From positions 248,001-312,000 of the forward strand of contig JAFGUF010000031.1 in NCBI GenBank assembly GCA_016938675.1: a stretch of 64,000 nt of DNA, in the 5' to 3' direction. The position numbers and the translations under genes were made by a program. This DNA is from Clostridia bacterium (GTDB lineage: Bacteria; Bacillota; Clostridia; Christensenellales; UMGS416). Shown piece by piece: positions 1 through 64,000 of this stretch. How positions within the stretch are numbered: position 1 is the stretch's first letter; each line of letters starts with the position of its first letter. Below the pieces are notes generated by a model, which made no database searches, had not been told where the DNA came from, and saw nothing but the letters and a program-made list of their open reading frames with translations.

Positions 1-2
1 TG

Positions 3-152
3 GATAAAAAGTACGCAGGCAGCGGAAGGGTGCTAATCAGGCCATCGGGCACGGAGAATCTGGTACGGGTTATGATAGAAGGCGTTGACCAGGATGTGAT
101 AAAGCAGGACGCGGAGAGCCTGGCAGAGCTCATCAAGAAGAACCTCGTATAG
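3..152 (+). CDS. glmM: Phosphoglucosamine mutase, C-terminal fragment
   Basis: Only the last 49 codons lie in the window; the gene begins upstream. The tail carries the [15 protein letters not shown] phosphate-binding loop typical of the fourth domain of alpha-phosphohexomutases. GlmM converts glucosamine-6-phosphate to glucosamine-1-phosphate for UDP-GlcNAc synthesis in the cytoplasm. The next gene is glmS, the preceding step of the same pathway, and a glmM-glmS order is common in Gram-positive bacteria, which supports GlmM over other phosphohexomutases. Confidence 0.88.
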
Positions 153-202
153 CAGAAAAAAAGAAAGAGGTGATATAAAAAAGAAAATGACAATTGAATA
201 CT

Positions 203-378
203 AGCGCCAGACCCTTATAGATATTTGAATAAAAATCTTTAGGGTGACGAGGACAGGGTTAATCGAAAATTCGGCGGGTGCCCTGCGGCAGTTATGTCAG
301 CCGTCAAAATCTCTACAAAAGCACATTGGAAACAGGTGAACAAAGTGGGATGGACATACAGAGACTTAACGAGTATGT
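203..378 (+). ncRNA. glmS self-cleaving ribozyme (glucosamine-6-phosphate sensor)
   Basis: The leader of glmS contains the conserved blocks of the glmS ribozyme in order: AGCGCCAGA (203-211, cleavage expected between A203 and G204), GACGAGGACAGGGTTAATCGA (from about 245), TTCGGCGGGTGCCCT (270-284) and CAGCCGTCAAAAT, followed by a variable P3-P4 region. In known members, binding of glucosamine-6-phosphate triggers cleavage of the glmS mRNA and its degradation, giving feedback control. The 3' limit is approximate. Confidence 0.93.
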
Positions 379-404
379 GGTAAGTATATTTATTATACTT
401 TTGC

Positions 405-432
405 AGTACACCATAAGGGTGTGCTTTTTTTA
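405..432 (+). terminator. Intrinsic terminator between ribozyme and glmS
   Basis: AGTACACC (405-412) pairs with GGTGTGCT (418-425; one G-U pair) around a five-base loop, followed by a run of seven T. It sits after the ribozyme and before the glmS start, so it could act as an attenuator. A weak TTGAAA...TAAAAT promoter-like pair (433-460, 16-base spacer) follows. Confidence 0.6.
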
Positions 433-484
433 TTGAAATTTCGCGTACTCAGTGTAAAATTTTATTTTTGAAAGGGAACTAATT

Positions 485-2317
485 ATGTGTGGAATAGTTG
501 GATATATCGGAGAGAAGAAATCAACAGATGTTTTATTGGACGGGCTTTCAAAGCTGGAGTACAGAGGCTATGACTCAGCAGGAGTAGCAGTATTAAGCGG
601 CGACAAGATGGAAATCAGGAAGAAGAAGGGCAGACTCAAGGTTCTTGGGGATGACCTTATAAAAATGCCGATTGAGGGCGGCATGGGAATAGGCCACACA
701 AGGTGGGCAACCCACGGTGCACCATCAGATGAGAACGCCCATCCGCACGCAACAGCCAGCGGAGACATAGCGGTGGTTCACAACGGCATAATAGAAAACT
801 ACATGAAATTAAAAGACTATCTGGGAACAAAAGGCTATACCTTTGTTTCGCAGACAGACACAGAAGTAATTGCCCACCTGATAGACCACTATTACGAAGG
901 CAGCCTTTATGAAGCGGTACAGGAAGCTATGAAGCGCCTAGAGGGCAGCTATGCACTTGCAGTAATATCCAAAAAAGACCCCGACGAGCTTATCGCAGTG
1001 CGCAAGGATTCACCGCTTATTATAGGGCTGGGTGAAGGCGAAAACTTCATAGCCAGCGACATACCGGCTATACTAGCATATACGAGGAATGTATACCTAT
1101 TAAATGATGATGAAGTAGCTAGGGTAAGAAAAGACGGTGTGGATGTTTTCGATAAATACGGCATACCGGTGCAGCATGACATATTCAAGGTTGACTGGGA
1201 TGTTGAAGCGGCAGAGAAGGGCGGATACCAGCACTTCATGATCAAGGAAATCCACGAAGAGCCAAAGGCGCTTAAGGATACTTTATCGCCAAGGATAACC
1301 AAGGAAGGGGAAATAGACCTTAAAAATCTTGATATAAGCCACAGAAAGATAAAGAATATCCAAAAAATTGTTATAGTAGCCTGCGGAACGGCATATCATG
1401 CGGGGCTTGTAGCCAAGTACGCCTTTGAGGAGAAACTGCGCATACCGGTTGAGATAGACATTGCATCCGAATATAGATACAGGAATCCCATTGTAGGGCC
1501 GGATGATCTGTATATCATAATAAGCCAGTCAGGGGAAACGGCGGACACCATGGCAGCCATGAGGATGGCAAAAAAAGAAGGAGCGCAGATACTGGCAATT
1601 ACCAATGTAGTTGGCTCTACGCTATCGAGAGAGGCTGACTATGTAATGTATACATGGGCGGGCCCGGAAATAGCGGTGGCCTCCACGAAGGCATACACAA
1701 CGCAGCTATTGTGCCTCTACCTTCTGATGCTGGAATTCGGAAAGGTTCGCGGAGCAATAGATGAGCTGGACTACGCTGCGTACATAACGGAGCTTAAAGC
1801 AATACCGGCAAAAGCAGCGGAGATAATAACAGAAGACAGCATAAAGCAGATAATGAAAAGTGCGCATAAGCACTGTACTGTTGAGGACACATATTTCCTT
1901 GGCAGAAATCTGGACTATGCAGTTGCACTGGAGGGCTCACTGAAGCTGAAGGAAATATCCTATATTCATTCGGAGGCTTTCCCTGCGGGTGAACTAAAGC
2001 ACGGCCCGATTGCCCTGATAGAGGACAACACTCTGGTTATAACAATTGCCACACAGGAGAGGCTTTTTGAAAAGACTGTATCTAATATTAAGGAAGTCAA
2101 GGCGCGCGGGGCGTATGTGCTTGCAATAACAACAGAGAAAGCTGATCTCATTAGAGACCTGGCTGATGAAATAATTCTTGTTCCGGAGACTATGAATATT
2201 TTCATGCCGATACTTTCTGTTATCCCAACGCAGCTTTTTGCCTATTACTGTTCAGTGGAAAGAGGCATAGACGTGGACAAGCCCAGAAACCTTGCAAAAT
2301 CGGTAACTGTTGAATAA
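485..2317 (+). CDS. glmS: Glutamine-fructose-6-phosphate aminotransferase (isomerizing)
   Basis: Makes glucosamine-6-phosphate from fructose-6-phosphate and glutamine, the entry step to UDP-GlcNAc for peptidoglycan. The 610-residue length is normal. The N-terminal class II glutaminase begins MCGIVGYIG, with Cys2 as nucleophile after Met removal, HTRWATHG at 71-78 and HNGIIENY near 99-106. Two SIS sugar-isomerase domains follow (from about 285 and 455; VACGTAYHAG and SQSGETADT are visible), and it ends in the usual DKPRNLAKSVTVE. The start is preceded by AAAGGGA. It lies directly after glmM and behind the ribozyme, so glucosamine-6-phosphate feedback on the mRNA is expected. Confidence 0.97.
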   Translation: MCGIVGYIGEKKSTDVLLDGLSKLEYRGYDSAGVAVLSGDKMEIRKKKGRLKVLGDDLIKMPIEGGMGIGHTRWATHGAPSDENAHPHATASGDIAVVHNGIIENYMKLKDYLGTKGYTFVSQTDTEVIAHLIDHYYEGSLYEAVQEAMKRLEGSYALAVISKKDPDELIAVRKDSPLIIGLGEGENFIASDIPAILAYTRNVYLLNDDEVARVRKDGVDVFDKYGIPVQHDIFKVDWDVEAAEKGGYQHFMIKEIHEEPKALKDTLSPRITKEGEIDLKNLDISHRKIKNIQKIVIVACGTAYHAGLVAKYAFEEKLRIPVEIDIASEYRYRNPIVGPDDLYIIISQSGETADTMAAMRMAKKEGAQILAITNVVGSTLSREADYVMYTWAGPEIAVASTKAYTTQLLCLYLLMLEFGKVRGAIDELDYAAYITELKAIPAKAAEIITEDSIKQIMKSAHKHCTVEDTYFLGRNLDYAVALEGSLKLKEISYIHSEAFPAGELKHGPIALIEDNTLVITIATQERLFEKTVSNIKEVKARGAYVLAITTEKADLIRDLADEIILVPETMNIFMPILSVIPTQLFAYYCSVERGIDVDKPRNLAKSVTVE

Positions 2318-2364
2318 ATAGAAAAATCGCAGATAAAATGATATAATATATAAGAAAAAACACA

Positions 2365-2400
2365 ATCCTGCTGCATTCATTCACAGATATGCAGCGGGAT
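2365..2400 (+). terminator. Strong hairpin after glmS, probable terminator
   Basis: ATCCTGCTGCAT (2365-2376) pairs along its full 12 bases with ATGCAGCGGGAT (2389-2400; one G-U pair). The T-run (CTTTTTA) starts about seven bases after the stem, so termination may be inefficient. Confidence 0.45.
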
Positions 2401-2471
2401 ATAACGCTTTTTAGGTGATTTGTCTATTCAACTTGCCTGATTGAGAAGCGGCACAAAAAACAGGAGAGAAT

Positions 2472-3272
2472 ATGTTTGACACCCAAGATTTAAGAGGATT
2501 AATTTTAGCAAGGAAATCCGTAAGAACCTATTCAGGAAGGCCTCTTACAGATGAACAGATATGGCAGATAAAAAGCTTCATAAACAACCCGGATAACAGA
2601 AAGGGTATATTTGGCTCTGTTCGGTTTGAGTTGCTTGAAAACAAAAAAGACACAGTTTTCGGAGCATACGGCGATATAATAGGAGCTCCGTATTACATAG
2701 CAGTAATTACTCAGAATAATAAGGAGGCTCTTTTGGACGCAGGATATACTTTTGAAAGAGTTGTTTTGTATGCAGAGAGTATTGGGCTGAGCACATGCTG
2801 GCTTGCAGCGACTTCGTTCAACAGGAATGAAGCAGAGTTGAAGGTTGGCTTGAATGAAGGCGAGATTATAGCGGCCATATCTCCGATAGGCGAAAAGGCA
2901 GAAAAGCAGTCAGATGTTGAGATTTTAGACAGGCTTAAGCTTAAGTCAGACAGCAGGCTGGAATTTGATACTCTTTTTGCTGACGCGCAAAGCGGCGGGA
3001 AAATAAAGGATTCGGCAACAAGAGAGATATTTCAAATGGTTAGAATGGCACCAAGTGCCCTCAACAATCAGCCGTGGAGAGTAGTTATAGACGAAGGTGT
3101 CGCTCACTTTTATGTAATACGTAAGTTTTTCCTGCATTTAAAATATGATTTTCAGATGCTGGATTTAGGCGCTGCTGTATATCATTACTGTACATCGGCG
3201 AATAAATATAATTGCTTCCAGCATAATCCGCATTCCAAAAATGATTTGGAGTATGTAATAAGCGTAAAATGA
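2472..3272 (+). CDS. Nitroreductase-family protein (TM1586-like)
   Basis: A 266-residue protein of the FMN-binding nitroreductase fold. The N-terminal LARKSVRTYSGRPL and the later REIFQMVRMAPSALNNQPWR segment are the two phosphate/FMN-contact regions seen when the fold is duplicated in one chain, as in the putative TM nitroreductase group (inferred from family knowledge). No dedicated substrate can be read from sequence; such proteins reduce nitro groups, quinones or flavins with NAD(P)H. GGAGAGAAT precedes the ATG. The neighbouring rlmD follows after 23 bases in the same direction, so they may be co-transcribed. Confidence 0.75.
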   Translation: MFDTQDLRGLILARKSVRTYSGRPLTDEQIWQIKSFINNPDNRKGIFGSVRFELLENKKDTVFGAYGDIIGAPYYIAVITQNNKEALLDAGYTFERVVLYAESIGLSTCWLAATSFNRNEAELKVGLNEGEIIAAISPIGEKAEKQSDVEILDRLKLKSDSRLEFDTLFADAQSGGKIKDSATREIFQMVRMAPSALNNQPWRVVIDEGVAHFYVIRKFFLHLKYDFQMLDLGAAVYHYCTSANKYNCFQHNPHSKNDLEYVISVK

Positions 3273-3295
3273 TGAAAGAATAAAGGAGCCTGACT

Positions 3296-4648
3296 ATGCC
3301 TGCCATTCCTGTAAAAGAAGGACAGACTATTAAGACACATATTGTTTCAATTAATGCCCACGGACAGGGAGTAGCAAAAGTAGAGGGCTATGTTGTGTTT
3401 ATTAATGATGCTCTGCCGGGAGAGGACTGCACGGTAAGGGTGACAAAGGCTCTTGCAAAGTATGGCTATGGCAAGCTGATCTCTAGAGATAACGAATCTA
3501 AACTCAGGGTTAAGCCAAAATGCGCTGACTACAATAGCTGCGGAGGCTGCCACCTGCAGCACATCAGCTACAAAGGCCAGCTGCTGCTAAAGCAAAAAAA
3601 TGTGATGGATGCATTCAGCAAAGCCAGGCTGGACATAAAGGATAAAATACTCCCTACCATAGGCATGAATAACCCGTGGCACTACAGGAACAAAGTAGTC
3701 TTCAATATTGAGAAGAAAAAAGGCAATGCGGCTATGGGCATGTATGGCGCTGGCAGCCATCAGCTGGCTGAAATAGACCAATGTCATATAATAGATGAAA
3801 AGCTCAATGTTTTGCTTACTGTGGTGCGTGCGCACCTAAAATATCTCTACGCTAAGGAGGCTCTTTCTGTGCTGCCATTTGACAAGGTGTTTGGCAGGGT
3901 GGGCAAAGATAGACAGATGATGGCCGGGGTTATAGGCAGCGGCGATGTACCCAGATATATTGATTCGTTGGTTGTTAACCTACGCAGGGCAAATAATGAC
4001 ATCGTATCAATTTTTCACAACAAGTCAAATGATGACAGCGGCAATCTATCAAGAGATAATACCTTCCTTTGGGGCAGGACCGCGATTGAAGGCGGAATAG
4101 GCGGGATGGAATTTGATATTTCTCCCAATTCATTTTTTCAGGTAAATACTTCTCAGACACTTAAGCTCTATGACACAGTGAAGGAATGCTGTGCGCTCAC
4201 CGGAAGTGAAACTGTATTTGACCTTTACTGCGGAGTGGGGACTATAGGAATGCATTTGGCAGACGGCGCAAAAAAGGTATACGGGATTGAGTCCGTTGTG
4301 GAGTCCGTGGAGGATGCACAAAAGAACGCCAAAAGAAACAATGTACGCAATATTGAATTCCTAAAGGGCGACTGCGAGAAGATGCTGCCGTCGCTTGTTA
4401 ATTCGGATATCCGGCCGGACGTTATAATAATGGACCCTCCCAGAAAAGGAAGCAGCGCAAAGCTGCTGGATGTGATAGCAAAAACCGAGTGTAAAAAGGT
4501 GGTTTACGTTTCCTGCAACCCTGCAACACTTGCTAGGGATGCAAAGATACTTGGCGATAAAGGCTACAGCATAGAAAAAGTCCAGCCAGTTGATATGTTT
4601 CCGCATACTTACCATGTTGAGTGTGTTTGTTTGCTGACCAGGCACTAG
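3296..4648 (+). CDS. rlmD: 23S rRNA (uracil-C5)-methyltransferase, RlmD/TrmA family
   Basis: SAM-dependent RNA m5U methyltransferase of 450 residues. An N-terminal TRAM RNA-binding domain (about 8-65) is followed by the iron-sulfur motif C76-x5-C82-GG-C85-HLQH and a likely fourth ligand in DQCHII. The Rossmann domain has FDLYCGVGTIG for SAM and IIMDPPRKGS, and the catalytic cysteine lies in VYVSCNPATLARD near the end. Paralogues in Gram-positive bacteria (RlmCD, RlmD, TrmA-like) differ in target base, so the exact uridine is uncertain. AAAGGAG lies upstream of the ATG. Confidence 0.88.
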   Translation: MPAIPVKEGQTIKTHIVSINAHGQGVAKVEGYVVFINDALPGEDCTVRVTKALAKYGYGKLISRDNESKLRVKPKCADYNSCGGCHLQHISYKGQLLLKQKNVMDAFSKARLDIKDKILPTIGMNNPWHYRNKVVFNIEKKKGNAAMGMYGAGSHQLAEIDQCHIIDEKLNVLLTVVRAHLKYLYAKEALSVLPFDKVFGRVGKDRQMMAGVIGSGDVPRYIDSLVVNLRRANNDIVSIFHNKSNDDSGNLSRDNTFLWGRTAIEGGIGGMEFDISPNSFFQVNTSQTLKLYDTVKECCALTGSETVFDLYCGVGTIGMHLADGAKKVYGIESVVESVEDAQKNAKRNNVRNIEFLKGDCEKMLPSLVNSDIRPDVIIMDPPRKGSSAKLLDVIAKTECKKVVYVSCNPATLARDAKILGDKGYSIEKVQPVDMFPHTYHVECVCLLTRH

Positions 4649-4665
4649 CGAATGTAATAAAGGTT

Positions 4666-4704
4666 CTCATACTATACTCAGCCAGATAGTTATATGAGTT
4701 TTTA
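4666..4704 (+). terminator. Possible terminator after rlmD
   Basis: CTCATACTAT and ATAGTTATATGAG can pair with a small bulge and are followed by TTTTTAG. The remainder of the 245-base gap up to 4893 shows no recognisable element. Confidence 0.35.
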
Positions 4705-4893
4705 GTCTGTTAAAAAGAAATAGTACTTTCTGATCACCTATTAAAAGTGCACTTTGCAAAAATAGTCGAGCAATTTAGCAAAAGATAGGTTGCTTGTATA
4801 TGGATTGTGAAGTAATTTGAATGTCATATTGATATGTTAAGAACAAACTAATACAAAGTAACAGTGTAAATTATTAATAAGGAGAATCTTATT

Positions 4894-5299
4894 TTGAAAT
4901 ATTCAGGGTCGTGCCTTTGCGGTGAAGTCACTTTCGAAATAGAAGGAGATTTTGAAGATTTTTATCTTTGTCATTGCGAGCGATGCCGAAAGGATACAGG
5001 TTCAGCACATGCAGCCAATCTGTTTTCCTCTACAGCAAAGTTAAAAATGGCTCACTGGCCAAGAAAAATCTAAAACTTTTAACTTTCGCTCAGAAGGGCA
5101 CATAAAATGTTTCTGTACAATTTGCGGGTCGGCTCTCCCCAACATACAAATGGATGGTAAACTGCTGGTGGTCCCTGCGGGAAGTCTTGATAGTGATATA
5201 AACATAAAGCCAAAAGGACATATATATTATGGACGTAAAGCAAACTGGGATACGGAGCTGGAGAAAGCACCAAAGTTTGAAGAACTCCCGAATGAATAA
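4894..5299 (+). pseudogene. GFA-family zinc protein, broken by a one-base frameshift
   Basis: Starting at TTG 4894 (GGAG upstream), the frame reads SGSCLCGEVTFEI and then CHCERCRKDTGSAH, the CxCG and CHCxxCRK zinc motifs of the GFA (glutathione-dependent formaldehyde-activating enzyme/centromere protein V-like) family. It stops at 5071-5073. From about 5047 the +1-shifted frame continues the same domain: CFCTICGSALPN (third zinc motif) and on to the stop at 5297-5299. Removing one A from the AAAAA run at 5043-5047 restores one reading frame of about 134 residues. Either a true inactivating mutation or a sequencing error in a homopolymer. Intact members are small Zn proteins of mostly unknown substrate. 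Confidence 0.8.
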
Positions 5300-5344
5300 A
5301 AATAAGAATACTTGATATATTGTGATAGAGTGGGAGGAGTAACC

Positions 5345-7303
5345 TTGAAAAGAGCATACTATTCAAGTAATGTGAATGAATTTTTACAAAAAAGCAATTT
5401 CGCCATATTTGGTGAAATAACAAGTAATGATCAATTTGCATCTGAAGATTTGCAGAAAAACACATGGAAAAAAGAAATTGAAATATTGAAACGGGAACTT
5501 GCCGATTTAGAAGACGGGCATTTATTATTTGAATATACTATTCCTCGTATAGGTAATAGAATAGATAACGTTCTTTTATATAAAGGTATAGTCTTTCTTT
5601 TGGAGTTCAAGGTTGGGGAAAAAAGATATCCGAATTATGCTATTGAACAAGTAACGGATTATGCCTTAGATTTAAGCTATTTTCACAAAGAAAGCCATGA
5701 TAAGCTTTTGGTTCCGATTCTTATAAGCACAAAAGCTCCAGAGAAGTTTCAGAAAGTCGAATGGATAAAAAATAATATTCTTGAACCTTGTTGTTGCAAC
5801 GAATTCAATATTGGAAAATGCATTTCTCAGGTAACGTCGGTTTTCAAAAGAGATAAGTTTAGTTATGAAGATTGGACCAATTCTATATATATGCCTACAC
5901 CAACTATCATTGAGGCTGCGCAGGCATTGTATATGGGCCATAACGTCAAGGATATTTCTAGAAGCGATGCAACAGCAAAAAATCTAAATCATACAACGAA
6001 TGCTATAAATCAAATAATTGATTATAGTAAAGCTAATGATAAAAAATCCATTTGCTTTGTTACTGGTGTTCCAGGCGCGGGCAAAACTTTAGCGGGGCTT
6101 AATATAGCTATCGAGCGGCAAAAAGTAGATGAAGAAGAACATGCGGTTTTCTTATCTGGAAACGGACCATTAGTAAATGTTTTGCAAGAAGCCCTGGCAC
6201 GTGATGATGTGCAAAGAAATGGCGTTAAAAAAACGGAAGCATCGAGGAAAGCAAAAGAATTCATTCAAATTATTCACCACTTTAGAGATGACGCGATTTC
6301 AGTAAACACACCCCCTATTGAGAGAGTTGCAATATTTGATGAAGCACAGAGAGCTTGGGATGAGAGAAACTTGGCTGACTTTATGAAAAGAAAAAAGGGC
6401 GTTTTGGATTTTAATATGTCAGAGCCAGAATTTTTGATAAGCATACTTAATCGGCATAAAGGATGGACCACAATAATATGCTTAATAGGTGGAGGACAAG
6501 AGATTAACAAGGGTGAATCAGCAGGGATTTCTGGGTGGTTTGAATCTTTAAGAAAGAATTACAGTGATTGGGATGTTTACATATCTGATAAAATAACGGA
6601 TGCTGAATACTCAAAAGGCAATGATTTTTCAGAACTAACAAAGGGGATTAATTACGAAATTATTGAAGACCTACATCTGGCTGTATCGCTTCGTTCTTTT
6701 AGAAGTGAGAATGTTGCATCTTTCGTTAAGGCTCTTCTAGATATAGACAAGGCTAAGGCTAAAAAACTATACGAACAATTTAACCAAGATTATCCAATAT
6801 GTATCACAAGAGATATTGAGAAAGCTAAAAACTGGGTTAAGGAGAAAGCAAACGGTTCAGAAAGGTTTGGGATTACTGCGAGCTCTGGCGCTAGAAGGCT
6901 AAGGAAGTATGGGATATGGGTGCAAAATAATATTGACGCGCCCAACTGGTTTCTTAATGGTAAAGACGATGTGCGCTCCTCATTTTTTTTAGAAGAAACT
7001 GCCACGGAGTTTGATATTCAGGGTCTGGAGCTTGATTGGACAATTGTTTGCTGGGGTGCAAATTTTAGATTTAACAAAAACTGTTTCGAATACTACAATT
7101 TTAACGGAACAAAGTGGCAGAACATAAATAAAGAAGAGAACCTGCTTTATCTAAAAAATGCTTATCGCGTACTTCTGACTCGGGCGAGACAAGGTTTAGT
7201 AATATTTATTCCAAGTGGCGACGAAAATGATGTTACTATGCAGCCTGATTTTTATGATGGCGCATATAATTACTTAAAGGAAATTGGGATAGAAGAAATC
7301 TAA
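5345..7303 (+). CDS. Nuclease-helicase fusion: PD-(D/E)XK domain plus DUF2075 SF1 helicase
   Basis: A 652-residue protein counted from TTG 5345, chosen because GGGAGGA lies seven bases upstream; an in-frame start at 5312 lacks such a site. Residues 60-180 look like a PD-(D/E)XK nuclease: Asp74 (RIDN), then Glu87-Phe-Lys89 in a hydrophobic strand, then a helix with Gln and Tyr (EQVTDYALDL). Residues 235-640 form a superfamily 1 NTPase of the DUF2075 type: Walker A GVPGAGKT (241-248), Walker B FDEAQRAW (DEAQ 332-335), a GGGQEI motif III, FDIQGLELD, and motif VI RVLLTRAR (from about 608). Helicase-nuclease fusions are frequent in antiviral and repair systems, but no defined role is assignable here. 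It stands alone, in visibly AT-rich DNA after a broken gene, which suggests transfer. Confidence 0.8.
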   Translation: MKRAYYSSNVNEFLQKSNFAIFGEITSNDQFASEDLQKNTWKKEIEILKRELADLEDGHLLFEYTIPRIGNRIDNVLLYKGIVFLLEFKVGEKRYPNYAIEQVTDYALDLSYFHKESHDKLLVPILISTKAPEKFQKVEWIKNNILEPCCCNEFNIGKCISQVTSVFKRDKFSYEDWTNSIYMPTPTIIEAAQALYMGHNVKDISRSDATAKNLNHTTNAINQIIDYSKANDKKSICFVTGVPGAGKTLAGLNIAIERQKVDEEEHAVFLSGNGPLVNVLQEALARDDVQRNGVKKTEASRKAKEFIQIIHHFRDDAISVNTPPIERVAIFDEAQRAWDERNLADFMKRKKGVLDFNMSEPEFLISILNRHKGWTTIICLIGGGQEINKGESAGISGWFESLRKNYSDWDVYISDKITDAEYSKGNDFSELTKGINYEIIEDLHLAVSLRSFRSENVASFVKALLDIDKAKAKKLYEQFNQDYPICITRDIEKAKNWVKEKANGSERFGITASSGARRLRKYGIWVQNNIDAPNWFLNGKDDVRSSFFLEETATEFDIQGLELDWTIVCWGANFRFNKNCFEYYNFNGTKWQNINKEENLLYLKNAYRVLLTRARQGLVIFIPSGDENDVTMQPDFYDGAYNYLKEIGIEEI

Positions 7304-7426
7304 TGCCTATTATTTTTATAATCAATTATATTACTATTTACTCCTAACCCATTATCATTTATCCACGGTTGACTAAAATAAAAACATATTCTATTATTAA
7401 TTATCAGTTCACCCGAGGTAAATAGT

Positions 7427-7972
7427 ATGATTAATGAAATACTTGAGTACAACAAAGCATTTGTAGAAAAGAAAATGTATGAAGAATTCATAACCAGCAA
7501 ATACCCCGATAAAAAGCTGGCTGTTGTGTCATGCATGGATACCAGGCTTACTGAACTTCTGCCTGCAGCGCTGGGCATAAAAAATGGCGATGCTAAATTT
7601 ATTAAGAATGCTGGCGGCGTTATATCCCATCCGTTCGGCAGCGTAATGAGAAGCCTGCTGATCGCGGTTTATGATCTGGAGGTAACAGAAATACTGATAA
7701 TAGGCCATACGGACTGCGGCGCAAGGCACACAGACGGCAAAAAGATGATAGAAAAAATGAAGAGCCGTGGGATATCGCAGGATAACATTGATTTAATGAA
7801 CTACTGCGGGGTGGATTTCGGCTTATGGCTCAGCGGCTTTGATGACCTGGATGTTTCTATAAGGAAATCAGTAGAGATAATCAAAAAGCATCCTCTGATG
7901 CCGGATAAGGTTGCTGTATATGGCTTGGTTATAGATTCTGTTACAGGGGAGCTAAGAAAAGTTGTCGGATAA
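7427..7972 (+). CDS. Beta-class carbonic anhydrase
   Basis: Interconverts CO2 and bicarbonate in the cytoplasm. The 181-residue protein has the zinc and catalytic motif CMDTR (Cys36, Asp38, Arg40) and the second zinc pair in GHTDCG (His94, Cys97). KNAGG at 60-64 is also typical. The shortish length and sequence fit the small clostridial/mycobacterial-like beta-CA branch. GAGGTAAATAGT precedes the ATG. It is followed after 30 bases by a radical SAM gene, possibly in the same transcript. Confidence 0.9.
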   Translation: MINEILEYNKAFVEKKMYEEFITSKYPDKKLAVVSCMDTRLTELLPAALGIKNGDAKFIKNAGGVISHPFGSVMRSLLIAVYDLEVTEILIIGHTDCGARHTDGKKMIEKMKSRGISQDNIDLMNYCGVDFGLWLSGFDDLDVSIRKSVEIIKKHPLMPDKVAVYGLVIDSVTGELRKVVG

Positions 7973-8002
7973 TCTTTGTTCCGATAAAATGAAAGGCGAT
8001 AT

Positions 8003-9127
8003 ATGAAAATATCAAAAATGGACGCATTGCTGTGGTTTGATTACTTTACGCAGCTTGATGAGGATGAGCAGCTCTCATCCAAGGAGCAGGAAATACTATA
8101 TGCAGTATTTGCCCAGATAGAGGCGGCCGTAGAGCATAGAAACGACATGCTTGCGTCAGAAATAAAAAATCTAAAGACACTGGAAAACAGAACATATTAC
8201 ATTGGCTGTGACTCGAAATTCCCGGACGGCTGCCGTTCCTGCCTGTTAGGTACGGGCCTAAGCGCGGTGAGGAAAACAAACAAATGCAATCTGGACTGCA
8301 AGTTTTGCTACAATTACGGCGAGCTGGAGGATATCCCCCCCGTAGGCGAAGGCATATGGGAGATAGGCGGCACCAAATTCTACGAGAAGGATATTGATTT
8401 GCTGCTGTCTATCCATAAAAAACCCACCGGAATTTCATACGTTTATTTAGAGCCATTTATGGAGATAGAGAAATACTATCCGGTAGTAAAGAAGTTCAGC
8501 GATGCAGGCATTCATCAGCATCTATATACAAATGGAACTCTGGCAACGGAGGAGAACCTGAAGGCCTTAGCAGAAGAAGGGCTTGATGAAATACGATTTA
8601 ACCTAGGAGCAACCAATTGCTCAGACAAGGTAATAGAAAATATCAGGCTTGCAAAAAAATATATTAAAGCAGTAGGTATAGAGACGCCCATGACGCCTGA
8701 ATTTTACGAGGCATTTTTCAAAAAGAAGGATGCCATTTTGTCAACGGGCTTAGACTTTATCAACTGTGCGGAGCTGCACCTGAATGAAAACAATATATAC
8801 AATTATTTCGGTGAAAATATGTATATCTCAAGGCACGGATATATATCCCCTGTGTGGAGCAGAGAATTGACATTGAAGTTCATGAAAATTGCCGAAGATG
8901 GAAAATGGGATATAGCGGTGCACGATTGCTCAAATTATACAAAGTTTGCAAGAGGGCTGAACCTAAGCAGCAAAGAGGGCAAATGGTTCGGCGCCAGCGA
9001 CTACGGCTGCGAGTTTTCGCGCATTCCTTATGATGTGTTCCTGCCTATACTAAATGACGACAGTTTTATGTTTTTGGAGGAAGAGGAGCTGCCGAATGAG
9101 TATAAGCCGATGATGATTGAATATTAA
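8003..9127 (+). CDS. Radical SAM protein of unknown substrate
   Basis: A 374-residue enzyme with the radical SAM cluster motif C95-NLD-C99-KF-C102. A second set of cysteines just before it (Cys69, Cys77, Cys80, in GCDSKFPDGCRSC) may bind another metal or cluster. Later conserved-looking segments are YTNGTLATEEN and DEIRFNLGA, the SAM-binding strand regions of the partial TIM barrel. I do not recognise a specific subfamily; the layout resembles activase-like or uncharacterised radical SAM proteins. AAAGGCG lies seven bases before the ATG. Confidence 0.8.
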   Translation: MKISKMDALLWFDYFTQLDEDEQLSSKEQEILYAVFAQIEAAVEHRNDMLASEIKNLKTLENRTYYIGCDSKFPDGCRSCLLGTGLSAVRKTNKCNLDCKFCYNYGELEDIPPVGEGIWEIGGTKFYEKDIDLLLSIHKKPTGISYVYLEPFMEIEKYYPVVKKFSDAGIHQHLYTNGTLATEENLKALAEEGLDEIRFNLGATNCSDKVIENIRLAKKYIKAVGIETPMTPEFYEAFFKKKDAILSTGLDFINCAELHLNENNIYNYFGENMYISRHGYISPVWSRELTLKFMKIAEDGKWDIAVHDCSNYTKFARGLNLSSKEGKWFGASDYGCEFSRIPYDVFLPILNDDSFMFLEEEELPNEYKPMMIEY

Positions 9128-9150
9128 TAAAAAAATTTAAGGAGCTAATT

Positions 9151-9504
9151 ATGCTTTTTATGCTGATAGTAAAGGCTTCTCAAAACTCGGAAGCTGGCAA
9201 TCTGCCAAGCGAAGAGCTTATGGAGCAAATGAGGGAATATAATCAGGATTTACTTAAGGCCGGAGTGCGTGTGATGGCAAAGGGCCTTCATCCCAGCTCA
9301 AAAGGAACACGAATTTCGTATCCAGCTGAGGGAGGCGAGCCGGAAGTTGTTGTAGGACCATTTGATAATCCGAGTGAGATTATAGCAGGATTCATATTAA
9401 TTGATGTGGAATCAGAAGATGAGGCGATGAAGTGGGCACTGCGCATGCCTGACCCGCAGGGGTTTGGCGAGGGCCAGATAGAGCTGCGTCGCATATTTGA
9501 ATAA
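9151..9504 (+). CDS. YciI-like (YCII/DGPF) protein
   Basis: A 117-residue ferredoxin-like-fold protein. The VVVGPFDNPSEIIAGFILIDV stretch is the GPF-type core of the YCII-related family, and EDEAMKWALRMPDP closes it. Family members are often encoded near transcription factors or metabolic enzymes and a few catalyse small dehalogenase- or lactonase-like reactions; no substrate can be named. A clear AAGGAG precedes the ATG. It lies 23 bases after the radical SAM gene and 18 before the next gene. Confidence 0.78.
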   Translation: MLFMLIVKASQNSEAGNLPSEELMEQMREYNQDLLKAGVRVMAKGLHPSSKGTRISYPAEGGEPEVVVGPFDNPSEIIAGFILIDVESEDEAMKWALRMPDPQGFGEGQIELRRIFE

Positions 9505-9522
9505 CTGAATTGAGGAATAAAC

Positions 9523-10485
9523 ATGGATATAAAGAAATTTTACTCAATTTGCATACAGGGAAATGTGCTGGATGCGCTCCAATACCTGCAGTCCTTTGAA
9601 AACAAAGATGAAGAAACGCTTCAGATTGAGCAGAAATATATTAAAAGGTTTGTAGACAAAGACGAGGCATATGAAATTGATTCGGATGATCCTTTTATAA
9701 AAGAGATTGTGCTGGAATATTATAAATACTTCATTTCGGTGCTTACAGGGGATGATTCGGTTCTTGCTGAAAAGCAATTAGCCACAGGCTTGAGCAAGAT
9801 AATAGATGCTGATGACGAAACAGATTTGAACAAAATCGAAGAGAAACTGAAAACTATCTTCGAAGGAAAAGGCTATAATTTTCTTGGTGGGGTAACTATA
9901 CCACACAGAGGCCCGTATATATGGAAGGAGACAAAAAAGCAGGAGTTCCATGTGGAGCTGCCCTGCGACAGGCAAAAGGTAACTGTGTTTTTCATGTCTG
10001 GCTTCATTATGCTAAGCTGGCTTCATTTTGCCACCTTCGGGAAGCACCATACTGGCGGCTGGGCGAAAAGCGAAGGAATATATTATGTAGTCCCTGGTGA
10101 AGAAACAATTGATACGGACTCCGATAAATTCCAGGTGTGGTTTCTAAAGCATGAAGGACAGCACCTAAGTGATTTTTCGAAGCACCCAAATCTTAAAGCA
10201 GTAGGGTTGGAATACAGGGCAAAACTTACAGAGCTTATTTATTATCAGGAGACACATTTAAGGCTGGAATCCTTTATAAACGAATCAAAAAATGATAACT
10301 CTCTTTCGCATCCCTATTCATCGTATTTGATTGTAAAAAGGCTGTCGAAAATTTTCTTTGGTGAAGAATTTACGGATGATATGGAAAAATGGAAAGCGAT
10401 AGACAAAGAATTGATACAAAGGCAAGCATATAACCTATTTATAAGAAGTGAGGAAATACTAAGCGGTAAAGAGCAGAACTCATAG
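9523..10485 (+). CDS. Uncharacterised protein with a HEXXH metal-site motif
   Basis: I do not recognise the family. The 320-residue protein has no signal peptide or membrane segment. The N-terminal 120 residues are acidic and probably helical. Residues 210-214 read HEGQH, matching the HEXXH motif of zinc metallopeptidases, in the context FLKHEGQHLSDF, with Glu230 sixteen residues later (GLEYRAKLTELIY) as a possible third ligand. This suggests a gluzincin-like cytoplasmic enzyme, but a single motif match can be chance. GAGGAAT precedes the ATG and the gene follows the YciI gene closely. Confidence 0.6.
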   Translation: MDIKKFYSICIQGNVLDALQYLQSFENKDEETLQIEQKYIKRFVDKDEAYEIDSDDPFIKEIVLEYYKYFISVLTGDDSVLAEKQLATGLSKIIDADDETDLNKIEEKLKTIFEGKGYNFLGGVTIPHRGPYIWKETKKQEFHVELPCDRQKVTVFFMSGFIMLSWLHFATFGKHHTGGWAKSEGIYYVVPGEETIDTDSDKFQVWFLKHEGQHLSDFSKHPNLKAVGLEYRAKLTELIYYQETHLRLESFINESKNDNSLSHPYSSYLIVKRLSKIFFGEEFTDDMEKWKAIDKELIQRQAYNLFIRSEEILSGKEQNS

Positions 10486-10570
10486 CGGAAACATGCTTCA
10501 AAGAGAACATAAAAAGCAAAAGATAAAGCCTTAGAATGCCGGCATATAGAAAGAAATAAGGGATTGGCTA

Positions 10571-11116
10571 ATGGAAGACTCTGAAAGATTGACATATAGA
10601 CTGATGGATTCAGATGATTTTGAATTTTATTATCTGCTAAATAGCGACAGGCAGGTTATGAAGTACGCTTATGTACAAGCCTATGAGACAGAAACGCAGG
10701 CGAAGCAGGGATTTGATAAGGTTATTTCGGAGCAAAGCGACAGCAGTCTTGGGAAGCAGTATATAGTCAGCATAAAAGGCACAATGGAGCAAATAGGAAT
10801 TGTGGACTACGTTGTAAAAGAAAATAACAGTTTCAGCAAAACCTGCGAAATAGGATACTTTATTTTGCCTGAGTACTGGGGAAGAGGATATGCAGCCGAG
10901 ATGGGGTCAGTGCTAGTTAATTATCTTTTCTCGGACGGCGTTGCACAAAAGCTAACAGCATCCTGCCATGAAGATAATAAAGCATCAGAAAAAATAATGA
11001 TTAAGCTAGGCATGAAAAAATCAGGAGTTAATGAAAGAGCGCGGCTAAAAGGCGGAAAATATTCAGATGAGATATGCTATAGCCTTACGGCGGATGAATG
11101 GATGAAGGAGTGCTGA
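10571..11116 (+). CDS. GNAT-family N-acetyltransferase (RimJ/RimL-like)
   Basis: A 181-residue acetyltransferase. ILPEYWGRGYAAEMG is the acetyl-CoA pyrophosphate-binding motif A (R/QxxGxG/A), and ENKASEKIM-type residues (EDNKASEKIMIKLGMKKSG) form the following helix of the RimJ/RimL branch. Acceptor may be a protein N-terminus or a small amine; not readable from sequence. AAATAAGGG lies upstream of the ATG. It ends eight bases before the HEAT-repeat gene and may share its transcript. Confidence 0.82.
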   Translation: MEDSERLTYRLMDSDDFEFYYLLNSDRQVMKYAYVQAYETETQAKQGFDKVISEQSDSSLGKQYIVSIKGTMEQIGIVDYVVKENNSFSKTCEIGYFILPEYWGRGYAAEMGSVLVNYLFSDGVAQKLTASCHEDNKASEKIMIKLGMKKSGVNERARLKGGKYSDEICYSLTADEWMKEC

Positions 11117-11124
11117 TATAATAA

Positions 11125-11961
11125 ATGCCTGTAATGCCTGAAAATATTATAAATGAAGCCAGAGTCATTGTTGAAGTTGATTTCAAAAACATATCCGATG
11201 ATTCAGACATCGCAGAGCTTGAAAAAAGAATAGAAGCATTGATTGGATTGCTGCATGATAATATAGACGATAAAAAGCGTATATCATACGGAATTACTTA
11301 TGTAATAAACATTCTAAGCAAAATGCTATATGAAAAGTGCGTTTCCCCATACGATGTGGGAATGCTGCTTTATAAAAAAATGCAAAGCTACAGAGTGCGC
11401 TGCCTAGGGCTTGGCGTGCTTTCCCATGTAGGCGTAGAAGAGCCTGATGCTATCCTACCCATTTTAGCTGAAGCTGCCTCTTCCGATCAGTGGGAAACCA
11501 AAGAGTTTGTGCAGATGTTCGTGAGAAAGATAATGAAGGTGCATCCCGAAAAAGCGAGGTTGTTTTTGATCAAGATGGCAAAGTCTGAGGACGCCAACAA
11601 AAGGAGGCTGGCAAGCGAGTCTTTTCGTCCCGTAGCGGAAAACAAATGGATAAACGATAACCCTGAATTTTCACTTTCTGTTCTAAGGCTGCTTTTTAAG
11701 GAGAGTGACTCGTACCCTAGAGTATCCGTTGGTAACAACCTAAGCGACTTGTCACGAAAGCACCCGGAGCTGATTTTCTCAGTGGTTGAGGAGCTGATGG
11801 CTCTTAATGATAAAAATTCAAAATTCATTGCGCACAGAGCCTGCCGAAATCTTGTTATAAAGTACCCTTTAAGGGTTATGGATATACTGGGCTGTGATGA
11901 ATATAAATATAAAAATAGGAACTATAAAAGAAGTGAAATAGGGATATCCGGCAATGAATAG
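11125..11961 (+). CDS. HEAT-repeat protein resembling DNA alkylation-repeat proteins
   Basis: A 278-residue, mostly alpha-helical protein. From about residue 85 it shows repeated helical pairs, e.g. KRRLASESFRPVAENKW, YPRVSVGNNLSDLSRKHPEL and AHRACRNLVIKYP. These resemble the AlkC/AlkD-type DNA alkylation-repeat scaffold, where HEAT-like repeats grip DNA and excise N3/N7-alkyl purines. The N-terminal 80 residues are not recognised. Catalytic residues are not certain, so a purely structural role is possible. Its end overlaps the next gene by eight bases, implying translational coupling. Confidence 0.62.
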   Translation: MPVMPENIINEARVIVEVDFKNISDDSDIAELEKRIEALIGLLHDNIDDKKRISYGITYVINILSKMLYEKCVSPYDVGMLLYKKMQSYRVRCLGLGVLSHVGVEEPDAILPILAEAASSDQWETKEFVQMFVRKIMKVHPEKARLFLIKMAKSEDANKRRLASESFRPVAENKWINDNPEFSLSVLRLLFKESDSYPRVSVGNNLSDLSRKHPELIFSVVEELMALNDKNSKFIAHRACRNLVIKYPLRVMDILGCDEYKYKNRNYKRSEIGISGNE

Positions 11962-12556
11962 TGAATGGATATTGGCAGTTAGAGCAAAATACGCCAGAAA
12001 GAATAAGATTCTTTTCGACCGACAGAGCGAATGCCTTCAGGAGCTTCTTGTGCTTATTAGTCAGCAAAGGCACAGAACTCTTGTAATGTGGGCGCTTGAA
12101 TGGGCGACTAAATATGCTGACATTCTTAAGGAAAGGCATATTTCTGAAAATAGGATTTACACTGCAATTATCAAATGCAGAAAATGGGCACAAGGCGAAA
12201 TAAAAATGCCGGAAGCAAAAAAAGCAATATTAGATTCTCATGCCGCTGCAAAAATTATGGATAGTGCAAGTGATGCCGCCCTGTGCCATGCTGTAGGGCA
12301 GGCGTGTGCAACAGTACATGTTGAAACGCATGCCATTGGCTTGGCTTTTTATGATCTTAGCGCAATAGTCTTCGAAAAAGGAATTGATAACTGCGTTGAT
12401 GCGGTGGAAAACAGAATTAATGAATATATAGAATCACTTAAGTATTGGGAAAGAAATGTTGATAAAGTTGAATACAAGTGGGCAGAGTTTCTGCTTGATG
12501 ATACAAAGGAGAACAAGGAAAAACTGCTGATGGACAAAACAAAAAGGCAGCATTAA
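11954..12556 (+). CDS. Imm-5-like putative immunity-type protein
   Basis: A 200-residue helical protein. The segment from about residue 60 (AIIKCRKWAQGEIKMPEAKK, then HAAAKIMDSASDAALCHAVGQACATVH) matches the pattern of the Imm-5-like family, named for similarity to polymorphic-toxin immunity proteins, where Ala/His-rich helices repeat. No toxin gene is adjacent. The start overlaps the HEAT-repeat gene by eight bases, so the two products are probably made together. The stop codon lies inside the terminator hairpin that follows. Confidence 0.65.
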   Translation: MNSEWILAVRAKYARKNKILFDRQSECLQELLVLISQQRHRTLVMWALEWATKYADILKERHISENRIYTAIIKCRKWAQGEIKMPEAKKAILDSHAAAKIMDSASDAALCHAVGQACATVHVETHAIGLAFYDLSAIVFEKGIDNCVDAVENRINEYIESLKYWERNVDKVEYKWAEFLLDDTKENKEKLLMDKTKRQH

Positions 12557-12574
12557 AAACACTGCCTTTTAATA
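12542..12574. terminator. Bidirectional terminator between convergent genes
   Basis: AAAAGGCAG (12542-12550) pairs with CTGCCTTTT (12562-12570), with T's on the + side and A's before the stem. It serves the Imm-5-like gene and the convergent dioxygenase gene and overlaps the former's stop. Confidence 0.75.
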
Positions 12575-12576
12575 AA

Positions 12577-13386
12577 TCATCTCCAAAGAAAAGCAACGCT
12601 TCTCTTGCCTGCGATGTAATCATCAAATACCAGTTCACCTTTTCTGCCAGTAGCTGCAGCACATACATGCAGCGGCAGCAGATGCTCCGATCGCGGATGG
12701 CAGTACCTTGCATTAGGAGCCGTTTCCCAGTTTATCAATTTGTCTTCTCGTATATTCTGCGGCATATCGCCCGTGCAGACCTCAATCAGCCAATCCTGAA
12801 AGGCGTCATTTCTTATATCCTGGTTTTTATCATTTAGCCTGAATTCCATAAGGTTGTGGAAGGAAAAGCCGGAGCCTATAAGGAGTATATTTTTATCTTT
12901 AAGCTTGCTTAATGCTTTCCCAAGGCGTATATGTTCCGTTTCATAAAGGTTGTGGAGCAGTGACACCTGAAAGCAGGGAATATCAGCATCCGGGTACATC
13001 ATCATAAGGGGTATAAAAAGCCCGTGGTCAAAGCCTCTCTCGTCATCTGCCGTACATGGTATATTTTCAGCTTTAAATATTTCTAGAATTTCCTTCGTCA
13101 GTTCCGGGCTGCCCTTTGCGGGATAGTTTATTTGGTATGCTTCCTCCGGGAAGCGGTAGTAGTCGTATAGCATCGAAGGAGATGCACCTGTCTGCACTGC
13201 AACATTGCTTTCTTCCCAGTGCGCACTTATTACGACTATTGCATCCGGCCTTTTAATAAGCGAAGGCAGGTTTTTCATAAATACATTCATCCTGTAGTGG
13301 CTTGGGTCATTGAGAATAGGCATTGGCCCGCCGCCATGAGAAAAGTATACAATCTGCATTGCTGATTTGTTTTCACTAGTATTCAT
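12577..13386 (-). CDS. Class III extradiol dioxygenase-like protein (DODA/YgiD type)
   Basis: A 269-residue member of the LigB/4,5-DOPA dioxygenase family. Visible family marks are FSHGGGPMPI near the start (first metal His), VVISAHWEESN, NYPAKGSPEL, ERGFDHGLFIPLMMMYP and the late HPRSEHLLPLHVCAAAT with further His ligands. The family uses non-haem Fe(II) or Zn to open catechol rings or, in bacterial YgiD, acts on DOPA in vitro; the physiological substrate in an anaerobe is unclear because ring opening needs O2. AAAGGA precedes the ATG. Its promoter region is shared back-to-back with the NiCo-riboswitch promoter. Confidence 0.82.
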   Translation of the reverse strand: MNTSENKSAMQIVYFSHGGGPMPILNDPSHYRMNVFMKNLPSLIKRPDAIVVISAHWEESNVAVQTGASPSMLYDYYRFPEEAYQINYPAKGSPELTKEILEIFKAENIPCTADDERGFDHGLFIPLMMMYPDADIPCFQVSLLHNLYETEHIRLGKALSKLKDKNILLIGSGFSFHNLMEFRLNDKNQDIRNDAFQDWLIEVCTGDMPQNIREDKLINWETAPNARYCHPRSEHLLPLHVCAAATGRKGELVFDDYIAGKRSVAFLWR

Positions 13387-13494
13387 ATGGAAGTCCTTTC
13401 TAAATTAATAGTATCACTAAAAATAATTGTCTGCAATCGCTGCGTGAAGTATATTAAAAATAATAGATTTTCCTTATAAAAAATGGCTTTTGCA

Positions 13495-13523
13495 TTGACA
13501 CTAAAAGGATAATTAGTTATAAT
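13495..13523 (+). promoter_or_regulatory. Consensus promoter for the NiCo riboswitch transcript
   Basis: TTGACA (13495-13500), 17 bases, TATAAT (13518-13523): a perfect sigma-A type promoter. Transcription would begin near 13530, about 30 bases before the aptamer. Confidence 0.85.
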
Positions 13524-13558
13524 AACGAAGATACTTTTGAGCATATAGCGGAATACTA

Positions 13559-13652
13559 AGTACAAACTGAGCAGGCAGTGATTATTATCATGAAGCCGGG
13601 TTGAAAAACAGCAGATAAAATGTGTATAACATCTGTGGGACAGTAGTTTACT
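13559..13652 (+). promoter_or_regulatory. NiCo (czcD) riboswitch aptamer
   Basis: The sequence ACTGAGCAGGCAGTGA, ATGAAGCCGGGTTG, CAGCAGAT and ACATCTGTGGGACAGT follows the conserved order of the NiCo riboswitch, including the paired GCAGGCA and GCCGGG metal-binding modules. P1 forms between AGTACAAACT (13559-13568) and AGTTTACT (13645-13652). Known members bind Co(II)/Ni(II) (and probably Fe(II)) cooperatively and switch on metal exporters. The gene downstream is a cation diffusion facilitator, as expected. Confidence 0.92.
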
Positions 13653-13683
13653 GATTACTATCCTTCAGGTGTTTTTTATTTTC
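13629..13683 (+). terminator. Riboswitch-controlled terminator
   Basis: ACATCTG (13629-13635) pairs with CAGGTGT (13666-13672), and GGGA..AGTAGT with ATTACT..TCCT inside it, giving a long hairpin before TTTTTTATTTT. Its 5' arm uses the last aptamer helix and the 3' strand of P1, so folding of the metal-bound aptamer and of the terminator exclude each other: an ON switch. Confidence 0.85.
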
Positions 13684-13723
13684 CAAAAAACGCTTTGGAC
13701 AGACAAAAAAAGAGGCAGGAAAG

Positions 13724-14620
13724 ATGGCAACAAAAGAAATTAACATGACAAAAATGACGGAGAGAACAGCCATAAAGGTTTCTATAGTCAGTATATTTGT
13801 GAATGTCGCGCTGACTATATTTAAACTTCTGGCCGGGGTTATAGGCAAATCCGGAGCTATGATATCAGACGCCGTACATTCTGCATCTGATATTTTTAGT
13901 ACGGTCATTGTAATCATCGGCGTAAAGCTTTCTGCGAAGGATTCCGACGAGGAGCATCCATACGGACACGAGAGGATGGAGTCGGTAGCTGCCATAATAT
14001 TGGCTGCTATACTTGCGCTTACAGCTGTCGGCATAGGAGAAAGCGGAATAACTAAAATTATATCAGGCGATTACGGCGGACTATCAGTGCCGGGCGCAGT
14101 GGCACTGATAGCAGCTATTGTTTCTATGGTTGTAAAGGAAGCGATGTATTGGTATACAAAAATCAACGCAAAGAAAATAAATTCTGGCGCGTTGATGGCT
14201 GACGCATGGCACCACAGGTCGGACGCCCTCTCATCAGTCGGTGCTTTCGCGGGCATTCTCGGCGCCAGACTTGGCTTTCCGGTGCTGGATCCTATAGCCA
14301 GCGTCGTCATCTGCCTTTTTATAGCGAAGACTGCTATAAGTATATTCAAGGACGCTATTGACAAAATGGTGGATAAATCCTGCGACAAGGAGACAGAAGA
14401 AAGAATAAGCGAAGCGGCGCTTAGGCAGGAAGGGGTTATAGGCATATACAGCCTGAAGACGCGAATGTTCGGAAACCGGATATATGTAGATATTGAAATA
14501 ACTGCAGACAAGGATGAATCGCTGGAGGAGGCCCACAAGATAGCCGACAAAGTTCACGATGAAATAGAGAAAGAGTTTTCTGAGGTTAAGCATATAATGG
14601 TGCATGTTAATCCGGGCTGA
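13724..14620 (+). CDS. Cation diffusion facilitator (CDF) metal exporter
   Basis: A 298-residue inner-membrane divalent-metal/proton antiporter. Metal-site motifs DAVHSASD and DAWHHRSD lie in transmembrane helices 2 and 5, and HPYGHERMESVA is the conserved CDF loop. The C-terminal cytoplasmic domain (about 210-298) contains the ferredoxin-like metal-sensing region ending in VKHIMVHVNPG. The upstream NiCo riboswitch points to Co/Ni (or Fe) export. The ATG follows AGGCAGGAAAG. The next gene has its own promoter-like sequence. Confidence 0.92.
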   Translation: MATKEINMTKMTERTAIKVSIVSIFVNVALTIFKLLAGVIGKSGAMISDAVHSASDIFSTVIVIIGVKLSAKDSDEEHPYGHERMESVAAIILAAILALTAVGIGESGITKIISGDYGGLSVPGAVALIAAIVSMVVKEAMYWYTKINAKKINSGALMADAWHHRSDALSSVGAFAGILGARLGFPVLDPIASVVICLFIAKTAISIFKDAIDKMVDKSCDKETEERISEAALRQEGVIGIYSLKTRMFGNRIYVDIEITADKDESLEEAHKIADKVHDEIEKEFSEVKHIMVHVNPG

Positions 14621-14631
14621 GCAGCCTGGAA

Positions 14632-14660
14632 TTGACATGTGCGCTGCAAAGTGATAGCAT
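14632..14660 (+). promoter_or_regulatory. Promoter-like pair before the isochorismatase-like gene
   Basis: TTGACA (14632-14637), 17 bases, TAGCAT (14655-14660). The -35 is perfect, the -10 weaker; it lies 40 bases before the start codon. Confidence 0.5.
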
Positions 14661-14699
14661 TTTATTATAATATAAGGCTATGGCTAAAGGAGGAAGAAT

Positions 14700-15185
14700 A
14701 TGAATATAGCGCTGCTTATAATTGACGTCCAGAAGGCCTTTATCGGCCATCGCAAGGGCGAGGAAGCATATGACAGAACCTTTGATTATATAAACCACAC
14801 AGCATTCCTTTTCAGGGAGAAGAACATGCCGGTAATCGTAGTACGGGACCTATCTGACGGCGATGACGAAAATTATGATAATGTTGAAGAATTGCTAGCT
14901 GATAAAAATGATATAGAGATTATCAAGTACTACAACAACTCATTCTGGAAAACTGAGCTTGAAGGAATACTGAAAAGCAGGGATGTTGATTTTGTGGTTC
15001 TTTGCGGCAATGCAGCGGAGTACTGCGTCTTAGCAACATATAACGGTGCTCTGGAGAGAGATTTTGGAGCAGCTATTTTGCAGAACGGCGTTTTTGCCGC
15101 TAGCCAGACAGGCATAATGGATATTGCTTATAACCGTTCCGTTATATCACACGATGTGATATCGTATATTTTAAAAAATAAATAA
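14700..15185 (+). CDS. Isochorismatase-like cysteine hydrolase
   Basis: A 161-residue hydrolase. ALLIIDVQKAF carries the catalytic Asp near the N-terminus, and CGNAAEYCVLATYNGAL the nucleophilic Cys with the preceding cis-peptide region; the Lys in the central strand is less certain. The family splits nicotinamide, carbamoyl groups or isochorismate; the substrate cannot be read here. AAAGGAGGAAG immediately precedes the ATG. The MMPL gene follows 16 bases later. Confidence 0.82.
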   Translation: MNIALLIIDVQKAFIGHRKGEEAYDRTFDYINHTAFLFREKNMPVIVVRDLSDGDDENYDNVEELLADKNDIEIIKYYNNSFWKTELEGILKSRDVDFVVLCGNAAEYCVLATYNGALERDFGAAILQNGVFAASQTGIMDIAYNRSVISHDVISYILKNK

Positions 15186-15201
15186 TTTTTACGAGGTATA
15201 C

Positions 15202-17226
15202 ATGAAAAAGTACATAGAATTTATCTACAAAGCAAATAAGCCGATTATGATAGTGTTTGTTCTGCTTAACCTGCTCGCCATATATGGGGTGACGCAGCTG
15301 AAGTTGGAGACATCATTTGATGTGTTCAAGACGCAGGACAGCGAATACATAAGCAACATGGAAGTGCTGGAGGAAAACTTTCCGTCATCCGATCAGATAA
15401 TCGTTGTAACAGAATATAGCGATGATATAAAGGGCAAATTAGACGGTTTTGAAAGCTTTGCAGCTGAACTGAATGGAATAAAATACGTAAAGGGAACAGA
15501 AAGCAGCATACCTGTTCAGGCAGAGGAGCTCTCCGCTATAAAGACAGTGGACGGAAAAGAGTATGCCACTCTGGTATTATTTCCGAATGAGGATTTTAAT
15601 TTTTCAGACCTAAAGAGCATAGAAGAGTATCTTAAGGACGATGAAATAGAGTACTACATCGGCGGCGACAAGTATATGCAGAATAAGATATTCGACTACC
15701 TGCTTTTTATACTCCTTGTTATTCCGCCTATTATACTCATCATACTTTTTACAATTTTCAGAATACAGATGGGTTCAATTAAGGGCACTCTGCTATCGGT
15801 GCTTCCGGCAGGCATTGCCGCGCTTTGGACGCTGGGCTTTGCTGGGCTTATCGGCAATCAAGTATCTATCCTAACTGTGCTGGCGCCGATATTTACGATA
15901 ATCATAGGCAGCGCTGACGGGCTGCATTTTACATCCCACGTACAGGAATACTTAGGTGAAGGCAGCACTATGAAAGAAAGCCTAACAAAATCGCTGAAGA
16001 TGGTGGGCGTTCCCATGATAATAACGACGGTAACCTCTGTCGCTGGGTTTGTCGCGCTTATTTTTATGAAGACTTCAGCCGTGCATGATTTGGCTATCTT
16101 TGCATCAATAGGCATAACGCTGGCGGGCATTATTACATGGCTGATTGTACCGACAATTAACAGCATGGAAAAGATAGATATCAGCAGAAGCAAAAAGGCA
16201 AGGAGCATAGACATTCCTTTCAATAAGCTCTTCGGCTGGCCTTCAATTACGATCGCTGTCATAATTATTGCAACAGCCTTTATCGGAATACCGAGGATAA
16301 ACACAGAATTCAATCAGCTGATGATGTATAAGGATTATACAGAAGTATCCAAGAGCTTTGACAAGATTATGGAAGTTAACGGCGGCACAATACCTATGTT
16401 TGCGCTTATTGAAAACGACGGAGAACCAATGTCGGATGAAATAAAAGGCAATGTAGAGGAATATTCCGCGGCGCTACTAGAAAGCGGACATGTAAGCAAA
16501 GTGGTGTCCATTTATAGTATATTGGATGCTGTAGAGGAGAACCTGCCCAATAAATCAATGTTAGCTATGATAGATTTTAAAAGCCTTGATATTTACAGCG
16601 AGCTTATTAATGATAAGTATTCAAAAATAGTTATATACCCTACGGATTTGAATAATGATACGATTGAAAATATTATCAATCTCTCAAACGAAAAAGGAGA
16701 CATACTGCTCGCAGGCACCCAGTTCACAATGTATGAGCTGAACCAGATGATGATACAGGGACAGGCAATAAGCCTTATCGTTGCGTTCGCGCTGGTGTTT
16801 ATTTTCCTTATTTCAAGCTTAAGGAAATTCTCAGTAAGCCTATTTGCAATGTTCCCTATTTTACTGACTACATTGTTTATGTTTGCTTTTCTGGGCCTTA
16901 CGAATATTTCGCTGAATCTTTTTACTACAACAATATTCAGCATAACAATAGGAGTAGGAATAGACTACGCAATTCATTACACTTCAATATATCAAGAATA
17001 TAAAAAGGAGGGCAAAACAAGCAAGGAAGCAGTTGAAGAGGCGCTGCGGTTTTCGTCACGGCCGATTATCGCAAACGCGCTGGGCTTTGCAATGGCCTTA
17101 AGCGCACTGATGATATCACCGCTTAAGGTGCATATGTATGTGTCTTCGCTGATGTGGGTTTCCATGATATTGTCATCATTTTTGAGTCTCTCATTCCTGC
17201 CGACTCTTTTGAGGAAGCTTAAATAA
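15202..17226 (+). CDS. MMPL-family (RND superfamily) exporter
   Basis: A 674-residue integral membrane protein with twofold internal symmetry. Each half has one helix, a large extracytoplasmic loop and five helices (first helix about 15-33; bundles around 170-320 and 525-672). The proton-relay Asp regions are IIGSADGLHFTSHVQEYL and ITIGVGIDYAIHYTSIYQEY. Gram-positive MMPL/HAE-2 proteins export lipids, hopanoids or hydrophobic compounds without an outer-membrane duct. ACGAGGTATAC precedes the ATG; the gene follows the hydrolase gene by 16 bases and ends at a terminator. Confidence 0.88.
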   Translation: MKKYIEFIYKANKPIMIVFVLLNLLAIYGVTQLKLETSFDVFKTQDSEYISNMEVLEENFPSSDQIIVVTEYSDDIKGKLDGFESFAAELNGIKYVKGTESSIPVQAEELSAIKTVDGKEYATLVLFPNEDFNFSDLKSIEEYLKDDEIEYYIGGDKYMQNKIFDYLLFILLVIPPIILIILFTIFRIQMGSIKGTLLSVLPAGIAALWTLGFAGLIGNQVSILTVLAPIFTIIIGSADGLHFTSHVQEYLGEGSTMKESLTKSLKMVGVPMIITTVTSVAGFVALIFMKTSAVHDLAIFASIGITLAGIITWLIVPTINSMEKIDISRSKKARSIDIPFNKLFGWPSITIAVIIIATAFIGIPRINTEFNQLMMYKDYTEVSKSFDKIMEVNGGTIPMFALIENDGEPMSDEIKGNVEEYSAALLESGHVSKVVSIYSILDAVEENLPNKSMLAMIDFKSLDIYSELINDKYSKIVIYPTDLNNDTIENIINLSNEKGDILLAGTQFTMYELNQMMIQGQAISLIVAFALVFIFLISSLRKFSVSLFAMFPILLTTLFMFAFLGLTNISLNLFTTTIFSITIGVGIDYAIHYTSIYQEYKKEGKTSKEAVEEALRFSSRPIIANALGFAMALSALMISPLKVHMYVSSLMWVSMILSSFLSLSFLPTLLRKLK

Positions 17227-17265
17227 AGCGAGAAGAGTTTTTATATACGTTGACAGGGCAAAACC

Positions 17266-17315
17266 AAAGTGATACCATTTTAAAAGTGAAATGCTTTATG
17301 AGTATCACTTTTTTA
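17266..17315 (+). terminator. Terminator after the MMPL gene
   Basis: AAAGTGATAC (17266-17275) pairs perfectly with GTATCACTTT (17302-17311) before a T-run. The inner AAGTGAAATGCTTTA forms part of the loop. Confidence 0.7.
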
Positions 17316-17341
17316 TTACGCAGAAAATAAGGAGAATTGAT

Positions 17342-17905
17342 TTGAGCAAAAAATGCGCCATATGCGGAGAGAAGATAAATTTTCTATCGGAAAACAGCCT
17401 GAGCAGTGACTACAAAAACATTAAAATATGCTTTACATGCTATGAGTATGTAGCCACGGGCTCTAAGGGCAGCAAAAAGGCAATAGATATTTTAAAGAGC
17501 AGATACAGAAGCGACATTGCCGACAAAGTAAAAAAATATATTGATTCACAGAATATCGATGTAGGCAGGAAAAGCGCCGAAGAAGAAAAAGATACATTTA
17601 TAGACCTGGTAAGCAGCAATGAGAACGGAAAAGAAAAAACTGGTGTCAAGCAAAATAGTACAGAAAAAAATAATATAATATGGATGGATAAGCTGTCCGA
17701 TGCGAAAAGAGATAGGCTTATAAGGATAAAAATAGCATCAACTATGCTTTTATTTGCATTTGCTTTATTTGGACCGTTGGCCAGTCTTTATCTTTTTACT
17801 CAGGGTTACGGCGGCGCGGAATCAATCATAATGCTTGTTGTCAGCCTGGGCTTTGCCTTGGTTTTTGGATTTATTAAAGCTATTCTGACAGCAGTTATTA
17901 ACTGA
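17342..17905 (+). CDS. Zinc-ribbon membrane protein of unknown function
   Basis: A 187-residue protein from TTG 17342, chosen because AAGGAG lies seven bases upstream; the earlier in-frame ATG at 17291 lies inside the preceding terminator. The N-terminus has a treble-clef/zinc-ribbon pattern, CAICGEK then CFTCYEY. A charged linker follows (about 45-120) and two hydrophobic segments near 130-150 and 158-183, so it is probably an anchored cytoplasmic zinc protein. No recognised family. Confidence 0.68.
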   Translation: MSKKCAICGEKINFLSENSLSSDYKNIKICFTCYEYVATGSKGSKKAIDILKSRYRSDIADKVKKYIDSQNIDVGRKSAEEEKDTFIDLVSSNENGKEKTGVKQNSTEKNNIIWMDKLSDAKRDRLIRIKIASTMLLFAFALFGPLASLYLFTQGYGGAESIIMLVVSLGFALVFGFIKAILTAVIN

Positions 17906-17916
17906 AAAGAGTGCAT

Positions 17917-19062
17917 ATGGGTGATGCTTTGAAAATAACAAAGAGACAGGCAAAAAGATTTCTGCTTTTAAAGCACGGCTTGCTAGGCGCGCATAAATTT
18001 GAAGGAAAGCAGGGCATATACGACTATGTCAGGCAGGCAGGCTGCTTGCAGTATGATCCAATAGACGTATGCGGCAAAAATCATGAACTTGTGCTTTTTT
18101 CGAAAGTGAAGGGGTTCTCGAAAGAGGATATTTACAGCTTGCTATACGATGAAAGACGGCTGATTGACTGGTTTGACAAGTGCATGTCAATAATGCCTAT
18201 GGATGACTGGCCATATTTTGAAAACGCGCGCAAAACAGGGCTTTTCGACGCGTCTGAAAGGCCGCAGGTGGACGAGGCTGCTGAACGAGTGCTGGAGTAT
18301 ATAAAGCTGAACGGCGCTATATGCTCATCGGACATTGAATCGGAAACAAAGGCCGACTGGTACTGGGGGCCGACGTCCATTGCGAGGGCGGCGCTGGAAC
18401 GGCTCTATTACAGGGGCAGGCTGATCATTCACCACAAGAAGAATACCCGCAAATTCTATGACTTGCCGGAGAGGCATATAGACGACGATTTGCTGAACAT
18501 GAAAAACCCAAATGAAACATTGCAGCAGCAGATAGACTGGCATGTATTGAGGCGCATAGGCGGCGTAGGCATGCTCCATCGCTCAGCCAGCGACGCGCTT
18601 ATCAGCATAGGCGGCATGAAAGCAGCCGAAAGAGATGCGGCATTTGATAATCTAATGAAGCAGAACCTAATAGTAGAAGTGCATGTAGACGGTATCCAGA
18701 AGCCGTTTTATTATAAGGCAGAAGATATGCCTATCATGCAGATGGCTGCAAGCGAAGATGAATATATGAAAAGAGTGGAATTTATCGCGCCGCTTGACAA
18801 CATGATGTGGGATAGAAATATAATAAACGAGCTATTTGATTTCCATTACAGATGGGAGATATACACTCCCGCTGCTAAGAGAGCCTATGGATACTATGTG
18901 CTGCCTGTGCTAAACGGCGAGGAGATGGCGGGCAGGATAGAGATAAAGAGGGACAAAAAGGCAAAGCGTATGATGATAGAAAACATGTGGATTGATGATG
19001 GCGATAAGCGGCTTCTCGATGAGATTGATAAGAAAATTATCCTGATGACTGAGGCTTTGTAA
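17917..19062 (+). CDS. YcaQ/AlkZ-family winged-helix DNA glycosylase
   Basis: A 381-residue protein of the HTH_42 family. Members unhook interstrand crosslinks or remove bulky alkyl adducts. The N-terminal region has LQYDPIDV, matching the Q-hydrophobic-D catalytic motif of the YcaQ (AlkX) branch rather than QxQ of AlkZ. SIMPMDDWPYFE and FIAPLDNMMWDR are further family blocks, the latter near the C-terminal winged helix. ATG 17917 is preferred over GTG 17911 because AAAGAG lies at proper distance. It follows the zinc-ribbon gene by 11 bases. Confidence 0.82.
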   Translation: MGDALKITKRQAKRFLLLKHGLLGAHKFEGKQGIYDYVRQAGCLQYDPIDVCGKNHELVLFSKVKGFSKEDIYSLLYDERRLIDWFDKCMSIMPMDDWPYFENARKTGLFDASERPQVDEAAERVLEYIKLNGAICSSDIESETKADWYWGPTSIARAALERLYYRGRLIIHHKKNTRKFYDLPERHIDDDLLNMKNPNETLQQQIDWHVLRRIGGVGMLHRSASDALISIGGMKAAERDAAFDNLMKQNLIVEVHVDGIQKPFYYKAEDMPIMQMAASEDEYMKRVEFIAPLDNMMWDRNIINELFDFHYRWEIYTPAAKRAYGYYVLPVLNGEEMAGRIEIKRDKKAKRMMIENMWIDDGDKRLLDEIDKKIILMTEAL

Positions 19063-19161
19063 TAGCCTTTAGCCTATTGAATCAAATATAAAACATTTAG
19101 GGCTAATAATCAGTATATAAAAATATTCAAAAATTAGTTACATTCATATGATGATAATATG

Positions 19162-19190
19162 TTGACAAAGAAAGTTAGCTATGATAAACT
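19162..19190 (+). promoter_or_regulatory. feo operon promoter
   Basis: TTGACA (19162-19167), 17 bases, TAAACT (19185-19190). The -10 overlaps a candidate iron-repressor operator. Confidence 0.65.
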
Positions 19191-19214
19191 TATCACAAAG
19201 TTAGCAAAGGCTAA
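19174..19214 (+). promoter_or_regulatory. Candidate DtxR/IdeR-type iron operators
   Basis: GTTAGCTATGATAAAC (19174-19189) overlaps the -10, and the palindrome TTAGC-AAAG-GCTAA (19201-19214) lies just downstream. TTAG/CTAA arms are typical of DtxR-family iron repressors (inference). A third, inverted copy of the first motif is at 19483-19498, just before feoB. Confidence 0.5.
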
Positions 19215-19232
19215 TAGAGCAGGAGGTGCAAG

Positions 19233-19445
19233 ATGCCTTTATCGGAAGTAAAGCTTAACCAAACATATACTGTTGATAAGATTGACATCGAGAGGGACGA
19301 TATGAAGAAGTTTCTTTTTTCGCTGGGTGTTTATCCGGGTGAGAGAATAACCATTATATCCAAGCTTTCATCAAATTATATTATCAACATAAAGGATGCA
19401 AGATACAGCATAGACAAAGACTTGGCAAAGGCCATACACGTTTAG
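19233..19445 (+). CDS. feoA: Ferrous iron transport protein A
   Basis: A 70-residue SH3-like cytoplasmic protein that assists FeoB. The usual FeoA features are visible: an N-terminal LSEVKLNQTYTVDKI strand, LGVYPGERITIISK in the middle and a closing DLAKAIHV. The normal FeoA length is about 75 residues. AGGAGG precedes the ATG. A small hairpin and a candidate operator separate it from feoB, 67 bases away. Confidence 0.9.
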   Translation: MPLSEVKLNQTYTVDKIDIERDDMKKFLFSLGVYPGERITIISKLSSNYIINIKDARYSIDKDLAKAIHV

Positions 19446-19448
19446 CAC

Positions 19449-19473
19449 GCTGCATAGAGCAGCACATTTTTTT
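19449..19473 (+). terminator. Attenuator-like hairpin between feoA and feoB
   Basis: GCTGC (19449-19453) and GCAGC (19459-19463) pair around ATAGA, followed after three bases by seven T. It may reduce feoB relative to feoA. Confidence 0.4.
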
Positions 19474-19482
19474 ACAAACAAA

Positions 19483-19498
19483 GTTATCATAGGCTAAC
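19483..19498 (+). promoter_or_regulatory. Inverted copy of the feo operator motif before feoB
   Basis: GTTATCATAGGCTAAC is the reverse of GTTAGCCTATGATAAC, close to the motif over the feoA -10. It lies immediately before the feoB ribosome site AGGAGG, so a bound repressor could also block read-through. Confidence 0.4.
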
Positions 19499-19512
19499 AA
19501 TAGGAGGAAATT

Positions 19513-21492
19513 ATGAGGATTGCTTTGGCAGGCAACCCCAACAGCGGCAAAACAACACTGTTCAATTCCATAACCGGAAAGCAGGAACATGTGGGCAACT
19601 GGGCTGGGGTGACGGTTGACAAAAAACAGGGAAACATTAGAAGAATATATAACCCATCCGGCGAAAGAATAACCGTTATTGATCTGCCGGGCGCTTATTC
19701 AGCATCCCCATATACCAGCGAAGAGACCATAACTAAGGATTTTATTTTAAATGAAAAGCCTGATGTGATAATTAATATCGTTGACTCATCAAATTTAAGC
19801 AGAAGCCTGTTTTTCACAACGCAGCTTCTTGAGATGAAAATACCTGTTGTTATAGCGCTTAATAAGGCTGATATACTTGAGAAGAAAGGCAACGAAATCG
19901 ACCTGCGCGAATTAAGCCATATGCTTAACTGCCCGGTTATCAAAACATCAGCAGTGAAGTCATCATCGAACGGCCTTAAGGAGCTGATAGACGCTGCACA
20001 TAAGGCTGCTGCAAATGGAGCAGAAGACAAAGTAGCACAAAAAACTGACAGGGATGAGGCGATCAGCGACGAAGACAGATTCCAACATGTGAAGCAAATA
20101 GTAGCGAAGGTTGAGAAAAGGAAAAAGACTTCCGACAGGCAGACAATTCAGGATAAGGCCGACAGGATAGTTGCCAGCAGGTGGCTTGGCATACCCATAT
20201 TTGCGGGAGTAATTTTTCTCGTTTTTTCTCTGTCGCAGGCATGGCTTGGGCCGTGGCTTGCCGACATGCTTGTAGGACTGATAGATTCCCTCTATGTGCT
20301 GGCTGAGCGGCTTATGGCAGGCAACGTTTCGCCGGTGCTGCAGAGCATTCTTCTGGATGGAATAATTGGCGGTGTAGGGGCTGTAGTAGGGTTTCTGCCT
20401 CTTATCATGGTGCTCTTTTTCTTTCTGGCATTGCTTGAAGACTGCGGCTACATGGCAAGGGTAGCTATGCTGATGGACAGGTATTTTAAGAAGGTGGGCT
20501 TGTCCGGCAAATCCATCATTCCGATGGTCGTTGGAACGGGCTGCGCAGTGCCGGGAATTATGGCAACCCGCACAATTAAAAGCATAAGGCAGAGGCGGAC
20601 AACTGCAATGCTTGCACCATTTATGCCATGTGGAGCTAAGCTTCCAATCATTGCGCTTTTCGCCGGAGTGTTTTTCGGAGAAAACGGATGGATTGGCACA
20701 ATAATGTACTTTCTTGGCATAGCAATCATAGTTGTTGGTGCTGTCATTATTAGAAAAATCACAGGTGATAACTCAACATCATACTTTATTATTGAGCTTC
20801 CAGAATACAGATGGCCGAGCATAAAGAGAGCCTTTCTATCCATGCTGAGCAGGGCAAAGGCATTTATAGTGAAGGCGGGTACTGTGATACTGGTATGCAA
20901 TGTTATTGTTCAGATGCTGCAGACCTTTACGTTGGACCTTCAGATTGCACAGAACACTTCCGATAGTATTTTGGCGATTATATCATCACCTGCAGCCGTT
21001 CTTCTCGTTCCGCTGGGATTTGGCATGTGGCAATTTGCTGCGGCTGCAATCACCGGATTAATAGCAAAAGAGAATGTTGTCGGCACATTGGCAGTTGTGT
21101 TCTCAATCAGCAATTTTATTAACACAGATGACCTAGCTTTGGTGGGTGATGCAGCAGCTGTGCAGAGCGTGCTCGGAATAGGCTCTGTAGCCGCTCTATC
21201 GTATCTGGTATTCAATCTTTTCACGCCTCCCTGCGTTGCGGCGATTGCTGCAATGCGCACTGAACTTGAATCAAATAAATGGTTCATGGGGGCAATAGCC
21301 TTTCAGTTGGCAATGGGGTATGTGCTTTCGTTTTTTGTTTATCAACTGGGAACCCTATTTACAACCGGAACATTCGGAGACGGGTTCATTTGGGGGCTTG
21401 CAGCGGTTTCTGTTATATTCGGGTATATTGCCTTCTTGATGTTCAAACGCAAGAGACAAGACGCATATCTGCCGAGAAAAGCAGAGGTATAG
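19513..21492 (+). CDS. feoB: Ferrous iron transporter B
   Basis: A 659-residue GTP-dependent Fe(II) importer of the cytoplasmic membrane. The G domain starts at once: G1 GNPNSGKT (7-14), G2 around NWAGVTVD, G3 DLPGAYS, G4 NKAD. The helical GDI domain follows to about 215, then two Gate halves with VVGTGCAVPG and MPCGAKLP, and the LIAKENVVGT motif in the second. The start has AGGAGG. It is directly followed, one base later, by the small Cys-rich partner gene. Confidence 0.95.
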   Translation: MRIALAGNPNSGKTTLFNSITGKQEHVGNWAGVTVDKKQGNIRRIYNPSGERITVIDLPGAYSASPYTSEETITKDFILNEKPDVIINIVDSSNLSRSLFFTTQLLEMKIPVVIALNKADILEKKGNEIDLRELSHMLNCPVIKTSAVKSSSNGLKELIDAAHKAAANGAEDKVAQKTDRDEAISDEDRFQHVKQIVAKVEKRKKTSDRQTIQDKADRIVASRWLGIPIFAGVIFLVFSLSQAWLGPWLADMLVGLIDSLYVLAERLMAGNVSPVLQSILLDGIIGGVGAVVGFLPLIMVLFFFLALLEDCGYMARVAMLMDRYFKKVGLSGKSIIPMVVGTGCAVPGIMATRTIKSIRQRRTTAMLAPFMPCGAKLPIIALFAGVFFGENGWIGTIMYFLGIAIIVVGAVIIRKITGDNSTSYFIIELPEYRWPSIKRAFLSMLSRAKAFIVKAGTVILVCNVIVQMLQTFTLDLQIAQNTSDSILAIISSPAAVLLVPLGFGMWQFAAAAITGLIAKENVVGTLAVVFSISNFINTDDLALVGDAAAVQSVLGIGSVAALSYLVFNLFTPPCVAAIAAMRTELESNKWFMGAIAFQLAMGYVLSFFVYQLGTLFTTGTFGDGFIWGLAAVSVIFGYIAFLMFKRKRQDAYLPRKAEV

Positions 21493-21493
21493 T

Positions 21494-21634
21494 ATGAAAA
21501 CAGGCAATATAATAGTTATAATAATTATTGCGGCCATCTTAGTGCTGGCAGTTATTAAGATAATAAAGGATAAAAAAAGAGGCGCAAAGTGCACAGGCTG
21601 CGGAGAGTGCTGCAGCAACTGCCCATATAAATAA
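21494..21634 (+). CDS. FeoB-associated Cys-rich membrane protein
   Basis: A 46-residue protein: one hydrophobic N-terminal helix (about residues 5-20), a basic stretch (IIKDKKRGAK), then a Cys cluster CTGCGECCSNC ending in PYK. This is the layout of the FeoB-associated Cys-rich family, which replaces FeoC in many clostridia and may bind Fe-S or iron at the membrane. The ATG lies one base after the feoB stop, with GAGGTA from the feoB end as ribosome site. Confidence 0.88.
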   Translation: MKTGNIIVIIIIAAILVLAVIKIIKDKKRGAKCTGCGECCSNCPYK

Positions 21635-21680
21635 ATATCGTGATGCTAAGGCAAATATCCTTGTTGATAAATAGTTATTC

Positions 21681-21708
21681 TTGAAAAACAATTTTTACAT
21701 GATAAAAT
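21681..21708 (+). promoter_or_regulatory. Promoter-like pair giving a possible leaderless mRNA
   Basis: TTGAAA (21681-21686), 16 bases, TAAAAT (21703-21708). The ATG of the next gene begins at 21716, eight bases after the -10, with no Shine-Dalgarno sequence between. Confidence 0.4.
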
Positions 21709-21715
21709 ATATATC

Positions 21716-23131
21716 ATGAAACATGCAAAAACACAAAAGAGGCTGACAAGAGAGCAGAAAAGGAAACACGAGATTCTAGTAAAGGCATCTATTGCCTCCA
21801 TTTCATTACTTGTAATTATAATAACGTTTCTTATAGTTTTCTTTGTAGCGGACATAAAGTACTTCGACTACAGGGATGCAATAAAGCTAAGGAATAAAGA
21901 CCAGTTTGATGAAGCCATAGTGATGTTTGAAAACCTCAAGGATTATAAGGACGCTCCCGAGCAGGTGAAAGAAACATATTATATGAAGGCATTTTGGTTT
22001 ATGGAAAACGAGCAGTATGATGCCGCTTCATATATTTTTGGCAGCCTTGGTGACTACAAGGACTGCGAATCCCGCCTGACCTGGGCATACTATAAATGGG
22101 CAAGGCAGATGGTGGCTCTTAATGAATTTGACGGGGCAATAACCCTTTTTACGATTGCAGGCACATACAGCGATTCGAAGGAGCAGATAACAGAGACAAA
22201 TTATCTAAAGGCGATATACCTTATGGAGAACGGCCAGCCAATTGAGGCGATAGAGATTTTCATGAGTATTATGACCTATAAAGATGTAAAATCGCGTATA
22301 CTGAACTATTACATAGACCTTAATAATCGCTATGTATCGGCGGGGATAAAGTATTCCGCGGGGGTAAACGAAGACGGAACGGTATCATTGGCCGGCGATT
22401 ACAGCCCGCTAGCCACAGTAAAGAACTGGACCGGAATAAGCACTATTGACTGCGGAGATGAGTTCCTAGCCGGCCTTACGACCGAAGGAAGGGTGCTGGT
22501 ATCCGGCAATAATGAATACGGCGAAAAGGACGCGCAGGAATGGGGCAGCATAGTGCAGATAAGCGCGGGCGGCGGACACATAGCTGCGCTCCGAAATGAC
22601 GGCACTGTGAAGGCTGTTGGATTCGCGCTATATAATCAGTGCGCGGTAGGCGACTGGAAAAATATTGTGCAGATAAGCTGCGGGCAAAACTACACAGTCG
22701 GGCTTAAAGCGGACGGCACAGCCAGGGCGACTGGCGAATGGGTGCAGGGCCAGTGCAAGGTAAAAGACTGGACAGGGATTATGCAGATAGATGCCGGAAA
22801 GAACCACACAGTAGGATTGAAACTGGACGGAACAGTGATAGCAACGGGTGATAATTCATACGGCCAGTGCAATATTGATGATTGGCAGGATATTGCCTAT
22901 GTCAGTGCAGGGGATAATTTCACTCTGGGGATCAAATCTGACGGCAGCGTAATAGCAACAGGTGATAATTCATACGGCCAGTGCAATGTTGAGGGCTGGA
23001 AAGACGTAATATATGTATACGCAGGGAATTATCATTCAATCGGCCTTAAGTCAGACGGCACTGCCCTAGCAGCGGGATGGAACGGTGAGGGTCAGTGCGC
23101 AACTGCATGGGGTGATATAAAAATCAAATAA
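21716..23131 (+). CDS. Membrane-anchored protein with RCC1-type repeats
   Basis: A 471-residue protein. A basic N-terminus is followed by one membrane helix (about 24-46), then about 150 residues of helical, TPR-like repeats (e.g. YKDAPEQVKETYYMKA, YKDCESRLTWAYYKWA). Residues 215-470 form six or seven RCC1-like blades of about 38-50 residues, each with the pattern GLKxDGTxxATGDNxYGQC. The external blades suggest a surface interaction role; eukaryote-like RCC1 repeats in bacteria have no fixed function. No Shine-Dalgarno is visible before the ATG. Confidence 0.8.
   Translation: MKHAKTQKRLTREQKRKHEILVKASIASISLLVIIITFLIVFFVADIKYFDYRDAIKLRNKDQFDEAIVMFENLKDYKDAPEQVKETYYMKAFWFMENEQYDAASYIFGSLGDYKDCESRLTWAYYKWARQMVALNEFDGAITLFTIAGTYSDSKEQITETNYLKAIYLMENGQPIEAIEIFMSIMTYKDVKSRILNYYIDLNNRYVSAGIKYSAGVNEDGTVSLAGDYSPLATVKNWTGISTIDCGDEFLAGLTTEGRVLVSGNNEYGEKDAQEWGSIVQISAGGGHIAALRNDGTVKAVGFALYNQCAVGDWKNIVQISCGQNYTVGLKADGTARATGEWVQGQCKVKDWTGIMQIDAGKNHTVGLKLDGTVIATGDNSYGQCNIDDWQDIAYVSAGDNFTLGIKSDGSVIATGDNSYGQCNVEGWKDVIYVYAGNYHSIGLKSDGTALAAGWNGEGQCATAWGDIKIK
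22838..22987 (+). repeat. Near-identical internal DNA repeat in the RCC1 region
   Basis: The 36-base unit at 22838-22873 recurs at 22952-22987 with one mismatch, exactly 114 bases (38 codons) apart. It encodes IATGDNSYGQCN and reflects recent blade duplication or gene conversion. Confidence 0.85.
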
Positions 23132-23151
23132 TGATTTGGACGACAGTATAA

Positions 23152-23180
23152 AAATCCTTCATGATGTGAAGGATTTTTTA
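23152..23180 (+). terminator. Terminator after the RCC1-like gene
   Basis: AAATCCTTC (23152-23160) pairs perfectly with GAAGGATTT (23168-23176), loop ATGATGT, then a T-run. Confidence 0.9.
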
Positions 23181-23254
23181 TTCATATTTCGTACAATAAA
23201 CTGGGATAATTGATTGTTAATATAATCACATAAATTTTTTATGTGAGGTTAAAA

Positions 23255-25126
23255 ATGAAAAAGTTGACCAGAAAGAAAATCATTTTATACATAGCGATTA
23301 TAGTTTTGATAATCGCGGTTGTATTAATAAGCAAGGTGATTAAGGACAAGAAAGAAAGAATGGAGCAATTTGAAGTTACACCCTCAACCGCCGTGGCATC
23401 TATTACGGATATTGGTATATATATACCTGCAAGCGGCACAATAAGCTCCGGGAACACTGTATCAGTACCTTCGAATACTCAAGGAAAAGTAACAGAGATT
23501 TATTTCAAACCAGGGGATTTCGTGAACGCAGGTGAAACAATAGCGTCAATTGAAGAAGGAACTCTGACCGAGCTGATAAAAACAACACAATCAAGCATCG
23601 ATTCAAAAAGGAGCAGCATCGACCAGTATGATAATGAAACACAGGAGTATACTATTAAATCTACTGTAAAAGGGAGAGTAAAGGAAATTAACGTAAAGTA
23701 TGTGAGCTATGGGGTATCTGAAGAATATAGGCAGAGGGCAGAAGATATTGAGAAAGAGTACGGATATCTGGTCGCAATTGCATTGGGAAATTCAATGTAT
23801 ATTAAGGTTACTGAAAATACTGAGCTTTTCGAAGTAGGACAAGAAGTGGATGCAGTCATTCATCAGAGCGATGGCGACCAGCGCGTATACAGTGGGGCAT
23901 ATGTCGAAAGAATCGAGGAAGGTACTGTATATATCTATCTGGATTCAAATATATATGATGGAAATGTAAATGCGGATGTATATACATCTGACGGCAAGGA
24001 TAAGATAGCCAGGGGTACAACTGAATACTCAGGTATGGAGTATATTGTAGGTGCAAAGGGATATATTGAAGCGACCAGTACATATACAAACCAGTTAGTG
24101 AATGAAGGAGACATACTGTACTACTCATATTCAAACATAAGCCAGAGCCTTATGGATATGTATGAAGAGCTTGAATCGCTGGAGGAGGATATGGCTGAAC
24201 TGCAGGAAGAATATGAAAACCTTAATATAACTGTTCCTGTAAGCGGATTTATAGAAAGCCTTAATATTTCCGAAGGGGACAGCGTGAGCACTGATTCAGC
24301 GGTGTTCACAATTGCAGATACATCGCTCTGGACGGCTACAGTAAGCGTAGACGAACTGGATATAAACAGCGTTGATATAGGAATGCCAGCGGTTGTTGAA
24401 ATAGATGCGATACCTGATGAAGAATTTGTGGGCACTGTACAGAGGATATCCTATGTAGGTACAAATTCAAACGGAGTAACAACATATACAGTTGAGATTG
24501 AAATTCCTTCCGATGAAAGGTTCAAGCTAAACATGAATGCATCAAGTGAAATAGAGGTACAAAAAGTGGAAAGTGTGGTAAGCGTTCCTATTCAGGCAGT
24601 AAGATATCAGGGTAATACAGCCTACGTTTTGATTTACGCAGACCGTACAGAGGAAGAAATAGAGGAAATCAAGTCACAGATATTGGATACGCAGAAGGCT
24701 GCAGAAAAAATTTCTCAGATGGACCAGAAAGAAATGCAGGAATATATTGCTGAGATGCGAAATGGGAAAGGCAATCTAGGCTCAATGCCAGAGGATGGCT
24801 TTTCTCCAACAGGGATACAGGATGGCACAATGCCAGAAATAGACACAGGAGACGCGGGCTTTGGAAACATGCAGGAGTTCTTTATAAATACCAGTAATTT
24901 AAATATTGCAGAGCAACTCTATGGAGAAGTAGTAATTGTTGAAGTAGGCATTCAGGATGAAACAAATATAGAGATCATAAGCGGCCTAAGCGCGGGCGAC
25001 ATCGTATTGTTAACTACAACGGAATCTGATTCATCATCTGAAAGTGCATTTAGCGGCCCAGGCGGTATGAGCGGCTTCAGTAGCTTCGGTGGCATGGACG
25101 GCAGAATTGGCGCAGGGCCGGGCTGA
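23255..25126 (+). CDS. HlyD/MacA-like efflux adaptor
   Basis: A 623-residue membrane-fusion-type adaptor. ATG 23255 is chosen because GTGAGG lies six bases upstream. One N-terminal membrane helix (about 7-27), a barrel-sandwich half near 60-105 ([24 protein letters not shown]), a coiled-coil stretch near 300-325 ([18 protein letters not shown]), and the second half-motif [18 protein letters not shown]. The chain is longer than most adaptors, with an insert near 150-280 and a Gly/Ser-rich tail. It begins an operon with an ATPase and a permease: a MacAB-like Gram-positive exporter, perhaps for peptides, lipids or antibiotics. Confidence 0.85.
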
Positions 25127-25157
25127 CAGGCTTGCGCAGTGGAAAGCGGGTTATAAA

Positions 25158-25868
25158 ATGAGTGTACTAATAGAAATGAAAAATATGTACAAGATATACG
25201 AAATGGGGACTGAGAAGGTGCATGCTCTTGACGGTGTCAATTTGAAAATAAATAAAGGTGAGTATGTAGCTATTGTGGGCCCTTCCGGCTCCGGTAAATC
25301 GACATTAATGAATATGATAGGATGCTTGGATGTTCCAACATCAGGAGAGTATTTGTTAGTGGGCCAGGATATATCAAAGATGAGTGACAGGGAACTGACG
25401 ATGATACGGCGTCGAAAAATAGGATTTATCTTTCAGCAGTTCAACCTGCTAAAAAAATCAACAGCCCTGGAAAATGTGGAATTGCCGGCGATGTACAACG
25501 GAAACGATAGCAAAGAGAGAAAAAAGCTTGCCTTAGCGGCACTTGAGGCAGTAGGATTAGGCGACAGAACTAAGCACAGGCCAACGGAACTTTCGGGAGG
25601 GCAGCAGCAGCGAGTAGCTATAGCTAGGGCGTTGGTCAACGATCCACCTGTTATACTTGCGGATGAGCCCACAGGAAACCTAGACTCAAAGTCGGGTGAA
25701 GACATAATGGAAATGATAGAAAATCTGCACGGTAAGGGCAATACTATTATACTGATAACTCATGACAAGGATATAGCAGAACACGCAACAAGAGTAATAA
25801 ATATATTAGATGGAAGAATAACAAGTGACAAATACAGCGAGAAGCAAAGGAAAGGAGTTGCAAAATGA
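25158..25868 (+). CDS. ABC transporter ATP-binding protein (MacB/LolD-type)
   Basis: A 236-residue ATPase. Motifs in order: Walker [11 protein letters not shown]-loop FQQFNLL, signature LSGGQQQRV, Walker [14 protein letters not shown] and H-loop ITHD. ATG 25158 is chosen over an in-frame upstream start at 25089, which lies inside the adaptor gene and adds 23 non-family residues. Overlaps the permease by four bases (ATGA), indicating coupled translation. Confidence 0.93.
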
Positions 25869-27037
25869 GCTTATATGAAGCGTTAGTATCCTCTCTCAAA
25901 GCTATTTGGTCAAATAAAATGCGATCCTTTCTAACAATGCTTGGAATTATGATAGGCATATTTTCGGTCGCGGTCCTAATATCTGTTGCACAGTCTTCCA
26001 CATCATCTATTACAGAGAGCATAGAAAACGAAGGGACAACCCAGATAACCATCAGCCTTCGCGGCAGAAGAATACAGAATACATTTGACCTCAATGATGT
26101 TGAAGACATCAGAGAGCTTGAGGGAGTTAAGAATGTAGCGCCATATACTTCAGGTAGCCTTACTCTTAAAAATTCTGCAGAGTCTATGGATGTGCAGGTG
26201 ACCGCAAGTAATGATGAATATGACGATATTAACAACTATAACCTTATATCGGGAAGATGGATATCGAAAAATGACGAGGAAAAGCGCCTCCGTGTGGTAG
26301 TGATAGGCATTGATGTAGCGGATGAACTTTATGGCACCAGAGATGTTGTGGGCGAGAAAATATCATTAAGTGGTACTTCATTTACTATTATCGGAGTACT
26401 GGAAGAACAGGGTGATACAATGATGGGTTCAGGGGACGAAGTAGCATTTATACCATTTGCCACAGGTCAGAGGATGTTCGGCGATATTTCAATATCATCA
26501 ATATATGTAGGAACTGAAGACAGTGAAAGCGTAGATACGGCGATGTCTGCTATAGAAAACTTTATGCTGGCAAAGGCAGGGGGCGACGATACATCGTATA
26601 GCATTTTTTCATCTTCAGCAATGCTTGAAATGCTCAATGAAACTACCACGACAATGACATACCTGCTCGGAGCCATCGGAGGCATTTCGCTGCTGGTTGG
26701 GGGAATAGGAATTATGAATATAATGCTGGTTTCCGTATCCGAAAGAACTCGGGAAATCGGAGTGCGGAAGGCCATAGGCGCTACAAGAGCAAATATAATG
26801 GTACAGTTTTTGATAGAGGCTGTTATTGTTTCCGGTCTGGGCGGAGTATTCGGAATAATACTGGCGAGGCTTGGCACGAACTTGGCGGGGCAGATAATGG
26901 AAATGAACGTTACTCTGGACTCAGTAATTGTAGTGGTAGCGCTGGGCTTTTCAATTGCGGTAGGCGTAATATTCGGAATATATCCGGCGGCCAAGGCCTC
27001 AAAGATGAACCCTATAGAAGCTTTGCGGTATGAATAA
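25865..27037 (+). CDS. ABC transporter permease, MacB/FtsX type
   Basis: A 390-residue permease. The first helix (about 20-42) is followed by a large extracytoplasmic MacB_PCD domain (to about 265), then three helices carrying the FtsX core; [20 protein letters not shown] and [13 protein letters not shown] are the conserved cytoplasmic coupling region, and [16 protein letters not shown] the usual end. Works with the ATPase and adaptor just upstream as a mechanotransmission-type exporter. AAAGGAG lies before the start. Confidence 0.93.
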
Positions 27038-27070
27038 CAGACACAACAAAGCAATAAAGGAACAATAAGA

Positions 27071-27096
27071 GGCAGGCCTAGCGGCCTGTTTCTTTA
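27071..27096 (+). terminator. Terminator after the MacAB-like operon
   Basis: CAGGCC (27073-27078) and GGCCTG (27083-27088) pair around TAGC, followed by TTTCTTT. Confidence 0.75.
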
Positions 27097-27178
27097 ATAT
27101 GGTGATTTTGTCACTTAGCAAATATGCAGAAATGATATAATGGCTTAAATAAGTGATTTATATTTTTGAGGAGACAAA

Positions 27179-27451
27179 ATGAAAAAGATAACCTATTTCA
27201 GCCTTCCTTTATGCATACCATGCGTAGAGGCCAGCAGGTGGGTCACGGAAGTAATGTATGAAAACCCGCAGTATGACAGCCTCGAATTTGAAATGATAGA
27301 CGTCAGCAAGAATTGGGACAAGGCAAAGGAATATAAACTGCAGTCAGCGCCGAGCTTTTTTCTGGATGGCGAAATTGTACATGAAGGTGAAGTAACTAAG
27401 GAGATTATTGAAAGTATCTTTAAAACGGCATACGAATCAGGAAATGCCTGA
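27179..27451 (+). CDS. Small thioredoxin-fold protein, CIPC active site
   Basis: A 90-residue glutaredoxin-like protein. The redox motif is C12-I-P-C15 after MKKITYFSLPL, and the cis-Pro strand is SAPSFFLDGE. GAGGAG precedes the ATG. The next gene is a close paralogue with a different inter-cysteine pair, so this is a tandem duplication. The electron donor and target are unknown. Confidence 0.85.
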   Translation: MKKITYFSLPLCIPCVEASRWVTEVMYENPQYDSLEFEMIDVSKNWDKAKEYKLQSAPSFFLDGEIVHEGEVTKEIIESIFKTAYESGNA

Positions 27452-27493
27452 TGAAGCGGTATTTATACGTTTTGATTAATAAGAGGAGATTGC

Positions 27494-27763
27494 ATGAAAA
27501 AAATTACATATTTTAAGCTTCCGCTTTGCCCTTTCTGCGTTGCGGCGAACAGATGGGTAAGCGAAGTTTTGAAGGAAAACCCTCAGTATGAGCATATTCA
27601 GCTTGAAGTAATTGACGAAAGCAGGAACAGAAAGCTTGCAGACCAGTATGATTATTATTTTGTCCCCTGTTTCTATGTAGGGGATGAAAAGCTTCATGAA
27701 GGCGCCGCCTCAAAGGAAATAGTAGAGAGAGTATTTAAGGCCGCCTACGAAGGGGAAAACTGA
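27494..27763 (+). CDS. Small thioredoxin-fold protein, CPFC active site
   Basis: An 89-residue paralogue of the preceding gene, sharing MKKITYF and the ENPQY and KEI(I/V)E(S/R)(I/V)FK segments. Its redox motif is C12-P-F-C15, a glutaredoxin-like Pro-first pair, against CIPC upstream. A Cys follows the predicted cis-Pro (FVPCFYVGD), absent from the first copy. AAGAGGAG precedes the ATG. Confidence 0.85.
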   Translation: MKKITYFKLPLCPFCVAANRWVSEVLKENPQYEHIQLEVIDESRNRKLADQYDYYFVPCFYVGDEKLHEGAASKEIVERVFKAAYEGEN

Positions 27764-27777
27764 TTGGAATAATAATT

Positions 27778-27808
27778 AAAACCCTGCTTTAGGCAAGGTT
27801 TTTTTCTT
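27778..27808 (+). terminator. Terminator after the thioredoxin-like pair
   Basis: AAACCCTGC pairs with GCAAGGTTT (one mismatch) around TTTAG, followed by TTTTTTTCTTTT. Confidence 0.75.
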
Positions 27809-27834
27809 TTAGCTTATTATTAAATAAAGTTGCG

Positions 27835-29367
27835 TCACGAGTTCTGCGTATTTACTAGAGCGCATTTAATTCCGAAAACTTCCTCAAAAAACATGCTTTT
27901 CATCTTGAATGTCCATTGCTCAAGCAGGATATCTTTTTTGCTGCAGACAATAATATTCAGCCTGTTTCCTTCCAACTCAAGGCGGATGGTTTTTATTTTC
28001 TGCAGGTGGCTTCTGTCCAGTGCATCTGCCAGTCTTAAAATAGCGGAAAGCTTTGATACAATGGTTTTATTTGAAGACGACAGCGAATTATATTTTCTGT
28101 GCAGGTCAGTTGGTATATCCATCGAGTGGTATCTTGCGATATTAGCGATGATGGCGATTTCTTCCTCGGTGAATCCGATTATAGCGGAGTCAATTATTAT
28201 ATCCGCGCTTATTCTGTTGTGGGCCTTTAGGTTTACAAATTTTCCGATGTCGTGCAATATGGAGGCGACCTCCAGATACAGCCTCTCCTTTCGGGAGAAT
28301 CCATGGATTTTTTTAAGGTTATCGAATATAGTCAATGCAAATTTTTCAACTGATTCTGCATGGGCTTTGTCGTATCTGTACTGCTGCGCCACGGCCTGCG
28401 CGTTCGTCACGCTGCTGCGCTCAAAGTCCACCTTCATCTGCTTGTATTTTGTGGGGAACAAAGACTTGTAAAGCATCACGTCACATAGGGAAACTTCCAT
28501 TATATTCGCGCTTGATGTTTTTGATATATTGAGCAGCTTGTCATAGAGCGCAAGTGTAGGAAGGAAAATATCAGCCTGCTCAGAAGAAAGGCTGAATTTC
28601 TCAGCAATCTGACTAGGCTGAATTGCTGAGACAGTTTTATATAATTTAACGATTTCTTTCTTCTCGAATTTATTGCCGGGGAAAAGATGGCTCAGCAGTG
28701 ATACGCTTTTGCCGGTTATAAAAAGTTGGCTGATTTTATGCTTGTCTATTTGCTCGTGTATTTGGTCAAATGTTGCGTCGATATATTCCTTTACAGCATC
28801 CAGAATATTAGCGTCGCCCATTTCAGCCATGTCTCCTATGGTTTCATTTAGCTTCAGTGAGCCTATTCTTATGTTTTGGGAATAGAACACTCTTGAATTG
28901 ACGCATACGGCTATTCCGAGCCCGCCTGTTCCGATATATGCCATCATGTAGCATTTCGGGGAATTCATTTTTTTCTCTATCCTGTGCATCATGTGGCGGA
29001 AAATATATGTCTTTTCCTCTCCGTCTTCAAGTACCGCAATTTTGTGCCCGGTTTTAACCATGATCTGGTCACATATGTACCCTGAATTCTGTGCTTCTCG
29101 CAATGCAGTGGTTCCGGTTAGGGTTATATCATTGCCGCTTATGCCCAGCTGGTGTGCCTGGTCATAATATTTGTTTATGATATCGCAGCATGCCTGCATA
29201 GTGGAAAACTGTATTTTATTATTATTGAATGATTCCTTGCCTAGGTTTAGAGGGTATTCAAAATTATCAACCTGTTCCATTGAATTGCCTGCAGCCTGAG
29301 CTATCTTCATTCTTACTGCCGAGGAGCCAACATCTATTGAAGCTGCGATTTTGTATTTATCTGCCAT
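27835..29367 (-). CDS. Ppx/GppA phosphatase-HD domain protein
   Basis: A 510-residue two-domain protein. The N-terminal half has the actin-like ASKHA fold of exopolyphosphatase/pppGpp phosphatase (AASIDVGSSAVRMKIA, TGTTALREAQN, AYIGTGGLGIAV). The C-terminal half has an HD domain (SILHDIGKFVNLKAHN, then ARYHS). Known members act on polyphosphate or (p)ppGpp. The glycine loop reads GTGGLG rather than GGGS, and the canonical catalytic Glu is not evident, so activity may be altered. The start is ATG 29367, with AGGTGA five bases upstream, rather than an in-frame GTG at 29376. Directly follows the fumarase genes. Confidence 0.8.
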   Translation of the reverse strand: MADKYKIAASIDVGSSAVRMKIAQAAGNSMEQVDNFEYPLNLGKESFNNNKIQFSTMQACCDIINKYYDQAHQLGISGNDITLTGTTALREAQNSGYICDQIMVKTGHKIAVLEDGEEKTYIFRHMMHRIEKKMNSPKCYMMAYIGTGGLGIAVCVNSRVFYSQNIRIGSLKLNETIGDMAEMGDANILDAVKEYIDATFDQIHEQIDKHKISQLFITGKSVSLLSHLFPGNKFEKKEIVKLYKTVSAIQPSQIAEKFSLSSEQADIFLPTLALYDKLLNISKTSSANIMEVSLCDVMLYKSLFPTKYKQMKVDFERSSVTNAQAVAQQYRYDKAHAESVEKFALTIFDNLKKIHGFSRKERLYLEVASILHDIGKFVNLKAHNRISADIIIDSAIIGFTEEEIAIIANIARYHSMDIPTDLHRKYNSLSSSNKTIVSKLSAILRLADALDRSHLQKIKTIRLELEGNRLNIIVCSKKDILLEQWTFKMKSMFFEEVFGIKCALVNTQNS

Positions 29368-29376
29368 AATTATCAC

Positions 29377-29901
29377 CTATTTATATAATGAATTTCCGTC
29401 TGAATCTATTGTACATATAAGGGGCATATTAACAACCTCTATTTCTGTTATTGCTTCGCTCAAGAGCTCTTCAAATGCAATTATTCTGGAGTTTATCACG
29501 CAGTTTGCTATAAGTGCGCCTGCTCCGCCTGTTGCCGCCAGATATACTGCACTATTTTTCCTCATGCTTTCTATCACATCTTTGCTTCTTGTGCCCTTGC
29601 CTATCATCACTTTTAGCCCTATGTCGAGCAGCCTTGGAGTGTATGCATCCATTCTTCCGCTGGTTGTCGGCCCGCAGGAGCCGATTGGCATTCCGTCCTT
29701 CGGCGGACATGGCCCTGTATAATATATTCCTTGCCCTTTAATATCAAAGGGCAGCTCTTGTTTTGAATCAAGCAGAGCAATCAGTTTCTTGTGGGCAGCG
29801 TCACGCGCCGTATATAACCTGCCGGATAAAAGCACTGTATCTTTTATTTTTATAGATCTTATCTGTTCATCAGTAAGGGGCATTTTAAGCCTGTGAATCA
29901 T
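29377..29901 (-). CDS. Class I fumarate hydratase (or tartrate dehydratase), beta subunit
   Basis: A 174-residue C-terminal-domain subunit of Fe-S dependent hydro-lyases. ATG 29901 is chosen because AAGGAGG lies seven bases upstream and it overlaps the alpha-subunit stop as ATGA; an in-frame start 33 bases earlier lacks this. Visible family blocks are DTVLLSGRLYTARDAAH, YYTGPCPPKDGMPIGSCGPTTSGRMD and MIGKG. In two-subunit enzymes it closes the active site on the 4Fe-4S domain of the alpha subunit. Fumarase and L-tartrate dehydratase are hard to separate by sequence. Confidence 0.88.
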   Translation of the reverse strand: MIHRLKMPLTDEQIRSIKIKDTVLLSGRLYTARDAAHKKLIALLDSKQELPFDIKGQGIYYTGPCPPKDGMPIGSCGPTTSGRMDAYTPRLLDIGLKVMIGKGTRSKDVIESMRKNSAVYLAATGGAGALIANCVINSRIIAFEELLSEAITEIEVVNMPLICTIDSDGNSLYK

Positions 29902-30746
29902 ATCGTTGCCTCCTTGTGGCGAACGCAGTGGCACTGGACATTCACTGCTACAGGCAGGCCTGCTATGTGGGTCGGATGCTCAATTATATTCACTGCCAAT
30001 GCAGTAGTGCTTCCGCCCAAACCCATGGGGCCGATATCCAACGAGTTTATTCTATCCAGCAGCTCTATTTCGAGCTGTGCAATTTTTTGATCCTCTGAAA
30101 ACTTTCCCAATGGCCTTAGCAGCGCGCGCTTCGCGTTAATAGCTGCCAGCTCGAATGTGCCCCCTATGCCTACGCCTAATGAGATGGGAGGGCAGGGGTT
30201 GCCGCAGGCCTTTATAACGGTTTCTATTATAAAACTCTTTATTCCTTCTATTCCATCAGAGGGCATCAGCATCTTGAGCCGGGACATATTTTCGCTTCCA
30301 AAGCCCTTTGGAGCGACAGATATTTTAATATTTTTCCCCTTGACAATCCGCACATGGATAATTGCGGGCGTATTTGTTAAGGTGTTTTTTCTCTCAATTG
30401 GTGTCAATACAGACATGCGAAAGCTTCCGTCTCTATAGGCGTCTCTTACCGCTCTGTTTATGCATTCTTCTATATATTCGCCTTCTATATGCACATCCTG
30501 GCCGATGTCTGCGAAAACAACCGCCATACCGGTGTCTTGGCAGAGTGGTATATTGCTGGCGGAGGCGATTTTAATGTTTTGGAGCAGCTGCGATAATATC
30601 TCTTTTGCATGAGGTATTGTTTCTTTGTCGCGTGCTGTTTCAAGCATTGATTCGAGGTTTTCGTCCGGGTAGACGCAGCTTTCCAGAAACATATTGTACA
30701 CGGCTGAATATATCTCTGTCGAGTTAACTTTGCGTAAATTGTTCAT
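29898..30746 (-). CDS. Class I fumarate hydratase (or tartrate dehydratase), alpha subunit
   Basis: A 282-residue subunit carrying the oxygen-sensitive 4Fe-4S cluster. Likely ligands are the Cys in NIPLCQDTGMAV, in KACGNPCPPISLGVG and near the end in NVQCHCVRH. VAPKGFGSENMS is a further family block. Interconverts fumarate and malate in reductive or branched TCA pathways of anaerobes. The stop overlaps the beta subunit start (ATGA), so the two are translationally coupled. Confidence 0.9.
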   Translation of the reverse strand: MNNLRKVNSTEIYSAVYNMFLESCVYPDENLESMLETARDKETIPHAKEILSQLLQNIKIASASNIPLCQDTGMAVVFADIGQDVHIEGEYIEECINRAVRDAYRDGSFRMSVLTPIERKNTLTNTPAIIHVRIVKGKNIKISVAPKGFGSENMSRLKMLMPSDGIEGIKSFIIETVIKACGNPCPPISLGVGIGGTFELAAINAKRALLRPLGKFSEDQKIAQLEIELLDRINSLDIGPMGLGGSTTALAVNIIEHPTHIAGLPVAVNVQCHCVRHKEATI

Positions 30747-30767
30747 TTATGGTTCCTGTTTTTTTAT

Positions 30768-31349
30768 TTAGCTTATTTTTATAATTGAAGTTTTTTTGTC
30801 TACAACAAAGTAAAACTCTTCAAAAATTTCGTTATTCAGATACAGAACAACTGTGTATTTATATTTATTTCCTTCTTCTGTAATGCTTGATTCATTGAGA
30901 AGGAATTTGTATTCGCCGCCTGGAGTTTCGAATGCAGTCATGAATCTGTCATATGGTATATGCAGGGCTGCATCATCAGCGAAATCAAAACGGGCATCCA
31001 GCATTTCTTCATACTGCGACTTATAAAGGTCAAATGTATAGTTCCTTATGTCCGCCTGATATACGGAATTAAAAAACTCAGTTGTTGAAATCATTATATA
31101 GTTATACTGGCTGGTTGTCATAATATCGAGAAGTGAGTAAAACCCAAGATACATAAAATTGCCTTGAGATTCTTCCTCGTGCACCAAAATTTCAGGTGTG
31201 GCTGTAGGAGTAGGTTCCGGAGTAGCTACAAAAGGAGTAGGCGTTATAATGTGCGCAGTTTTAATCTTCGGATTAAAAACCGTAGCGAAAATCAAAATGC
31301 CCAGTGCCACAGCAATAGTTATGCTCCCGATAATCATAAATTTCTTCAT
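30768..31349 (-). CDS. Membrane-anchored protein, unknown function
   Basis: A 193-residue protein with an N-terminal signal-anchor helix (about 4-26) and a Thr/Pro-rich linker (TPTPFVATPEPTPTATPE) that probably crosses the wall. The exported domain (about 60-193) is mixed alpha/beta without a recognised motif. Lies between the LRR surface protein and the fumarase genes in the same direction. No Cys lipobox, so it stays anchored or is released by signal peptidase. Confidence 0.65.
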   Translation of the reverse strand: MKKFMIIGSITIAVALGILIFATVFNPKIKTAHIITPTPFVATPEPTPTATPEILVHEEESQGNFMYLGFYSLLDIMTTSQYNYIMISTTEFFNSVYQADIRNYTFDLYKSQYEEMLDARFDFADDAALHIPYDRFMTAFETPGGEYKFLLNESSITEEGNKYKYTVVLYLNNEIFEEFYFVVDKKTSIIKIS

Positions 31350-31374
31350 TAAATTAATTGTTCCTCAATTATTT

Positions 31375-34300
31375 TTATTCATCTATCCAGCGGATGTAAG
31401 CGCCTCTTGTATCTATATGTACATGTGAAGGATACTGTCCGACACCGCCGCCTAAGTTAAGCGAGTCACATATTGTATAAAGCTGTTCTGCTGTTAAATC
31501 CGGTGACCACAGGTCCGCTGCGCGCCCCAGTACATGCTCACTTTCGCCGTCGGCGTTTATGTTTCGGTTGTAGTCTTCGCACCTGTAGCCGGTGATAATG
31601 TATACAGGGACTCCTGCTTCTTCACGGATTTTTTCGATTAATCGCAAAAGTTCGGGGTCAATACCCTGCGCTGGCAGCCCTGAACAGAACTGGCCGTAGC
31701 AAGGGCACATCAGCTCTTTTTCGAGCTGTGTCGGTTCTGAGGATGTTTTTTCAACAACATTGAATATGTTTTCGTATTCAAGATTTTCCCCATCGGCCAA
31801 GGTAACAATTGTTTTAATCTTGGCTTCGCCGGATGCCAGCAGCTTTATGCTGCCATCAGCGCTGATTTCGCAGATTTCAGGCGTGAGGGTCACATATGAC
31901 GCGCTGAGTGTTTCAAAGAAATTATTCGCTGTAGCCATTGAGCGGAGCTCATATTTCTTGTCGCTGCTCATGTATAGTATGTTGTCGGGTGCATGAAGCG
32001 CTTCTGTATACATATGATATTTGTTTATATTGATATAGTGCTGATAAACATCTCCTGTTGCCAGCCGTAGTGTTATTACGTATTTCTCATCCAGGTTATA
32101 GTTTATGTTATCAACTGTAAAGGCATGCGAATACTTGAATTCAGTCAGCCGCTTACTTCCTTCTTCATATTTGTATAGTTTATCTGTGTGCCCTGGATAC
32201 TGAACTGCAATTTCATCCACATCCGCATACTGTATATATAGTTTTCCTTCTACTTTTATGTTTTGGCCGACCTGCATATAGGATATGTACTCCGGCAGGC
32301 CATCCTGAAGGACTTCAGGCTTTTTGATGTCCAGGGTTGTGCTTGAAGTGCTTGTTCCGGTGCTGCTGGTGGGCGGTATTATCCACCAGTCTGCCCATAG
32401 TTCGACCGTGCCGGTAGAGTCTTTCTCTATGGCTTCGAATTTATACTTCAGTTCGCAGCTTGGGTCAGTGTACCATCCATCGAATGTATATCCTGTTTTT
32501 GTAGGGTCATCCAGCTCAACTACTGTGCCCTTTACATAATATGGCGGGTTGTCGGGGTCGTTTGTGCCGCCGTTCATGTTGTAGATAATAGGATAGCCTT
32601 CCACCCATTTTGCATTCAGCGTCATGCTGCCGGAGGCTGTATCATCTTTGAAGGACCACTTATTGGTAAGCGCTACATCCGTGTACCATCCGATAAGCAC
32701 ATTATTGGCCTTTGTAACGTTTGATGGCTCAGATATTTTTGAGCCGTTGGGCACTATCTGATCTGCTGCACTGGTGCCTCCGTTGCTGTTGAATTTTATT
32801 ACGTACAGCAAAACGAATTTTATATTTTTTTCTACAGCATATAAATGAGGGGCGCTGTCTTCATAGACATAGAATGTATGGAGCACGTTTGCGTAATCAA
32901 ATCCGGAAATATCAACAACTGAATTTGGGAAATATATATTCATTGCTTTAGTTTGAGAAAATACATCGCCCACCGTATCTACGCCCTCGCTTAAGTAAAC
33001 GGTTGTTATGTTGTTTTTAAAAGTAGGCTCTAGGCCCTTGCTGAGCATGGATACAGTCCCGGGGACTGTTACTGTCTTGAGGTAATTATTATCAAATGCT
33101 CCATAGGATACGCCGGTTGTGCCGTTGGGGATAGAGTAGCTCTCCGCTGTTCTGCCGCTGGGGTATGCAATAAGCTTTTTATCCCAGCTGAAAAGAACTC
33201 CGTTTATATCATAGAACATGCTGTTGTCTTCATTAACAATTACATTGACCAATGATGTAGCGCCCTTAAAGGGCTTATAAGGCGCTGAGTAGGTTGTCAG
33301 CTTCTCGAGGCTTGCAGGCAGGTAGATTTCGCGCAGCTTGGAGCAATCCTGAAAAAGATAAATACTGCCGTCATTGTTTGCCGCATCTATAGTGGTTATT
33401 GACTCATAGAAGGAGACATATTCTATATCGCTTCGGCCGGAAAATGCTGTGACTCCTAATGTATCAACATATAAATCATCGATAACAGAAGGAACCAATA
33501 CATTTGTATCGGCGCTTTTATATTCCGTAAGTGTGCATGTGCCATCGCCGTTGTCTGTATAGGACCAGTCATCAGATGAGCCTATAGCTACAAAAGGAAC
33601 TCCGTATGTATCGGTGTAGTACTCCGCTTTTGAAAGAGGGTAACCCCATACAACAAGCGATTCAGACCCTTGCAGAGCCATTAGGCCGAATGTCGTTACG
33701 CTTTCGGGTACAACGAGCTTGGTCAGATTTTCGCAGCTAAGGAAGGCAAGCGTTTCTATTGTTGTTAATCCGTCTTGAATTATTATAGTCTCCAGATAGG
33801 GCTGCGAGCTGAAGGACGCAAGGGCAATAGTCAATGTGCCTGAAGGTATGGTATATGAAGAGGCTGTTTTGCCTGCAGGGTAATAAATGAGTGTTTTGCC
33901 GTCCTTAGAAAACAGTACTCCGTCAATTGAGGAGAAAGTTGTATTGGCTGAATCAACATTAATCTGCGTCAGGCTAAGTGCATTTTCAAATGCAAAAAGC
34001 ACGTCGCTGATATTAGCAGAAAGCGTTATATTATTTACGAATACGCATCCTGCGAATGCGAACGGTGCCAGCACCTCAACATTGGGGGATATGCTGCTTA
34101 TGGATATGCTGGTGCCGGATTTATTTGCAGGGTAGGCTATAATAGATTTCTCATCCTTTGTCAAAAGCACGCCGCCAATTGATACATAGTTTGGGTTTGC
34201 CGTGTTGACAGTAATTGAAGTAAGATTGGGGCAGGCTGCAAACGCTCCCATGCCTATTTCAGTAGTATTTGCGGATATGCTAACTGTAGCAATGTTTGCT

Positions 34301-34860
34301 GAATTGGCAAAGGCAAAGTCACCTACTGTGGTAATAGTATCGGGTATTACAACTGCTGTTGTAGGGGATGTATTGATATGCTGCACTATTTCTGTCTGCG
34401 CGGCATTATATAGAATATCGTCAACCATAACAAATGAAGTGTTGCCGGCATTAAGATTGATTGCAGAGAGATTTTCGCATCCTCCAAGAGAGCCTGAAGA
34501 TATAGTGAACACACTTGCAGGTATGGTTATGCTCTGCAGATTGCTGCAGCTGAAGAATGCCATATTGGTTATTGTTGTTATTCCCTCGGGTATGGTTACG
34601 TGGGTAATTGTGGTGTTGTATGAAAACGCACCATCAATGCTTTTTACGGCCTGGCCGTTTATCGAGGTCGGAATAGTGATAACCGACGCTGTCCCTTCAT
34701 AGCCTGTTATGCTGCCGTTTTCAAAGATATACCCGTCGCTTGTTGTAGCGGCGCTGGCAGTATATTCTGTACCACCTGATGAATACACCAGAACAAAGCT
34801 GAGCAAGGCAAATAGAATTATATAAATCAGCTTTCTTCTGCTAAATAGCAATCCCTTCAT
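31375..34860 (-). CDS. Large surface protein: BspA-like LRRs, InlB-type repeats, M15 peptidase
   Basis: An 1161-residue exported protein. A signal peptide (about 1-38, FALLSFVLVYSSGG) leads to BspA-like (LRR_5) repeats to about 650, such as SITIPASVFTISSGSLGGCENL. Two Listeria-Bacteroides (InlB-B/flg_new) repeats follow near 665-835 (GYTFDGWYTDPSCELKYKF). Beyond a Ser/Thr linker and an Ig-like region, the last 100 residues form an M15A-type peptidase: ITGYRC, EHVLGRAADLW (His1109, Asp1116) and HVHIDTRG (His1146/1148). This suggests a cell-wall D,D- or L,D-peptidase carried by an adhesin-like scaffold. GGGGGA precedes the ATG; no LPXTG or SLH motif is visible. Confidence 0.85.
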   Translation of the reverse strand: MKGLLFSRRKLIYIILFALLSFVLVYSSGGTEYTASAATTSDGYIFENGSITGYEGTASVITIPTSINGQAVKSIDGAFSYNTTITHVTIPEGITTITNMAFFSCSNLQSITIPASVFTISSGSLGGCENLSAINLNAGNTSFVMVDDILYNAAQTEIVQHINTSPTTAVVIPDTITTVGDFAFANSANIATVSISANTTEIGMGAFAACPNLTSITVNTANPNYVSIGGVLLTKDEKSIIAYPANKSGTSISISSISPNVEVLAPFAFAGCVFVNNITLSANISDVLFAFENALSLTQINVDSANTTFSSIDGVLFSKDGKTLIYYPAGKTASSYTIPSGTLTIALASFSSQPYLETIIIQDGLTTIETLAFLSCENLTKLVVPESVTTFGLMALQGSESLVVWGYPLSKAEYYTDTYGVPFVAIGSSDDWSYTDNGDGTCTLTEYKSADTNVLVPSVIDDLYVDTLGVTAFSGRSDIEYVSFYESITTIDAANNDGSIYLFQDCSKLREIYLPASLEKLTTYSAPYKPFKGATSLVNVIVNEDNSMFYDINGVLFSWDKKLIAYPSGRTAESYSIPNGTTGVSYGAFDNNYLKTVTVPGTVSMLSKGLEPTFKNNITTVYLSEGVDTVGDVFSQTKAMNIYFPNSVVDISGFDYANVLHTFYVYEDSAPHLYAVEKNIKFVLLYVIKFNSNGGTSAADQIVPNGSKISEPSNVTKANNVLIGWYTDVALTNKWSFKDDTASGSMTLNAKWVEGYPIIYNMNGGTNDPDNPPYYVKGTVVELDDPTKTGYTFDGWYTDPSCELKYKFEAIEKDSTGTVELWADWWIIPPTSSTGTSTSSTTLDIKKPEVLQDGLPEYISYMQVGQNIKVEGKLYIQYADVDEIAVQYPGHTDKLYKYEEGSKRLTEFKYSHAFTVDNINYNLDEKYVITLRLATGDVYQHYININKYHMYTEALHAPDNILYMSSDKKYELRSMATANNFFETLSASYVTLTPEICEISADGSIKLLASGEAKIKTIVTLADGENLEYENIFNVVEKTSSEPTQLEKELMCPCYGQFCSGLPAQGIDPELLRLIEKIREEAGVPVYIITGYRCEDYNRNINADGESEHVLGRAADLWSPDLTAEQLYTICDSLNLGGGVGQYPSHVHIDTRGAYIRWIDE

Positions 34861-34965
34861 AAATATTCCCCCAAACTATAGAAATCCATTTTTTATTATA
34901 ACATTCAATGGTTATGTTTTCAATTATCGACAATAGTAAATAGGGCAATATTATAAAAAACCAAT

Positions 34966-34996
34966 AAAAAAGCTAACTCTGCACAGTAGAGTCAGC
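34966..34996 (-). terminator. Terminator of the TetR-linked membrane gene
   Basis: Read on the - strand, GCTGACTCT pairs with AGAGTTAGC (one G-U) around ACTGTGC and is followed by six T. It ends the operon that starts at 36332. Confidence 0.8.
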
Positions 34997-35021
34997 CTTT
35001 ATTTGGTAGTTTTTTTAGAAA

Positions 35022-35717
35022 TTAAGACTTTGCAGCCTTTTTCATGAACAAGCTTCTATATGCTATTATTGCAACTGCAACATAGGCAAGCGTTTTAGGC
35101 ATCATTAGCATTCCAAGCATCGGGACTATATGCGCGAATAGTATTACCGGCGTATAGAACAAATAGGATGTGAAAATCATGCTGCTGACTGCGATATATA
35201 TTTTATCTTTGTTTTTGACACCGTCTATCATAATCGCCGCCGCAATGCTGAGGCCGACTATCATCAGAGGTATATTTCTGCTTAGTGTCCATATGAAATC
35301 CGCGTCCTGCGAAAGCCATCTGTTCTGAGGAAGCGCCATGACGATCAGCCTTATTACACTAATAATCATCATTAACCACCAGAACACACCTCTTTTTTTA
35401 TCAAAGTGCACTCTCCATATTTCCACAACAATCATATAGAAAAAAGTAACTGTGATTGCTGTAGACAACGAGCCAAGACCTACAAGCAAAGTGTTCGCTT
35501 CAAGTCCGCCCATTAGGTATGCTGTTGCGCGGAAACCAACATGCCCTGTGTCACCCAGTGCAAGCAGGAAAAAAGCAATAGTAAAAAGTTTTGCTGTAAG
35601 TTTGTTTTCTTCCTTCACATTTGCACGGTTTTTGTACATCAGTATTACCAGTACCCATATTACAATCAGGTATGATATATCGAAAATTATTTCCATCCAT
35701 TTGGCCATTTCTTCCAT
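35022..35717 (-). CDS. Polytopic membrane protein under a TetR regulator
   Basis: A 231-residue protein with about seven predicted membrane helices (e.g. IVIWVLVILMY, LFTIAFFLLALGD, TAITVTFFYMIVVEIW) and a short basic C-terminus. I do not recognise a family; it has no obvious transporter motif. AAGGAG lies six bases before the ATG. It follows the TetR gene by 39 bases with no terminator between, so it is probably that regulator's target. Confidence 0.72.
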   Translation of the reverse strand: MEEMAKWMEIIFDISYLIVIWVLVILMYKNRANVKEENKLTAKLFTIAFFLLALGDTGHVGFRATAYLMGGLEANTLLVGLGSLSTAITVTFFYMIVVEIWRVHFDKKRGVFWWLMMIISVIRLIVMALPQNRWLSQDADFIWTLSRNIPLMIVGLSIAAAIMIDGVKNKDKIYIAVSSMIFTSYLFYTPVILFAHIVPMLGMLMMPKTLAYVAVAIIAYRSLFMKKAAKS

Positions 35718-35756
35718 AGTATGCTCCTTTTATAGTGTTTATTATATTTTCATAGA

Positions 35757-36332
35757 TTATTTGCTGTATGCAATGCAGGACGCGATTTTTTCGGTCATTT
35801 TCATCAATGTTTTAAGGTCGGCTTCTTTTTCATCCAGCACAAATGTACTCATCAGATAGCCGTTAACACAGTTCATGTATAGTTCTGTTATAAGCTCCGG
35901 GTCATCTTTTATCCTGCCGCTTTTATTGAGGCCGGAAAAATAGTCTTTCATATGCTTTCTGATATGGCTGCCCCTGAACTCATCGGCAAATTTCTCCGCC
36001 GGGTTTTCCTCCTGAATCATGCCCTTCATGACCATTTTGATTATCTGCCTGCTGGATTTATAAAGCATAAACATTTGTGATGATACGTTTATTAAATCCT
36101 GCTGTACATCGCCGCTCATTTCGCTGTGGAATAGGTTTTGAGAATCTATTGAGGATATATTGGAAACCAGTATTTCATCATAGAGATGCTTCTTGCTTTT
36201 AAAGTTCCTGAAAAGTGTGGTTTCATTTACTCCCGCGCAGTCGGCGATTTCCTTAGTGCGCACAGAGGTATAACCTTTCTCTGCGAAGAGCTCCTTGGCA
36301 GCTTCCATTATTTTTACTTTTGTCGAGTCCAT
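35757..36332 (-). CDS. TetR-family transcriptional regulator
   Basis: A 191-residue repressor-type protein. The N-terminal helix-turn-helix is VRTKEIADCAGVNETTLFRNFKSKKHLYDE (helices 2-3 near 22-52). The C-terminal ligand domain is divergent; no inducer can be named. AAGGAGC precedes the ATG. A consensus promoter and an 18-base palindrome lie immediately upstream, indicating autoregulation, and the membrane gene downstream is likely co-regulated. Confidence 0.9.
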   Translation of the reverse strand: MDSTKVKIMEAAKELFAEKGYTSVRTKEIADCAGVNETTLFRNFKSKKHLYDEILVSNISSIDSQNLFHSEMSGDVQQDLINVSSQMFMLYKSSRQIIKMVMKGMIQEENPAEKFADEFRGSHIRKHMKDYFSGLNKSGRIKDDPELITELYMNCVNGYLMSTFVLDEKEADLKTLMKMTEKIASCIAYSK

Positions 36333-36344
36333 CGCTGCTCCTTT

Positions 36345-36362
36345 TGCAAGTGGCTACTTGCA
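36345..36362 (-). promoter_or_regulatory. Palindromic TetR operator candidate
   Basis: TGCAAGT-GGCT-ACTTGCA: seven-base perfect arms around four bases. It begins at the last base of the -10 and covers the start-site region, between promoter and ribosome site. Confidence 0.7.
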
Positions 36363-36390
36363 TTATAAATTAACTGATGAGAAGTGTCAA
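36362..36390 (-). promoter_or_regulatory. Consensus promoter of the TetR operon
   Basis: On the - strand: TTGACA (36390-36385), 17 bases, TATAAT (36367-36362), matching the sigma-A consensus at all 12 positions. Confidence 0.88.
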
Positions 36391-36445
36391 ATGAAATATT
36401 TAAAATTATTCTAATAATATGTATTTGTGCCTGAAATACAGTTTT

Positions 36446-37453
36446 TTAATTGTTTTCTGGCTGGTATTTGAAGTAATATTTATCGCAGAAGAGGTCTTCA
36501 TTAAACTTCCATACTACAGTTATAGCTATCAGGTATTCGCCCTCTTCTTTGGGAAGGCTGAGTTCCTCCCCATGTGAGATCATGTTTTCGCCGCTTGCGC
36601 CATAGATATTTATGTAATCGCCTTCAATTCTGTAAACCGTGTATGTGATTGCCCGGTCGATTTCTCCGTACGTAGTAGCCTCATTTACGCTGCTGACCGC
36701 ATAGAGGGAGTCAATCATTGACTGTCTTTCTTCTATTGTAAGCGGTGCCATGTCGCCGCAGAGTGTTGATACGCTGCCGTCTTCGTTAATGTGCTGTATC
36801 TGCGACCATACGCTCTCTTTGTGCAGAGGTATCCACATATCGTTGCTGTCAGTAACAATTAAAAGCGAATTTTGCTTCTTGAGCTCAAGTGTTCTTTCGA
36901 AACTGTTACCGTAGTTTTTATCATTTTCATCAATTCTTACTATGTCAAAATATGTACTGCCCTCATTTATTTCAATCAGCCGCCATAGTTCATCGGGCTG
37001 ACCGCTTAAGAATTTTATTAGTATGCCGTTGGCTTCCTTCCCAGACATAAAGTACTGCCAGGCAAAGAGCTCTTTTTCACTTTCGAATCTCTTTTGATAG
37101 CCTTTGCCGTCGGGCCTTATTTCAATGTATATTCCCTTAGTATTGGGGAGTGCAAGGTAGCTAAAAAAATAATTATCATCATCTTTGGCTGCCCCTTGCT
37201 GTTGCTCAGAAATCATCTGATACATTCCTGCAATATCATAGTACTCTCCATTTTCCGCCTTGATCATAATACTCTGCAGGCCTTCCTCAGGCTGCGCTGC
37301 AATTTCCAGCTCAGTTTCGTCTGAGCCGTATTTTGTTGAGCTGTTTTGGGGCATGTTGCCGCCTGAGAGCAGGTTTTTAGCAATAAAATAGCTGCATATC
37401 AATATCGTTAGTACTGCCGTAGAAACAATTGCAATAATAAAATATTTTTTCAT
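36446..37453 (-). CDS. Membrane-anchored protein, unknown function
   Basis: A 335-residue protein with a signal-anchor helix (about 4-27; a Cys within it, ILICSYFIA, does not sit in a clean lipobox). The linker is polar (SGGNMPQNSSTKYGS). The exported domain is rich in acidic and aromatic residues and ends in a beta-rich region (YLIAITVVWKFNEDLFCDKYYFKY). No family recognised. AGGTG precedes the ATG. It stands alone, between the TetR operon and trpB. Confidence 0.65.
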   Translation of the reverse strand: MKKYFIIAIVSTAVLTILICSYFIAKNLLSGGNMPQNSSTKYGSDETELEIAAQPEEGLQSIMIKAENGEYYDIAGMYQMISEQQQGAAKDDDNYFFSYLALPNTKGIYIEIRPDGKGYQKRFESEKELFAWQYFMSGKEANGILIKFLSGQPDELWRLIEINEGSTYFDIVRIDENDKNYGNSFERTLELKKQNSLLIVTDSNDMWIPLHKESVWSQIQHINEDGSVSTLCGDMAPLTIEERQSMIDSLYAVSSVNEATTYGEIDRAITYTVYRIEGDYINIYGASGENMISHGEELSLPKEEGEYLIAITVVWKFNEDLFCDKYYFKYQPENN

Positions 37454-37545
37454 TTTTCACCTAGTTGTATAAACATATATTGTAATTATATTACATTTGA
37501 GAGGTGTAATCAAATTGTATATAATATTCTGCGGATATAAAGGGC

Positions 37546-37577
37546 AAAATAAAAGCTGCCTGCATTGCACAGACAGC
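37546..37577 (-). terminator. Terminator of trpB
   Basis: On the - strand, GCTGTCTG pairs with CAGGCAGC (one G-U) around TGCAATG, then TTTTATTTT. Confidence 0.75.
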
Positions 37578-37602
37578 TGATTCTTGTTATTTTACAGTAA
37601 AA

Positions 37603-38832
37603 TTATTTAATTCCCAGGCGTTCGCCGTAGTGCTCAATTACATAATCCATGTCCTTGTCTCCGCGGCCTGAGCAGTTAACCAGGATTGAACCTGTGCCCA
37701 TCTCTTTAGCCAGCTTCATAGCGTATGCAACTGCGTGTGCGCTTTCCAATGCGGGGATAATGCCTTCAAGCTTTGAAAGCTTATCGAATGCATCGATTGC
37801 TTCATCGTCAGATGCTGTTTTGTATGTTACTCTGCCTAGATCCTTGAGGTATGCATGCTCAGGGCCAACTGAAGGATAGTCAAGGCCGCTGGCTATTGAA
37901 TATACAGGCAGTGGCTCGCCCTTTTCATCCTGCAGCATAATGGAGTTGAAGCCGTGCATTACGCCCTCTTTTCCATATGTCAGGCTGGCTGCGTGCTCAC
38001 CTATCTCTGTGCCCCTGCCAAGGGGTTCAACGCCGTAGAGCTTAACAGGGTCATTTAAGAATGCGGTCATTATACCGGCTGCGTTGGAGCCGCCGCCTAC
38101 GCATGCGACTACTGCATCCGGCAGCTCGCCTGTCATGCTGACGAATTGTTCTCTTGCTTCAATACCGACGACTGACTGGAAGTCTCTTACCATCATTGGG
38201 AAAGGATGCGGGCCAACTACTGAACCGATGCAGTAGATGGTGTCTTCGAATTCGCCCATATATGCTTCAAAGGCTGCGTCGACAGCTTCTTTCAGTGTTT
38301 TTAGCCCGTGGGATACAGGGATAACCCTTGTTCCTAATAATTTCATGCGAGCTACATTTGGTGCCTGCTTTGCTATGTCCACCTCGCCCATGTAGATATC
38401 GCATTCCAAGCCGAAGTATGCTGCTGCAGTAGCCAGCGCAACGCCGTGCTGCCCCGCTCCTGTTTCTGCGATTATTTTTTTCTTGCCGAGGTATTTCGCC
38501 AAAAGGCCTTCGCCCATGCAGTGATTCAGTTTATGTGCTCCTGTGTGGTTCAGGTCTTCCCTCTTCAAATAAATCTGGCAGTTGCCGATGGAATTAGACA
38601 GCCTTTCACAATGGCCTACTGGTGTGGGCCTGCCCTGAAATTCCTTTCTGATGCGCCTTAGTTCATGGATGAACTTTGAGCTTTTGCATATGGCCTGGTA
38701 TGCTGTTGAAATTTTTTCGAACTCGTCAACCAGCTGCGGTGGTATGTATGCTCCGCCGTATTTGCCGAAGTATCCGTCTTTTGAGGGTGTTGTCTTTGTG
38801 TAAACTGCGAAATCAACATTCTTTTCTAACAT
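37603..38832 (-). CDS. trpB: Tryptophan synthase beta chain (stand-alone)
   Basis: A 409-residue PLP enzyme that joins indole and serine to tryptophan. The PLP Schiff-base lysine is in [14 protein letters not shown] (Lys101), followed by [13 protein letters not shown] and the phosphate loop [20 protein letters not shown] near the start and the C-terminal [13 protein letters not shown] are family marks. AAGGAG lies before the ATG. No trpA or other trp gene is nearby, while a Trp T-box leads the transcript, suggesting salvage of indole rather than full synthesis. Confidence 0.93.
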
Positions 38833-38911
38833 TTTCTAGTCTCCTTATGTCTAGTCTTCTTTATAATTGCTGCAGCTTTTTTATAGCTGCATAAATTCCT
38901 GTTTTTGAATA

Positions 38912-39203
38912 TAATAAAAGCCCTTATCCAATATTTAGGACAAGAGCGTAATTCCTGCGGTGCCACCTAATTTGATTAAATATGCCTATAGCATTTTCAA
39001 TCCTCTCAACTCCATACTTTTAAAATATGGTTTCGCTATAACGTGCGAATCCCCGTCGAAGACTACTTGCGTGTGCTTTCATCCCACCCTCATAAGGCCA
39101 TTCCATTCAGCTCAGCCTGCCGCAATTCCACCATCTGCAGCTCTCTATCAGGAGATATCTGAATCTACTTCTCTTAATCATCGGTTTGTATCGGTATTAA
39201 ATT
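38912..39203 (-). promoter_or_regulatory. Tryptophan T-box leader of trpB
   Basis: On the - strand the leader contains AGAGAAGTAGATT, AGAGAGCTGCAGATGGTGGAA, then GAATGGAATGGCC with a TGG (Trp) specifier candidate at 39105-39103, and the T-box core AGGTGGCACCGC (38968-38957). The terminator pairs GCTCTTGTCC with GGATAAGGGC (38947-38920; two G-U) before TTTTATTAT. Uncharged tRNA-Trp would favour the antiterminator and trpB expression. The rest of the 517-base gap holds the promoter and the next gene's terminator. Confidence 0.92.
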
Positions 39204-39209
39204 ATTAAT

Positions 39210-39238
39210 AGATTACTATTTTTTTTGGAATGTGTCAA
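39210..39238 (-). promoter_or_regulatory. Promoter of the T-box/trpB transcript
   Basis: On the - strand: TTGACA (39238-39233), 17 bases, TAATCT (39215-39210). Transcription would begin near 39203. Confidence 0.65.
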
Positions 39239-39271
39239 TAATTTTTTTATTTATCCTTCTAAAGCAGCAAA

Positions 39272-39303
39272 CAAAAAAAGGACTCCACATTTTCTGTGGA
39301 GTC
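39272..39303 (-). terminator. Terminator of the exported-protein gene at 39350-40000
   Basis: On the - strand, GACTCCACA and TGTGGAGTC pair perfectly (39303-39281) around GAAAA, followed by CTTTTTTTG. Confidence 0.88.
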
Positions 39304-39349
39304 AAAGAGGGAGAATTTATATTAGGGATTTATGAAAAAACTATTAACA

Positions 39350-40000
39350 TTAATCCTGGTTGGCTATTTCTTGTATCATCAATTCTATTGATGTGTTCTG
39401 ATGTGCTGCGATGTCCTTCATCGCGTTTGCTATCAGGATGTCTGCGGTTTCCTGGGTTATAGTTTCGTCTGTCACTAAAGAGATAATTCTCGCCGGGTAT
39501 ACCGCATAGTAGGTGTTTTCCAGAAGCTTTACTTCGCCTTCGTCTTCGGCAATCGCCCATATATCCTTATCGGAATGCTTTAGGATTGCCTTTATTTTTT
39601 CCTGACTAATGCCCAACACTGTCTCGTAGTCTATGTCCTCTCCTGATATTGGCACCAGTCCTTCCAATATATCTACATAAGTGCTTTTGTCATTCTCCTC
39701 CTCTGATGGTGATTGACTCGTTTCATTAAGAGGAGTAGGGAGATAAGTTTCGTCAATCACCGTAGAAGGAGTTTGCGTATTTAAGGAGGTAGTAGAAGTA
39801 TGATTAGCACTTAGCTGTATGTCGTCTTCATTGTCTTGAGCTTCGGCTGCATGTACGGTTATTCCCATCAGATGCTTCAGTGAAGCTATGCCTTCATCGA
39901 CACTGTCGGTTTCGTTTATCAGATGGCTTATTGTGCTTACTGCCGCCGCTGTCATTATTGTCACTGTTATCGCGGCAAATAATGATTTTATTAATCGCAT
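39350..40000 (-). CDS. Exported protein, unknown function
   Basis: A 216-residue protein with an N-terminal signal peptide or anchor (about 4-27, LFAAITVTIMTAAAVS; a later AHAAEA could be a cleavage region). A Ser/Thr/Pro-rich low-complexity segment (about 65-105) precedes a helical C-terminal domain (about 110-216) with no recognised motif. AAAGG lies before the ATG. The 298-base AT-rich gap to the divergent VanY-like gene holds promoter-like sequence and nothing else I can identify. Confidence 0.62.
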   Translation of the reverse strand: MRLIKSLFAAITVTIMTAAAVSTISHLINETDSVDEGIASLKHLMGITVHAAEAQDNEDDIQLSANHTSTTSLNTQTPSTVIDETYLPTPLNETSQSPSEEENDKSTYVDILEGLVPISGEDIDYETVLGISQEKIKAILKHSDKDIWAIAEDEGEVKLLENTYYAVYPARIISLVTDETITQETADILIANAMKDIAAHQNTSIELMIQEIANQD

Positions 40001-40236
40001 ATAACAACCTTTCTGAAATTCTTTTTCCTGAGAGATGTTATGTTATTGTTTCGATATTTGTATATTATATTACGATTGTGTCAAGAATGTGTCAGTAATG
40101 TTAAATATAAGTGAAACATAAATGTAATATTTACGTAATATATTATAATAATATTAGATATATATGTTATTATAAGGCAAAAATATGCAAATTAACTATA
40201 ATATTAGAGTAAAAATGTTACAAAACGGCGTTGCAC

Positions 40237-40266
40237 TTGCATTTTTGCATGTAAAAAAGATATAAT
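40237..40266 (+). promoter_or_regulatory. Promoter-like pair before the VanY-like gene
   Basis: TTGCAT (40237-40242), 18 bases, TATAAT (40261-40266), 32 bases before the start codon. Confidence 0.5.
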
Positions 40267-40298
40267 TACTGTAACAAATCGCTTACTAAGGAACATAA

Positions 40299-41792
40299 AT
40301 GAGACAAATTAAATTAATTATTTTATGCTGCATTATTCTATTTATATCTTCCGGATGCGAAAAGCCGGACACTAAAGAATTAAGTACAGACCAGATAACT
40401 ACTGCGCCTGTTGAAAGCATGGATACCTCTAATGCCGTAGAAATACCTGAAAAGCCATACGAACCTGCGGCGAAAATAGAAGATGTAAAGCTTATCGGAT
40501 ACAGCACTGCTATAGTATGCGGAATAATCAATGATTCACTGGCTGAAGAGCAGGGGTTTGCAATATATAGTGACGCGGGTGAGCTAATTACTGAAAGCCC
40601 GGGAATATTATTTGAAGAAAAATATTATGCTAAAATTGAAGGGCTTGAAGAAGGCAGTGAATATATAGTAAGAATGTATGGAACTATAGATAATGAGATA
40701 GTTTTCTCAAGCGACTACTCCGAAATCAAAACTCCCGCTGTTATAATGGATAAAGATCATGTTGAAGCCATGCTCGATGAACAGATAGACTACAGCCTGC
40801 CGGCATGGCAGGAAGAGCCCGATGAAATAAGCGAAGAGCAGATGACGATACGCAGAGCGCAGCAGCTTTTATGCCTGATAGGGCAGCCCTATGGGAAAAA
40901 GGACAGGTTCAGCCTGGAGCTGCAGCTCAATCAATTACGGCTGGAATATTCATTTAACAGCTACGGAAGATTCGCCTTCTGGGACAATGTCGACGGGAAC
41001 CCGGATGAGGCGACAAACGGATATATAATAGAGATACTTCAGACAAAAGAAGAATGCACTCAGGATGATTTTATTTTTCCTTTTGTTCCTGCTCCGCACG
41101 CATTGGTTGAGTATAACCTCTATAATGAAAACGGCGGGCAGATGGATGCCGAAAGATACATATACGATCATTTGAAGCTTGATGAAGAAGTATACAAGTC
41201 ATACATGGAATATCCGTTTATATATGACACTGATGAATTTAAGGAAAAATATCCGGACCTTGCTGAGAAAAAGGAAAGCGGCGAATACAGTGGCCTTCAG
41301 ATTGAGTATACTATAGCAAAAAACAAAGTTATGTTTTATCAGAAGAATATGGAGTGGATGGAGGAGACGGCCTCTCCGAAGGATCCTACCATACTCATAG
41401 CTGAGGAGAATCAGGATTTTGATGCGATAGTTATTGTACAAGCGGCAGTAGCCTACAGTTATTTATATATGGAGCTTCCCAAGGATAGGGATTTAGAGGA
41501 GCTCTCCATACAATGCGGATACAGAACCTGCGATGTGCAGGCAACTCTGTACAGCAAGAAGACGAACTTTGCACAGGTTGCGAAGCTTTCTGGGGCGTGG
41601 CACTATGACAGGCAGGTACAGTCGTATGTACCTGGGTTTTCCAACCATCAGTTTGGCATAGCATTAGATTTGTGCAATATTTTCGCCTTCCGCGGCTATA
41701 ATCTGTATCCCTACTTTCAGGAGAACGCAGAGAGATACGGATTCTATAATTATTATGTTGAGTCGTGGCATTGGGTATATCTTGGAGAATAA
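40299..41792 (+). CDS. VanY-like D-alanyl-D-alanine carboxypeptidase lipoprotein
   Basis: A 497-residue lipoprotein. The signal peptide ends in the lipobox ISSGC (Cys20). A Pro-rich linker and an Ig/fibronectin-like region (about 60-150) precede a long unassigned middle. The C-terminus is an M15B D,D-peptidase: IQCGYRTCDVQ, SNHQFGIALD (Ser448, His450, Asp457; SxHxxGxAxD) and VESWHW (Glu488, His491). It trims terminal D-Ala of peptidoglycan stem peptides outside the membrane. TAAGGA precedes the ATG. Nothing nearby suggests a vancomycin-resistance cluster, so a housekeeping wall role is more likely. Confidence 0.88.
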   Translation: MRQIKLIILCCIILFISSGCEKPDTKELSTDQITTAPVESMDTSNAVEIPEKPYEPAAKIEDVKLIGYSTAIVCGIINDSLAEEQGFAIYSDAGELITESPGILFEEKYYAKIEGLEEGSEYIVRMYGTIDNEIVFSSDYSEIKTPAVIMDKDHVEAMLDEQIDYSLPAWQEEPDEISEEQMTIRRAQQLLCLIGQPYGKKDRFSLELQLNQLRLEYSFNSYGRFAFWDNVDGNPDEATNGYIIEILQTKEECTQDDFIFPFVPAPHALVEYNLYNENGGQMDAERYIYDHLKLDEEVYKSYMEYPFIYDTDEFKEKYPDLAEKKESGEYSGLQIEYTIAKNKVMFYQKNMEWMEETASPKDPTILIAEENQDFDAIVIVQAAVAYSYLYMELPKDRDLEELSIQCGYRTCDVQATLYSKKTNFAQVAKLSGAWHYDRQVQSYVPGFSNHQFGIALDLCNIFAFRGYNLYPYFQENAERYGFYNYYVESWHWVYLGE

Positions 41793-41794
41793 AT

Positions 41795-41832
41795 ATGAGC
41801 TTTCCCGAAAATTGATGGGAAAGCTCATTTAA
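41795..41832. terminator. Hairpin between convergent genes
   Basis: ATGAGCTTTCCC (41795-41806) and GGGAAAGCTCAT (41817-41828) are perfectly complementary. The T-run after it is short on either strand, but its position between convergent genes fits a bidirectional terminator. Confidence 0.65.
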
Positions 41833-41858
41833 ATATTATATAAATATTTATAATGACA

Positions 41859-42215
41859 TTAGAATTTTTCGATGTTCGTTCCTATATTTTTAAGCTTTGA
41901 AATCATGAAGTTCTCAATTTTGTACCAGCGTTGGACGGTATTCTCCAGCAAATAATAATGAGCTACATAGAATGCTTCCACAACCAAAAACAAAGCTGTA
42001 AGAAGAAGCGTTTCTATACTTTCTATGTAAAAAAACAGTACGACAGAGGCAATTAGCAGCAATGCGAAGATGAAAAGCACAATCAGGTGAATCAGCCTTT
42101 CATGCTGAATATTTGCTATTTGCAGGCGGTGGTAACCCAGTATATCCTCTGTAATATTGCCTGCTTTAAGCTGATTAAGAATATATTGTGTGTGGGCTTT
42201 TACATACTTAGTCAT
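41859..42215 (-). CDS. Small two-helix membrane protein, unknown
   Basis: A 118-residue protein from ATG 42215, chosen because AAAGAGGTG lies six bases upstream; an in-frame ATG 21 bases earlier has no such site. Two adjacent hydrophobic helices (about 45-63 and 66-85; LIVLFIFALLLIASVVLFFY and then ETLLLTALFLVV) lie between amphipathic ends. No recognised domain. Confidence 0.65.
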   Translation of the reverse strand: MTKYVKAHTQYILNQLKAGNITEDILGYHRLQIANIQHERLIHLIVLFIFALLLIASVVLFFYIESIETLLLTALFLVVEAFYVAHYYLLENTVQRWYKIENFMISKLKNIGTNIEKF

Positions 42216-42366
42216 ATTTTTCACCTCTTTGTTCATTTATACCACCATGACGATGACATTAAACCGCTTTTTTAAGTAATGGCTGTCATTTATTTGCGTT
42301 GATGATTTTATATATTTGTGATAAATTATATATATAATTCTATACTAAGTTAGGAAGATAAAACAA

Positions 42367-42894
42367 ATGAAAAAAGGATATATACAGGTATACACCGGAG
42401 ACGGAAAAGGCAAGACGACAGCCGCAATCGGGCTGGCTATCCGTGGTGCCGGCGCGGGGATGCGCGTATTGATTGCACAGTTTTTAAAGGCTATGGATAC
42501 AAGCGAGCTGAATATACTTAATAAAATTGATAATATATCGGTTATGCGCTATGCAACTGCAAAGAAATTCGTTTGGGACATGAGCGACGAGGAAAAGGTA
42601 AACCTGAAAAATGAAATGCAGAAACTCCTTGGAGATACAGTGAAGTTTGCGAAGGATAATAGCTGCGACATCGTAATATTCGATGAGCTGCTTGGGGCAT
42701 ATAACGGCGGGTTTGTAAGCGAGGAAGAGATACTGGAATTGATTGAAAGCAAGCCCGATAGCTGCGAATATGTAATAACAGGCAGGCAGGCGCCGGACTG
42801 GCTGATAGACAAGGCTCACCTTGTCAGCTCAACTGAGGCTGTCAAGCACTATATGGATTCGGGCGTAACGGCGCGAAAAGGGATTGAGTTTTAA
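42367..42894 (+). CDS. cobO: Cob(I)yrinic acid a,c-diamide adenosyltransferase (CobO/BtuR type)
   Basis: A 175-residue P-loop enzyme that transfers the adenosyl group of ATP to Co(I) corrinoids. The P-loop is GDGKGKTTAA (11-20), the Walker B-like strand is DIVIFDELLGAYNGGFV, and VITGRQAPDWLID and HYMDSGVTARKGIEF close the family pattern. No other cobalamin genes are nearby, so it may serve salvage. It heads an operon of seven closely packed genes; its stop overlaps the birA start (TAATG). Confidence 0.93.
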   Translation: MKKGYIQVYTGDGKGKTTAAIGLAIRGAGAGMRVLIAQFLKAMDTSELNILNKIDNISVMRYATAKKFVWDMSDEEKVNLKNEMQKLLGDTVKFAKDNSCDIVIFDELLGAYNGGFVSEEEILELIESKPDSCEYVITGRQAPDWLIDKAHLVSSTEAVKHYMDSGVTARKGIEF

Positions 42895-43703
42895 TGACTG
42901 ATATTTTGCAGGGCACGCTAAAAGCTGAGGATTTTGATAAGCATAAAAAAGGGAACTGGCAAGTGCATGCATATGACAGCTGCACCAGCACTTTTGATCT
43001 AGCGAGGCAAAAGATAGCTGATAATGCAGAAAGAGGCACTCTGATAATAGCGGATGTGCAAAAAGGCGGCAGGGGCAGGCAGTCAAGAAAATGGTTTTCG
43101 CCATCCGGGGGTATCTGGATGTGCACCATAATAAAAAAACCACTGATTGATTTAAACAGGCTTTCAGCAGTTACGCTGCTTTGCGCTGTGGCCGTCTCGA
43201 AGGCGATGGAGGAGATGTTTCCCGATATAAAGCCTGCTATCAAATGGCCAAATGATATATACATAGGCTCAAGAAAAGTATGCGGAATACTGACAGAGAC
43301 CGTTATGCAGGGGAAAAATGCAGAATATATCATTATTGGCATCGGTATAAATGCGAACAACTCTACCGGATTTGAAGATAATGATATAAAAGGAAGCTCA
43401 ATATCACTTATTGAGCTGGGATATACTGTGGACAGGCCGCGGATGGCTTCACTAATAAATGACAATGTGCTGGAGGCCGTGGTAGAGTATGAAAAGCATG
43501 GCAGCATAGGCTTCATTATGGACTACTATTCATCCCATATGCTATGGCTTGGAAGTGAAGCCGTTATGAAGAACACCATAACCGGCGAAGCAGCAAATCA
43601 GGGCATAGTAAAAGGAATTGACGAAGAAGGAAGGCTGCTGTTGGAATCAAACGGAGAGACTGAACACATATTATCTGGCGAACTTAGCCTAAGGAGTATA
43701 TGA
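42894..43703 (+). CDS. birA: Biotin-[acetyl-CoA carboxylase] ligase, no DNA-binding domain
   Basis: A 269-residue biotin protein ligase that activates biotin with ATP and attaches it to carboxylase carriers. The biotin/adenylate loop GGRGRQSRKW lies near 60-70, followed by KWPNDIYIGSRKVCGILTE and the IGIGINANN strand. The C-terminal SH3-like domain ends with HILSGELSLRSI. There is no N-terminal winged helix, so it is a class I ligase that cannot repress bio genes itself. Overlaps the next gene by four bases (ATGA). Confidence 0.93.
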   Translation: MTDILQGTLKAEDFDKHKKGNWQVHAYDSCTSTFDLARQKIADNAERGTLIIADVQKGGRGRQSRKWFSPSGGIWMCTIIKKPLIDLNRLSAVTLLCAVAVSKAMEEMFPDIKPAIKWPNDIYIGSRKVCGILTETVMQGKNAEYIIIGIGINANNSTGFEDNDIKGSSISLIELGYTVDRPRMASLINDNVLEAVVEYEKHGSIGFIMDYYSSHMLWLGSEAVMKNTITGEAANQGIVKGIDEEGRLLLESNGETEHILSGELSLRSI

Positions 43704-44614
43704 TGATACATTCAGGAAGCATTACAGATGTAAATGGAATAGAAGCAGGACACTACACAGATGAAGAAAACAAAACCGGCTGCACGGTAATTTTATGCAA
43801 AGAGGGCGCAGTCTGCGGCGTTGACGTAAGGGGCGCTGCTCCGGGAACAAGGGAAACAGACCTTTTGCGGAGTGAAAACCTGGTCGAAGAAGTGCACGCT
43901 GTGGTTCTGTCGGGCGGCTCGGCCTTCGGGTTGGACAGCGCCTGCGGAGTGATGGAATATTTACGGGACAAAAACATCGGGCTGGACACAGGATACGCAA
44001 AGGTGCCTATAGTGCCCGCTGCGGTGCTGTATGATTTCGGTGTGGGCAGCAGCAGCGTATATCCTACAAAGGAAAACGGATACGCAGCCTGCAAAAATGC
44101 GTCTTCTGATTCTCTTAGCCAGGGGCAGGTAGGTGCAGGTACCGGCGCAACAGTAGGCAAAGCGCTTGGACCTCAGTATGCCCAGAGGGGCGGAATAGGC
44201 ACATGCAGCATATCGCTTGAAAACGGTATAGTTATAGCCGCGGTTACGGCTGTTAACGCGCTGGGCGACATTCTGGATGAAAAAGGAGAGATTATAGCAG
44301 GTGCTTATAATGATGGCTTCATGAACATACGCCAAAGCTCATTGAGAAATGCGAAAATGCACGGGATAAAGGGAGCGAATACAACAATAGGGGTGCTGGC
44401 AACCAATGTGCGGCTGACAAAAGTGCAGGCAAACAAGCTGGCATCCATATGCCAGGATGGAATAGCCGTGTCCATAAGGCCGAGCCACACGATGTTTGAC
44501 GGGGACACATATTTCGCCTTAAGCACAGGAAAAAAGGAAATGGAGTTTACGAGGCTATGTACAGTGGCAGCGATGTGTGTATCACAATCCATAGAAAACG
44601 CAGTAAGGGCATAG
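43700..44614 (+). CDS. P1-family (S58, DmpA-like) aminopeptidase/amidase homologue
   Basis: A 304-residue Ntn-hydrolase-like protein. The characteristic blocks are RGAAPGTRETDLL, VVLSGGSAFGLDSACGVMEYL and GTGATVGKALG. In DmpA the chain self-cleaves before a catalytic Ser within a Gly-Asn/Thr-Ser type site; here the ANTTIG segment (residues near 230) is the likely counterpart. Substrates range from D-peptides to beta-peptides, and the role is unknown in most anaerobes. Starts in ATGA overlap with birA and is followed one base later by acpS. Confidence 0.85.
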   Translation: MMIHSGSITDVNGIEAGHYTDEENKTGCTVILCKEGAVCGVDVRGAAPGTRETDLLRSENLVEEVHAVVLSGGSAFGLDSACGVMEYLRDKNIGLDTGYAKVPIVPAAVLYDFGVGSSSVYPTKENGYAACKNASSDSLSQGQVGAGTGATVGKALGPQYAQRGGIGTCSISLENGIVIAAVTAVNALGDILDEKGEIIAGAYNDGFMNIRQSSLRNAKMHGIKGANTTIGVLATNVRLTKVQANKLASICQDGIAVSIRPSHTMFDGDTYFALSTGKKEMEFTRLCTVAAMCVSQSIENAVRA

Positions 44615-44615
44615 C

Positions 44616-44990
44616 ATGATAATAGGAATAGGAATAGATATCGTTGAGATATCACGCATAAAAAAGCTGATGGAAAACGAGCACGCCATAGAGCGGCTTC
44701 TTACCCCTGCTGAAATTGAGCTGATGAAAAAGAAGGCTAAGCCCCATGAATTCTTCGCGGGCAGGTTCGCAGCAAAGGAAGCCGTATCCAAGGCTTTCGG
44801 CACAGGCATATCAAAGTGCCCGCCTAATGAAGTGGAGATACTTGCATTGGAATCAGGTGAGCCGTATGTTAATCTACAGGGGCATGCAAAGGAACTGTAT
44901 GACAATAAAAATGCGGCGAGAATATTGATAAGCATAACTCACGAAAAAGAATATGCGGCAGCAACGGCTATACTGGAAGGAAAAGACTGA
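44616..44990 (+). CDS. acpS: Holo-[acyl-carrier-protein] synthase
   Basis: A 124-residue phosphopantetheinyl transferase that moves 4'-phosphopantetheine from CoA to acyl carrier protein. The Mg-binding Asp8 is in GIGIDIVEISR and the Glu in GRFAAKEAVSKAFGTGI (Glu55). The C-terminal HEKEYAAATAI closes the trimeric fold. The start lies one base after the peptidase stop, and its own stop overlaps the next ATG by one base. Confidence 0.95.
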   Translation: MIIGIGIDIVEISRIKKLMENEHAIERLLTPAEIELMKKKAKPHEFFAGRFAAKEAVSKAFGTGISKCPPNEVEILALESGEPYVNLQGHAKELYDNKNAARILISITHEKEYAAATAILEGKD

Positions 44991-46228
44991 TGAAAAAAAC
45001 CGCGCTTATTTCACTGGATGCGCTCTCTGATACTGAATTTGAAAGGCTTAAGAATCTAAAAAACTTCAATAGGTTTTTTAGGGAAGGGGTATACTCAAAG
45101 AGCTCATTAAGTGTTTACCCCACGCAGACATACACCGTACATACCTCCGTTATAACGGGTAATTTCCCGGATAAGCATGGAGTATATAATAATCAGTATT
45201 TCCAGCCTTTCAAGCCGGGCAAAAGCAAGAAGTGGTTCTGGTACAGAAACCAGATAAAAAGCGACACATTGTATGACGCTGTAAGAAGGCAGAAGGGCAA
45301 GGTATCCTCCGTGCTCTGGCATGTGACGGGAAAGGCAAAGATAAAAAATAATGTGCCTGAAATACTGGCAGTAGACAACGAAAACCAGGCAGTAAAAGTG
45401 CTGAAAAACAGCAGCTTCTTTTTCGCCCTGAGGAGCGAGATAAAATACGGCAGTATACGACGGGGGATATCGCAGCCTGCACTTGATAATTTCGCGGTGG
45501 CGTGCGCAATAGACAGCATCAGAAGGCACTCGCCGGATTTGCTGATGCTGCACCTAGTAAGCATAGACGCGGCGAAGCACAACTACGGAGTGGAGAGCCC
45601 GAAGATAGACGAAGCGCTGGTCGAACTTGACAAAATAATCGGCAGGGTTATTGAAGCCTGCGGAGATGAATATACGATAATAATGTTTTCAGACCACGGC
45701 CAGTTTACAGTTGAGAAGGAAGTATACCTCAATGTATTTATGGAGAAAAATGGGCTATTAAATTTTAGAAAAAAAGAATATAAGGCTTATATTGAGTCAA
45801 TGGGCGGCAGCGCGGTAGTCAGGGCAAAGAGCGACGAAATTATGGAGAAGGCTTTAGCTCTGCTGAACGAAAATAAGGATATGCTAGGTATTGAGGATAT
45901 CTATTCGGGGGATATGCTGCAGAATCTGCATGTGGACAAAAACCTCAAATATATTATTGAGGCTAAGGCAGGGTATCATTTCAAGGAGGAAAACAGCAGC
46001 GTTGTAATCAGAAACCTTGCAGATGAAAATATCGTTCACGCTACTCACGGATACAGCCCGTACAAGCAAAACTACAAATGCGTATTTTTTGCAATGGGCG
46101 ACGGCATAAAGGCAGGGCATGAAATAAAGCACATGAGCGTGACGGACATCGCGCCAAGTGCAGCGAGGATTCTGGGGCTGGATGAATTCAGCTGCGACGG
46201 CAAAGTGCTGGATGAGATATTTGAATAA
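44990..46228 (+). CDS. Alkaline phosphatase-superfamily phosphodiesterase/pyrophosphatase-like
   Basis: A 412-residue cytoplasmic protein (no signal peptide) of the type I nucleotide pyrophosphatase/phosphodiesterase branch. SLDALSD near the N-terminus supplies a metal Asp, the nucleophile Thr lies in YPTQTYTVHTSVITGNFP, and IIMFSDHGQF and HATHGYSP carry further metal ligands. Substrate is unknown; family members hydrolyse nucleotides, cyclic dinucleotides or lipid phosphodiesters. It sits within the operon starting at cobO; its ATG overlaps the acpS stop. Confidence 0.82.
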   Translation: MKKTALISLDALSDTEFERLKNLKNFNRFFREGVYSKSSLSVYPTQTYTVHTSVITGNFPDKHGVYNNQYFQPFKPGKSKKWFWYRNQIKSDTLYDAVRRQKGKVSSVLWHVTGKAKIKNNVPEILAVDNENQAVKVLKNSSFFFALRSEIKYGSIRRGISQPALDNFAVACAIDSIRRHSPDLLMLHLVSIDAAKHNYGVESPKIDEALVELDKIIGRVIEACGDEYTIIMFSDHGQFTVEKEVYLNVFMEKNGLLNFRKKEYKAYIESMGGSAVVRAKSDEIMEKALALLNENKDMLGIEDIYSGDMLQNLHVDKNLKYIIEAKAGYHFKEENSSVVIRNLADENIVHATHGYSPYKQNYKCVFFAMGDGIKAGHEIKHMSVTDIAPSAARILGLDEFSCDGKVLDEIFE

Positions 46229-46246
46229 CTTAAAGGCGGAGGATAT

Positions 46247-46936
46247 ATGATAGGCATAATAGGCGCAATGCAGATAGAGGTGGACAACCTAATTGAGGAG
46301 ATGGAAAACACGACTAATCAGGTGATAAGCGGCATAAAATATATAATTGGCACATTATCCGGAAAGGATGTTGTCGTTGCGAAATGCGGCATCGGCAAGG
46401 TTTTCGCTGCCCTTTGCACACAGACAATGATACTAAATTTCAGTCCGAAAATTCTTATTAATACGGGTGTATCAGCAGGAATACAGTCAGAAACTAATAT
46501 TGGAGACATAGTAATAGGCAGGAATACTGTTCAGTACGATATGGATACATCTCCGATAGGTGATCCGATTGGCATGATATCTGGCATTAACCTTATACAT
46601 ATTCCATGCAGTGACAGCGTGGTTAACATGCTGGACAAAGTGCTCAGCACCATGAATGTAAACCACAAAAAGGGAACTATTGCAACGGGCGATAGATTTA
46701 TATCAGACAGCAGCGAAATAAAGCGTATCAACGAAATGTTCGGCGCAATAGCCTTCGACATGGAGAGCGCCGCTGTAGCGCAGGTATGCTATGTAAACGG
46801 AGTAGAGTGCGGGATAATAAGGTCGGTATCCGATAATGGCAGTGAGGATGCAGGGGTGGACTTTATGCAGTTTGCAAAGAAGGCTGCAGCAGTAAGCGCG
46901 GAAACAGTGAAAAGATTCGTGGAAAGCGAAGGATAG
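46247..46936 (+). CDS. mtnN: 5'-methylthioadenosine/S-adenosylhomocysteine nucleosidase
   Basis: A 229-residue purine nucleosidase, which removes adenine from MTA, SAH and 5'-deoxyadenosine. IGIIGAMQIEV at the start, NTGVSAGIQ, GDRFI and FDMESAAVAQVC (base-binding Glu) and SDNGSEDA (catalytic Asp) are present. Its product S-ribosylhomocysteine is the substrate of LuxS, encoded about 5 kb downstream. 5'-Deoxyadenosine removal also suits the radical SAM enzyme in this window. GGAGGA precedes the ATG. Confidence 0.95.
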   Translation: MIGIIGAMQIEVDNLIEEMENTTNQVISGIKYIIGTLSGKDVVVAKCGIGKVFAALCTQTMILNFSPKILINTGVSAGIQSETNIGDIVIGRNTVQYDMDTSPIGDPIGMISGINLIHIPCSDSVVNMLDKVLSTMNVNHKKGTIATGDRFISDSSEIKRINEMFGAIAFDMESAAVAQVCYVNGVECGIIRSVSDNGSEDAGVDFMQFAKKAAAVSAETVKRFVESEG

Positions 46937-46938
46937 GG

Positions 46939-47418
46939 ATGTTTTATACAAAATATGAAAGCATTGTTGCGCCAATGATACTGGTAGGCGACGAAAAAGG
47001 GATTGCAAGACTGTATTTTGATATTCCGGAGGCAAAGAAAAAGCTGGCTTCGGATGCTGAATGGGAATATAACGACAGCTTCTTTGATGATGTGAAGTCA
47101 GAGCTTAAAGAGTACTTTGAAGGCAGCAGGAAGGCCTTTTCCATTAAGCTTAATCCGTCTGGTACTGCTTTTCAAAAAAACATTTGGAACATCTTGATGC
47201 GGATACCATATGGGGAGACACGTACATATAGTCAAATAGCGACGGATGCCGGCAATCCAAATGCGTCACGTGCTGCAGGCAGCGCCGCAGGCAGAAACCC
47301 GATACCAATAATAATCCCATGCCACAGGGTAATCGGTGCATCAGGTCAGCTGACGGGCTATGCTTTCGGAGTGGAGATGAAGAAAAATCTACTGGAACTT
47401 GAAAAGAAGCATATATAA
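46939..47418 (+). CDS. ogt: Methylated-DNA-[protein]-cysteine S-methyltransferase
   Basis: A 159-residue one-shot repair protein that takes methyl groups from O6-methylguanine onto its own Cys. The active site is IPCHRVIG near 130 and the DNA-binding helix has RIPYGETRTYSQIA and NPNASRAAGSAAGRNP. It starts two bases after mtnN. The 209-base gap after it holds a hairpin (47485-47506) without a T-run and the promoter of the next gene. Confidence 0.95.
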   Translation: MFYTKYESIVAPMILVGDEKGIARLYFDIPEAKKKLASDAEWEYNDSFFDDVKSELKEYFEGSRKAFSIKLNPSGTAFQKNIWNILMRIPYGETRTYSQIATDAGNPNASRAAGSAAGRNPIPIIIPCHRVIGASGQLTGYAFGVEMKKNLLELEKKHI

Positions 47419-47535
47419 GGAAGTAGCTTCCATGCCCAATAGCAGCAGCCATCTCTCATTAAAGTATTCAGCCAAATGTCCAAAAATCCCCTTAATAGTG
47501 GGGGTTCGTGTAAAAACGCCGTAAATAAATAGTTC

Positions 47536-47564
47536 TTGTCTTTTATATCAAAGGCTGATATACT
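47536..47564 (+). promoter_or_regulatory. Promoter of the zinc-ribbon gene
   Basis: TTGTCT (47536-47541), 17 bases, TATACT (47559-47564), 64 bases before the ATG. Confidence 0.6.
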
Positions 47565-47627
47565 ATGTGCATTGGTATAAATGTACCATGATTAATCGCG
47601 TAGCGAGATTTACAAAGGAGTATAGGT

Positions 47628-47918
47628 ATGTACGAAGACAAGACATTAGCTTGCGTCGAGTGTGGCAAAGAGTTCGTATTCAGCGCATCAGAACAGGAAT
47701 TTTATGCAGAGAAGGGTTTCCAAAACGAACCTAAACGCTGCTCAGACTGCCGCCAGTCCCGCAAACATGACCGTAGACAACAACGCACACATAGGGAAAT
47801 GCACACAGTAGTTTGCGATGAATGCGGCGCAGAGTGTCAGGTACCGTTCCTTCCTAAGGAAGACAAGCCGGTATACTGCGACGAGTGTTTTGCAAAGAAA
47901 CGTGAAAGCGGATATTAA
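47628..47918 (+). CDS. Small zinc-ribbon protein (CxxC double motif)
   Basis: A 96-residue protein with two zinc-binding modules: LACVECGKEF with RCSDCRQSRK, and VVCDECGAEC with YCDECFAKKR. Between them lies an Arg/His-rich stretch (KHDRRQQRTHREMH), suggesting nucleic-acid contact. It matches the zf-trcl/CxxC-x-Dx-like small zinc-ribbon proteins common in clostridia, of unknown function, several of which are abundant. AAAGGAG precedes the ATG. Own promoter and strong terminator. Confidence 0.88.
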   Translation: MYEDKTLACVECGKEFVFSASEQEFYAEKGFQNEPKRCSDCRQSRKHDRRQQRTHREMHTVVCDECGAECQVPFLPKEDKPVYCDECFAKKRESGY

Positions 47919-47951
47919 TACATAGTATTATTGTTTAGATTTCAAAAAAAC

Positions 47952-47977
47952 AACGCTGGTAATGCCAGCGTTTTTAT
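47952..47977 (+). terminator. Terminator after the zinc-ribbon gene
   Basis: AACGCTGG (47952-47959) pairs perfectly with CCAGCGTT (47965-47972), then TTTTATT. Confidence 0.9.
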
Positions 47978-48040
47978 TATATAATGATTTATATATAAGT
48001 ATAAAAATACAATTTATGTTGGCATTTCACGAGGGGATTA

Positions 48041-50296
48041 ATGAGTGACTTTTTAAAGACATGTTTATGGATATGCGGTGATGAGAAGATTGCCTCACCT
48101 TTGTTCAGAAAAGCTTTTTCAGCAAATAAGGACATAGAAAGCGCAGTACTGTTTTGCACCGGATTAGGTTACTTTGAAAGCTATGTCAACGGAATGAGAA
48201 TAGGCGACGATGTGCTTGTGCCCGCGCAGACGGATTATGATTACCGCACACTCCGCAGCTCAAATCCCGCACTTAATTTAAAATCAAGAACAAAAATATA
48301 TTATCTTCAATATGATGTAACAAAGCAGATTGCCAAGGGCGACAACTGCATCGGCATGTGGCTGGGCAATGGCTTCTACAGGCAGACAGAAAAGAATGAC
48401 TCGGACTCGTTTAGTTATGATATCCCTAAAACAATTGTTAGACTGAATATAAAATACAAAGACGGCACAGAGGACAATATAGTATCGGATGAGACGTGGT
48501 TTTTCAATGAAAGCCCCATAATATATAACAATGTTTATTACGGAGAGGTATTCGACGCCAATAAAACCATTCCCGACTGGTGCCTGCCCAAGTGCAACAT
48601 GGAAACGTGGCGAAAGGCCAAGAGGGCAGACACGCCCACAGGCACGCTTATGCTGCAGGACTGCCCAACAGACAAGGTGCAGCAGAATTACCTTCCCAAG
48701 CTGATATACAAGGACTATAACCGCGCTGTATATGACATCGGCAAGAATATATCAGGCTGGATTCTTCTGGGTGTTTCCGGCGTAAAGGGCCAGGAAGTAG
48801 TTATAAGCTTTTCAGAGGAAATTGACGATAATAAGGTGCTGGACTACACTTCGACAACTTCCCGAAGGACAGACCAGATACAAAAGCTGACCTATATTTT
48901 AAATGACGAAATGATACAATACTACACGCCCAAATTTTCTTGGGCTTCATTCAGGTATATTGAGGTTGAGACCAGGGCGGAGATATTTGAGCTGCGTGCT
49001 AGGTTTATCGGCACTAATGTAAAGCAGCAGGGGTCGTTTTTCTGCTCAAACAAGTTGTATAATGATTTGTATCATATGTATGTCAATTCCCAAAGGGCCA
49101 ATTTGCACGGTAGCGTAGTCACCGACACACCACACAGAGACAGAACAGGACTGACATCAATTGGACAGCTGGCCTCCGAGCCTCTTCTTTTGACATTCAG
49201 CTCGTATTCGCTGGTCAGAAAATGGATAGACGACATTTTAGATTCTCAGGATTTGGTAACCGGCTATGTGCCAAACAGCGCGCCGTATATGGGAGCGCTG
49301 GGTGGAATAAGCTGGGGCGGTTCTATTGTCATACTGCCGTTTAAGTACTATCAAGAAACGGGCGATATTGCAATACTCCAGAAAACATATAAAGCAATGC
49401 AGCTTTATATGGATTATTTAAAGACCGCAGCAAATGATGAATTCGTTATAGACGGCACAGACAATGAGCTCTTCCAAGGCGAGATAAACACGCCGGACAG
49501 AGTGGAGCTGCCCAAGGAATTTATAAACACTTGCATGTACGCATATCTCGCTAGGCTAATGGTCTATGTAAGCGAGGAACTGGATGAAGACAGCAGCGAG
49601 TATGTGATAGCGTGCAAAAACATAGTAAAGACCATCACAAAGAAATGGTATGACCCGGCGAGGAAATCATTCTTCCATAATGTTCAGGGAGCGAATGCGT
49701 ACGCCCTCTGGGTGAATGCTGTGCCAAAAGCAGACATAAAGGCAGTGGCTAAAAACATGGCTGAGCATATAGAAAATACGTGCGAAGGGCATCTGGACAC
49801 AGGCGTGTTCGGCACACCAATTCTGCTGGATATGCTTACGAAGTATTCCTACGCCAGAGTTGCATACAACGCAATGAACAAGATGACATATCCGTCATTC
49901 GGGTATATGCGCAAGATGGGATCATCAACGCTGTGGGAGAAATTCAACGGCAAGGGCTCACATAACTGCACATTGTTCGGCTCGTATATCACGTGGTTCA
50001 TACGCTCTATCGTTGGCATCAATCTCGATTACATATCCCCCGGCTATGACAATGTAAATATCAACCCTTCCCTGGTTGCCTACTTTGAGTATGCTTCCGG
50101 CAAATTAGTGACCGTTAATAATGAACTGGTAAGCGTATCCTGGAACAAGCAGGGCGACGAAATAATATTTGATATTATCCTGCCGGAGACTTCAAATTAT
50201 AAATTCTTCTGCCCAAAAGGCTATGATGTGGTCAGCACGAAGAAAATAAGCGCTACAAATCTTTGCATCATAATTAAGATAAGCGATACCCTTTAA
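48041..50296 (+). CDS. GH78-like alpha-L-rhamnosidase, cytoplasmic
   Basis: A 751-residue protein without signal peptide. The N-terminal beta-sandwich (GYFESYVNGMRIGDDVLVPAQTDYDY) is the bacterial rhamnosidase domain; the middle has FSWASFRYIEVE; the (alpha/alpha)6 barrel starts with VVTDTPHRDRTGLTSIGQLAS, the GH78 catalytic-region signature, and shows GSSTLWEKFNG further on. Family members cleave terminal rhamnose from glycosides. It is shorter than many GH78 enzymes and lies with no sugar transporter nearby, so specificity is open. GAGGGG lies before the ATG. Confidence 0.85.
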   Translation: MSDFLKTCLWICGDEKIASPLFRKAFSANKDIESAVLFCTGLGYFESYVNGMRIGDDVLVPAQTDYDYRTLRSSNPALNLKSRTKIYYLQYDVTKQIAKGDNCIGMWLGNGFYRQTEKNDSDSFSYDIPKTIVRLNIKYKDGTEDNIVSDETWFFNESPIIYNNVYYGEVFDANKTIPDWCLPKCNMETWRKAKRADTPTGTLMLQDCPTDKVQQNYLPKLIYKDYNRAVYDIGKNISGWILLGVSGVKGQEVVISFSEEIDDNKVLDYTSTTSRRTDQIQKLTYILNDEMIQYYTPKFSWASFRYIEVETRAEIFELRARFIGTNVKQQGSFFCSNKLYNDLYHMYVNSQRANLHGSVVTDTPHRDRTGLTSIGQLASEPLLLTFSSYSLVRKWIDDILDSQDLVTGYVPNSAPYMGALGGISWGGSIVILPFKYYQETGDIAILQKTYKAMQLYMDYLKTAANDEFVIDGTDNELFQGEINTPDRVELPKEFINTCMYAYLARLMVYVSEELDEDSSEYVIACKNIVKTITKKWYDPARKSFFHNVQGANAYALWVNAVPKADIKAVAKNMAEHIENTCEGHLDTGVFGTPILLDMLTKYSYARVAYNAMNKMTYPSFGYMRKMGSSTLWEKFNGKGSHNCTLFGSYITWFIRSIVGINLDYISPGYDNVNINPSLVAYFEYASGKLVTVNNELVSVSWNKQGDEIIFDIILPETSNYKFFCPKGYDVVSTKKISATNLCIIIKISDTL

Positions 50297-50328
50297 AAGG
50301 CCTCTTAATCAAATTAAAATTTTATCAT

Positions 50329-50356
50329 TTGACTTATAACAAAAATATGTTAAAAT
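50329..50356 (+). promoter_or_regulatory. Promoter of the DegV gene
   Basis: TTGACT (50329-50334), 16 bases, TAAAAT (50351-50356). Confidence 0.6.
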
Positions 50357-50370
50357 TAATCAGAATAATT

Positions 50371-50386
50371 GTTAGTAGTACTAATA
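50371..50386 (+). promoter_or_regulatory. Palindrome over the DegV transcription start
   Basis: TTAGTA-G-TACTAA is a perfect inverted repeat just after the expected start site. TTAGTA arms recall the operator of the lipid regulator FapR, and DegV binds fatty acids; the link is inference only. Confidence 0.4.
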
Positions 50387-50444
50387 AAATTGCACTTATT
50401 TTATTCTTTTATTCACATGTTGGTACTACGGAAAGAGGAAAAAT

Positions 50445-51284
50445 ATGGCGATAAAAATTCTGACTGATTCAACTGCGGACTTGCCACAGGAGATTGTTGA
50501 CAAATTCGGCATTATTGTTTTGCCGCTCAGGGTAATATTCGGCAAAAAGGAATATGTAGACGGCGTGGATTTATCGGTTGATAAATTCTATAAAATGCTC
50601 TCTGAGGCTGACGATCTTCCCACTACTTCTCAGGTTACGCCGGAGCAGTACATGGAGCATTTCGAGCAGGCGAAGGCAGCAGGCGACGATTTGATATGCA
50701 TACACGTCAGCTCATCCATGAGCGGAACTCTTCAGTCTGCGAATATCGCTCGAGAGCATATCAATTATAAGGGAATACACATTATTGATTCACGCACAGT
50801 AACTGTTCAGTTGGGGCTTATGGTGCTTGAGGCATGCGAAATGCGCGAAAACGGCGCCAGCGCAGAGGAGATAATAGCTAGAGTAATCAGCATGATTAAT
50901 TCAACTATTCTATATGCGAGTATTGCTACATTAAAATATTTGAAAAAGGGCGGCAGGATAAAGGCGACATCCGCTGCAATTGGCAACGCTCTTAATATCA
51001 AGCCGATTATAACCATTGCTGATGGATTGGTGGAATCCATAGGCAAGGCAAGAGGCGTTAAGAAATCATTTGAGGAAATAAAGAATATTATTGATATGTC
51101 CGGCACGACATTGAATGATAAAAGGATTTTTTTGGGCCACGCTGACGATTTGGACAATTTAGCCAAGCTCAAGGAATTCATACTTGCAAATTATAAGCCA
51201 AAGGAAATAGTTGACTGCGTAGTAGGAAGCGTAGTGGGCACCCATGCGGGGCCGGGCTGCGTGGCTATGGCCTTTGAGAGGTAA
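50445..51284 (+). CDS. DegV-family fatty-acid-binding protein (FakB-like)
   Basis: A 279-residue EDD-fold protein. KILTDSTADLP at the start, TSQVTPEQYMEHFEQA, IHVSSSMSGTLQSAN and the Arg/His end HAGPGCVAMAFER are the DegV signature. FakB members hold a fatty acid that the kinase FakA phosphorylates for phospholipid synthesis; no fakA is in this window. AAAGAGGAAAA precedes the ATG. It ends at a strong terminator shared with luxS. Confidence 0.92.
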   Translation: MAIKILTDSTADLPQEIVDKFGIIVLPLRVIFGKKEYVDGVDLSVDKFYKMLSEADDLPTTSQVTPEQYMEHFEQAKAAGDDLICIHVSSSMSGTLQSANIAREHINYKGIHIIDSRTVTVQLGLMVLEACEMRENGASAEEIIARVISMINSTILYASIATLKYLKKGGRIKATSAAIGNALNIKPIITIADGLVESIGKARGVKKSFEEIKNIIDMSGTTLNDKRIFLGHADDLDNLAKLKEFILANYKPKEIVDCVVGSVVGTHAGPGCVAMAFER

Positions 51285-51307
51285 ACAATCATAAATCACA
51301 AAATCAA

Positions 51308-51341
51308 ACAGCTGCCTTCATATGAAGGCAGCTGTTTTTTA
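51308..51341. terminator. Bidirectional terminator between degV and luxS
   Basis: ACAGCTGCCTTCA (51308-51320) pairs with TGAAGGCAGCTGT around TA, with A's before and T's after the stem. It ends both convergent transcripts. Confidence 0.9.
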
Positions 51342-51812
51342 ATAGTTTAGATTTTCTGGTTTCAAATCATTCAATACTTCATCAATATATTTTCTGGCCA
51401 TGTACTTTGTCATATCCAGATTATGATCCAGATAATTGCCGCACTCAGCTGCGGCTGCCCCGGGTATGTCCCCCTCAAAGGATGCAATGAATTCAAACAT
51501 TTCTTTAATTACAGGCACAGCATCTTCAGATGTCATATCCTCGCCTATAATCAGGTAGAAGCCCGTGCGGCATCCCATCGGGCCAAAGTAAACAATTTTA
51601 TCCTTATACTTTGATTCGTTGCGCAGATATGTCGCCCCGAGATGCTCCACTGTGTGCATTTCGGCAGTATTAATAACCGGCTCAAAATTCGGGCGCTTGA
51701 CCCTTATATCAAATGTTGTCAGCATAGCACCTTGTATCTTGTCTTTTCTGGACACATAAATGCCCGGAAGCAGACTCAAATGGTCTATACTAAAACTCGC
51801 GATTTTTTCCAT
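51339..51812 (-). CDS. luxS: S-ribosylhomocysteine lyase (AI-2 synthesis)
   Basis: A 157-residue metalloenzyme that splits S-ribosylhomocysteine to homocysteine and DPD, the AI-2 precursor. Metal ligands His53 and His57 are in HTVEHLG (with Glu56), Cys81 is in GPMGCRTG, and Cys124 in AECGNYLDHN. AAGGAGC lies before the ATG. It follows khpB in the same direction, 62 bases away. A hairpin at 51841-51862 with no T-run lies between, so read-through from khpB is possible. Confidence 0.96.
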   Translation of the reverse strand: MEKIASFSIDHLSLLPGIYVSRKDKIQGAMLTTFDIRVKRPNFEPVINTAEMHTVEHLGATYLRNESKYKDKIVYFGPMGCRTGFYLIIGEDMTSEDAVPVIKEMFEFIASFEGDIPGAAAAECGNYLDHNLDMTKYMARKYIDEVLNDLKPENLNY

Positions 51813-51840
51813 TTCTTTTGCTCCTTGTTTTCATATAGTT

Positions 51841-51862
51841 CAGGCTGCCATAGGGCAGCCTG
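51841..51862 (-). other. Perfect hairpin between khpB and luxS
   Basis: CAGGCTGCC and GGCAGCCTG (51841-51849, 51854-51862) pair perfectly around four bases. There is no T-run on the - strand, so it may be an mRNA-processing or stability element rather than a terminator. Confidence 0.55.
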
Positions 51863-51874
51863 ATGTATCATTTA

Positions 51875-52510
51875 TTATTTTTCCTGTGTGATTACGACGC
51901 GTCTGTTGGTGCCTGTTCCGTGTGAATGAGTGGTGATATCCGGCTCTTCGCTGAGCGCTGTGTGTATGATGCGGCGTTCGTATGAATTCATAGGCTCAAG
52001 CTGAACATTTTTTCCTGTCCTGCGGGCTTTGTTGGCTAGCTTGTGGGCAAGGCTGGTCAATGTCTCTTCGCGCTTTCTGCGGTATCCGCCGATATCCAGC
52101 TTTATGCGGATATAGTCATCTTCCGTCTCGCCGTTATGGTGGTTTACAACCAATCCTGTAAGCAGCTGCAGCGCTTCCAGTGTGTCGCCTCTGTGGCCTA
52201 TCATATTTCCGAGGTTTTCGCCTTCCATTTTTATTTTCAGGCAGTCAACGTCCTCTGCTACCGCAATACCAGGATCGGGAGAACCCATAAGGTCTGCAAC
52301 ATGTGCCAAAAAGCTCACCGCTCTGTTGGATGTGGAATATTTTTCGCTTACTCTTACGCGAGCCATTTTTACGCCAAGCAGCCCGAGTACGCCCTTTCCG
52401 CCTCCGTCAAGTATATCTATATGGGCTTCGTCTAATGTTAAATCCAGCTGGCTAAGTCCGTTTTGAACAGCTTCTTCAACTGTCTTTCCGATTACTTCTA
52501 CTGTTTTCAT
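51875..52510 (-). CDS. khpB: RNA-binding protein KhpB (Jag/SpoIIIJ-associated)
   Basis: A 211-residue RNA-binding protein. The N-terminal Jag domain (1-50) contains VIGKTVEEAVQNGLSQL; a KH domain (about 80-150) has MIGHRGDTLEALQLL; the C-terminal R3H domain has MNSYERRIIHTAL followed by TTHSHGTGTNRRVVI. It partners KhpA in small-RNA and division control in streptococci. GGAGG precedes the ATG. Its place after yidC is the standard Gram-positive order, but mnmE does not follow. Confidence 0.94.
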   Translation of the reverse strand: MKTVEVIGKTVEEAVQNGLSQLDLTLDEAHIDILDGGGKGVLGLLGVKMARVRVSEKYSTSNRAVSFLAHVADLMGSPDPGIAVAEDVDCLKIKMEGENLGNMIGHRGDTLEALQLLTGLVVNHHNGETEDDYIRIKLDIGGYRRKREETLTSLAHKLANKARRTGKNVQLEPMNSYERRIIHTALSEEPDITTHSHGTGTNRRVVITQEK

Positions 52511-52547
52511 TTATGTGCCTCCTAATTGCCTCAAGGCAATAGCGTAA

Positions 52548-53510
52548 TTAAATCTTAGGTAATTTTCTTTCCATCTTTCTGCTTTGACTTTTCTGCTCTG
52601 CTTCCAGCTCTGCGGCTTCATCTTCTTTTTTGAATGCTTTATTCATAATGGCAAAGGATATAACTGCAATTACCGTTGTAGTGGTCCAGTAGAGTGCATA
52701 TGCAGCACTTGTTGTTGTACATATTACCAGAGACATTACAGGCATCATGTATTGGAACATTTTGGAGTTCATCTGCGGCATCGGTGAATCATTGGCTCCC
52801 TGCTTTTGCGGCTGCTGCTGAGGAGTCTGGGCCATGGTGAACTTAGACTGCAAGAATGACATTACTGTGGCAAGCACAGGAAGAATGAACAAGCCGTTGC
52901 TTATTCCCTGCTCTGCGTAGTAATTAATGGATGCTGCCATATTAAGATTATATGTTGATTGTGCCAGATTAAAGCCATCCAATTTGCTGTATGCCATTAC
53001 CTGCTGCCATGTGGGGATAAGGCTGGAGTTTATCTGGGATATGCCTATATTGAATGTATCCGCCTGCCAAAGGTTTTTAACCCAAAGGAAACTTTCGAAA
53101 GTATCGGTTGGCAATATGTAGTTGAATCCATTTGAATAAACAGTTTCAAACATTGATTTTATCTGATCTAATGCTATGCTGCGCTGCGCGCCAAAGAAAG
53201 CGAACAGGACAACCATCTGTATTATCATAGGAAGGCATCCGGCAAGAGGGTGGTAGCCGGCAGCTTTATATAGTTCCTGTGTTTTTCTTTGCTGGGCTGC
53301 CTGGTCGTTCGCGTATTTTTTTTGAATTTCTTGAAGCTGTGGCTGAAGCCTCTGTTGTATTCTCATGCCCTTCCTCTGCTTGATATCAAGCGGAAGTACG
53401 ACAAGTCTCATAAGAACAGTGACTATGATTATCGCCCAGCCGTAGCTGCCGACAAAACTATATACCAGTTCAAGAGCCCACTTGAAGAAGTCGGCTATAA
53501 AATTATTCAT
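52548..53510 (-). CDS. yidC: Membrane protein insertase YidC/OxaA
   Basis: A 320-residue insertase of the Gram-positive, signal-anchor-plus-four-helix type. Helix 1 near 15-35 (SYGWAIIIVTVLMRLVVLPLDIKQR, whose Arg lies in the hydrophilic groove), then the coiled coil RLQPQLQEIQKKYANDQ, and HPLAGCLPMIIQMVVLFAFF. The C-terminus is basic and charged (KSQSRKMERKLPKI). GGAGG lies 14 bases from the ATG, a long spacing; an in-frame ATT lies closer, six bases before the ATG. Confidence 0.94.
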   Translation of the reverse strand: MNNFIADFFKWALELVYSFVGSYGWAIIIVTVLMRLVVLPLDIKQRKGMRIQQRLQPQLQEIQKKYANDQAAQQRKTQELYKAAGYHPLAGCLPMIIQMVVLFAFFGAQRSIALDQIKSMFETVYSNGFNYILPTDTFESFLWVKNLWQADTFNIGISQINSSLIPTWQQVMAYSKLDGFNLAQSTYNLNMAASINYYAEQGISNGLFILPVLATVMSFLQSKFTMAQTPQQQPQKQGANDSPMPQMNSKMFQYMMPVMSLVICTTTSAAYALYWTTTTVIAVISFAIMNKAFKKEDEAAELEAEQKSQSRKMERKLPKI

Positions 53511-53539
53511 TAAAATGGTAGGGTCCTCCTTTTTCTTGT

Positions 53540-53749
53540 TCAGGGCACAGGGTCATATCCGCCTGGGTGGAAAGGATGGCATTTCAAGATGCGCCTTACC
53601 GCCAGATAGCTGCCCTTTAGTGCTCCGTGTTTTTCGATGGCCTGCATTGCGTATGAAGAACATGTGGGATAGAACCGGCACCTTGGAGGAAAAAGAGGGG
53701 AGATGGCGCGGCGATAAAATTTTATCAATACCAGCAGAACTGTCTTCAT
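53540..53749 (-). CDS. yidD: Membrane protein insertion efficiency factor YidD
   Basis: A 69-residue basic protein with an amphipathic N-terminus and [20 protein letters not shown], the Cys-rich YidD signature, then GGYDPVP at the end. The ribosome site AAAGGA lies in the 3' end of rnpA. It helps YidC-dependent insertion, fitting its place between rnpA and yidC. Confidence 0.94.
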
Positions 53750-53754
53750 ATTAA

Positions 53755-54111
53755 TTATTGTCCTTTGGAATTCGCATCAACATGTTTTAATTTGCTTATT
53801 AAATAGCTAATATCTTCTGAAATTTCACTAAAGGCAGCTGTAGAGCTTTTTACTCTCGCGTTGAATATCATTTTATACCCGCGGGGTATTTCATCTATTT
53901 TGCTGCGGACACATTCTCGCATCACTCTTTTTATGTGGTTTCTTGATACTGCATTTCCCACCTTTTTGCTGGCGGAAAATCCGATTAACAATTCATCATT
54001 TCTGATCTTGATGTAATTTATCGCTACTCTTGGAGCCGGTACAGATTTGCCCCGCCTGTATATATAGGCAAAATCTTTGCGTTTTTTCAGTCTGTATTCG
54101 GCTTTTAGCAT
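53755..54111 (-). CDS. rnpA: Ribonuclease P protein component
   Basis: A 118-residue basic protein that binds the RNase P RNA and the tRNA 5' leader. [16 protein letters not shown] is the N-terminal region, and [22 protein letters not shown] the conserved RNR motif. It lies between rpmH and yidD as usual and follows rpmH by 117 bases without a clear terminator. Confidence 0.94.
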
Positions 54112-54228
54112 GGCAATCCTACTTTACGATGAATGTTTTCTACTATTATTAAGCTTGAGGAAAATATAATACAGAGCATTTACCGCATGTATACAATAAA
54201 TGCTCGCGACTATATAAATCTGAATTAA

Positions 54229-54363
54229 CTATGCTGATAGTTGTTTGCGGCCCTTTGCGCGGCGGCGAGATAAAACATTGCGGCCTGATTTTGTCTTCAT
54301 GCGTTTGCGGAAGCCGTGCACTTTGCTGCGCTGTCTTGTTTTCGGTTGATACGTTCTTTTCAT
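54229..54363 (-). CDS. rpmH: 50S ribosomal protein L34
   Basis: A 44-residue basic protein, [19 protein letters not shown] through [12 protein letters not shown], of normal L34 length. ATG 54363 has AAGGAG at the right distance; the frame is open for a further 44 codons upstream but lacks family similarity. Begins the rpmH-rnpA-yidD-yidC-khpB block. Confidence 0.97.
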
Positions 54364-54399
54364 AATATACTCCTTTTTATCCTGTGCATATATATAAAG

Positions 54400-54413
54400 G
54401 GACATATATGTCC
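54400..54413 (-). promoter_or_regulatory. Perfect palindrome in the rpmH leader
   Basis: GGACATATATGTCC, 14 bases, lies in the rpmH 5' leader between promoter and ribosome site. It may bind a dimeric protein or form a short RNA stem. Confidence 0.4.
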
Positions 54414-54466
54414 ATATGCTCTTTTCTAAAGGCACAATCACCCATTGTCCTATAAATACCTTAAAT

Positions 54467-54495
54467 ATTATACTTAACTTATCAGCCTCTGTCAA
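54467..54495 (-). promoter_or_regulatory. Consensus promoter of rpmH
   Basis: On the - strand: TTGACA (54495-54490), 17 bases, TATAAT (54472-54467), a perfect match. The 358-base gap between rpmH and the divergent gene holds this and the promoter of the latter; I see no DnaA boxes. Confidence 0.9.
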
Positions 54496-54611
54496 TGATT
54501 ATTATGCCCTGAAAAGGCAGTTTATGACGGAAAACTGAACTCTGCCTTTAGCATTAATTAAATGGAATATCAAAAAAGACAGCTAAGTATGCGCCAATTT
54601 GTTAATTTTAC

Positions 54612-54639
54612 TTGACATATTAGGGTATATATATAAAAT
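54612..54639 (+). promoter_or_regulatory. Promoter of the anchored protein gene
   Basis: TTGACA (54612-54617), 16 bases, TAAAAT (54634-54639). Confidence 0.6.
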
Positions 54640-54721
54640 ATACTTAGAGATATTGTAAATATATCGTAATATTTACTGAAAATAAATACGATAACACTTC
54701 GAGAAACAGTGAGGTAAAATA

Positions 54722-55897
54722 ATGGCATCAGAATTTGATTTTCTACGAGGTAAATGGCCCAAACTGGCAGCAATTGCAGCGGACGCGAGCAGGCTGGCGG
54801 ATATAATCCCTTCATCTGCTATGAAGTCTTTGGAGAAATTCACCAATTGGAGTGCGGACATTGCACTGGATATATATGAAATACAGGTTCCTGGCGGAGC
54901 AACCCAGCTGGAAAAATTGGAGGCTCTCCAGGCATGCGGATATGTGCCTGTTGAAATACTGCAGAAATTCCACAATGTAAGGACTGCAGCCAGCAGGACA
55001 GTTAACGACATGAACAGTGCGACAGACCTTGCCAATGCCTGCCTATCAGACTGCCGTGAAATAGGCCAGTGGCTTTCAAGGGAATCAGACAAGAGCGGAT
55101 TTGTGCCTACAAGACAGTTTACCCCTGAATATAGGGTTCCTATAAGCGGGATGGGCACCCAAAGGCAAGAGCCTGATATTATCCCGACGAATTACAGATT
55201 CAACAGGTTTATGCGCCAGTATGGTTCATATGTGGCACTGGTGGCGGTATTGATTGTGGCAGTCGGATTGATATATGGAATAACCAGGATTTTCAATAAG
55301 CAGACTGCAGAAGCGCAGGATCCATCTGTTGAGCTTTTCCAGACGCCGGAGGTTACATACACGCCTGCGCCGGTGGTCGTGGTTGAAGACCCGGAGGCTA
55401 CACCAGAAGTAGTTGAGCCGGAATACGTACTAATCGATAACCTTCCTATTGCACAGGAATTCCAGATAGCTCATCTGAGCACAGGCCAATGGGATTTTTC
55501 AAAGCAAAGGCCTTTCCAGAATGCCAACCAGACGTATGACTCCGGCCTTGGCATGTTCCTGCCCAGCAAGTCTATATCAGAAGAGTGGGGAAATGACTCA
55601 ATGACATACAACCTAAACGGGTTGTTTGAGAAAATACAGTTTGATTTGTTTGTTGATACAGAGGGCGCATACGGCATATCATCAGAGTACGGGTTATATA
55701 AAATAGCAATATATGCAGACGGCGAGAAAATATACGATTCAGACAATATGTACTATGATGACATTGACGAAGTAACAAAGATACTTCCGGAGGGGACACT
55801 GCAGCTTAAGATAACGCTTATTCAGAAAAAGGGCTCTAAAGGAACGCTGGACGTAGTAATGGGTGACTTCTTCCTTTATCCTTATGAGAACGACTAA
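54722..55897 (+). CDS. Membrane-anchored protein with NPCBM-like domain
   Basis: A 391-residue protein. The first 160 residues are cytoplasmic and helical (no signal peptide), with one membrane helix near 165-188 (YVALVAVLIVAVGLIYGITRIF). A Pro/Glu-rich linker (TPAPVVVVEDPEATPEVVEPE) leads to an exported beta-sandwich (about 245-391). The latter resembles NPCBM/carbohydrate-binding-like domains (IQFDLFVDTEGAYG, KIAIYADGEKIYDSD, LKITLIQKKG). The topology (N inside, binding domain outside) suggests a signalling or anchor protein. GAGGTAAAATA precedes the ATG. Confidence 0.65.
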   Translation: MASEFDFLRGKWPKLAAIAADASRLADIIPSSAMKSLEKFTNWSADIALDIYEIQVPGGATQLEKLEALQACGYVPVEILQKFHNVRTAASRTVNDMNSATDLANACLSDCREIGQWLSRESDKSGFVPTRQFTPEYRVPISGMGTQRQEPDIIPTNYRFNRFMRQYGSYVALVAVLIVAVGLIYGITRIFNKQTAEAQDPSVELFQTPEVTYTPAPVVVVEDPEATPEVVEPEYVLIDNLPIAQEFQIAHLSTGQWDFSKQRPFQNANQTYDSGLGMFLPSKSISEEWGNDSMTYNLNGLFEKIQFDLFVDTEGAYGISSEYGLYKIAIYADGEKIYDSDNMYYDDIDEVTKILPEGTLQLKITLIQKKGSKGTLDVVMGDFFLYPYEND

Positions 55898-55923
55898 TAT
55901 TTTTAACTAGCAATTGATAATAC

Positions 55924-55956
55924 AAGCAGAAGTTTTTCTTCTGCTTTATTTATTTT
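55924..55956 (+). terminator. Terminator of the anchored protein gene
   Basis: AAGCAGAAG and CTTCTGCTT pair perfectly around TTTTT, followed by TATTTATTTTT. Confidence 0.8.
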
Positions 55957-55996
55957 TGGTGATATAATTATATATAAAGAAAGTTAGGAGCTAAGC

Positions 55997-57109
55997 ATGA
56001 TATATAAAAACTATGGTAAATCAGGCGACAAATTATCTGCGGTGGGATTTGGCGCTATGAGGTTTGATATAACCAAGAATGAAAAGGATAATATAGAGCT
56101 TGTCCATTATGCTGCGCAAAAGGGAATTAATTATTTTGATACGGCACCCGGATACTGCAGCGACCAAAGCGAGATAATTCTTGGCAAGGCATTAAGCTTA
56201 TTGCCCAGAGACAGCTATTATGTTTCAACCAAGTTTATGCCCACAAACGGCAGCTGCAAAAAGGACTTCATTGACGCTGTAAAAAAATCAATAGACCGGC
56301 TAAAGACGGATTACATTGACTATTATCATATATGGTGCCTGCGAAAAATGGATCATTATGAACTCGCCATGAAGGAAGGGATGCAGTACGATGCATTACT
56401 GGAGGCAAAGGAGCAGGGGCTGATAAGGCACATCGCATGCTCCTCACATCAGCCTGGAGGCGAGATAAAGCAGATAGCAGACGACGGAAAAGTGGAAGGC
56501 ATACTGATGGGAATAAATATCCTTAATTCACACTACAGGTGGAGAGGCGTGGAGGCATGCGTTGAGGATAACCTAGGAATTGTTGCGATGAACCCGTTAA
56601 GCGGCGGAATAATACCGCAGAATGAGGACAAGCTGCAGTTCTTAGCAAGAGGCGGCGATACGCCCACCCAGGCAGCTCTAAGATTTTGCATATCCAGCCC
56701 GATTACTGTAACGCTCAATGGATTTTCAGAAAAAGCACATATTGATATAGCCTGTGATGTTGCAGACAGCTCAGTTCCCTATACAAAAAAGGATATGGAG
56801 GAAATATCAAAAAGCCTTGGAGAGAACATGAACAGCCTTTGTACTGGATGCGGATATTGCCTGGATGAGTGCCCGAAAAACATCAATATTCCCGGTTATA
56901 TGCAGTTTTACAACCGAAAACTGATGTGGGGGGACAGTGATGACCAGCTGAAAGGCCGCCTTCAGGGCAATGAGTATTCATGGGGCACACTGGTGAGCTC
57001 GCCGAGGTCAAGTGAATGCATCGAGTGCGGAATGTGCGAAAATGCCTGCACGCAGCATCTGGATATAATTGAAAGGCTGCGCTATATAACAAATAATATT
57101 GATACATAA
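55997..57109 (+). CDS. Aldo/keto reductase with C-terminal 4Fe-4S ferredoxin domain
   Basis: A 370-residue oxidoreductase. Residues 1-275 are an AKR TIM barrel: YFDTAPGYCSDQSE (catalytic Asp/Tyr), VSTKF (Lys) and DYYHIW (His), which form the AKR tetrad. Residues 283-360 carry two cluster motifs, CTGCGYCLDECPKN and CIECGMCENACTQH. Such fusions are common in anaerobes and probably link a flavin- or ferredoxin-type electron flow to the barrel; substrate unknown. TTAGGAG precedes the ATG. Confidence 0.9.
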   Translation: MIYKNYGKSGDKLSAVGFGAMRFDITKNEKDNIELVHYAAQKGINYFDTAPGYCSDQSEIILGKALSLLPRDSYYVSTKFMPTNGSCKKDFIDAVKKSIDRLKTDYIDYYHIWCLRKMDHYELAMKEGMQYDALLEAKEQGLIRHIACSSHQPGGEIKQIADDGKVEGILMGINILNSHYRWRGVEACVEDNLGIVAMNPLSGGIIPQNEDKLQFLARGGDTPTQAALRFCISSPITVTLNGFSEKAHIDIACDVADSSVPYTKKDMEEISKSLGENMNSLCTGCGYCLDECPKNINIPGYMQFYNRKLMWGDSDDQLKGRLQGNEYSWGTLVSSPRSSECIECGMCENACTQHLDIIERLRYITNNIDT

Positions 57110-57143
57110 AAAAAGCCGGCTGTTTAAATCAGCCGGCTTTGCT
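57110..57143. terminator. Bidirectional terminator between AKR and aminotransferase genes
   Basis: AAAGCCGGCT (57112-57121) and AGCCGGCTTT (57131-57140) pair perfectly, with A's upstream and T's within the stem end. Confidence 0.85.
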
Positions 57144-57161
57144 ATTATCAAGTATCAAACC

Positions 57162-58325
57162 TTATAGCCCATATTCCTTGGCGAGTTCATAGAAAGCATC
57201 TTTGGAGTTTAATATGTTTTGGATATCTCCGCAGTATGCCAGGCGGAAATACCCCGGGCAGCCGAAGCCGGAGCCGGGAACCAGCAGTATATTGTGCTTT
57301 GCAGCAGCGGATGCAAATTCCACATCGTCTGCTATCGGGCACTTTGCAAATAGATAGAACGCGCCGTCTGGCTCGATGCATTCGAACCCTGCGCCCCTTA
57401 CTATCTTTAGCAGCGCGTCGCGCCTCTTTCTGTAGTGTTCCTTATTAGAGGGCAAATCCAGTGCATCAGCAACAGCCCTTTGGTAAAGGGATGGAGCATT
57501 TACAAAGCCTAGCGTTCTTGTTGCGAACACGCAGGCTGCTGCGACTAGGTCTGCGCTTTCCATATTCGGGCTGATAACCAAATATCCTATTCTTCCGCCG
57601 GGAAGCGAAAGTGACTTCGAAAACGAATTAACAATAATTACATTATCGAATATATTTAAAAGGTTAGGTACTTCCAAATCATAATTGAGCTGATTATACG
57701 GCTCATCGGATATTACGGCTACGGGGTTTTTGCGATCTTTTAATATTGCCGCGAGTTCCTTAAGGGCCTTTTCAGGATAAATTACGCCCGTAGGATTATT
57801 GGGGGAATTTAATATGATTGCCTTTGTTTGATCTGTAAGAGCCGATTTTATATTATCTAAATCAAGCTGAAAAGTATCCTTTTGAGTGTTTACTATTATG
57901 GGGACTCCGTCATAGTTTTTGATATAGAAAAGATAGTCCACGAAATAAGGCGAAAGTACTATTACTTCATCACCGGGGTCAAGCAGAGCCTTAAGAGCCA
58001 CGTTAAGCCCGCCTGCAGCACCTACTGTCATGATTATATTATTGCTGCTTAATACTACATTGCTGCTTTTATTGTGATGTTCAGCCACTTTTTCCCGCAC
58101 ATCTACATATCCTGCGTTCAGCATATATTTGTGGGCGTCCTTTTCAACGGCGTGCTTCACCATTGAATCAAGTATCTCATCGGGGGGCTGCAAAGAAGGG
58201 TTGCCCAGAGAAAAATCAAAAACGTTGTCCTCTCCGTAAATGCTCTTCAATCTGCTTCCTTCCTCGAACATTTTTCTTATGAGTGAAGACTTTGAAAGGT
58301 TCTTTTCTATTTGATTTGAAATCAT
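57162..58325 (-). CDS. PLP-dependent aminotransferase (class I/II)
   Basis: A 387-residue fold-type I transaminase. LNSPNNPTGVIYPE and ISDEPYNQLNY line the PLP ring, and SFSKSLSLPGGRIGY carries the Schiff-base Lys. Close to AspC-like Asp/aromatic aminotransferases; the FRLAYCG end carries the substrate-carboxylate Arg. Actual amino donor cannot be decided. GAGAGGA precedes the ATG. Confidence 0.88.
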   Translation of the reverse strand: MISNQIEKNLSKSSLIRKMFEEGSRLKSIYGEDNVFDFSLGNPSLQPPDEILDSMVKHAVEKDAHKYMLNAGYVDVREKVAEHHNKSSNVVLSSNNIIMTVGAAGGLNVALKALLDPGDEVIVLSPYFVDYLFYIKNYDGVPIIVNTQKDTFQLDLDNIKSALTDQTKAIILNSPNNPTGVIYPEKALKELAAILKDRKNPVAVISDEPYNQLNYDLEVPNLLNIFDNVIIVNSFSKSLSLPGGRIGYLVISPNMESADLVAAACVFATRTLGFVNAPSLYQRAVADALDLPSNKEHYRKRRDALLKIVRGAGFECIEPDGAFYLFAKCPIADDVEFASAAAKHNILLVPGSGFGCPGYFRLAYCGDIQNILNSKDAFYELAKEYGL

Positions 58326-58460
58326 GTCTATTCCTCTCTATTTGTAATAATTTAATTATATATAAATGTAAAACAAGATACAACATTTAAATAAATCTAC
58401 TGTAAAAATAAAAAAAAATATGTTAGTATAATTATTAAGTGATATAGAGGGAGTTAGATT

Positions 58461-59852
58461 ATGCTGGTTAATGGCTTTACCAAGGGGAGCTCAATGTTTG
58501 ATGTTACCCCGGTTGAAAATATGTTTATAACAGAATACATGATGAGAGCACCTGGGGACTATGTAAAGGTGTATCTTTTTTTGCTGAATATCTGCTATTA
58601 TCCCCATGACGACTATACGACAGGCGACGTGGCAAAAGAGCTTGGAATGGATGAGGATGATGTAAAGAAAGCAATCATATACTGGGCTCAGCTTTCGCTC
58701 ATAGAGATTGAAAGCAGGAGGCCATTCAGCCTGAGAGTAAGAAATATAAAGCAGATGCTGCAAAATGACGCGCCGCAGAAGGTGAGCATGCACAGCAACC
58801 AGGAGCTAGTCATGCAGATTCAGCAGTCATTCGGCGGCAGAAGGTTGCTTAACGCCTTCGAAACCCAAAAGGTGCTAAACTGGGCTGATGTATTCAAATG
58901 GTCGCCGGAGATGATAGCGCTGGTTGTATCATGGTGTGTGGACAAAAAAGGCGCAAGGGTATCTGTATCCTACATTGACAAAGTAATCAGCACGATGTAT
59001 GAAAGGGAAGTGGACAGCTATGAAAAGGCGGAAAACTACCTTATGGAAAGCAGCGCGTGGGAAAGCGGAGCCACAAAGCTTTTGAAGGCATTCAATGAGG
59101 GCAGGGTGGCAACCGTCGATGAAATAAAGATGTATAAAAAATGGACTGACAGATATGAGATGGATGAGGCCGTAATAAAGGAAGCAAGGAAGCAGACCAT
59201 CGGAATAAGTGGCAATAAATTTAAATATATGGACGGGATACTGACGAACTGGAACAAAAAAGGCATACGCACATATACTCAGATACAGGAACACCTAGAC
59301 AGCGCGGAAAGGCTGAAGGAGATAGCAAAGATTATATATGGCTCCTCCGTGTATGATGAAAAAGTGGAAAATGAATATACTGAAATCAGGAAAATGGGAT
59401 TTTCACATAAGGTTCTTCTGAGGGTAGCTATAGCGCTCAAGGGCGACGGGCTGAAGGCCATTGCAGATATGCATAAGGTGATAAATAAGTGGGCAGCAGA
59501 CGGGGTGACAGATGACGATGCCATGATGGACAAGCTGGACAGCATTGCACAGAATGCTGTTGCTGCCAATGAGATGATGGCCGCCGCAGGCGAGGCAAGA
59601 AGCGCGAATGTATTTGAGAAGAAGGCCTACGCCAGATGGATAGGAGAGGGCCGCAGCAATGAAGAGATACTTGACGCGGCGCGAAAGGCGGCTGGAGCTG
59701 AGAAGAAGATATCCTATATTAACGCAATATTAAGCTCAGCATCAGGGTCTGTAAAGGCTTCTGCAAAGAACAGGGCGGATATAGGCATAATCTCGCATGA
59801 TTATACTGATAAAGATTATCAGGATATATTAAGCGCTATGGAAGAGATGTAG
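58461..59852 (+). CDS. DnaD-domain replication protein
   Basis: A 463-residue protein. The N-terminal winged helix (about 20-95) has TGDVAKELGMDEDDVKKAIIYW; repeated helical DnaB_2/DnaD segments follow (about 120-215 and 245-290) and later weaker copies. It resembles DnaD/DnaB of low-GC Gram-positive bacteria, which remodel DNA and help load the helicase. The DnaC/DnaI-like ATPase gene follows seven bases later, so they form a loading pair. GAGGGAG precedes the ATG. Confidence 0.88.
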   Translation: MLVNGFTKGSSMFDVTPVENMFITEYMMRAPGDYVKVYLFLLNICYYPHDDYTTGDVAKELGMDEDDVKKAIIYWAQLSLIEIESRRPFSLRVRNIKQMLQNDAPQKVSMHSNQELVMQIQQSFGGRRLLNAFETQKVLNWADVFKWSPEMIALVVSWCVDKKGARVSVSYIDKVISTMYEREVDSYEKAENYLMESSAWESGATKLLKAFNEGRVATVDEIKMYKKWTDRYEMDEAVIKEARKQTIGISGNKFKYMDGILTNWNKKGIRTYTQIQEHLDSAERLKEIAKIIYGSSVYDEKVENEYTEIRKMGFSHKVLLRVAIALKGDGLKAIADMHKVINKWAADGVTDDDAMMDKLDSIAQNAVAANEMMAAAGEARSANVFEKKAYARWIGEGRSNEEILDAARKAAGAEKKISYINAILSSASGSVKASAKNRADIGIISHDYTDKDYQDILSAMEEM

Positions 59853-59859
59853 GATATAA

Positions 59860-60813
59860 ATGAAGACAGAGATAAGGAATATACTTGAAGAATATACACT
59901 GCGCAGGCAAAGTGAAGAGCGTCGCATAAATGCGCTCTTAAATAAGCTGATGGATGAAAACCCTGATTTCAGAAAAGCAAGGCAGGAATATTCATCTGCC
60001 CGTGCCAAGGCCGCTATTAAGAGGCTCGAAGGCGGCAAAGAAAGCATTGCTAAGGCGAAGGATACATATAATAAAAGCCTTTTGGCAGCCTGCAAAAAAA
60101 GCTCAGTTGATGAAAAGGAACTTGAGGTAAAATACGTCTGCAAAAATTGCAAAGATACCGGATACACAGGCGACAATGAGAAGTCTTTCTGTAAGTGTGT
60201 GGTAAACAGAATTACTGAAAAGTCTCTTTCGAGCAGGAATATTCAAAGCGGCTCCACCTTTGACAAATTTGATGAAAACATATTTCCAGATGATGAGAAA
60301 ACAGACAGCGAAGGAAGAACTCAAAGAGGGCACATACTCCATATAAAGGAGAGAGCCGTTAAGTGGTGCAGTGCATTTCCGGAGACAAACAGGCTGCAGA
60401 CTATCTTTGCGGGAGCTACAGGAGTAGGCAAGAGCTTCATGGCAGGCTGCATAGCAAATGATATACTCAAAAAAGGCTACAGTGTAGTCAATACAACAGC
60501 AGGCGGCATAAATGACGCAATGTTGAAAATAATAAACGACAGGGATAGTTCCGTAATGGGGCTTTTCAAGTCATGCGACCTTTTGGTTATAGATGATTTG
60601 GGAGTCGAGCCCATGATAAAGAATATAACAATTGAAACCCTTTACGATATAATAGAGTACAGGCTTTCGAATAAAAAGCACACAATCTTCTGCACCAACC
60701 TGAGCCTTCCGATGATAGAGGAGCGCTATGGTGCCAGGGTGTTTTCAAGGATTTCCTCTACAAAGAATACCGCGTTTATGCAGGTGCAGGGCAAGGATAT
60801 AAGAAGGCTGTAA
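59860..60813 (+). CDS. DnaC/DnaI-like helicase-loader ATPase
   Basis: A 317-residue AAA+ protein. A helical N-terminus (about 1-80) precedes a zinc cluster C-K-N-C-K-D-T-G...FCKC (about 90-115) like the DnaI N-domain. Walker A is AGATGVGKS, Walker B LLVIDDLGVEP, sensor region IFCTNLS, and an Arg finger near RVFSRI. It loads the replicative helicase onto DNA with the DnaD protein just upstream. Confidence 0.9.
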   Translation: MKTEIRNILEEYTLRRQSEERRINALLNKLMDENPDFRKARQEYSSARAKAAIKRLEGGKESIAKAKDTYNKSLLAACKKSSVDEKELEVKYVCKNCKDTGYTGDNEKSFCKCVVNRITEKSLSSRNIQSGSTFDKFDENIFPDDEKTDSEGRTQRGHILHIKERAVKWCSAFPETNRLQTIFAGATGVGKSFMAGCIANDILKKGYSVVNTTAGGINDAMLKIINDRDSSVMGLFKSCDLLVIDDLGVEPMIKNITIETLYDIIEYRLSNKKHTIFCTNLSLPMIEERYGARVFSRISSTKNTAFMQVQGKDIRRL

Positions 60814-60816
60814 TTT

Positions 60817-61890
60817 TTAAAGATCAGGCCTGAGCTTAGCGGGCTTTTTTTCTTTTCTCAAAAGTATGCTTAGCAATATAAAAATGAGTCCGATTGCTAT
60901 AGCTATGCCAGAGACAATAAGCATAAAATCAATTACCGGCATTATAGCGAGGTTATTATAAAAATCAAAATTTGTAATATCCGGCACGGATTCAGGTATA
61001 TACCTGCTTGCGAAAAGCACCAATTTATTGAATGCCTGTTCGCTGGTCGAAATTATGAAAAGTGGGATTGCCGATAACAAAGTAACAAGGCCGTTAATAA
61101 GGAACGGGATGCTTATCCTGTCCAGCCACATTATAAAAATCAAGCCCATACATGCAAGTATTCCGGCGAATATAAGATTCGCTATAGATTTATAGTAGCC
61201 TAATATTCCGTAGTAGCTTTTTACTTTGGCTGTAATTTCTTCATCAGATAATTCCGGAGCTGCAATGCGCAGAATGGCAAGAGGGTCATTATTCAAGACT
61301 GTTTTATAATAGATTGAATTCGGAGCCGACATAGCCTGCTCTACAGAGTCCATATATTGCTGCTCAATATTCATTCCGGCTACAAGCTCTGCTATATCGT
61401 CTTCATTGTAGTTTGATATGCTGTCTCCTCTTTCTTTCAGCTGCTCATCAACAAGCGCCATCAGGAACTCTTCATCCTCCAGGAGTGCGACTGCGGAGGA
61501 GAATATGGAGCTTTTATAAGGTTCGAGATTGAGCACGGGTATCTGATTGTCCGGGACTTCTGCCAGAAGGTATTCCATCCATCCTGCAAGGTACTGCGCA
61601 GTTATATTTGAAAAAACTGTCGGCTTTATTGAGTGTATGATGCTGGTTGTTATTTCGCCTTCCGCCCTTGCTGCCATGTCATCAGGGTTTTCCATTGGAA
61701 CATATTTATCAATTACATATGTATACATTTCAGAATAGATTCCTGAATATAATAAGTCATTTCCAACATATTCACTTGTTGCGACCACATTATTGATGGA
61801 ATAGGCAAGCAACGCGAGAAATCCTGTTGCAAGCAGGAAGACAATAAGTACAGCCGTAAGGGCTATACGTAAAACACGAAATATTATCAT
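60817..61890 (-). CDS. Polytopic membrane protein, unknown function
   Basis: A 357-residue protein. ATG 61890 is preferred because GAGAGGT lies six bases upstream; an in-frame ATG 15 bases earlier lies within that site. A first helix (about 2-27) is followed by a large extracytoplasmic domain (about 28-225), then three hydrophobic segments (about 230-253, 260-278, 317-345) and a basic tail (LRKEKKPAKLRPDL). No recognised family. Its 3' end contains the terminator of the convergent loader gene. Confidence 0.7.
   Translation of the reverse strand: MIIFRVLRIALTAVLIVFLLATGFLALLAYSINNVVATSEYVGNDLLYSGIYSEMYTYVIDKYVPMENPDDMAARAEGEITTSIIHSIKPTVFSNITAQYLAGWMEYLLAEVPDNQIPVLNLEPYKSSIFSSAVALLEDEEFLMALVDEQLKERGDSISNYNEDDIAELVAGMNIEQQYMDSVEQAMSAPNSIYYKTVLNNDPLAILRIAAPELSDEEITAKVKSYYGILGYYKSIANLIFAGILACMGLIFIMWLDRISIPFLINGLVTLLSAIPLFIISTSEQAFNKLVLFASRYIPESVPDITNFDFYNNLAIMPVIDFMLIVSGIAIAIGLIFILLSILLRKEKKPAKLRPDL
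60828..60852 (+). terminator. Terminator of the dnaD-dnaC operon, inside a convergent gene
   Basis: GCCTG (60828-60832) pairs with CGGGC (60840-60844, one G-U) before eight T. The hairpin lies within the last codons of the convergent membrane gene. Confidence 0.6.
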
Positions 61891-61984
61891 AATGCTACCT
61901 CTCATTACAATTATATATTAAAAATGGATAAAAATCTATATAATGATTTTTTTTTGGGCTCGCCATTGCGGCAATAAAATCAGA

Positions 61985-63565
61985 TTACAATGGGAGCCTT
62001 ATTCCAAACACTACAGACTTTTCGTTATTGCGTACATAGTATTCTCCATCATGCAGCTCAATAATATTTTTGGTGATGGATAGCCCCAGCCCAGCGCCCT
62101 TTTCATCTGCGCCCTTTGCGAAAGAATCCCATATATGAGGGAGCAGAGCTTCATCAATAGGCGGGCCGTCATTTTCTATTTTTACATGTGCCATGTTGTT
62201 TTCAATTGCAGCAGAAAGGCTAACAATTCCTTTTAAAGGAGTATGCTTTACGGCGTTGGAAATCAGATTGGATATAGCCTGCTCAATGCGCAGCTCGTCT
62301 CCGTCCATAATGGCGTTTTCCATTTTGATTTCTGTTTTCAGTGTATATTCGCCCTTTGTCATGTGGCCGTATTTTCCTATAAGGTCATCCAGCAGGTCTT
62401 TGAAATCAAACCGTGATTTAGTAATTTTGAATGTTCCGGCTTCCATCTGGGATAAATCCAGCAGGTCGTTTATTATATGCCCCATTTTTCGGCATTCGCC
62501 CTCTATCGTATTAAGGTATGAGTCCTGTTCATCTTTGGTGTCGGCCACTCCATCCAGCAGCGCCTCTGTGTAATTGGCCACTATGGCTATCGGCGTCTTC
62601 AGCTCGTGGGAAACCTGAGCCACAAATTCGCGGCGAAGCTTATCTGTACGCTTTTCCTTCTGCAGCTCAGCCTTCAGCTTGCTAATGTTTGTTCCCAGCC
62701 TGTCCATCATGTGGTTTAGTGTGCTGCCCAGCTGCCCTATTTCGTCTTCGCGGCCTTTTTCGTATCGTATGCTGAAGTTCATATTCTCCATTGCAACTGC
62801 AATTTTTTTAAGCTCCTTTAATGGCCGTGTAACAATAAATGAAAGTATGATGGATGAAAGCAGCGCGAATAGCCCACCTACTGCTATCATATATATGAAA
62901 AGGCGGTTAATGATCGCCAAATTTTGATTAAATGCCCGAAGGTCGAGCTTTACTGTAAGCAAATAGTCCTCTCCCAGTTTCATAGGCGTAGACCTGGTTA
63001 TCCATTCGTTGTCTACTATCAGCGTGATCAGGAGCGGATTTTTCTGTATGAAATCAGGGATATTCTTATGGAAACGCAAGCTTCCTATATTTTCTTCATA
63101 CCAGTTCGGCGTATGATATATGACAGTACCTTCTGAGTCTGCTATTTCTATTATCGCTCCGTGGCTTAAAGTAAGAGAGGTCAAAAGGTTGCTTATATTT
63201 ATGGTCTGGATTATCTTCTCGTCATCAGGGTTGTCCACCAGATACTGCGAAAATGTGTGTGAGCCCTGCGTATAATATCCCTGCTTGTTCTCGAAAGGCT
63301 CTACAACTTCTACCTTTATTTCAGAAACGGGATTCAAATACAGCTCCTTAAGGTCAATATCATAGTATTGGATTGTTGCTGCCAGATTGTCCTTTATTTC
63401 GTTCATTACGGACGTGCTGTATACTCGCGGCGCAATTATCCCTATGATTAAGAACCCTATGAGCAGAACAAAAGCAATGGTCATAAAGCTAAGCCAGAAC
63501 ATTACAAAAGTGATGCTTCTGGCCTTGAACATTTTTTTAATCTTGTCTCGAACTTTTCCTGCCAT
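61985..63565 (-). CDS. Sensor histidine kinase (HAMP, HisKA)
   Basis: A 526-residue membrane sensor. Helices near 19-45 and 220-245 enclose an extracytoplasmic domain of about 175 residues; HAMP follows (VTRPLKELKKIAVAM), then the dimerisation/phosphoacceptor helix FVAQVSHELKTPIAIVANY (His near 323) and the ATPase domain with NLISNAVKHT (N box), DSFAKGADEKGAGLGLS (G boxes) and a short C-terminus. Pairs with the response regulator three bases upstream in the same transcript. Signal unknown; it resembles cell-wall-stress type kinases. Confidence 0.93.
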   Translation of the reverse strand: MAGKVRDKIKKMFKARSITFVMFWLSFMTIAFVLLIGFLIIGIIAPRVYSTSVMNEIKDNLAATIQYYDIDLKELYLNPVSEIKVEVVEPFENKQGYYTQGSHTFSQYLVDNPDDEKIIQTINISNLLTSLTLSHGAIIEIADSEGTVIYHTPNWYEENIGSLRFHKNIPDFIQKNPLLITLIVDNEWITRSTPMKLGEDYLLTVKLDLRAFNQNLAIINRLFIYMIAVGGLFALLSSIILSFIVTRPLKELKKIAVAMENMNFSIRYEKGREDEIGQLGSTLNHMMDRLGTNISKLKAELQKEKRTDKLRREFVAQVSHELKTPIAIVANYTEALLDGVADTKDEQDSYLNTIEGECRKMGHIINDLLDLSQMEAGTFKITKSRFDFKDLLDDLIGKYGHMTKGEYTLKTEIKMENAIMDGDELRIEQAISNLISNAVKHTPLKGIVSLSAAIENNMAHVKIENDGPPIDEALLPHIWDSFAKGADEKGAGLGLSITKNIIELHDGEYYVRNNEKSVVFGIRLPL

Positions 63566-63568
63566 TTG

Positions 63569-64000
63569 TTATTCCTCGTCATCCAGATGGAACTTATAGC
63601 CCATTGCCCGGACTGTTGCTATGTAGTTTCCGGCGCTCTTTAGTTTGTGGCGCAGCCGCTGCACAAAGGTGTCAACTGTTCGTTCGTCGCAGTCGTAGTC
63701 GTAGCCCCACACTCTTTCCAGTATCATATCCCGGCTTAATGCCTGGTCCTTGTTGTCGGTCAGGTACAATAGCAGGTCGTACTCCCTCGGAGTGAGGTCA
63801 ATTATCTCGTCTTCCACACGTATTATTCTGGCGTTAGTATTTATATACAGCCTTCCCATGCTTATTTCCTTGTCCATTGCTGCAATATTTTTCTTTTTAA
63901 GCACGGATTTTATGCGTACCATCAGCTCCTTCATGCTGAAGGGCTTAGGCACATACTGGTCAGCCCCGGACTCAAAACCCTGTATCTTGTCTTCGGTGCT
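63569..64000 (-). CDS. OmpR-family response regulator, C-terminal part
   Basis: The gene runs off the window at its 5' end. The visible part begins within the receiver domain (GFESGADQYVPKPFSMKEL, where Lys before Pro-Phe is the conserved switch lysine) and contains the full winged-helix DNA-binding domain (ISMGRLYINTNAR, LTPREYDLLLYL, RVWGYDYDCDERTVDTFVQRLRHKL). It pairs with the kinase encoded directly downstream (stop 63569, kinase start 63565). Confidence 0.92.
   Translation of the reverse strand, partial: STEDKIQGFESGADQYVPKPFSMKELMVRIKSVLKKKNIAAMDKEISMGRLYINTNARIIRVEDEIIDLTPREYDLLLYLTDNKDQALSRDMILERVWGYDYDCDERTVDTFVQRLRHKLKSAGNYIATVRAMGYKFHLDDEE

Follow-up and report, generated by a model that had tools for sequence, protein, structure and literature searches.

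Does the solitary gene at 5345-7303, whose product appears to carry a nuclease and a helicase on one chain, serve in defense against phages, as the first-pass annotation proposed, or in another branch of nucleic acid metabolism? The reading frame is present and intact on the plus strand of the window, by which we mean the whole 64,000-nucleotide stretch of DNA analyzed here, and the argument starts from the following features:

5345-7303, plus strand: PDC-S41 family nuclease-helicase gene, 652 amino acids plus stop, TTG start
About 5331-5338, plus strand: Shine-Dalgarno-like GGGAGGAG, read from the sequence, 6 nt before TTG 5345
5345-5968, plus strand: N-terminal domain, residues 1-208, with a predicted PD-(D/E)XK fold in residues ~35-166 (AlphaFold2 pLDDT 88)
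6047-7246, plus strand: predicted SF1 helicase/SLFN-g3 (DUF2075) ATPase, residues ~235-634, from Pfam, structure matches and motifs

The longest frame begins further upstream, at TTG 5312, but 5345 is the likelier start because the strong ribosome-binding site GGGAGGAG directly precedes it and because homologs begin with an MKRAYY-like N-terminus; the TTG start assigned in the first-pass annotation is therefore retained. The 652-residue protein was modeled at full length by AlphaFold2 with a pLDDT of 86.

A comparison with PADLOC identified a match to PDC-S41 of 970-973 bits (8e-293) covering about 652 of 657 positions, that is, the whole length, and no partner gene is present in the window, in keeping with the single-gene organization of this family. 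No difference from PDC-S41 was found in the full-length profile, the gene number or the nuclease-helicase architecture. Judged by its sequence, the gene thus belongs to a candidate family that had been catalogued before and is not a new discovery. PDC-S41 is listed in PADLOC as a computational phage defense candidate, with a putative role in defense. A 'guilt-by-embedding' screen gave rise to the PDC families, which are described as putative and unvalidated in studies relying on PADLOC (PMC12988326, PMC10855318). A full-text search on 'PDC-S41' returned no paper and hence no experimental test, with preprints and most subscription papers outside its scope, so that a published test could be missed. 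Searches of NCBIfam and PHROGs with the protein gave no informative match, phmmer against PDB sequences gave zero matches, and the viral_contigs search gave none. Profile matches to the PDB were weak, confined to the Walker A region and best to a potassium channel, and were set aside as not useful.

Structural comparison supports a PD-(D/E)XK nuclease fold for the modeled N-terminal domain. Most of the top-ranking structural rows for the N-terminal model are PD-(D/E)XK enzymes and agree with the core fold; Can2 is the best match (VIA Z 9.1), and Cdn1, McrC, EndoMS, NucC, Hjc and FokI are also found. Foldseek returned mostly the same enzymes, at weak E-values (best 0.004). The nuclease motif residues are E63, D74, E87-x-K89 and Q102-xxx-Y106. 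In an alignment of 45 sequences, with homologs from many phyla that are 42-79% identical to the window protein and a mean column identity of 59%, the invariant positions of this domain are E63, R68, R72, D74, E87-F88-K89, Q102, D105 and Y106. A plasmid homolog from Exiguobacterium, with 28% identity, keeps E63, D74, E87, K89, Q102 and Y106 as well.

For the remainder of the chain, Pfam gave SLFN-g3_helicase (PF09848, formerly DUF2075; 2e-86, residues 245-634), its sole match above the cut-off in the whole protein, and the motifs of that family are all intact: Walker A (GVPGAGKT, 241-248), the DEAQ box (332-335) and motif VI (around 608-615). Across the same 45 sequences GVPGAGKT, D332, E333, Q335, G560, E562, R608, R613 and R615 are invariant, and A334 of the DEAQ box is nearly so. 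The C-terminal part matches the structures of UvrD (Z 18.2) and SLFN11 (Z 16.7), and also those of HelD, Pif1, RecD2 and SLFN14. The assignment of the two domains combines the fold, the conserved motifs and the profile of the family, and computation shows two predicted enzymatic folds with intact active sites. The first-pass annotation had picked out from the letters a nuclease-like motif set (Asp74, Glu87-x-Lys89 and a Gln/Tyr helix) and a DUF2075 SF1 NTPase with intact Walker A, DEAQ and motif VI. Both descriptions hold, the former through the invariance of D74, E87-x-K89 and Q102/Y106 and through the structural matches to Can2 and other PD-(D/E)XK proteins that such a reading leads one to expect, the latter through Pfam, the SF1 fold and the invariant motifs.

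A validated comparison is Nhi (SERP2475) of Staphylococcus epidermidis, a nuclease-helicase encoded by a single gene that both nicks DNA and unwinds it (PMC12904381, PMC11811056), with phage SSB as its presumed trigger (PMC12904381). The window protein likewise has a nuclease plus a helicase on a single chain. No Nhi-labelled match was among the PADLOC matches to E 1, in a copy of PADLOC that may contain no Nhi model. Gabija (GajAB) and Hachiman (HamAB) also couple a nuclease to a helicase and sense the state of DNA, and GajB weakly resembles the window protein in structure and sequence, but both are two-gene systems, whereas here everything is on one chain. The GajA nuclease is moreover of the TOPRIM type, unlike the PD-(D/E)XK domain of the window protein. 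McrC, Can2 and NucC have the PD-(D/E)XK fold in common with it but carry other partner domains, and the window protein has neither a CARF domain nor an McrB partner. By analogy with Nhi, Gabija and Hachiman, we infer DNA as the substrate, the kind of trigger and the outcome, protection of the cell. The helicase would load on aberrant or foreign DNA, for example at forks, free ends or stretches of single strand; it would then use ATP hydrolysis to move or unwind the DNA, which the attached nuclease would cut in passing.

The helicase family could also point toward RNA. Group III Schlafens (SLFN5/11/14) belong to the same family, which Pfam names 'Schlafen group 3, DNA/RNA helicase', and nearly the full length of the model can be aligned with human SLFN11/14, as would be expected of a Schlafen-like effector that acts on tRNA, rRNA or phage RNA and shuts down translation upon infection. 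The Pfam scan, however, places no Schlafen core (AlbA_2), the RNA-cleaving part, in the window protein, which instead keeps the PD-(D/E)XK catalytic residues, and its closest nuclease-fold matches include many DNases, namely McrC, EndoMS, Hjc and restriction enzymes. We therefore consider an RNA-directed function improbable.

The gene is compositionally foreign. Its GC content is 0.357 against 0.437 +/- 0.025 for the other genes, the lowest among the 35 window genes compared, and its GC3 is 0.302 against 0.472 +/- 0.041 (z -4.1), in agreement with the earlier remark that it is AT-rich against its neighbors. Immediately upstream lies a broken gene, whose family we take to be GFA/CENP-V-like:

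4894-5297, plus strand: frameshifted GFA/CENP-V-like gene, with the frameshift near 5050 and its halves in different frames

It is unlikely to belong to the system. The PDC-S41 gene is further flanked by rlmD (tRNA_U5-meth_tr/TRAM) and by a carbonic anhydrase-like gene, and the surroundings are housekeeping genes. Among the 53 window proteins submitted to PADLOC, the PDC-S41 gene is the one clear defense match, the others being at most two generic matches at 1e-15 (mad2 and mad3 models); the window thus contains no defense island by this measure. The first-pass annotation had described a gene that stands alone, adjoins a broken gene and looks like inserted cargo. Its isolation among the 53 window genes is confirmed, and the broken neighbor is real, although it is weak evidence; the cargo-like character is consistent with the foreign composition and with the patchy, cross-phylum distribution described below. 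Of flanking repeats that could mark an insertion, only short, chance-like pairs were detected in the window, so that boundaries were not found, and a search of the window for tRNA genes found none.

The position behind rlmD recurs. In four loci an rlmD/rumA-family gene immediately precedes the nuclease-helicase gene: the window (3296-5345, with the broken GFA gene between the two) and the homologous loci L012 (6346-8001), L062 (3708-5154) and L067 (3031-4683). The rlmD proteins of these loci are 34-45% identical, as against 79-91% for the first 92 residues of the nuclease-helicases, which argues for separate arrivals beside rlmD. Serine-integrase elements are known to integrate at rumA in streptococci (PMC4701971), and the close homolog in L012 (79% identity) has CcrB-like large serine recombinases (10116-13653) a short way downstream. 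A general insertion hotspot after rlmD was considered and is not supported: 17 related genomes show varied ordinary genes there, with no recurrent integrase, defense gene or mobile cargo obvious by eye.

Among relatives the distribution is patchy. The gene is absent from all seven other genomes of the host family, full or partial copies were found in 7 of 100 relatives by protein search, and the PDC-S41 profile recovered the same seven below 1e-40, some as fragments at contig edges, together with four marginal matches. One genus of the order includes both a genome with the gene and a genome without it. Presence and absence among relatives, the check suggested alongside the initial proposal, thus shows nothing like a strictly conserved core position remote from defense islands. 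Beyond the order, homologs occur in Bacillota, Bacteroidota, Verrucomicrobiota, Planctomycetota, Pseudomonadota, Acidobacteriota and other phyla, and plasmids of Persicobacter, Niallia and Exiguobacterium carry copies. In the tree, a Clostridium copy groups with one from Thermoguttaceae and a Neisseria copy with Flavobacteriia, both with full support, bearing in mind that the rows include MAG contigs and that single placements may reflect binning errors. Two homologs, in L014 (3945-5906) and L060 (8001-9951), are split into two reading frames, as expected of a dispensable, decaying accessory gene.

A tie to defense genes, which would bear on the candidate defense role first proposed, is seen in several other genomes. 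The copy in L013 (78% identity) comes after PDC-S06 and PDC-S53, and the Exiguobacterium plasmid copy adjoins McrBC. In L018 (6258-9950) the gene comes after an MzaE/AIPR-like gene and a C5-methylase, the latter about 20 nt upstream of it, and in L084 (8014-11326) the genes that come after it encode a C5-methylase, a GHKL-like ATPase (so called from its sequence) and a Z1 protein matching MzaC. One genome (G015) carries a common 2.6-kb stretch of 97.5% identity with the PDC-S41 gene at two loci (L086, 5995-8617; L087, 7282-9908) whose flanks differ, with PDC-S13, PDC-S26 and a PbeC/DndD-like gene at one and AbiEii at the other. In L016 a Schlafen AlbA_2 protein is encoded upstream. In L080 the copy has Z1, a pair of NgoFVII-like restriction enzymes and a C5-methylase in its vicinity; this record (MT836127.1, 'Bacteriophage sp.') was the single match of its kind, and we do not take it as evidence for carriage by phages, as the contig consists of restriction-modification genes and looks like a bacterial defense island rather than a phage. 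Most sampled homologs nevertheless lie among ordinary genes, and few of the 127 neighboring genes match PADLOC.

The methylases raise the question of whether the protein is one half of a restriction-like pair, in which self DNA is marked by a C5-methylase and DNA lacking the mark is destroyed by the nuclease-helicase. The gene has such a methylase as its immediate neighbor in L018 and L084 and shares an island with one in L080, yet none lies near the gene in the window or in most sampled loci, and PDC-S41 is catalogued as single-gene, making this arrangement very improbable.

An accessory DNA repair or recombination enzyme, acting like RecB, AddA or DNA2 on host DNA ends with no role in defense, deserves more weight. 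The SF1 helicase is close to the UvrD/AddA folds, the QxxxY motif is of the RecB type, and many copies sit among housekeeping genes; a repair enzyme with a patchy distribution would give much of the pattern reported here, and we count this against the defense reading together with the ordinary surroundings of most homologs and the lack of an island in the window. The gene is nevertheless rare and patchy rather than core, its composition is foreign, copies are disrupted in L014 and L060, and defense neighbors recur, so that a pure repair function appears unlikely. The PDC-S41 match, the invariant residues, the foreign composition, the patchy cross-phylum spread and the defense neighbors elsewhere instead favor a horizontally acquired, single-gene anti-phage (or anti-plasmid) PDC-S41 factor, with a RecB-like PD-(D/E)XK nuclease and an SF1 translocase on one chain, and we regard this as the probable function.

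The same models provide a lead concerning animal Schlafens. When the full model is aligned with SLFN11 and SLFN14, residues about 7 to 624-628 fall onto SLFN about 396-912, which places the nuclease domain on the Schlafen linker. Taken alone, the N-terminal domain (residues 9-183, window 5369-5893) matches the SLFN14 linker (400-553) over 122 residues at 3.8 A with a Z of 6.3, a value in the range where, by the structure tool's own warning, a match may reflect a common arrangement; the match stands in a list otherwise composed mostly of PD-(D/E)XK proteins. Profile searches gave no sequence link between the nuclease domain and the linker. The linker has been described as a domain of unknown function (PMC8789055), and the passages on it in PMC9482658 mention no nuclease-like fold. 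The resemblance of the modeled nuclease domain to the SLFN14 linker is thus tentative, a lead and not a result. It is conceivable, though we consider it doubtful, that animal group III Schlafens and PDC-S41 proteins are related through the linker-plus-helicase half of the former, and that the linker is a PD-(D/E)XK nuclease with a lost active site. We infer that the Schlafen SWAVDL motif might then be the counterpart of the W41 helix (A-W-x-x-[Q/E]-I), which is invariant in PDC-S41.

For the family, the value of the copy described here lies in its being an intact member of a widespread single-gene candidate family with clear, testable active sites. If the Schlafen link is true, it would connect a bacterial nuclease-helicase with an antiviral family of animals and would explain a human domain that at present has no explanation.
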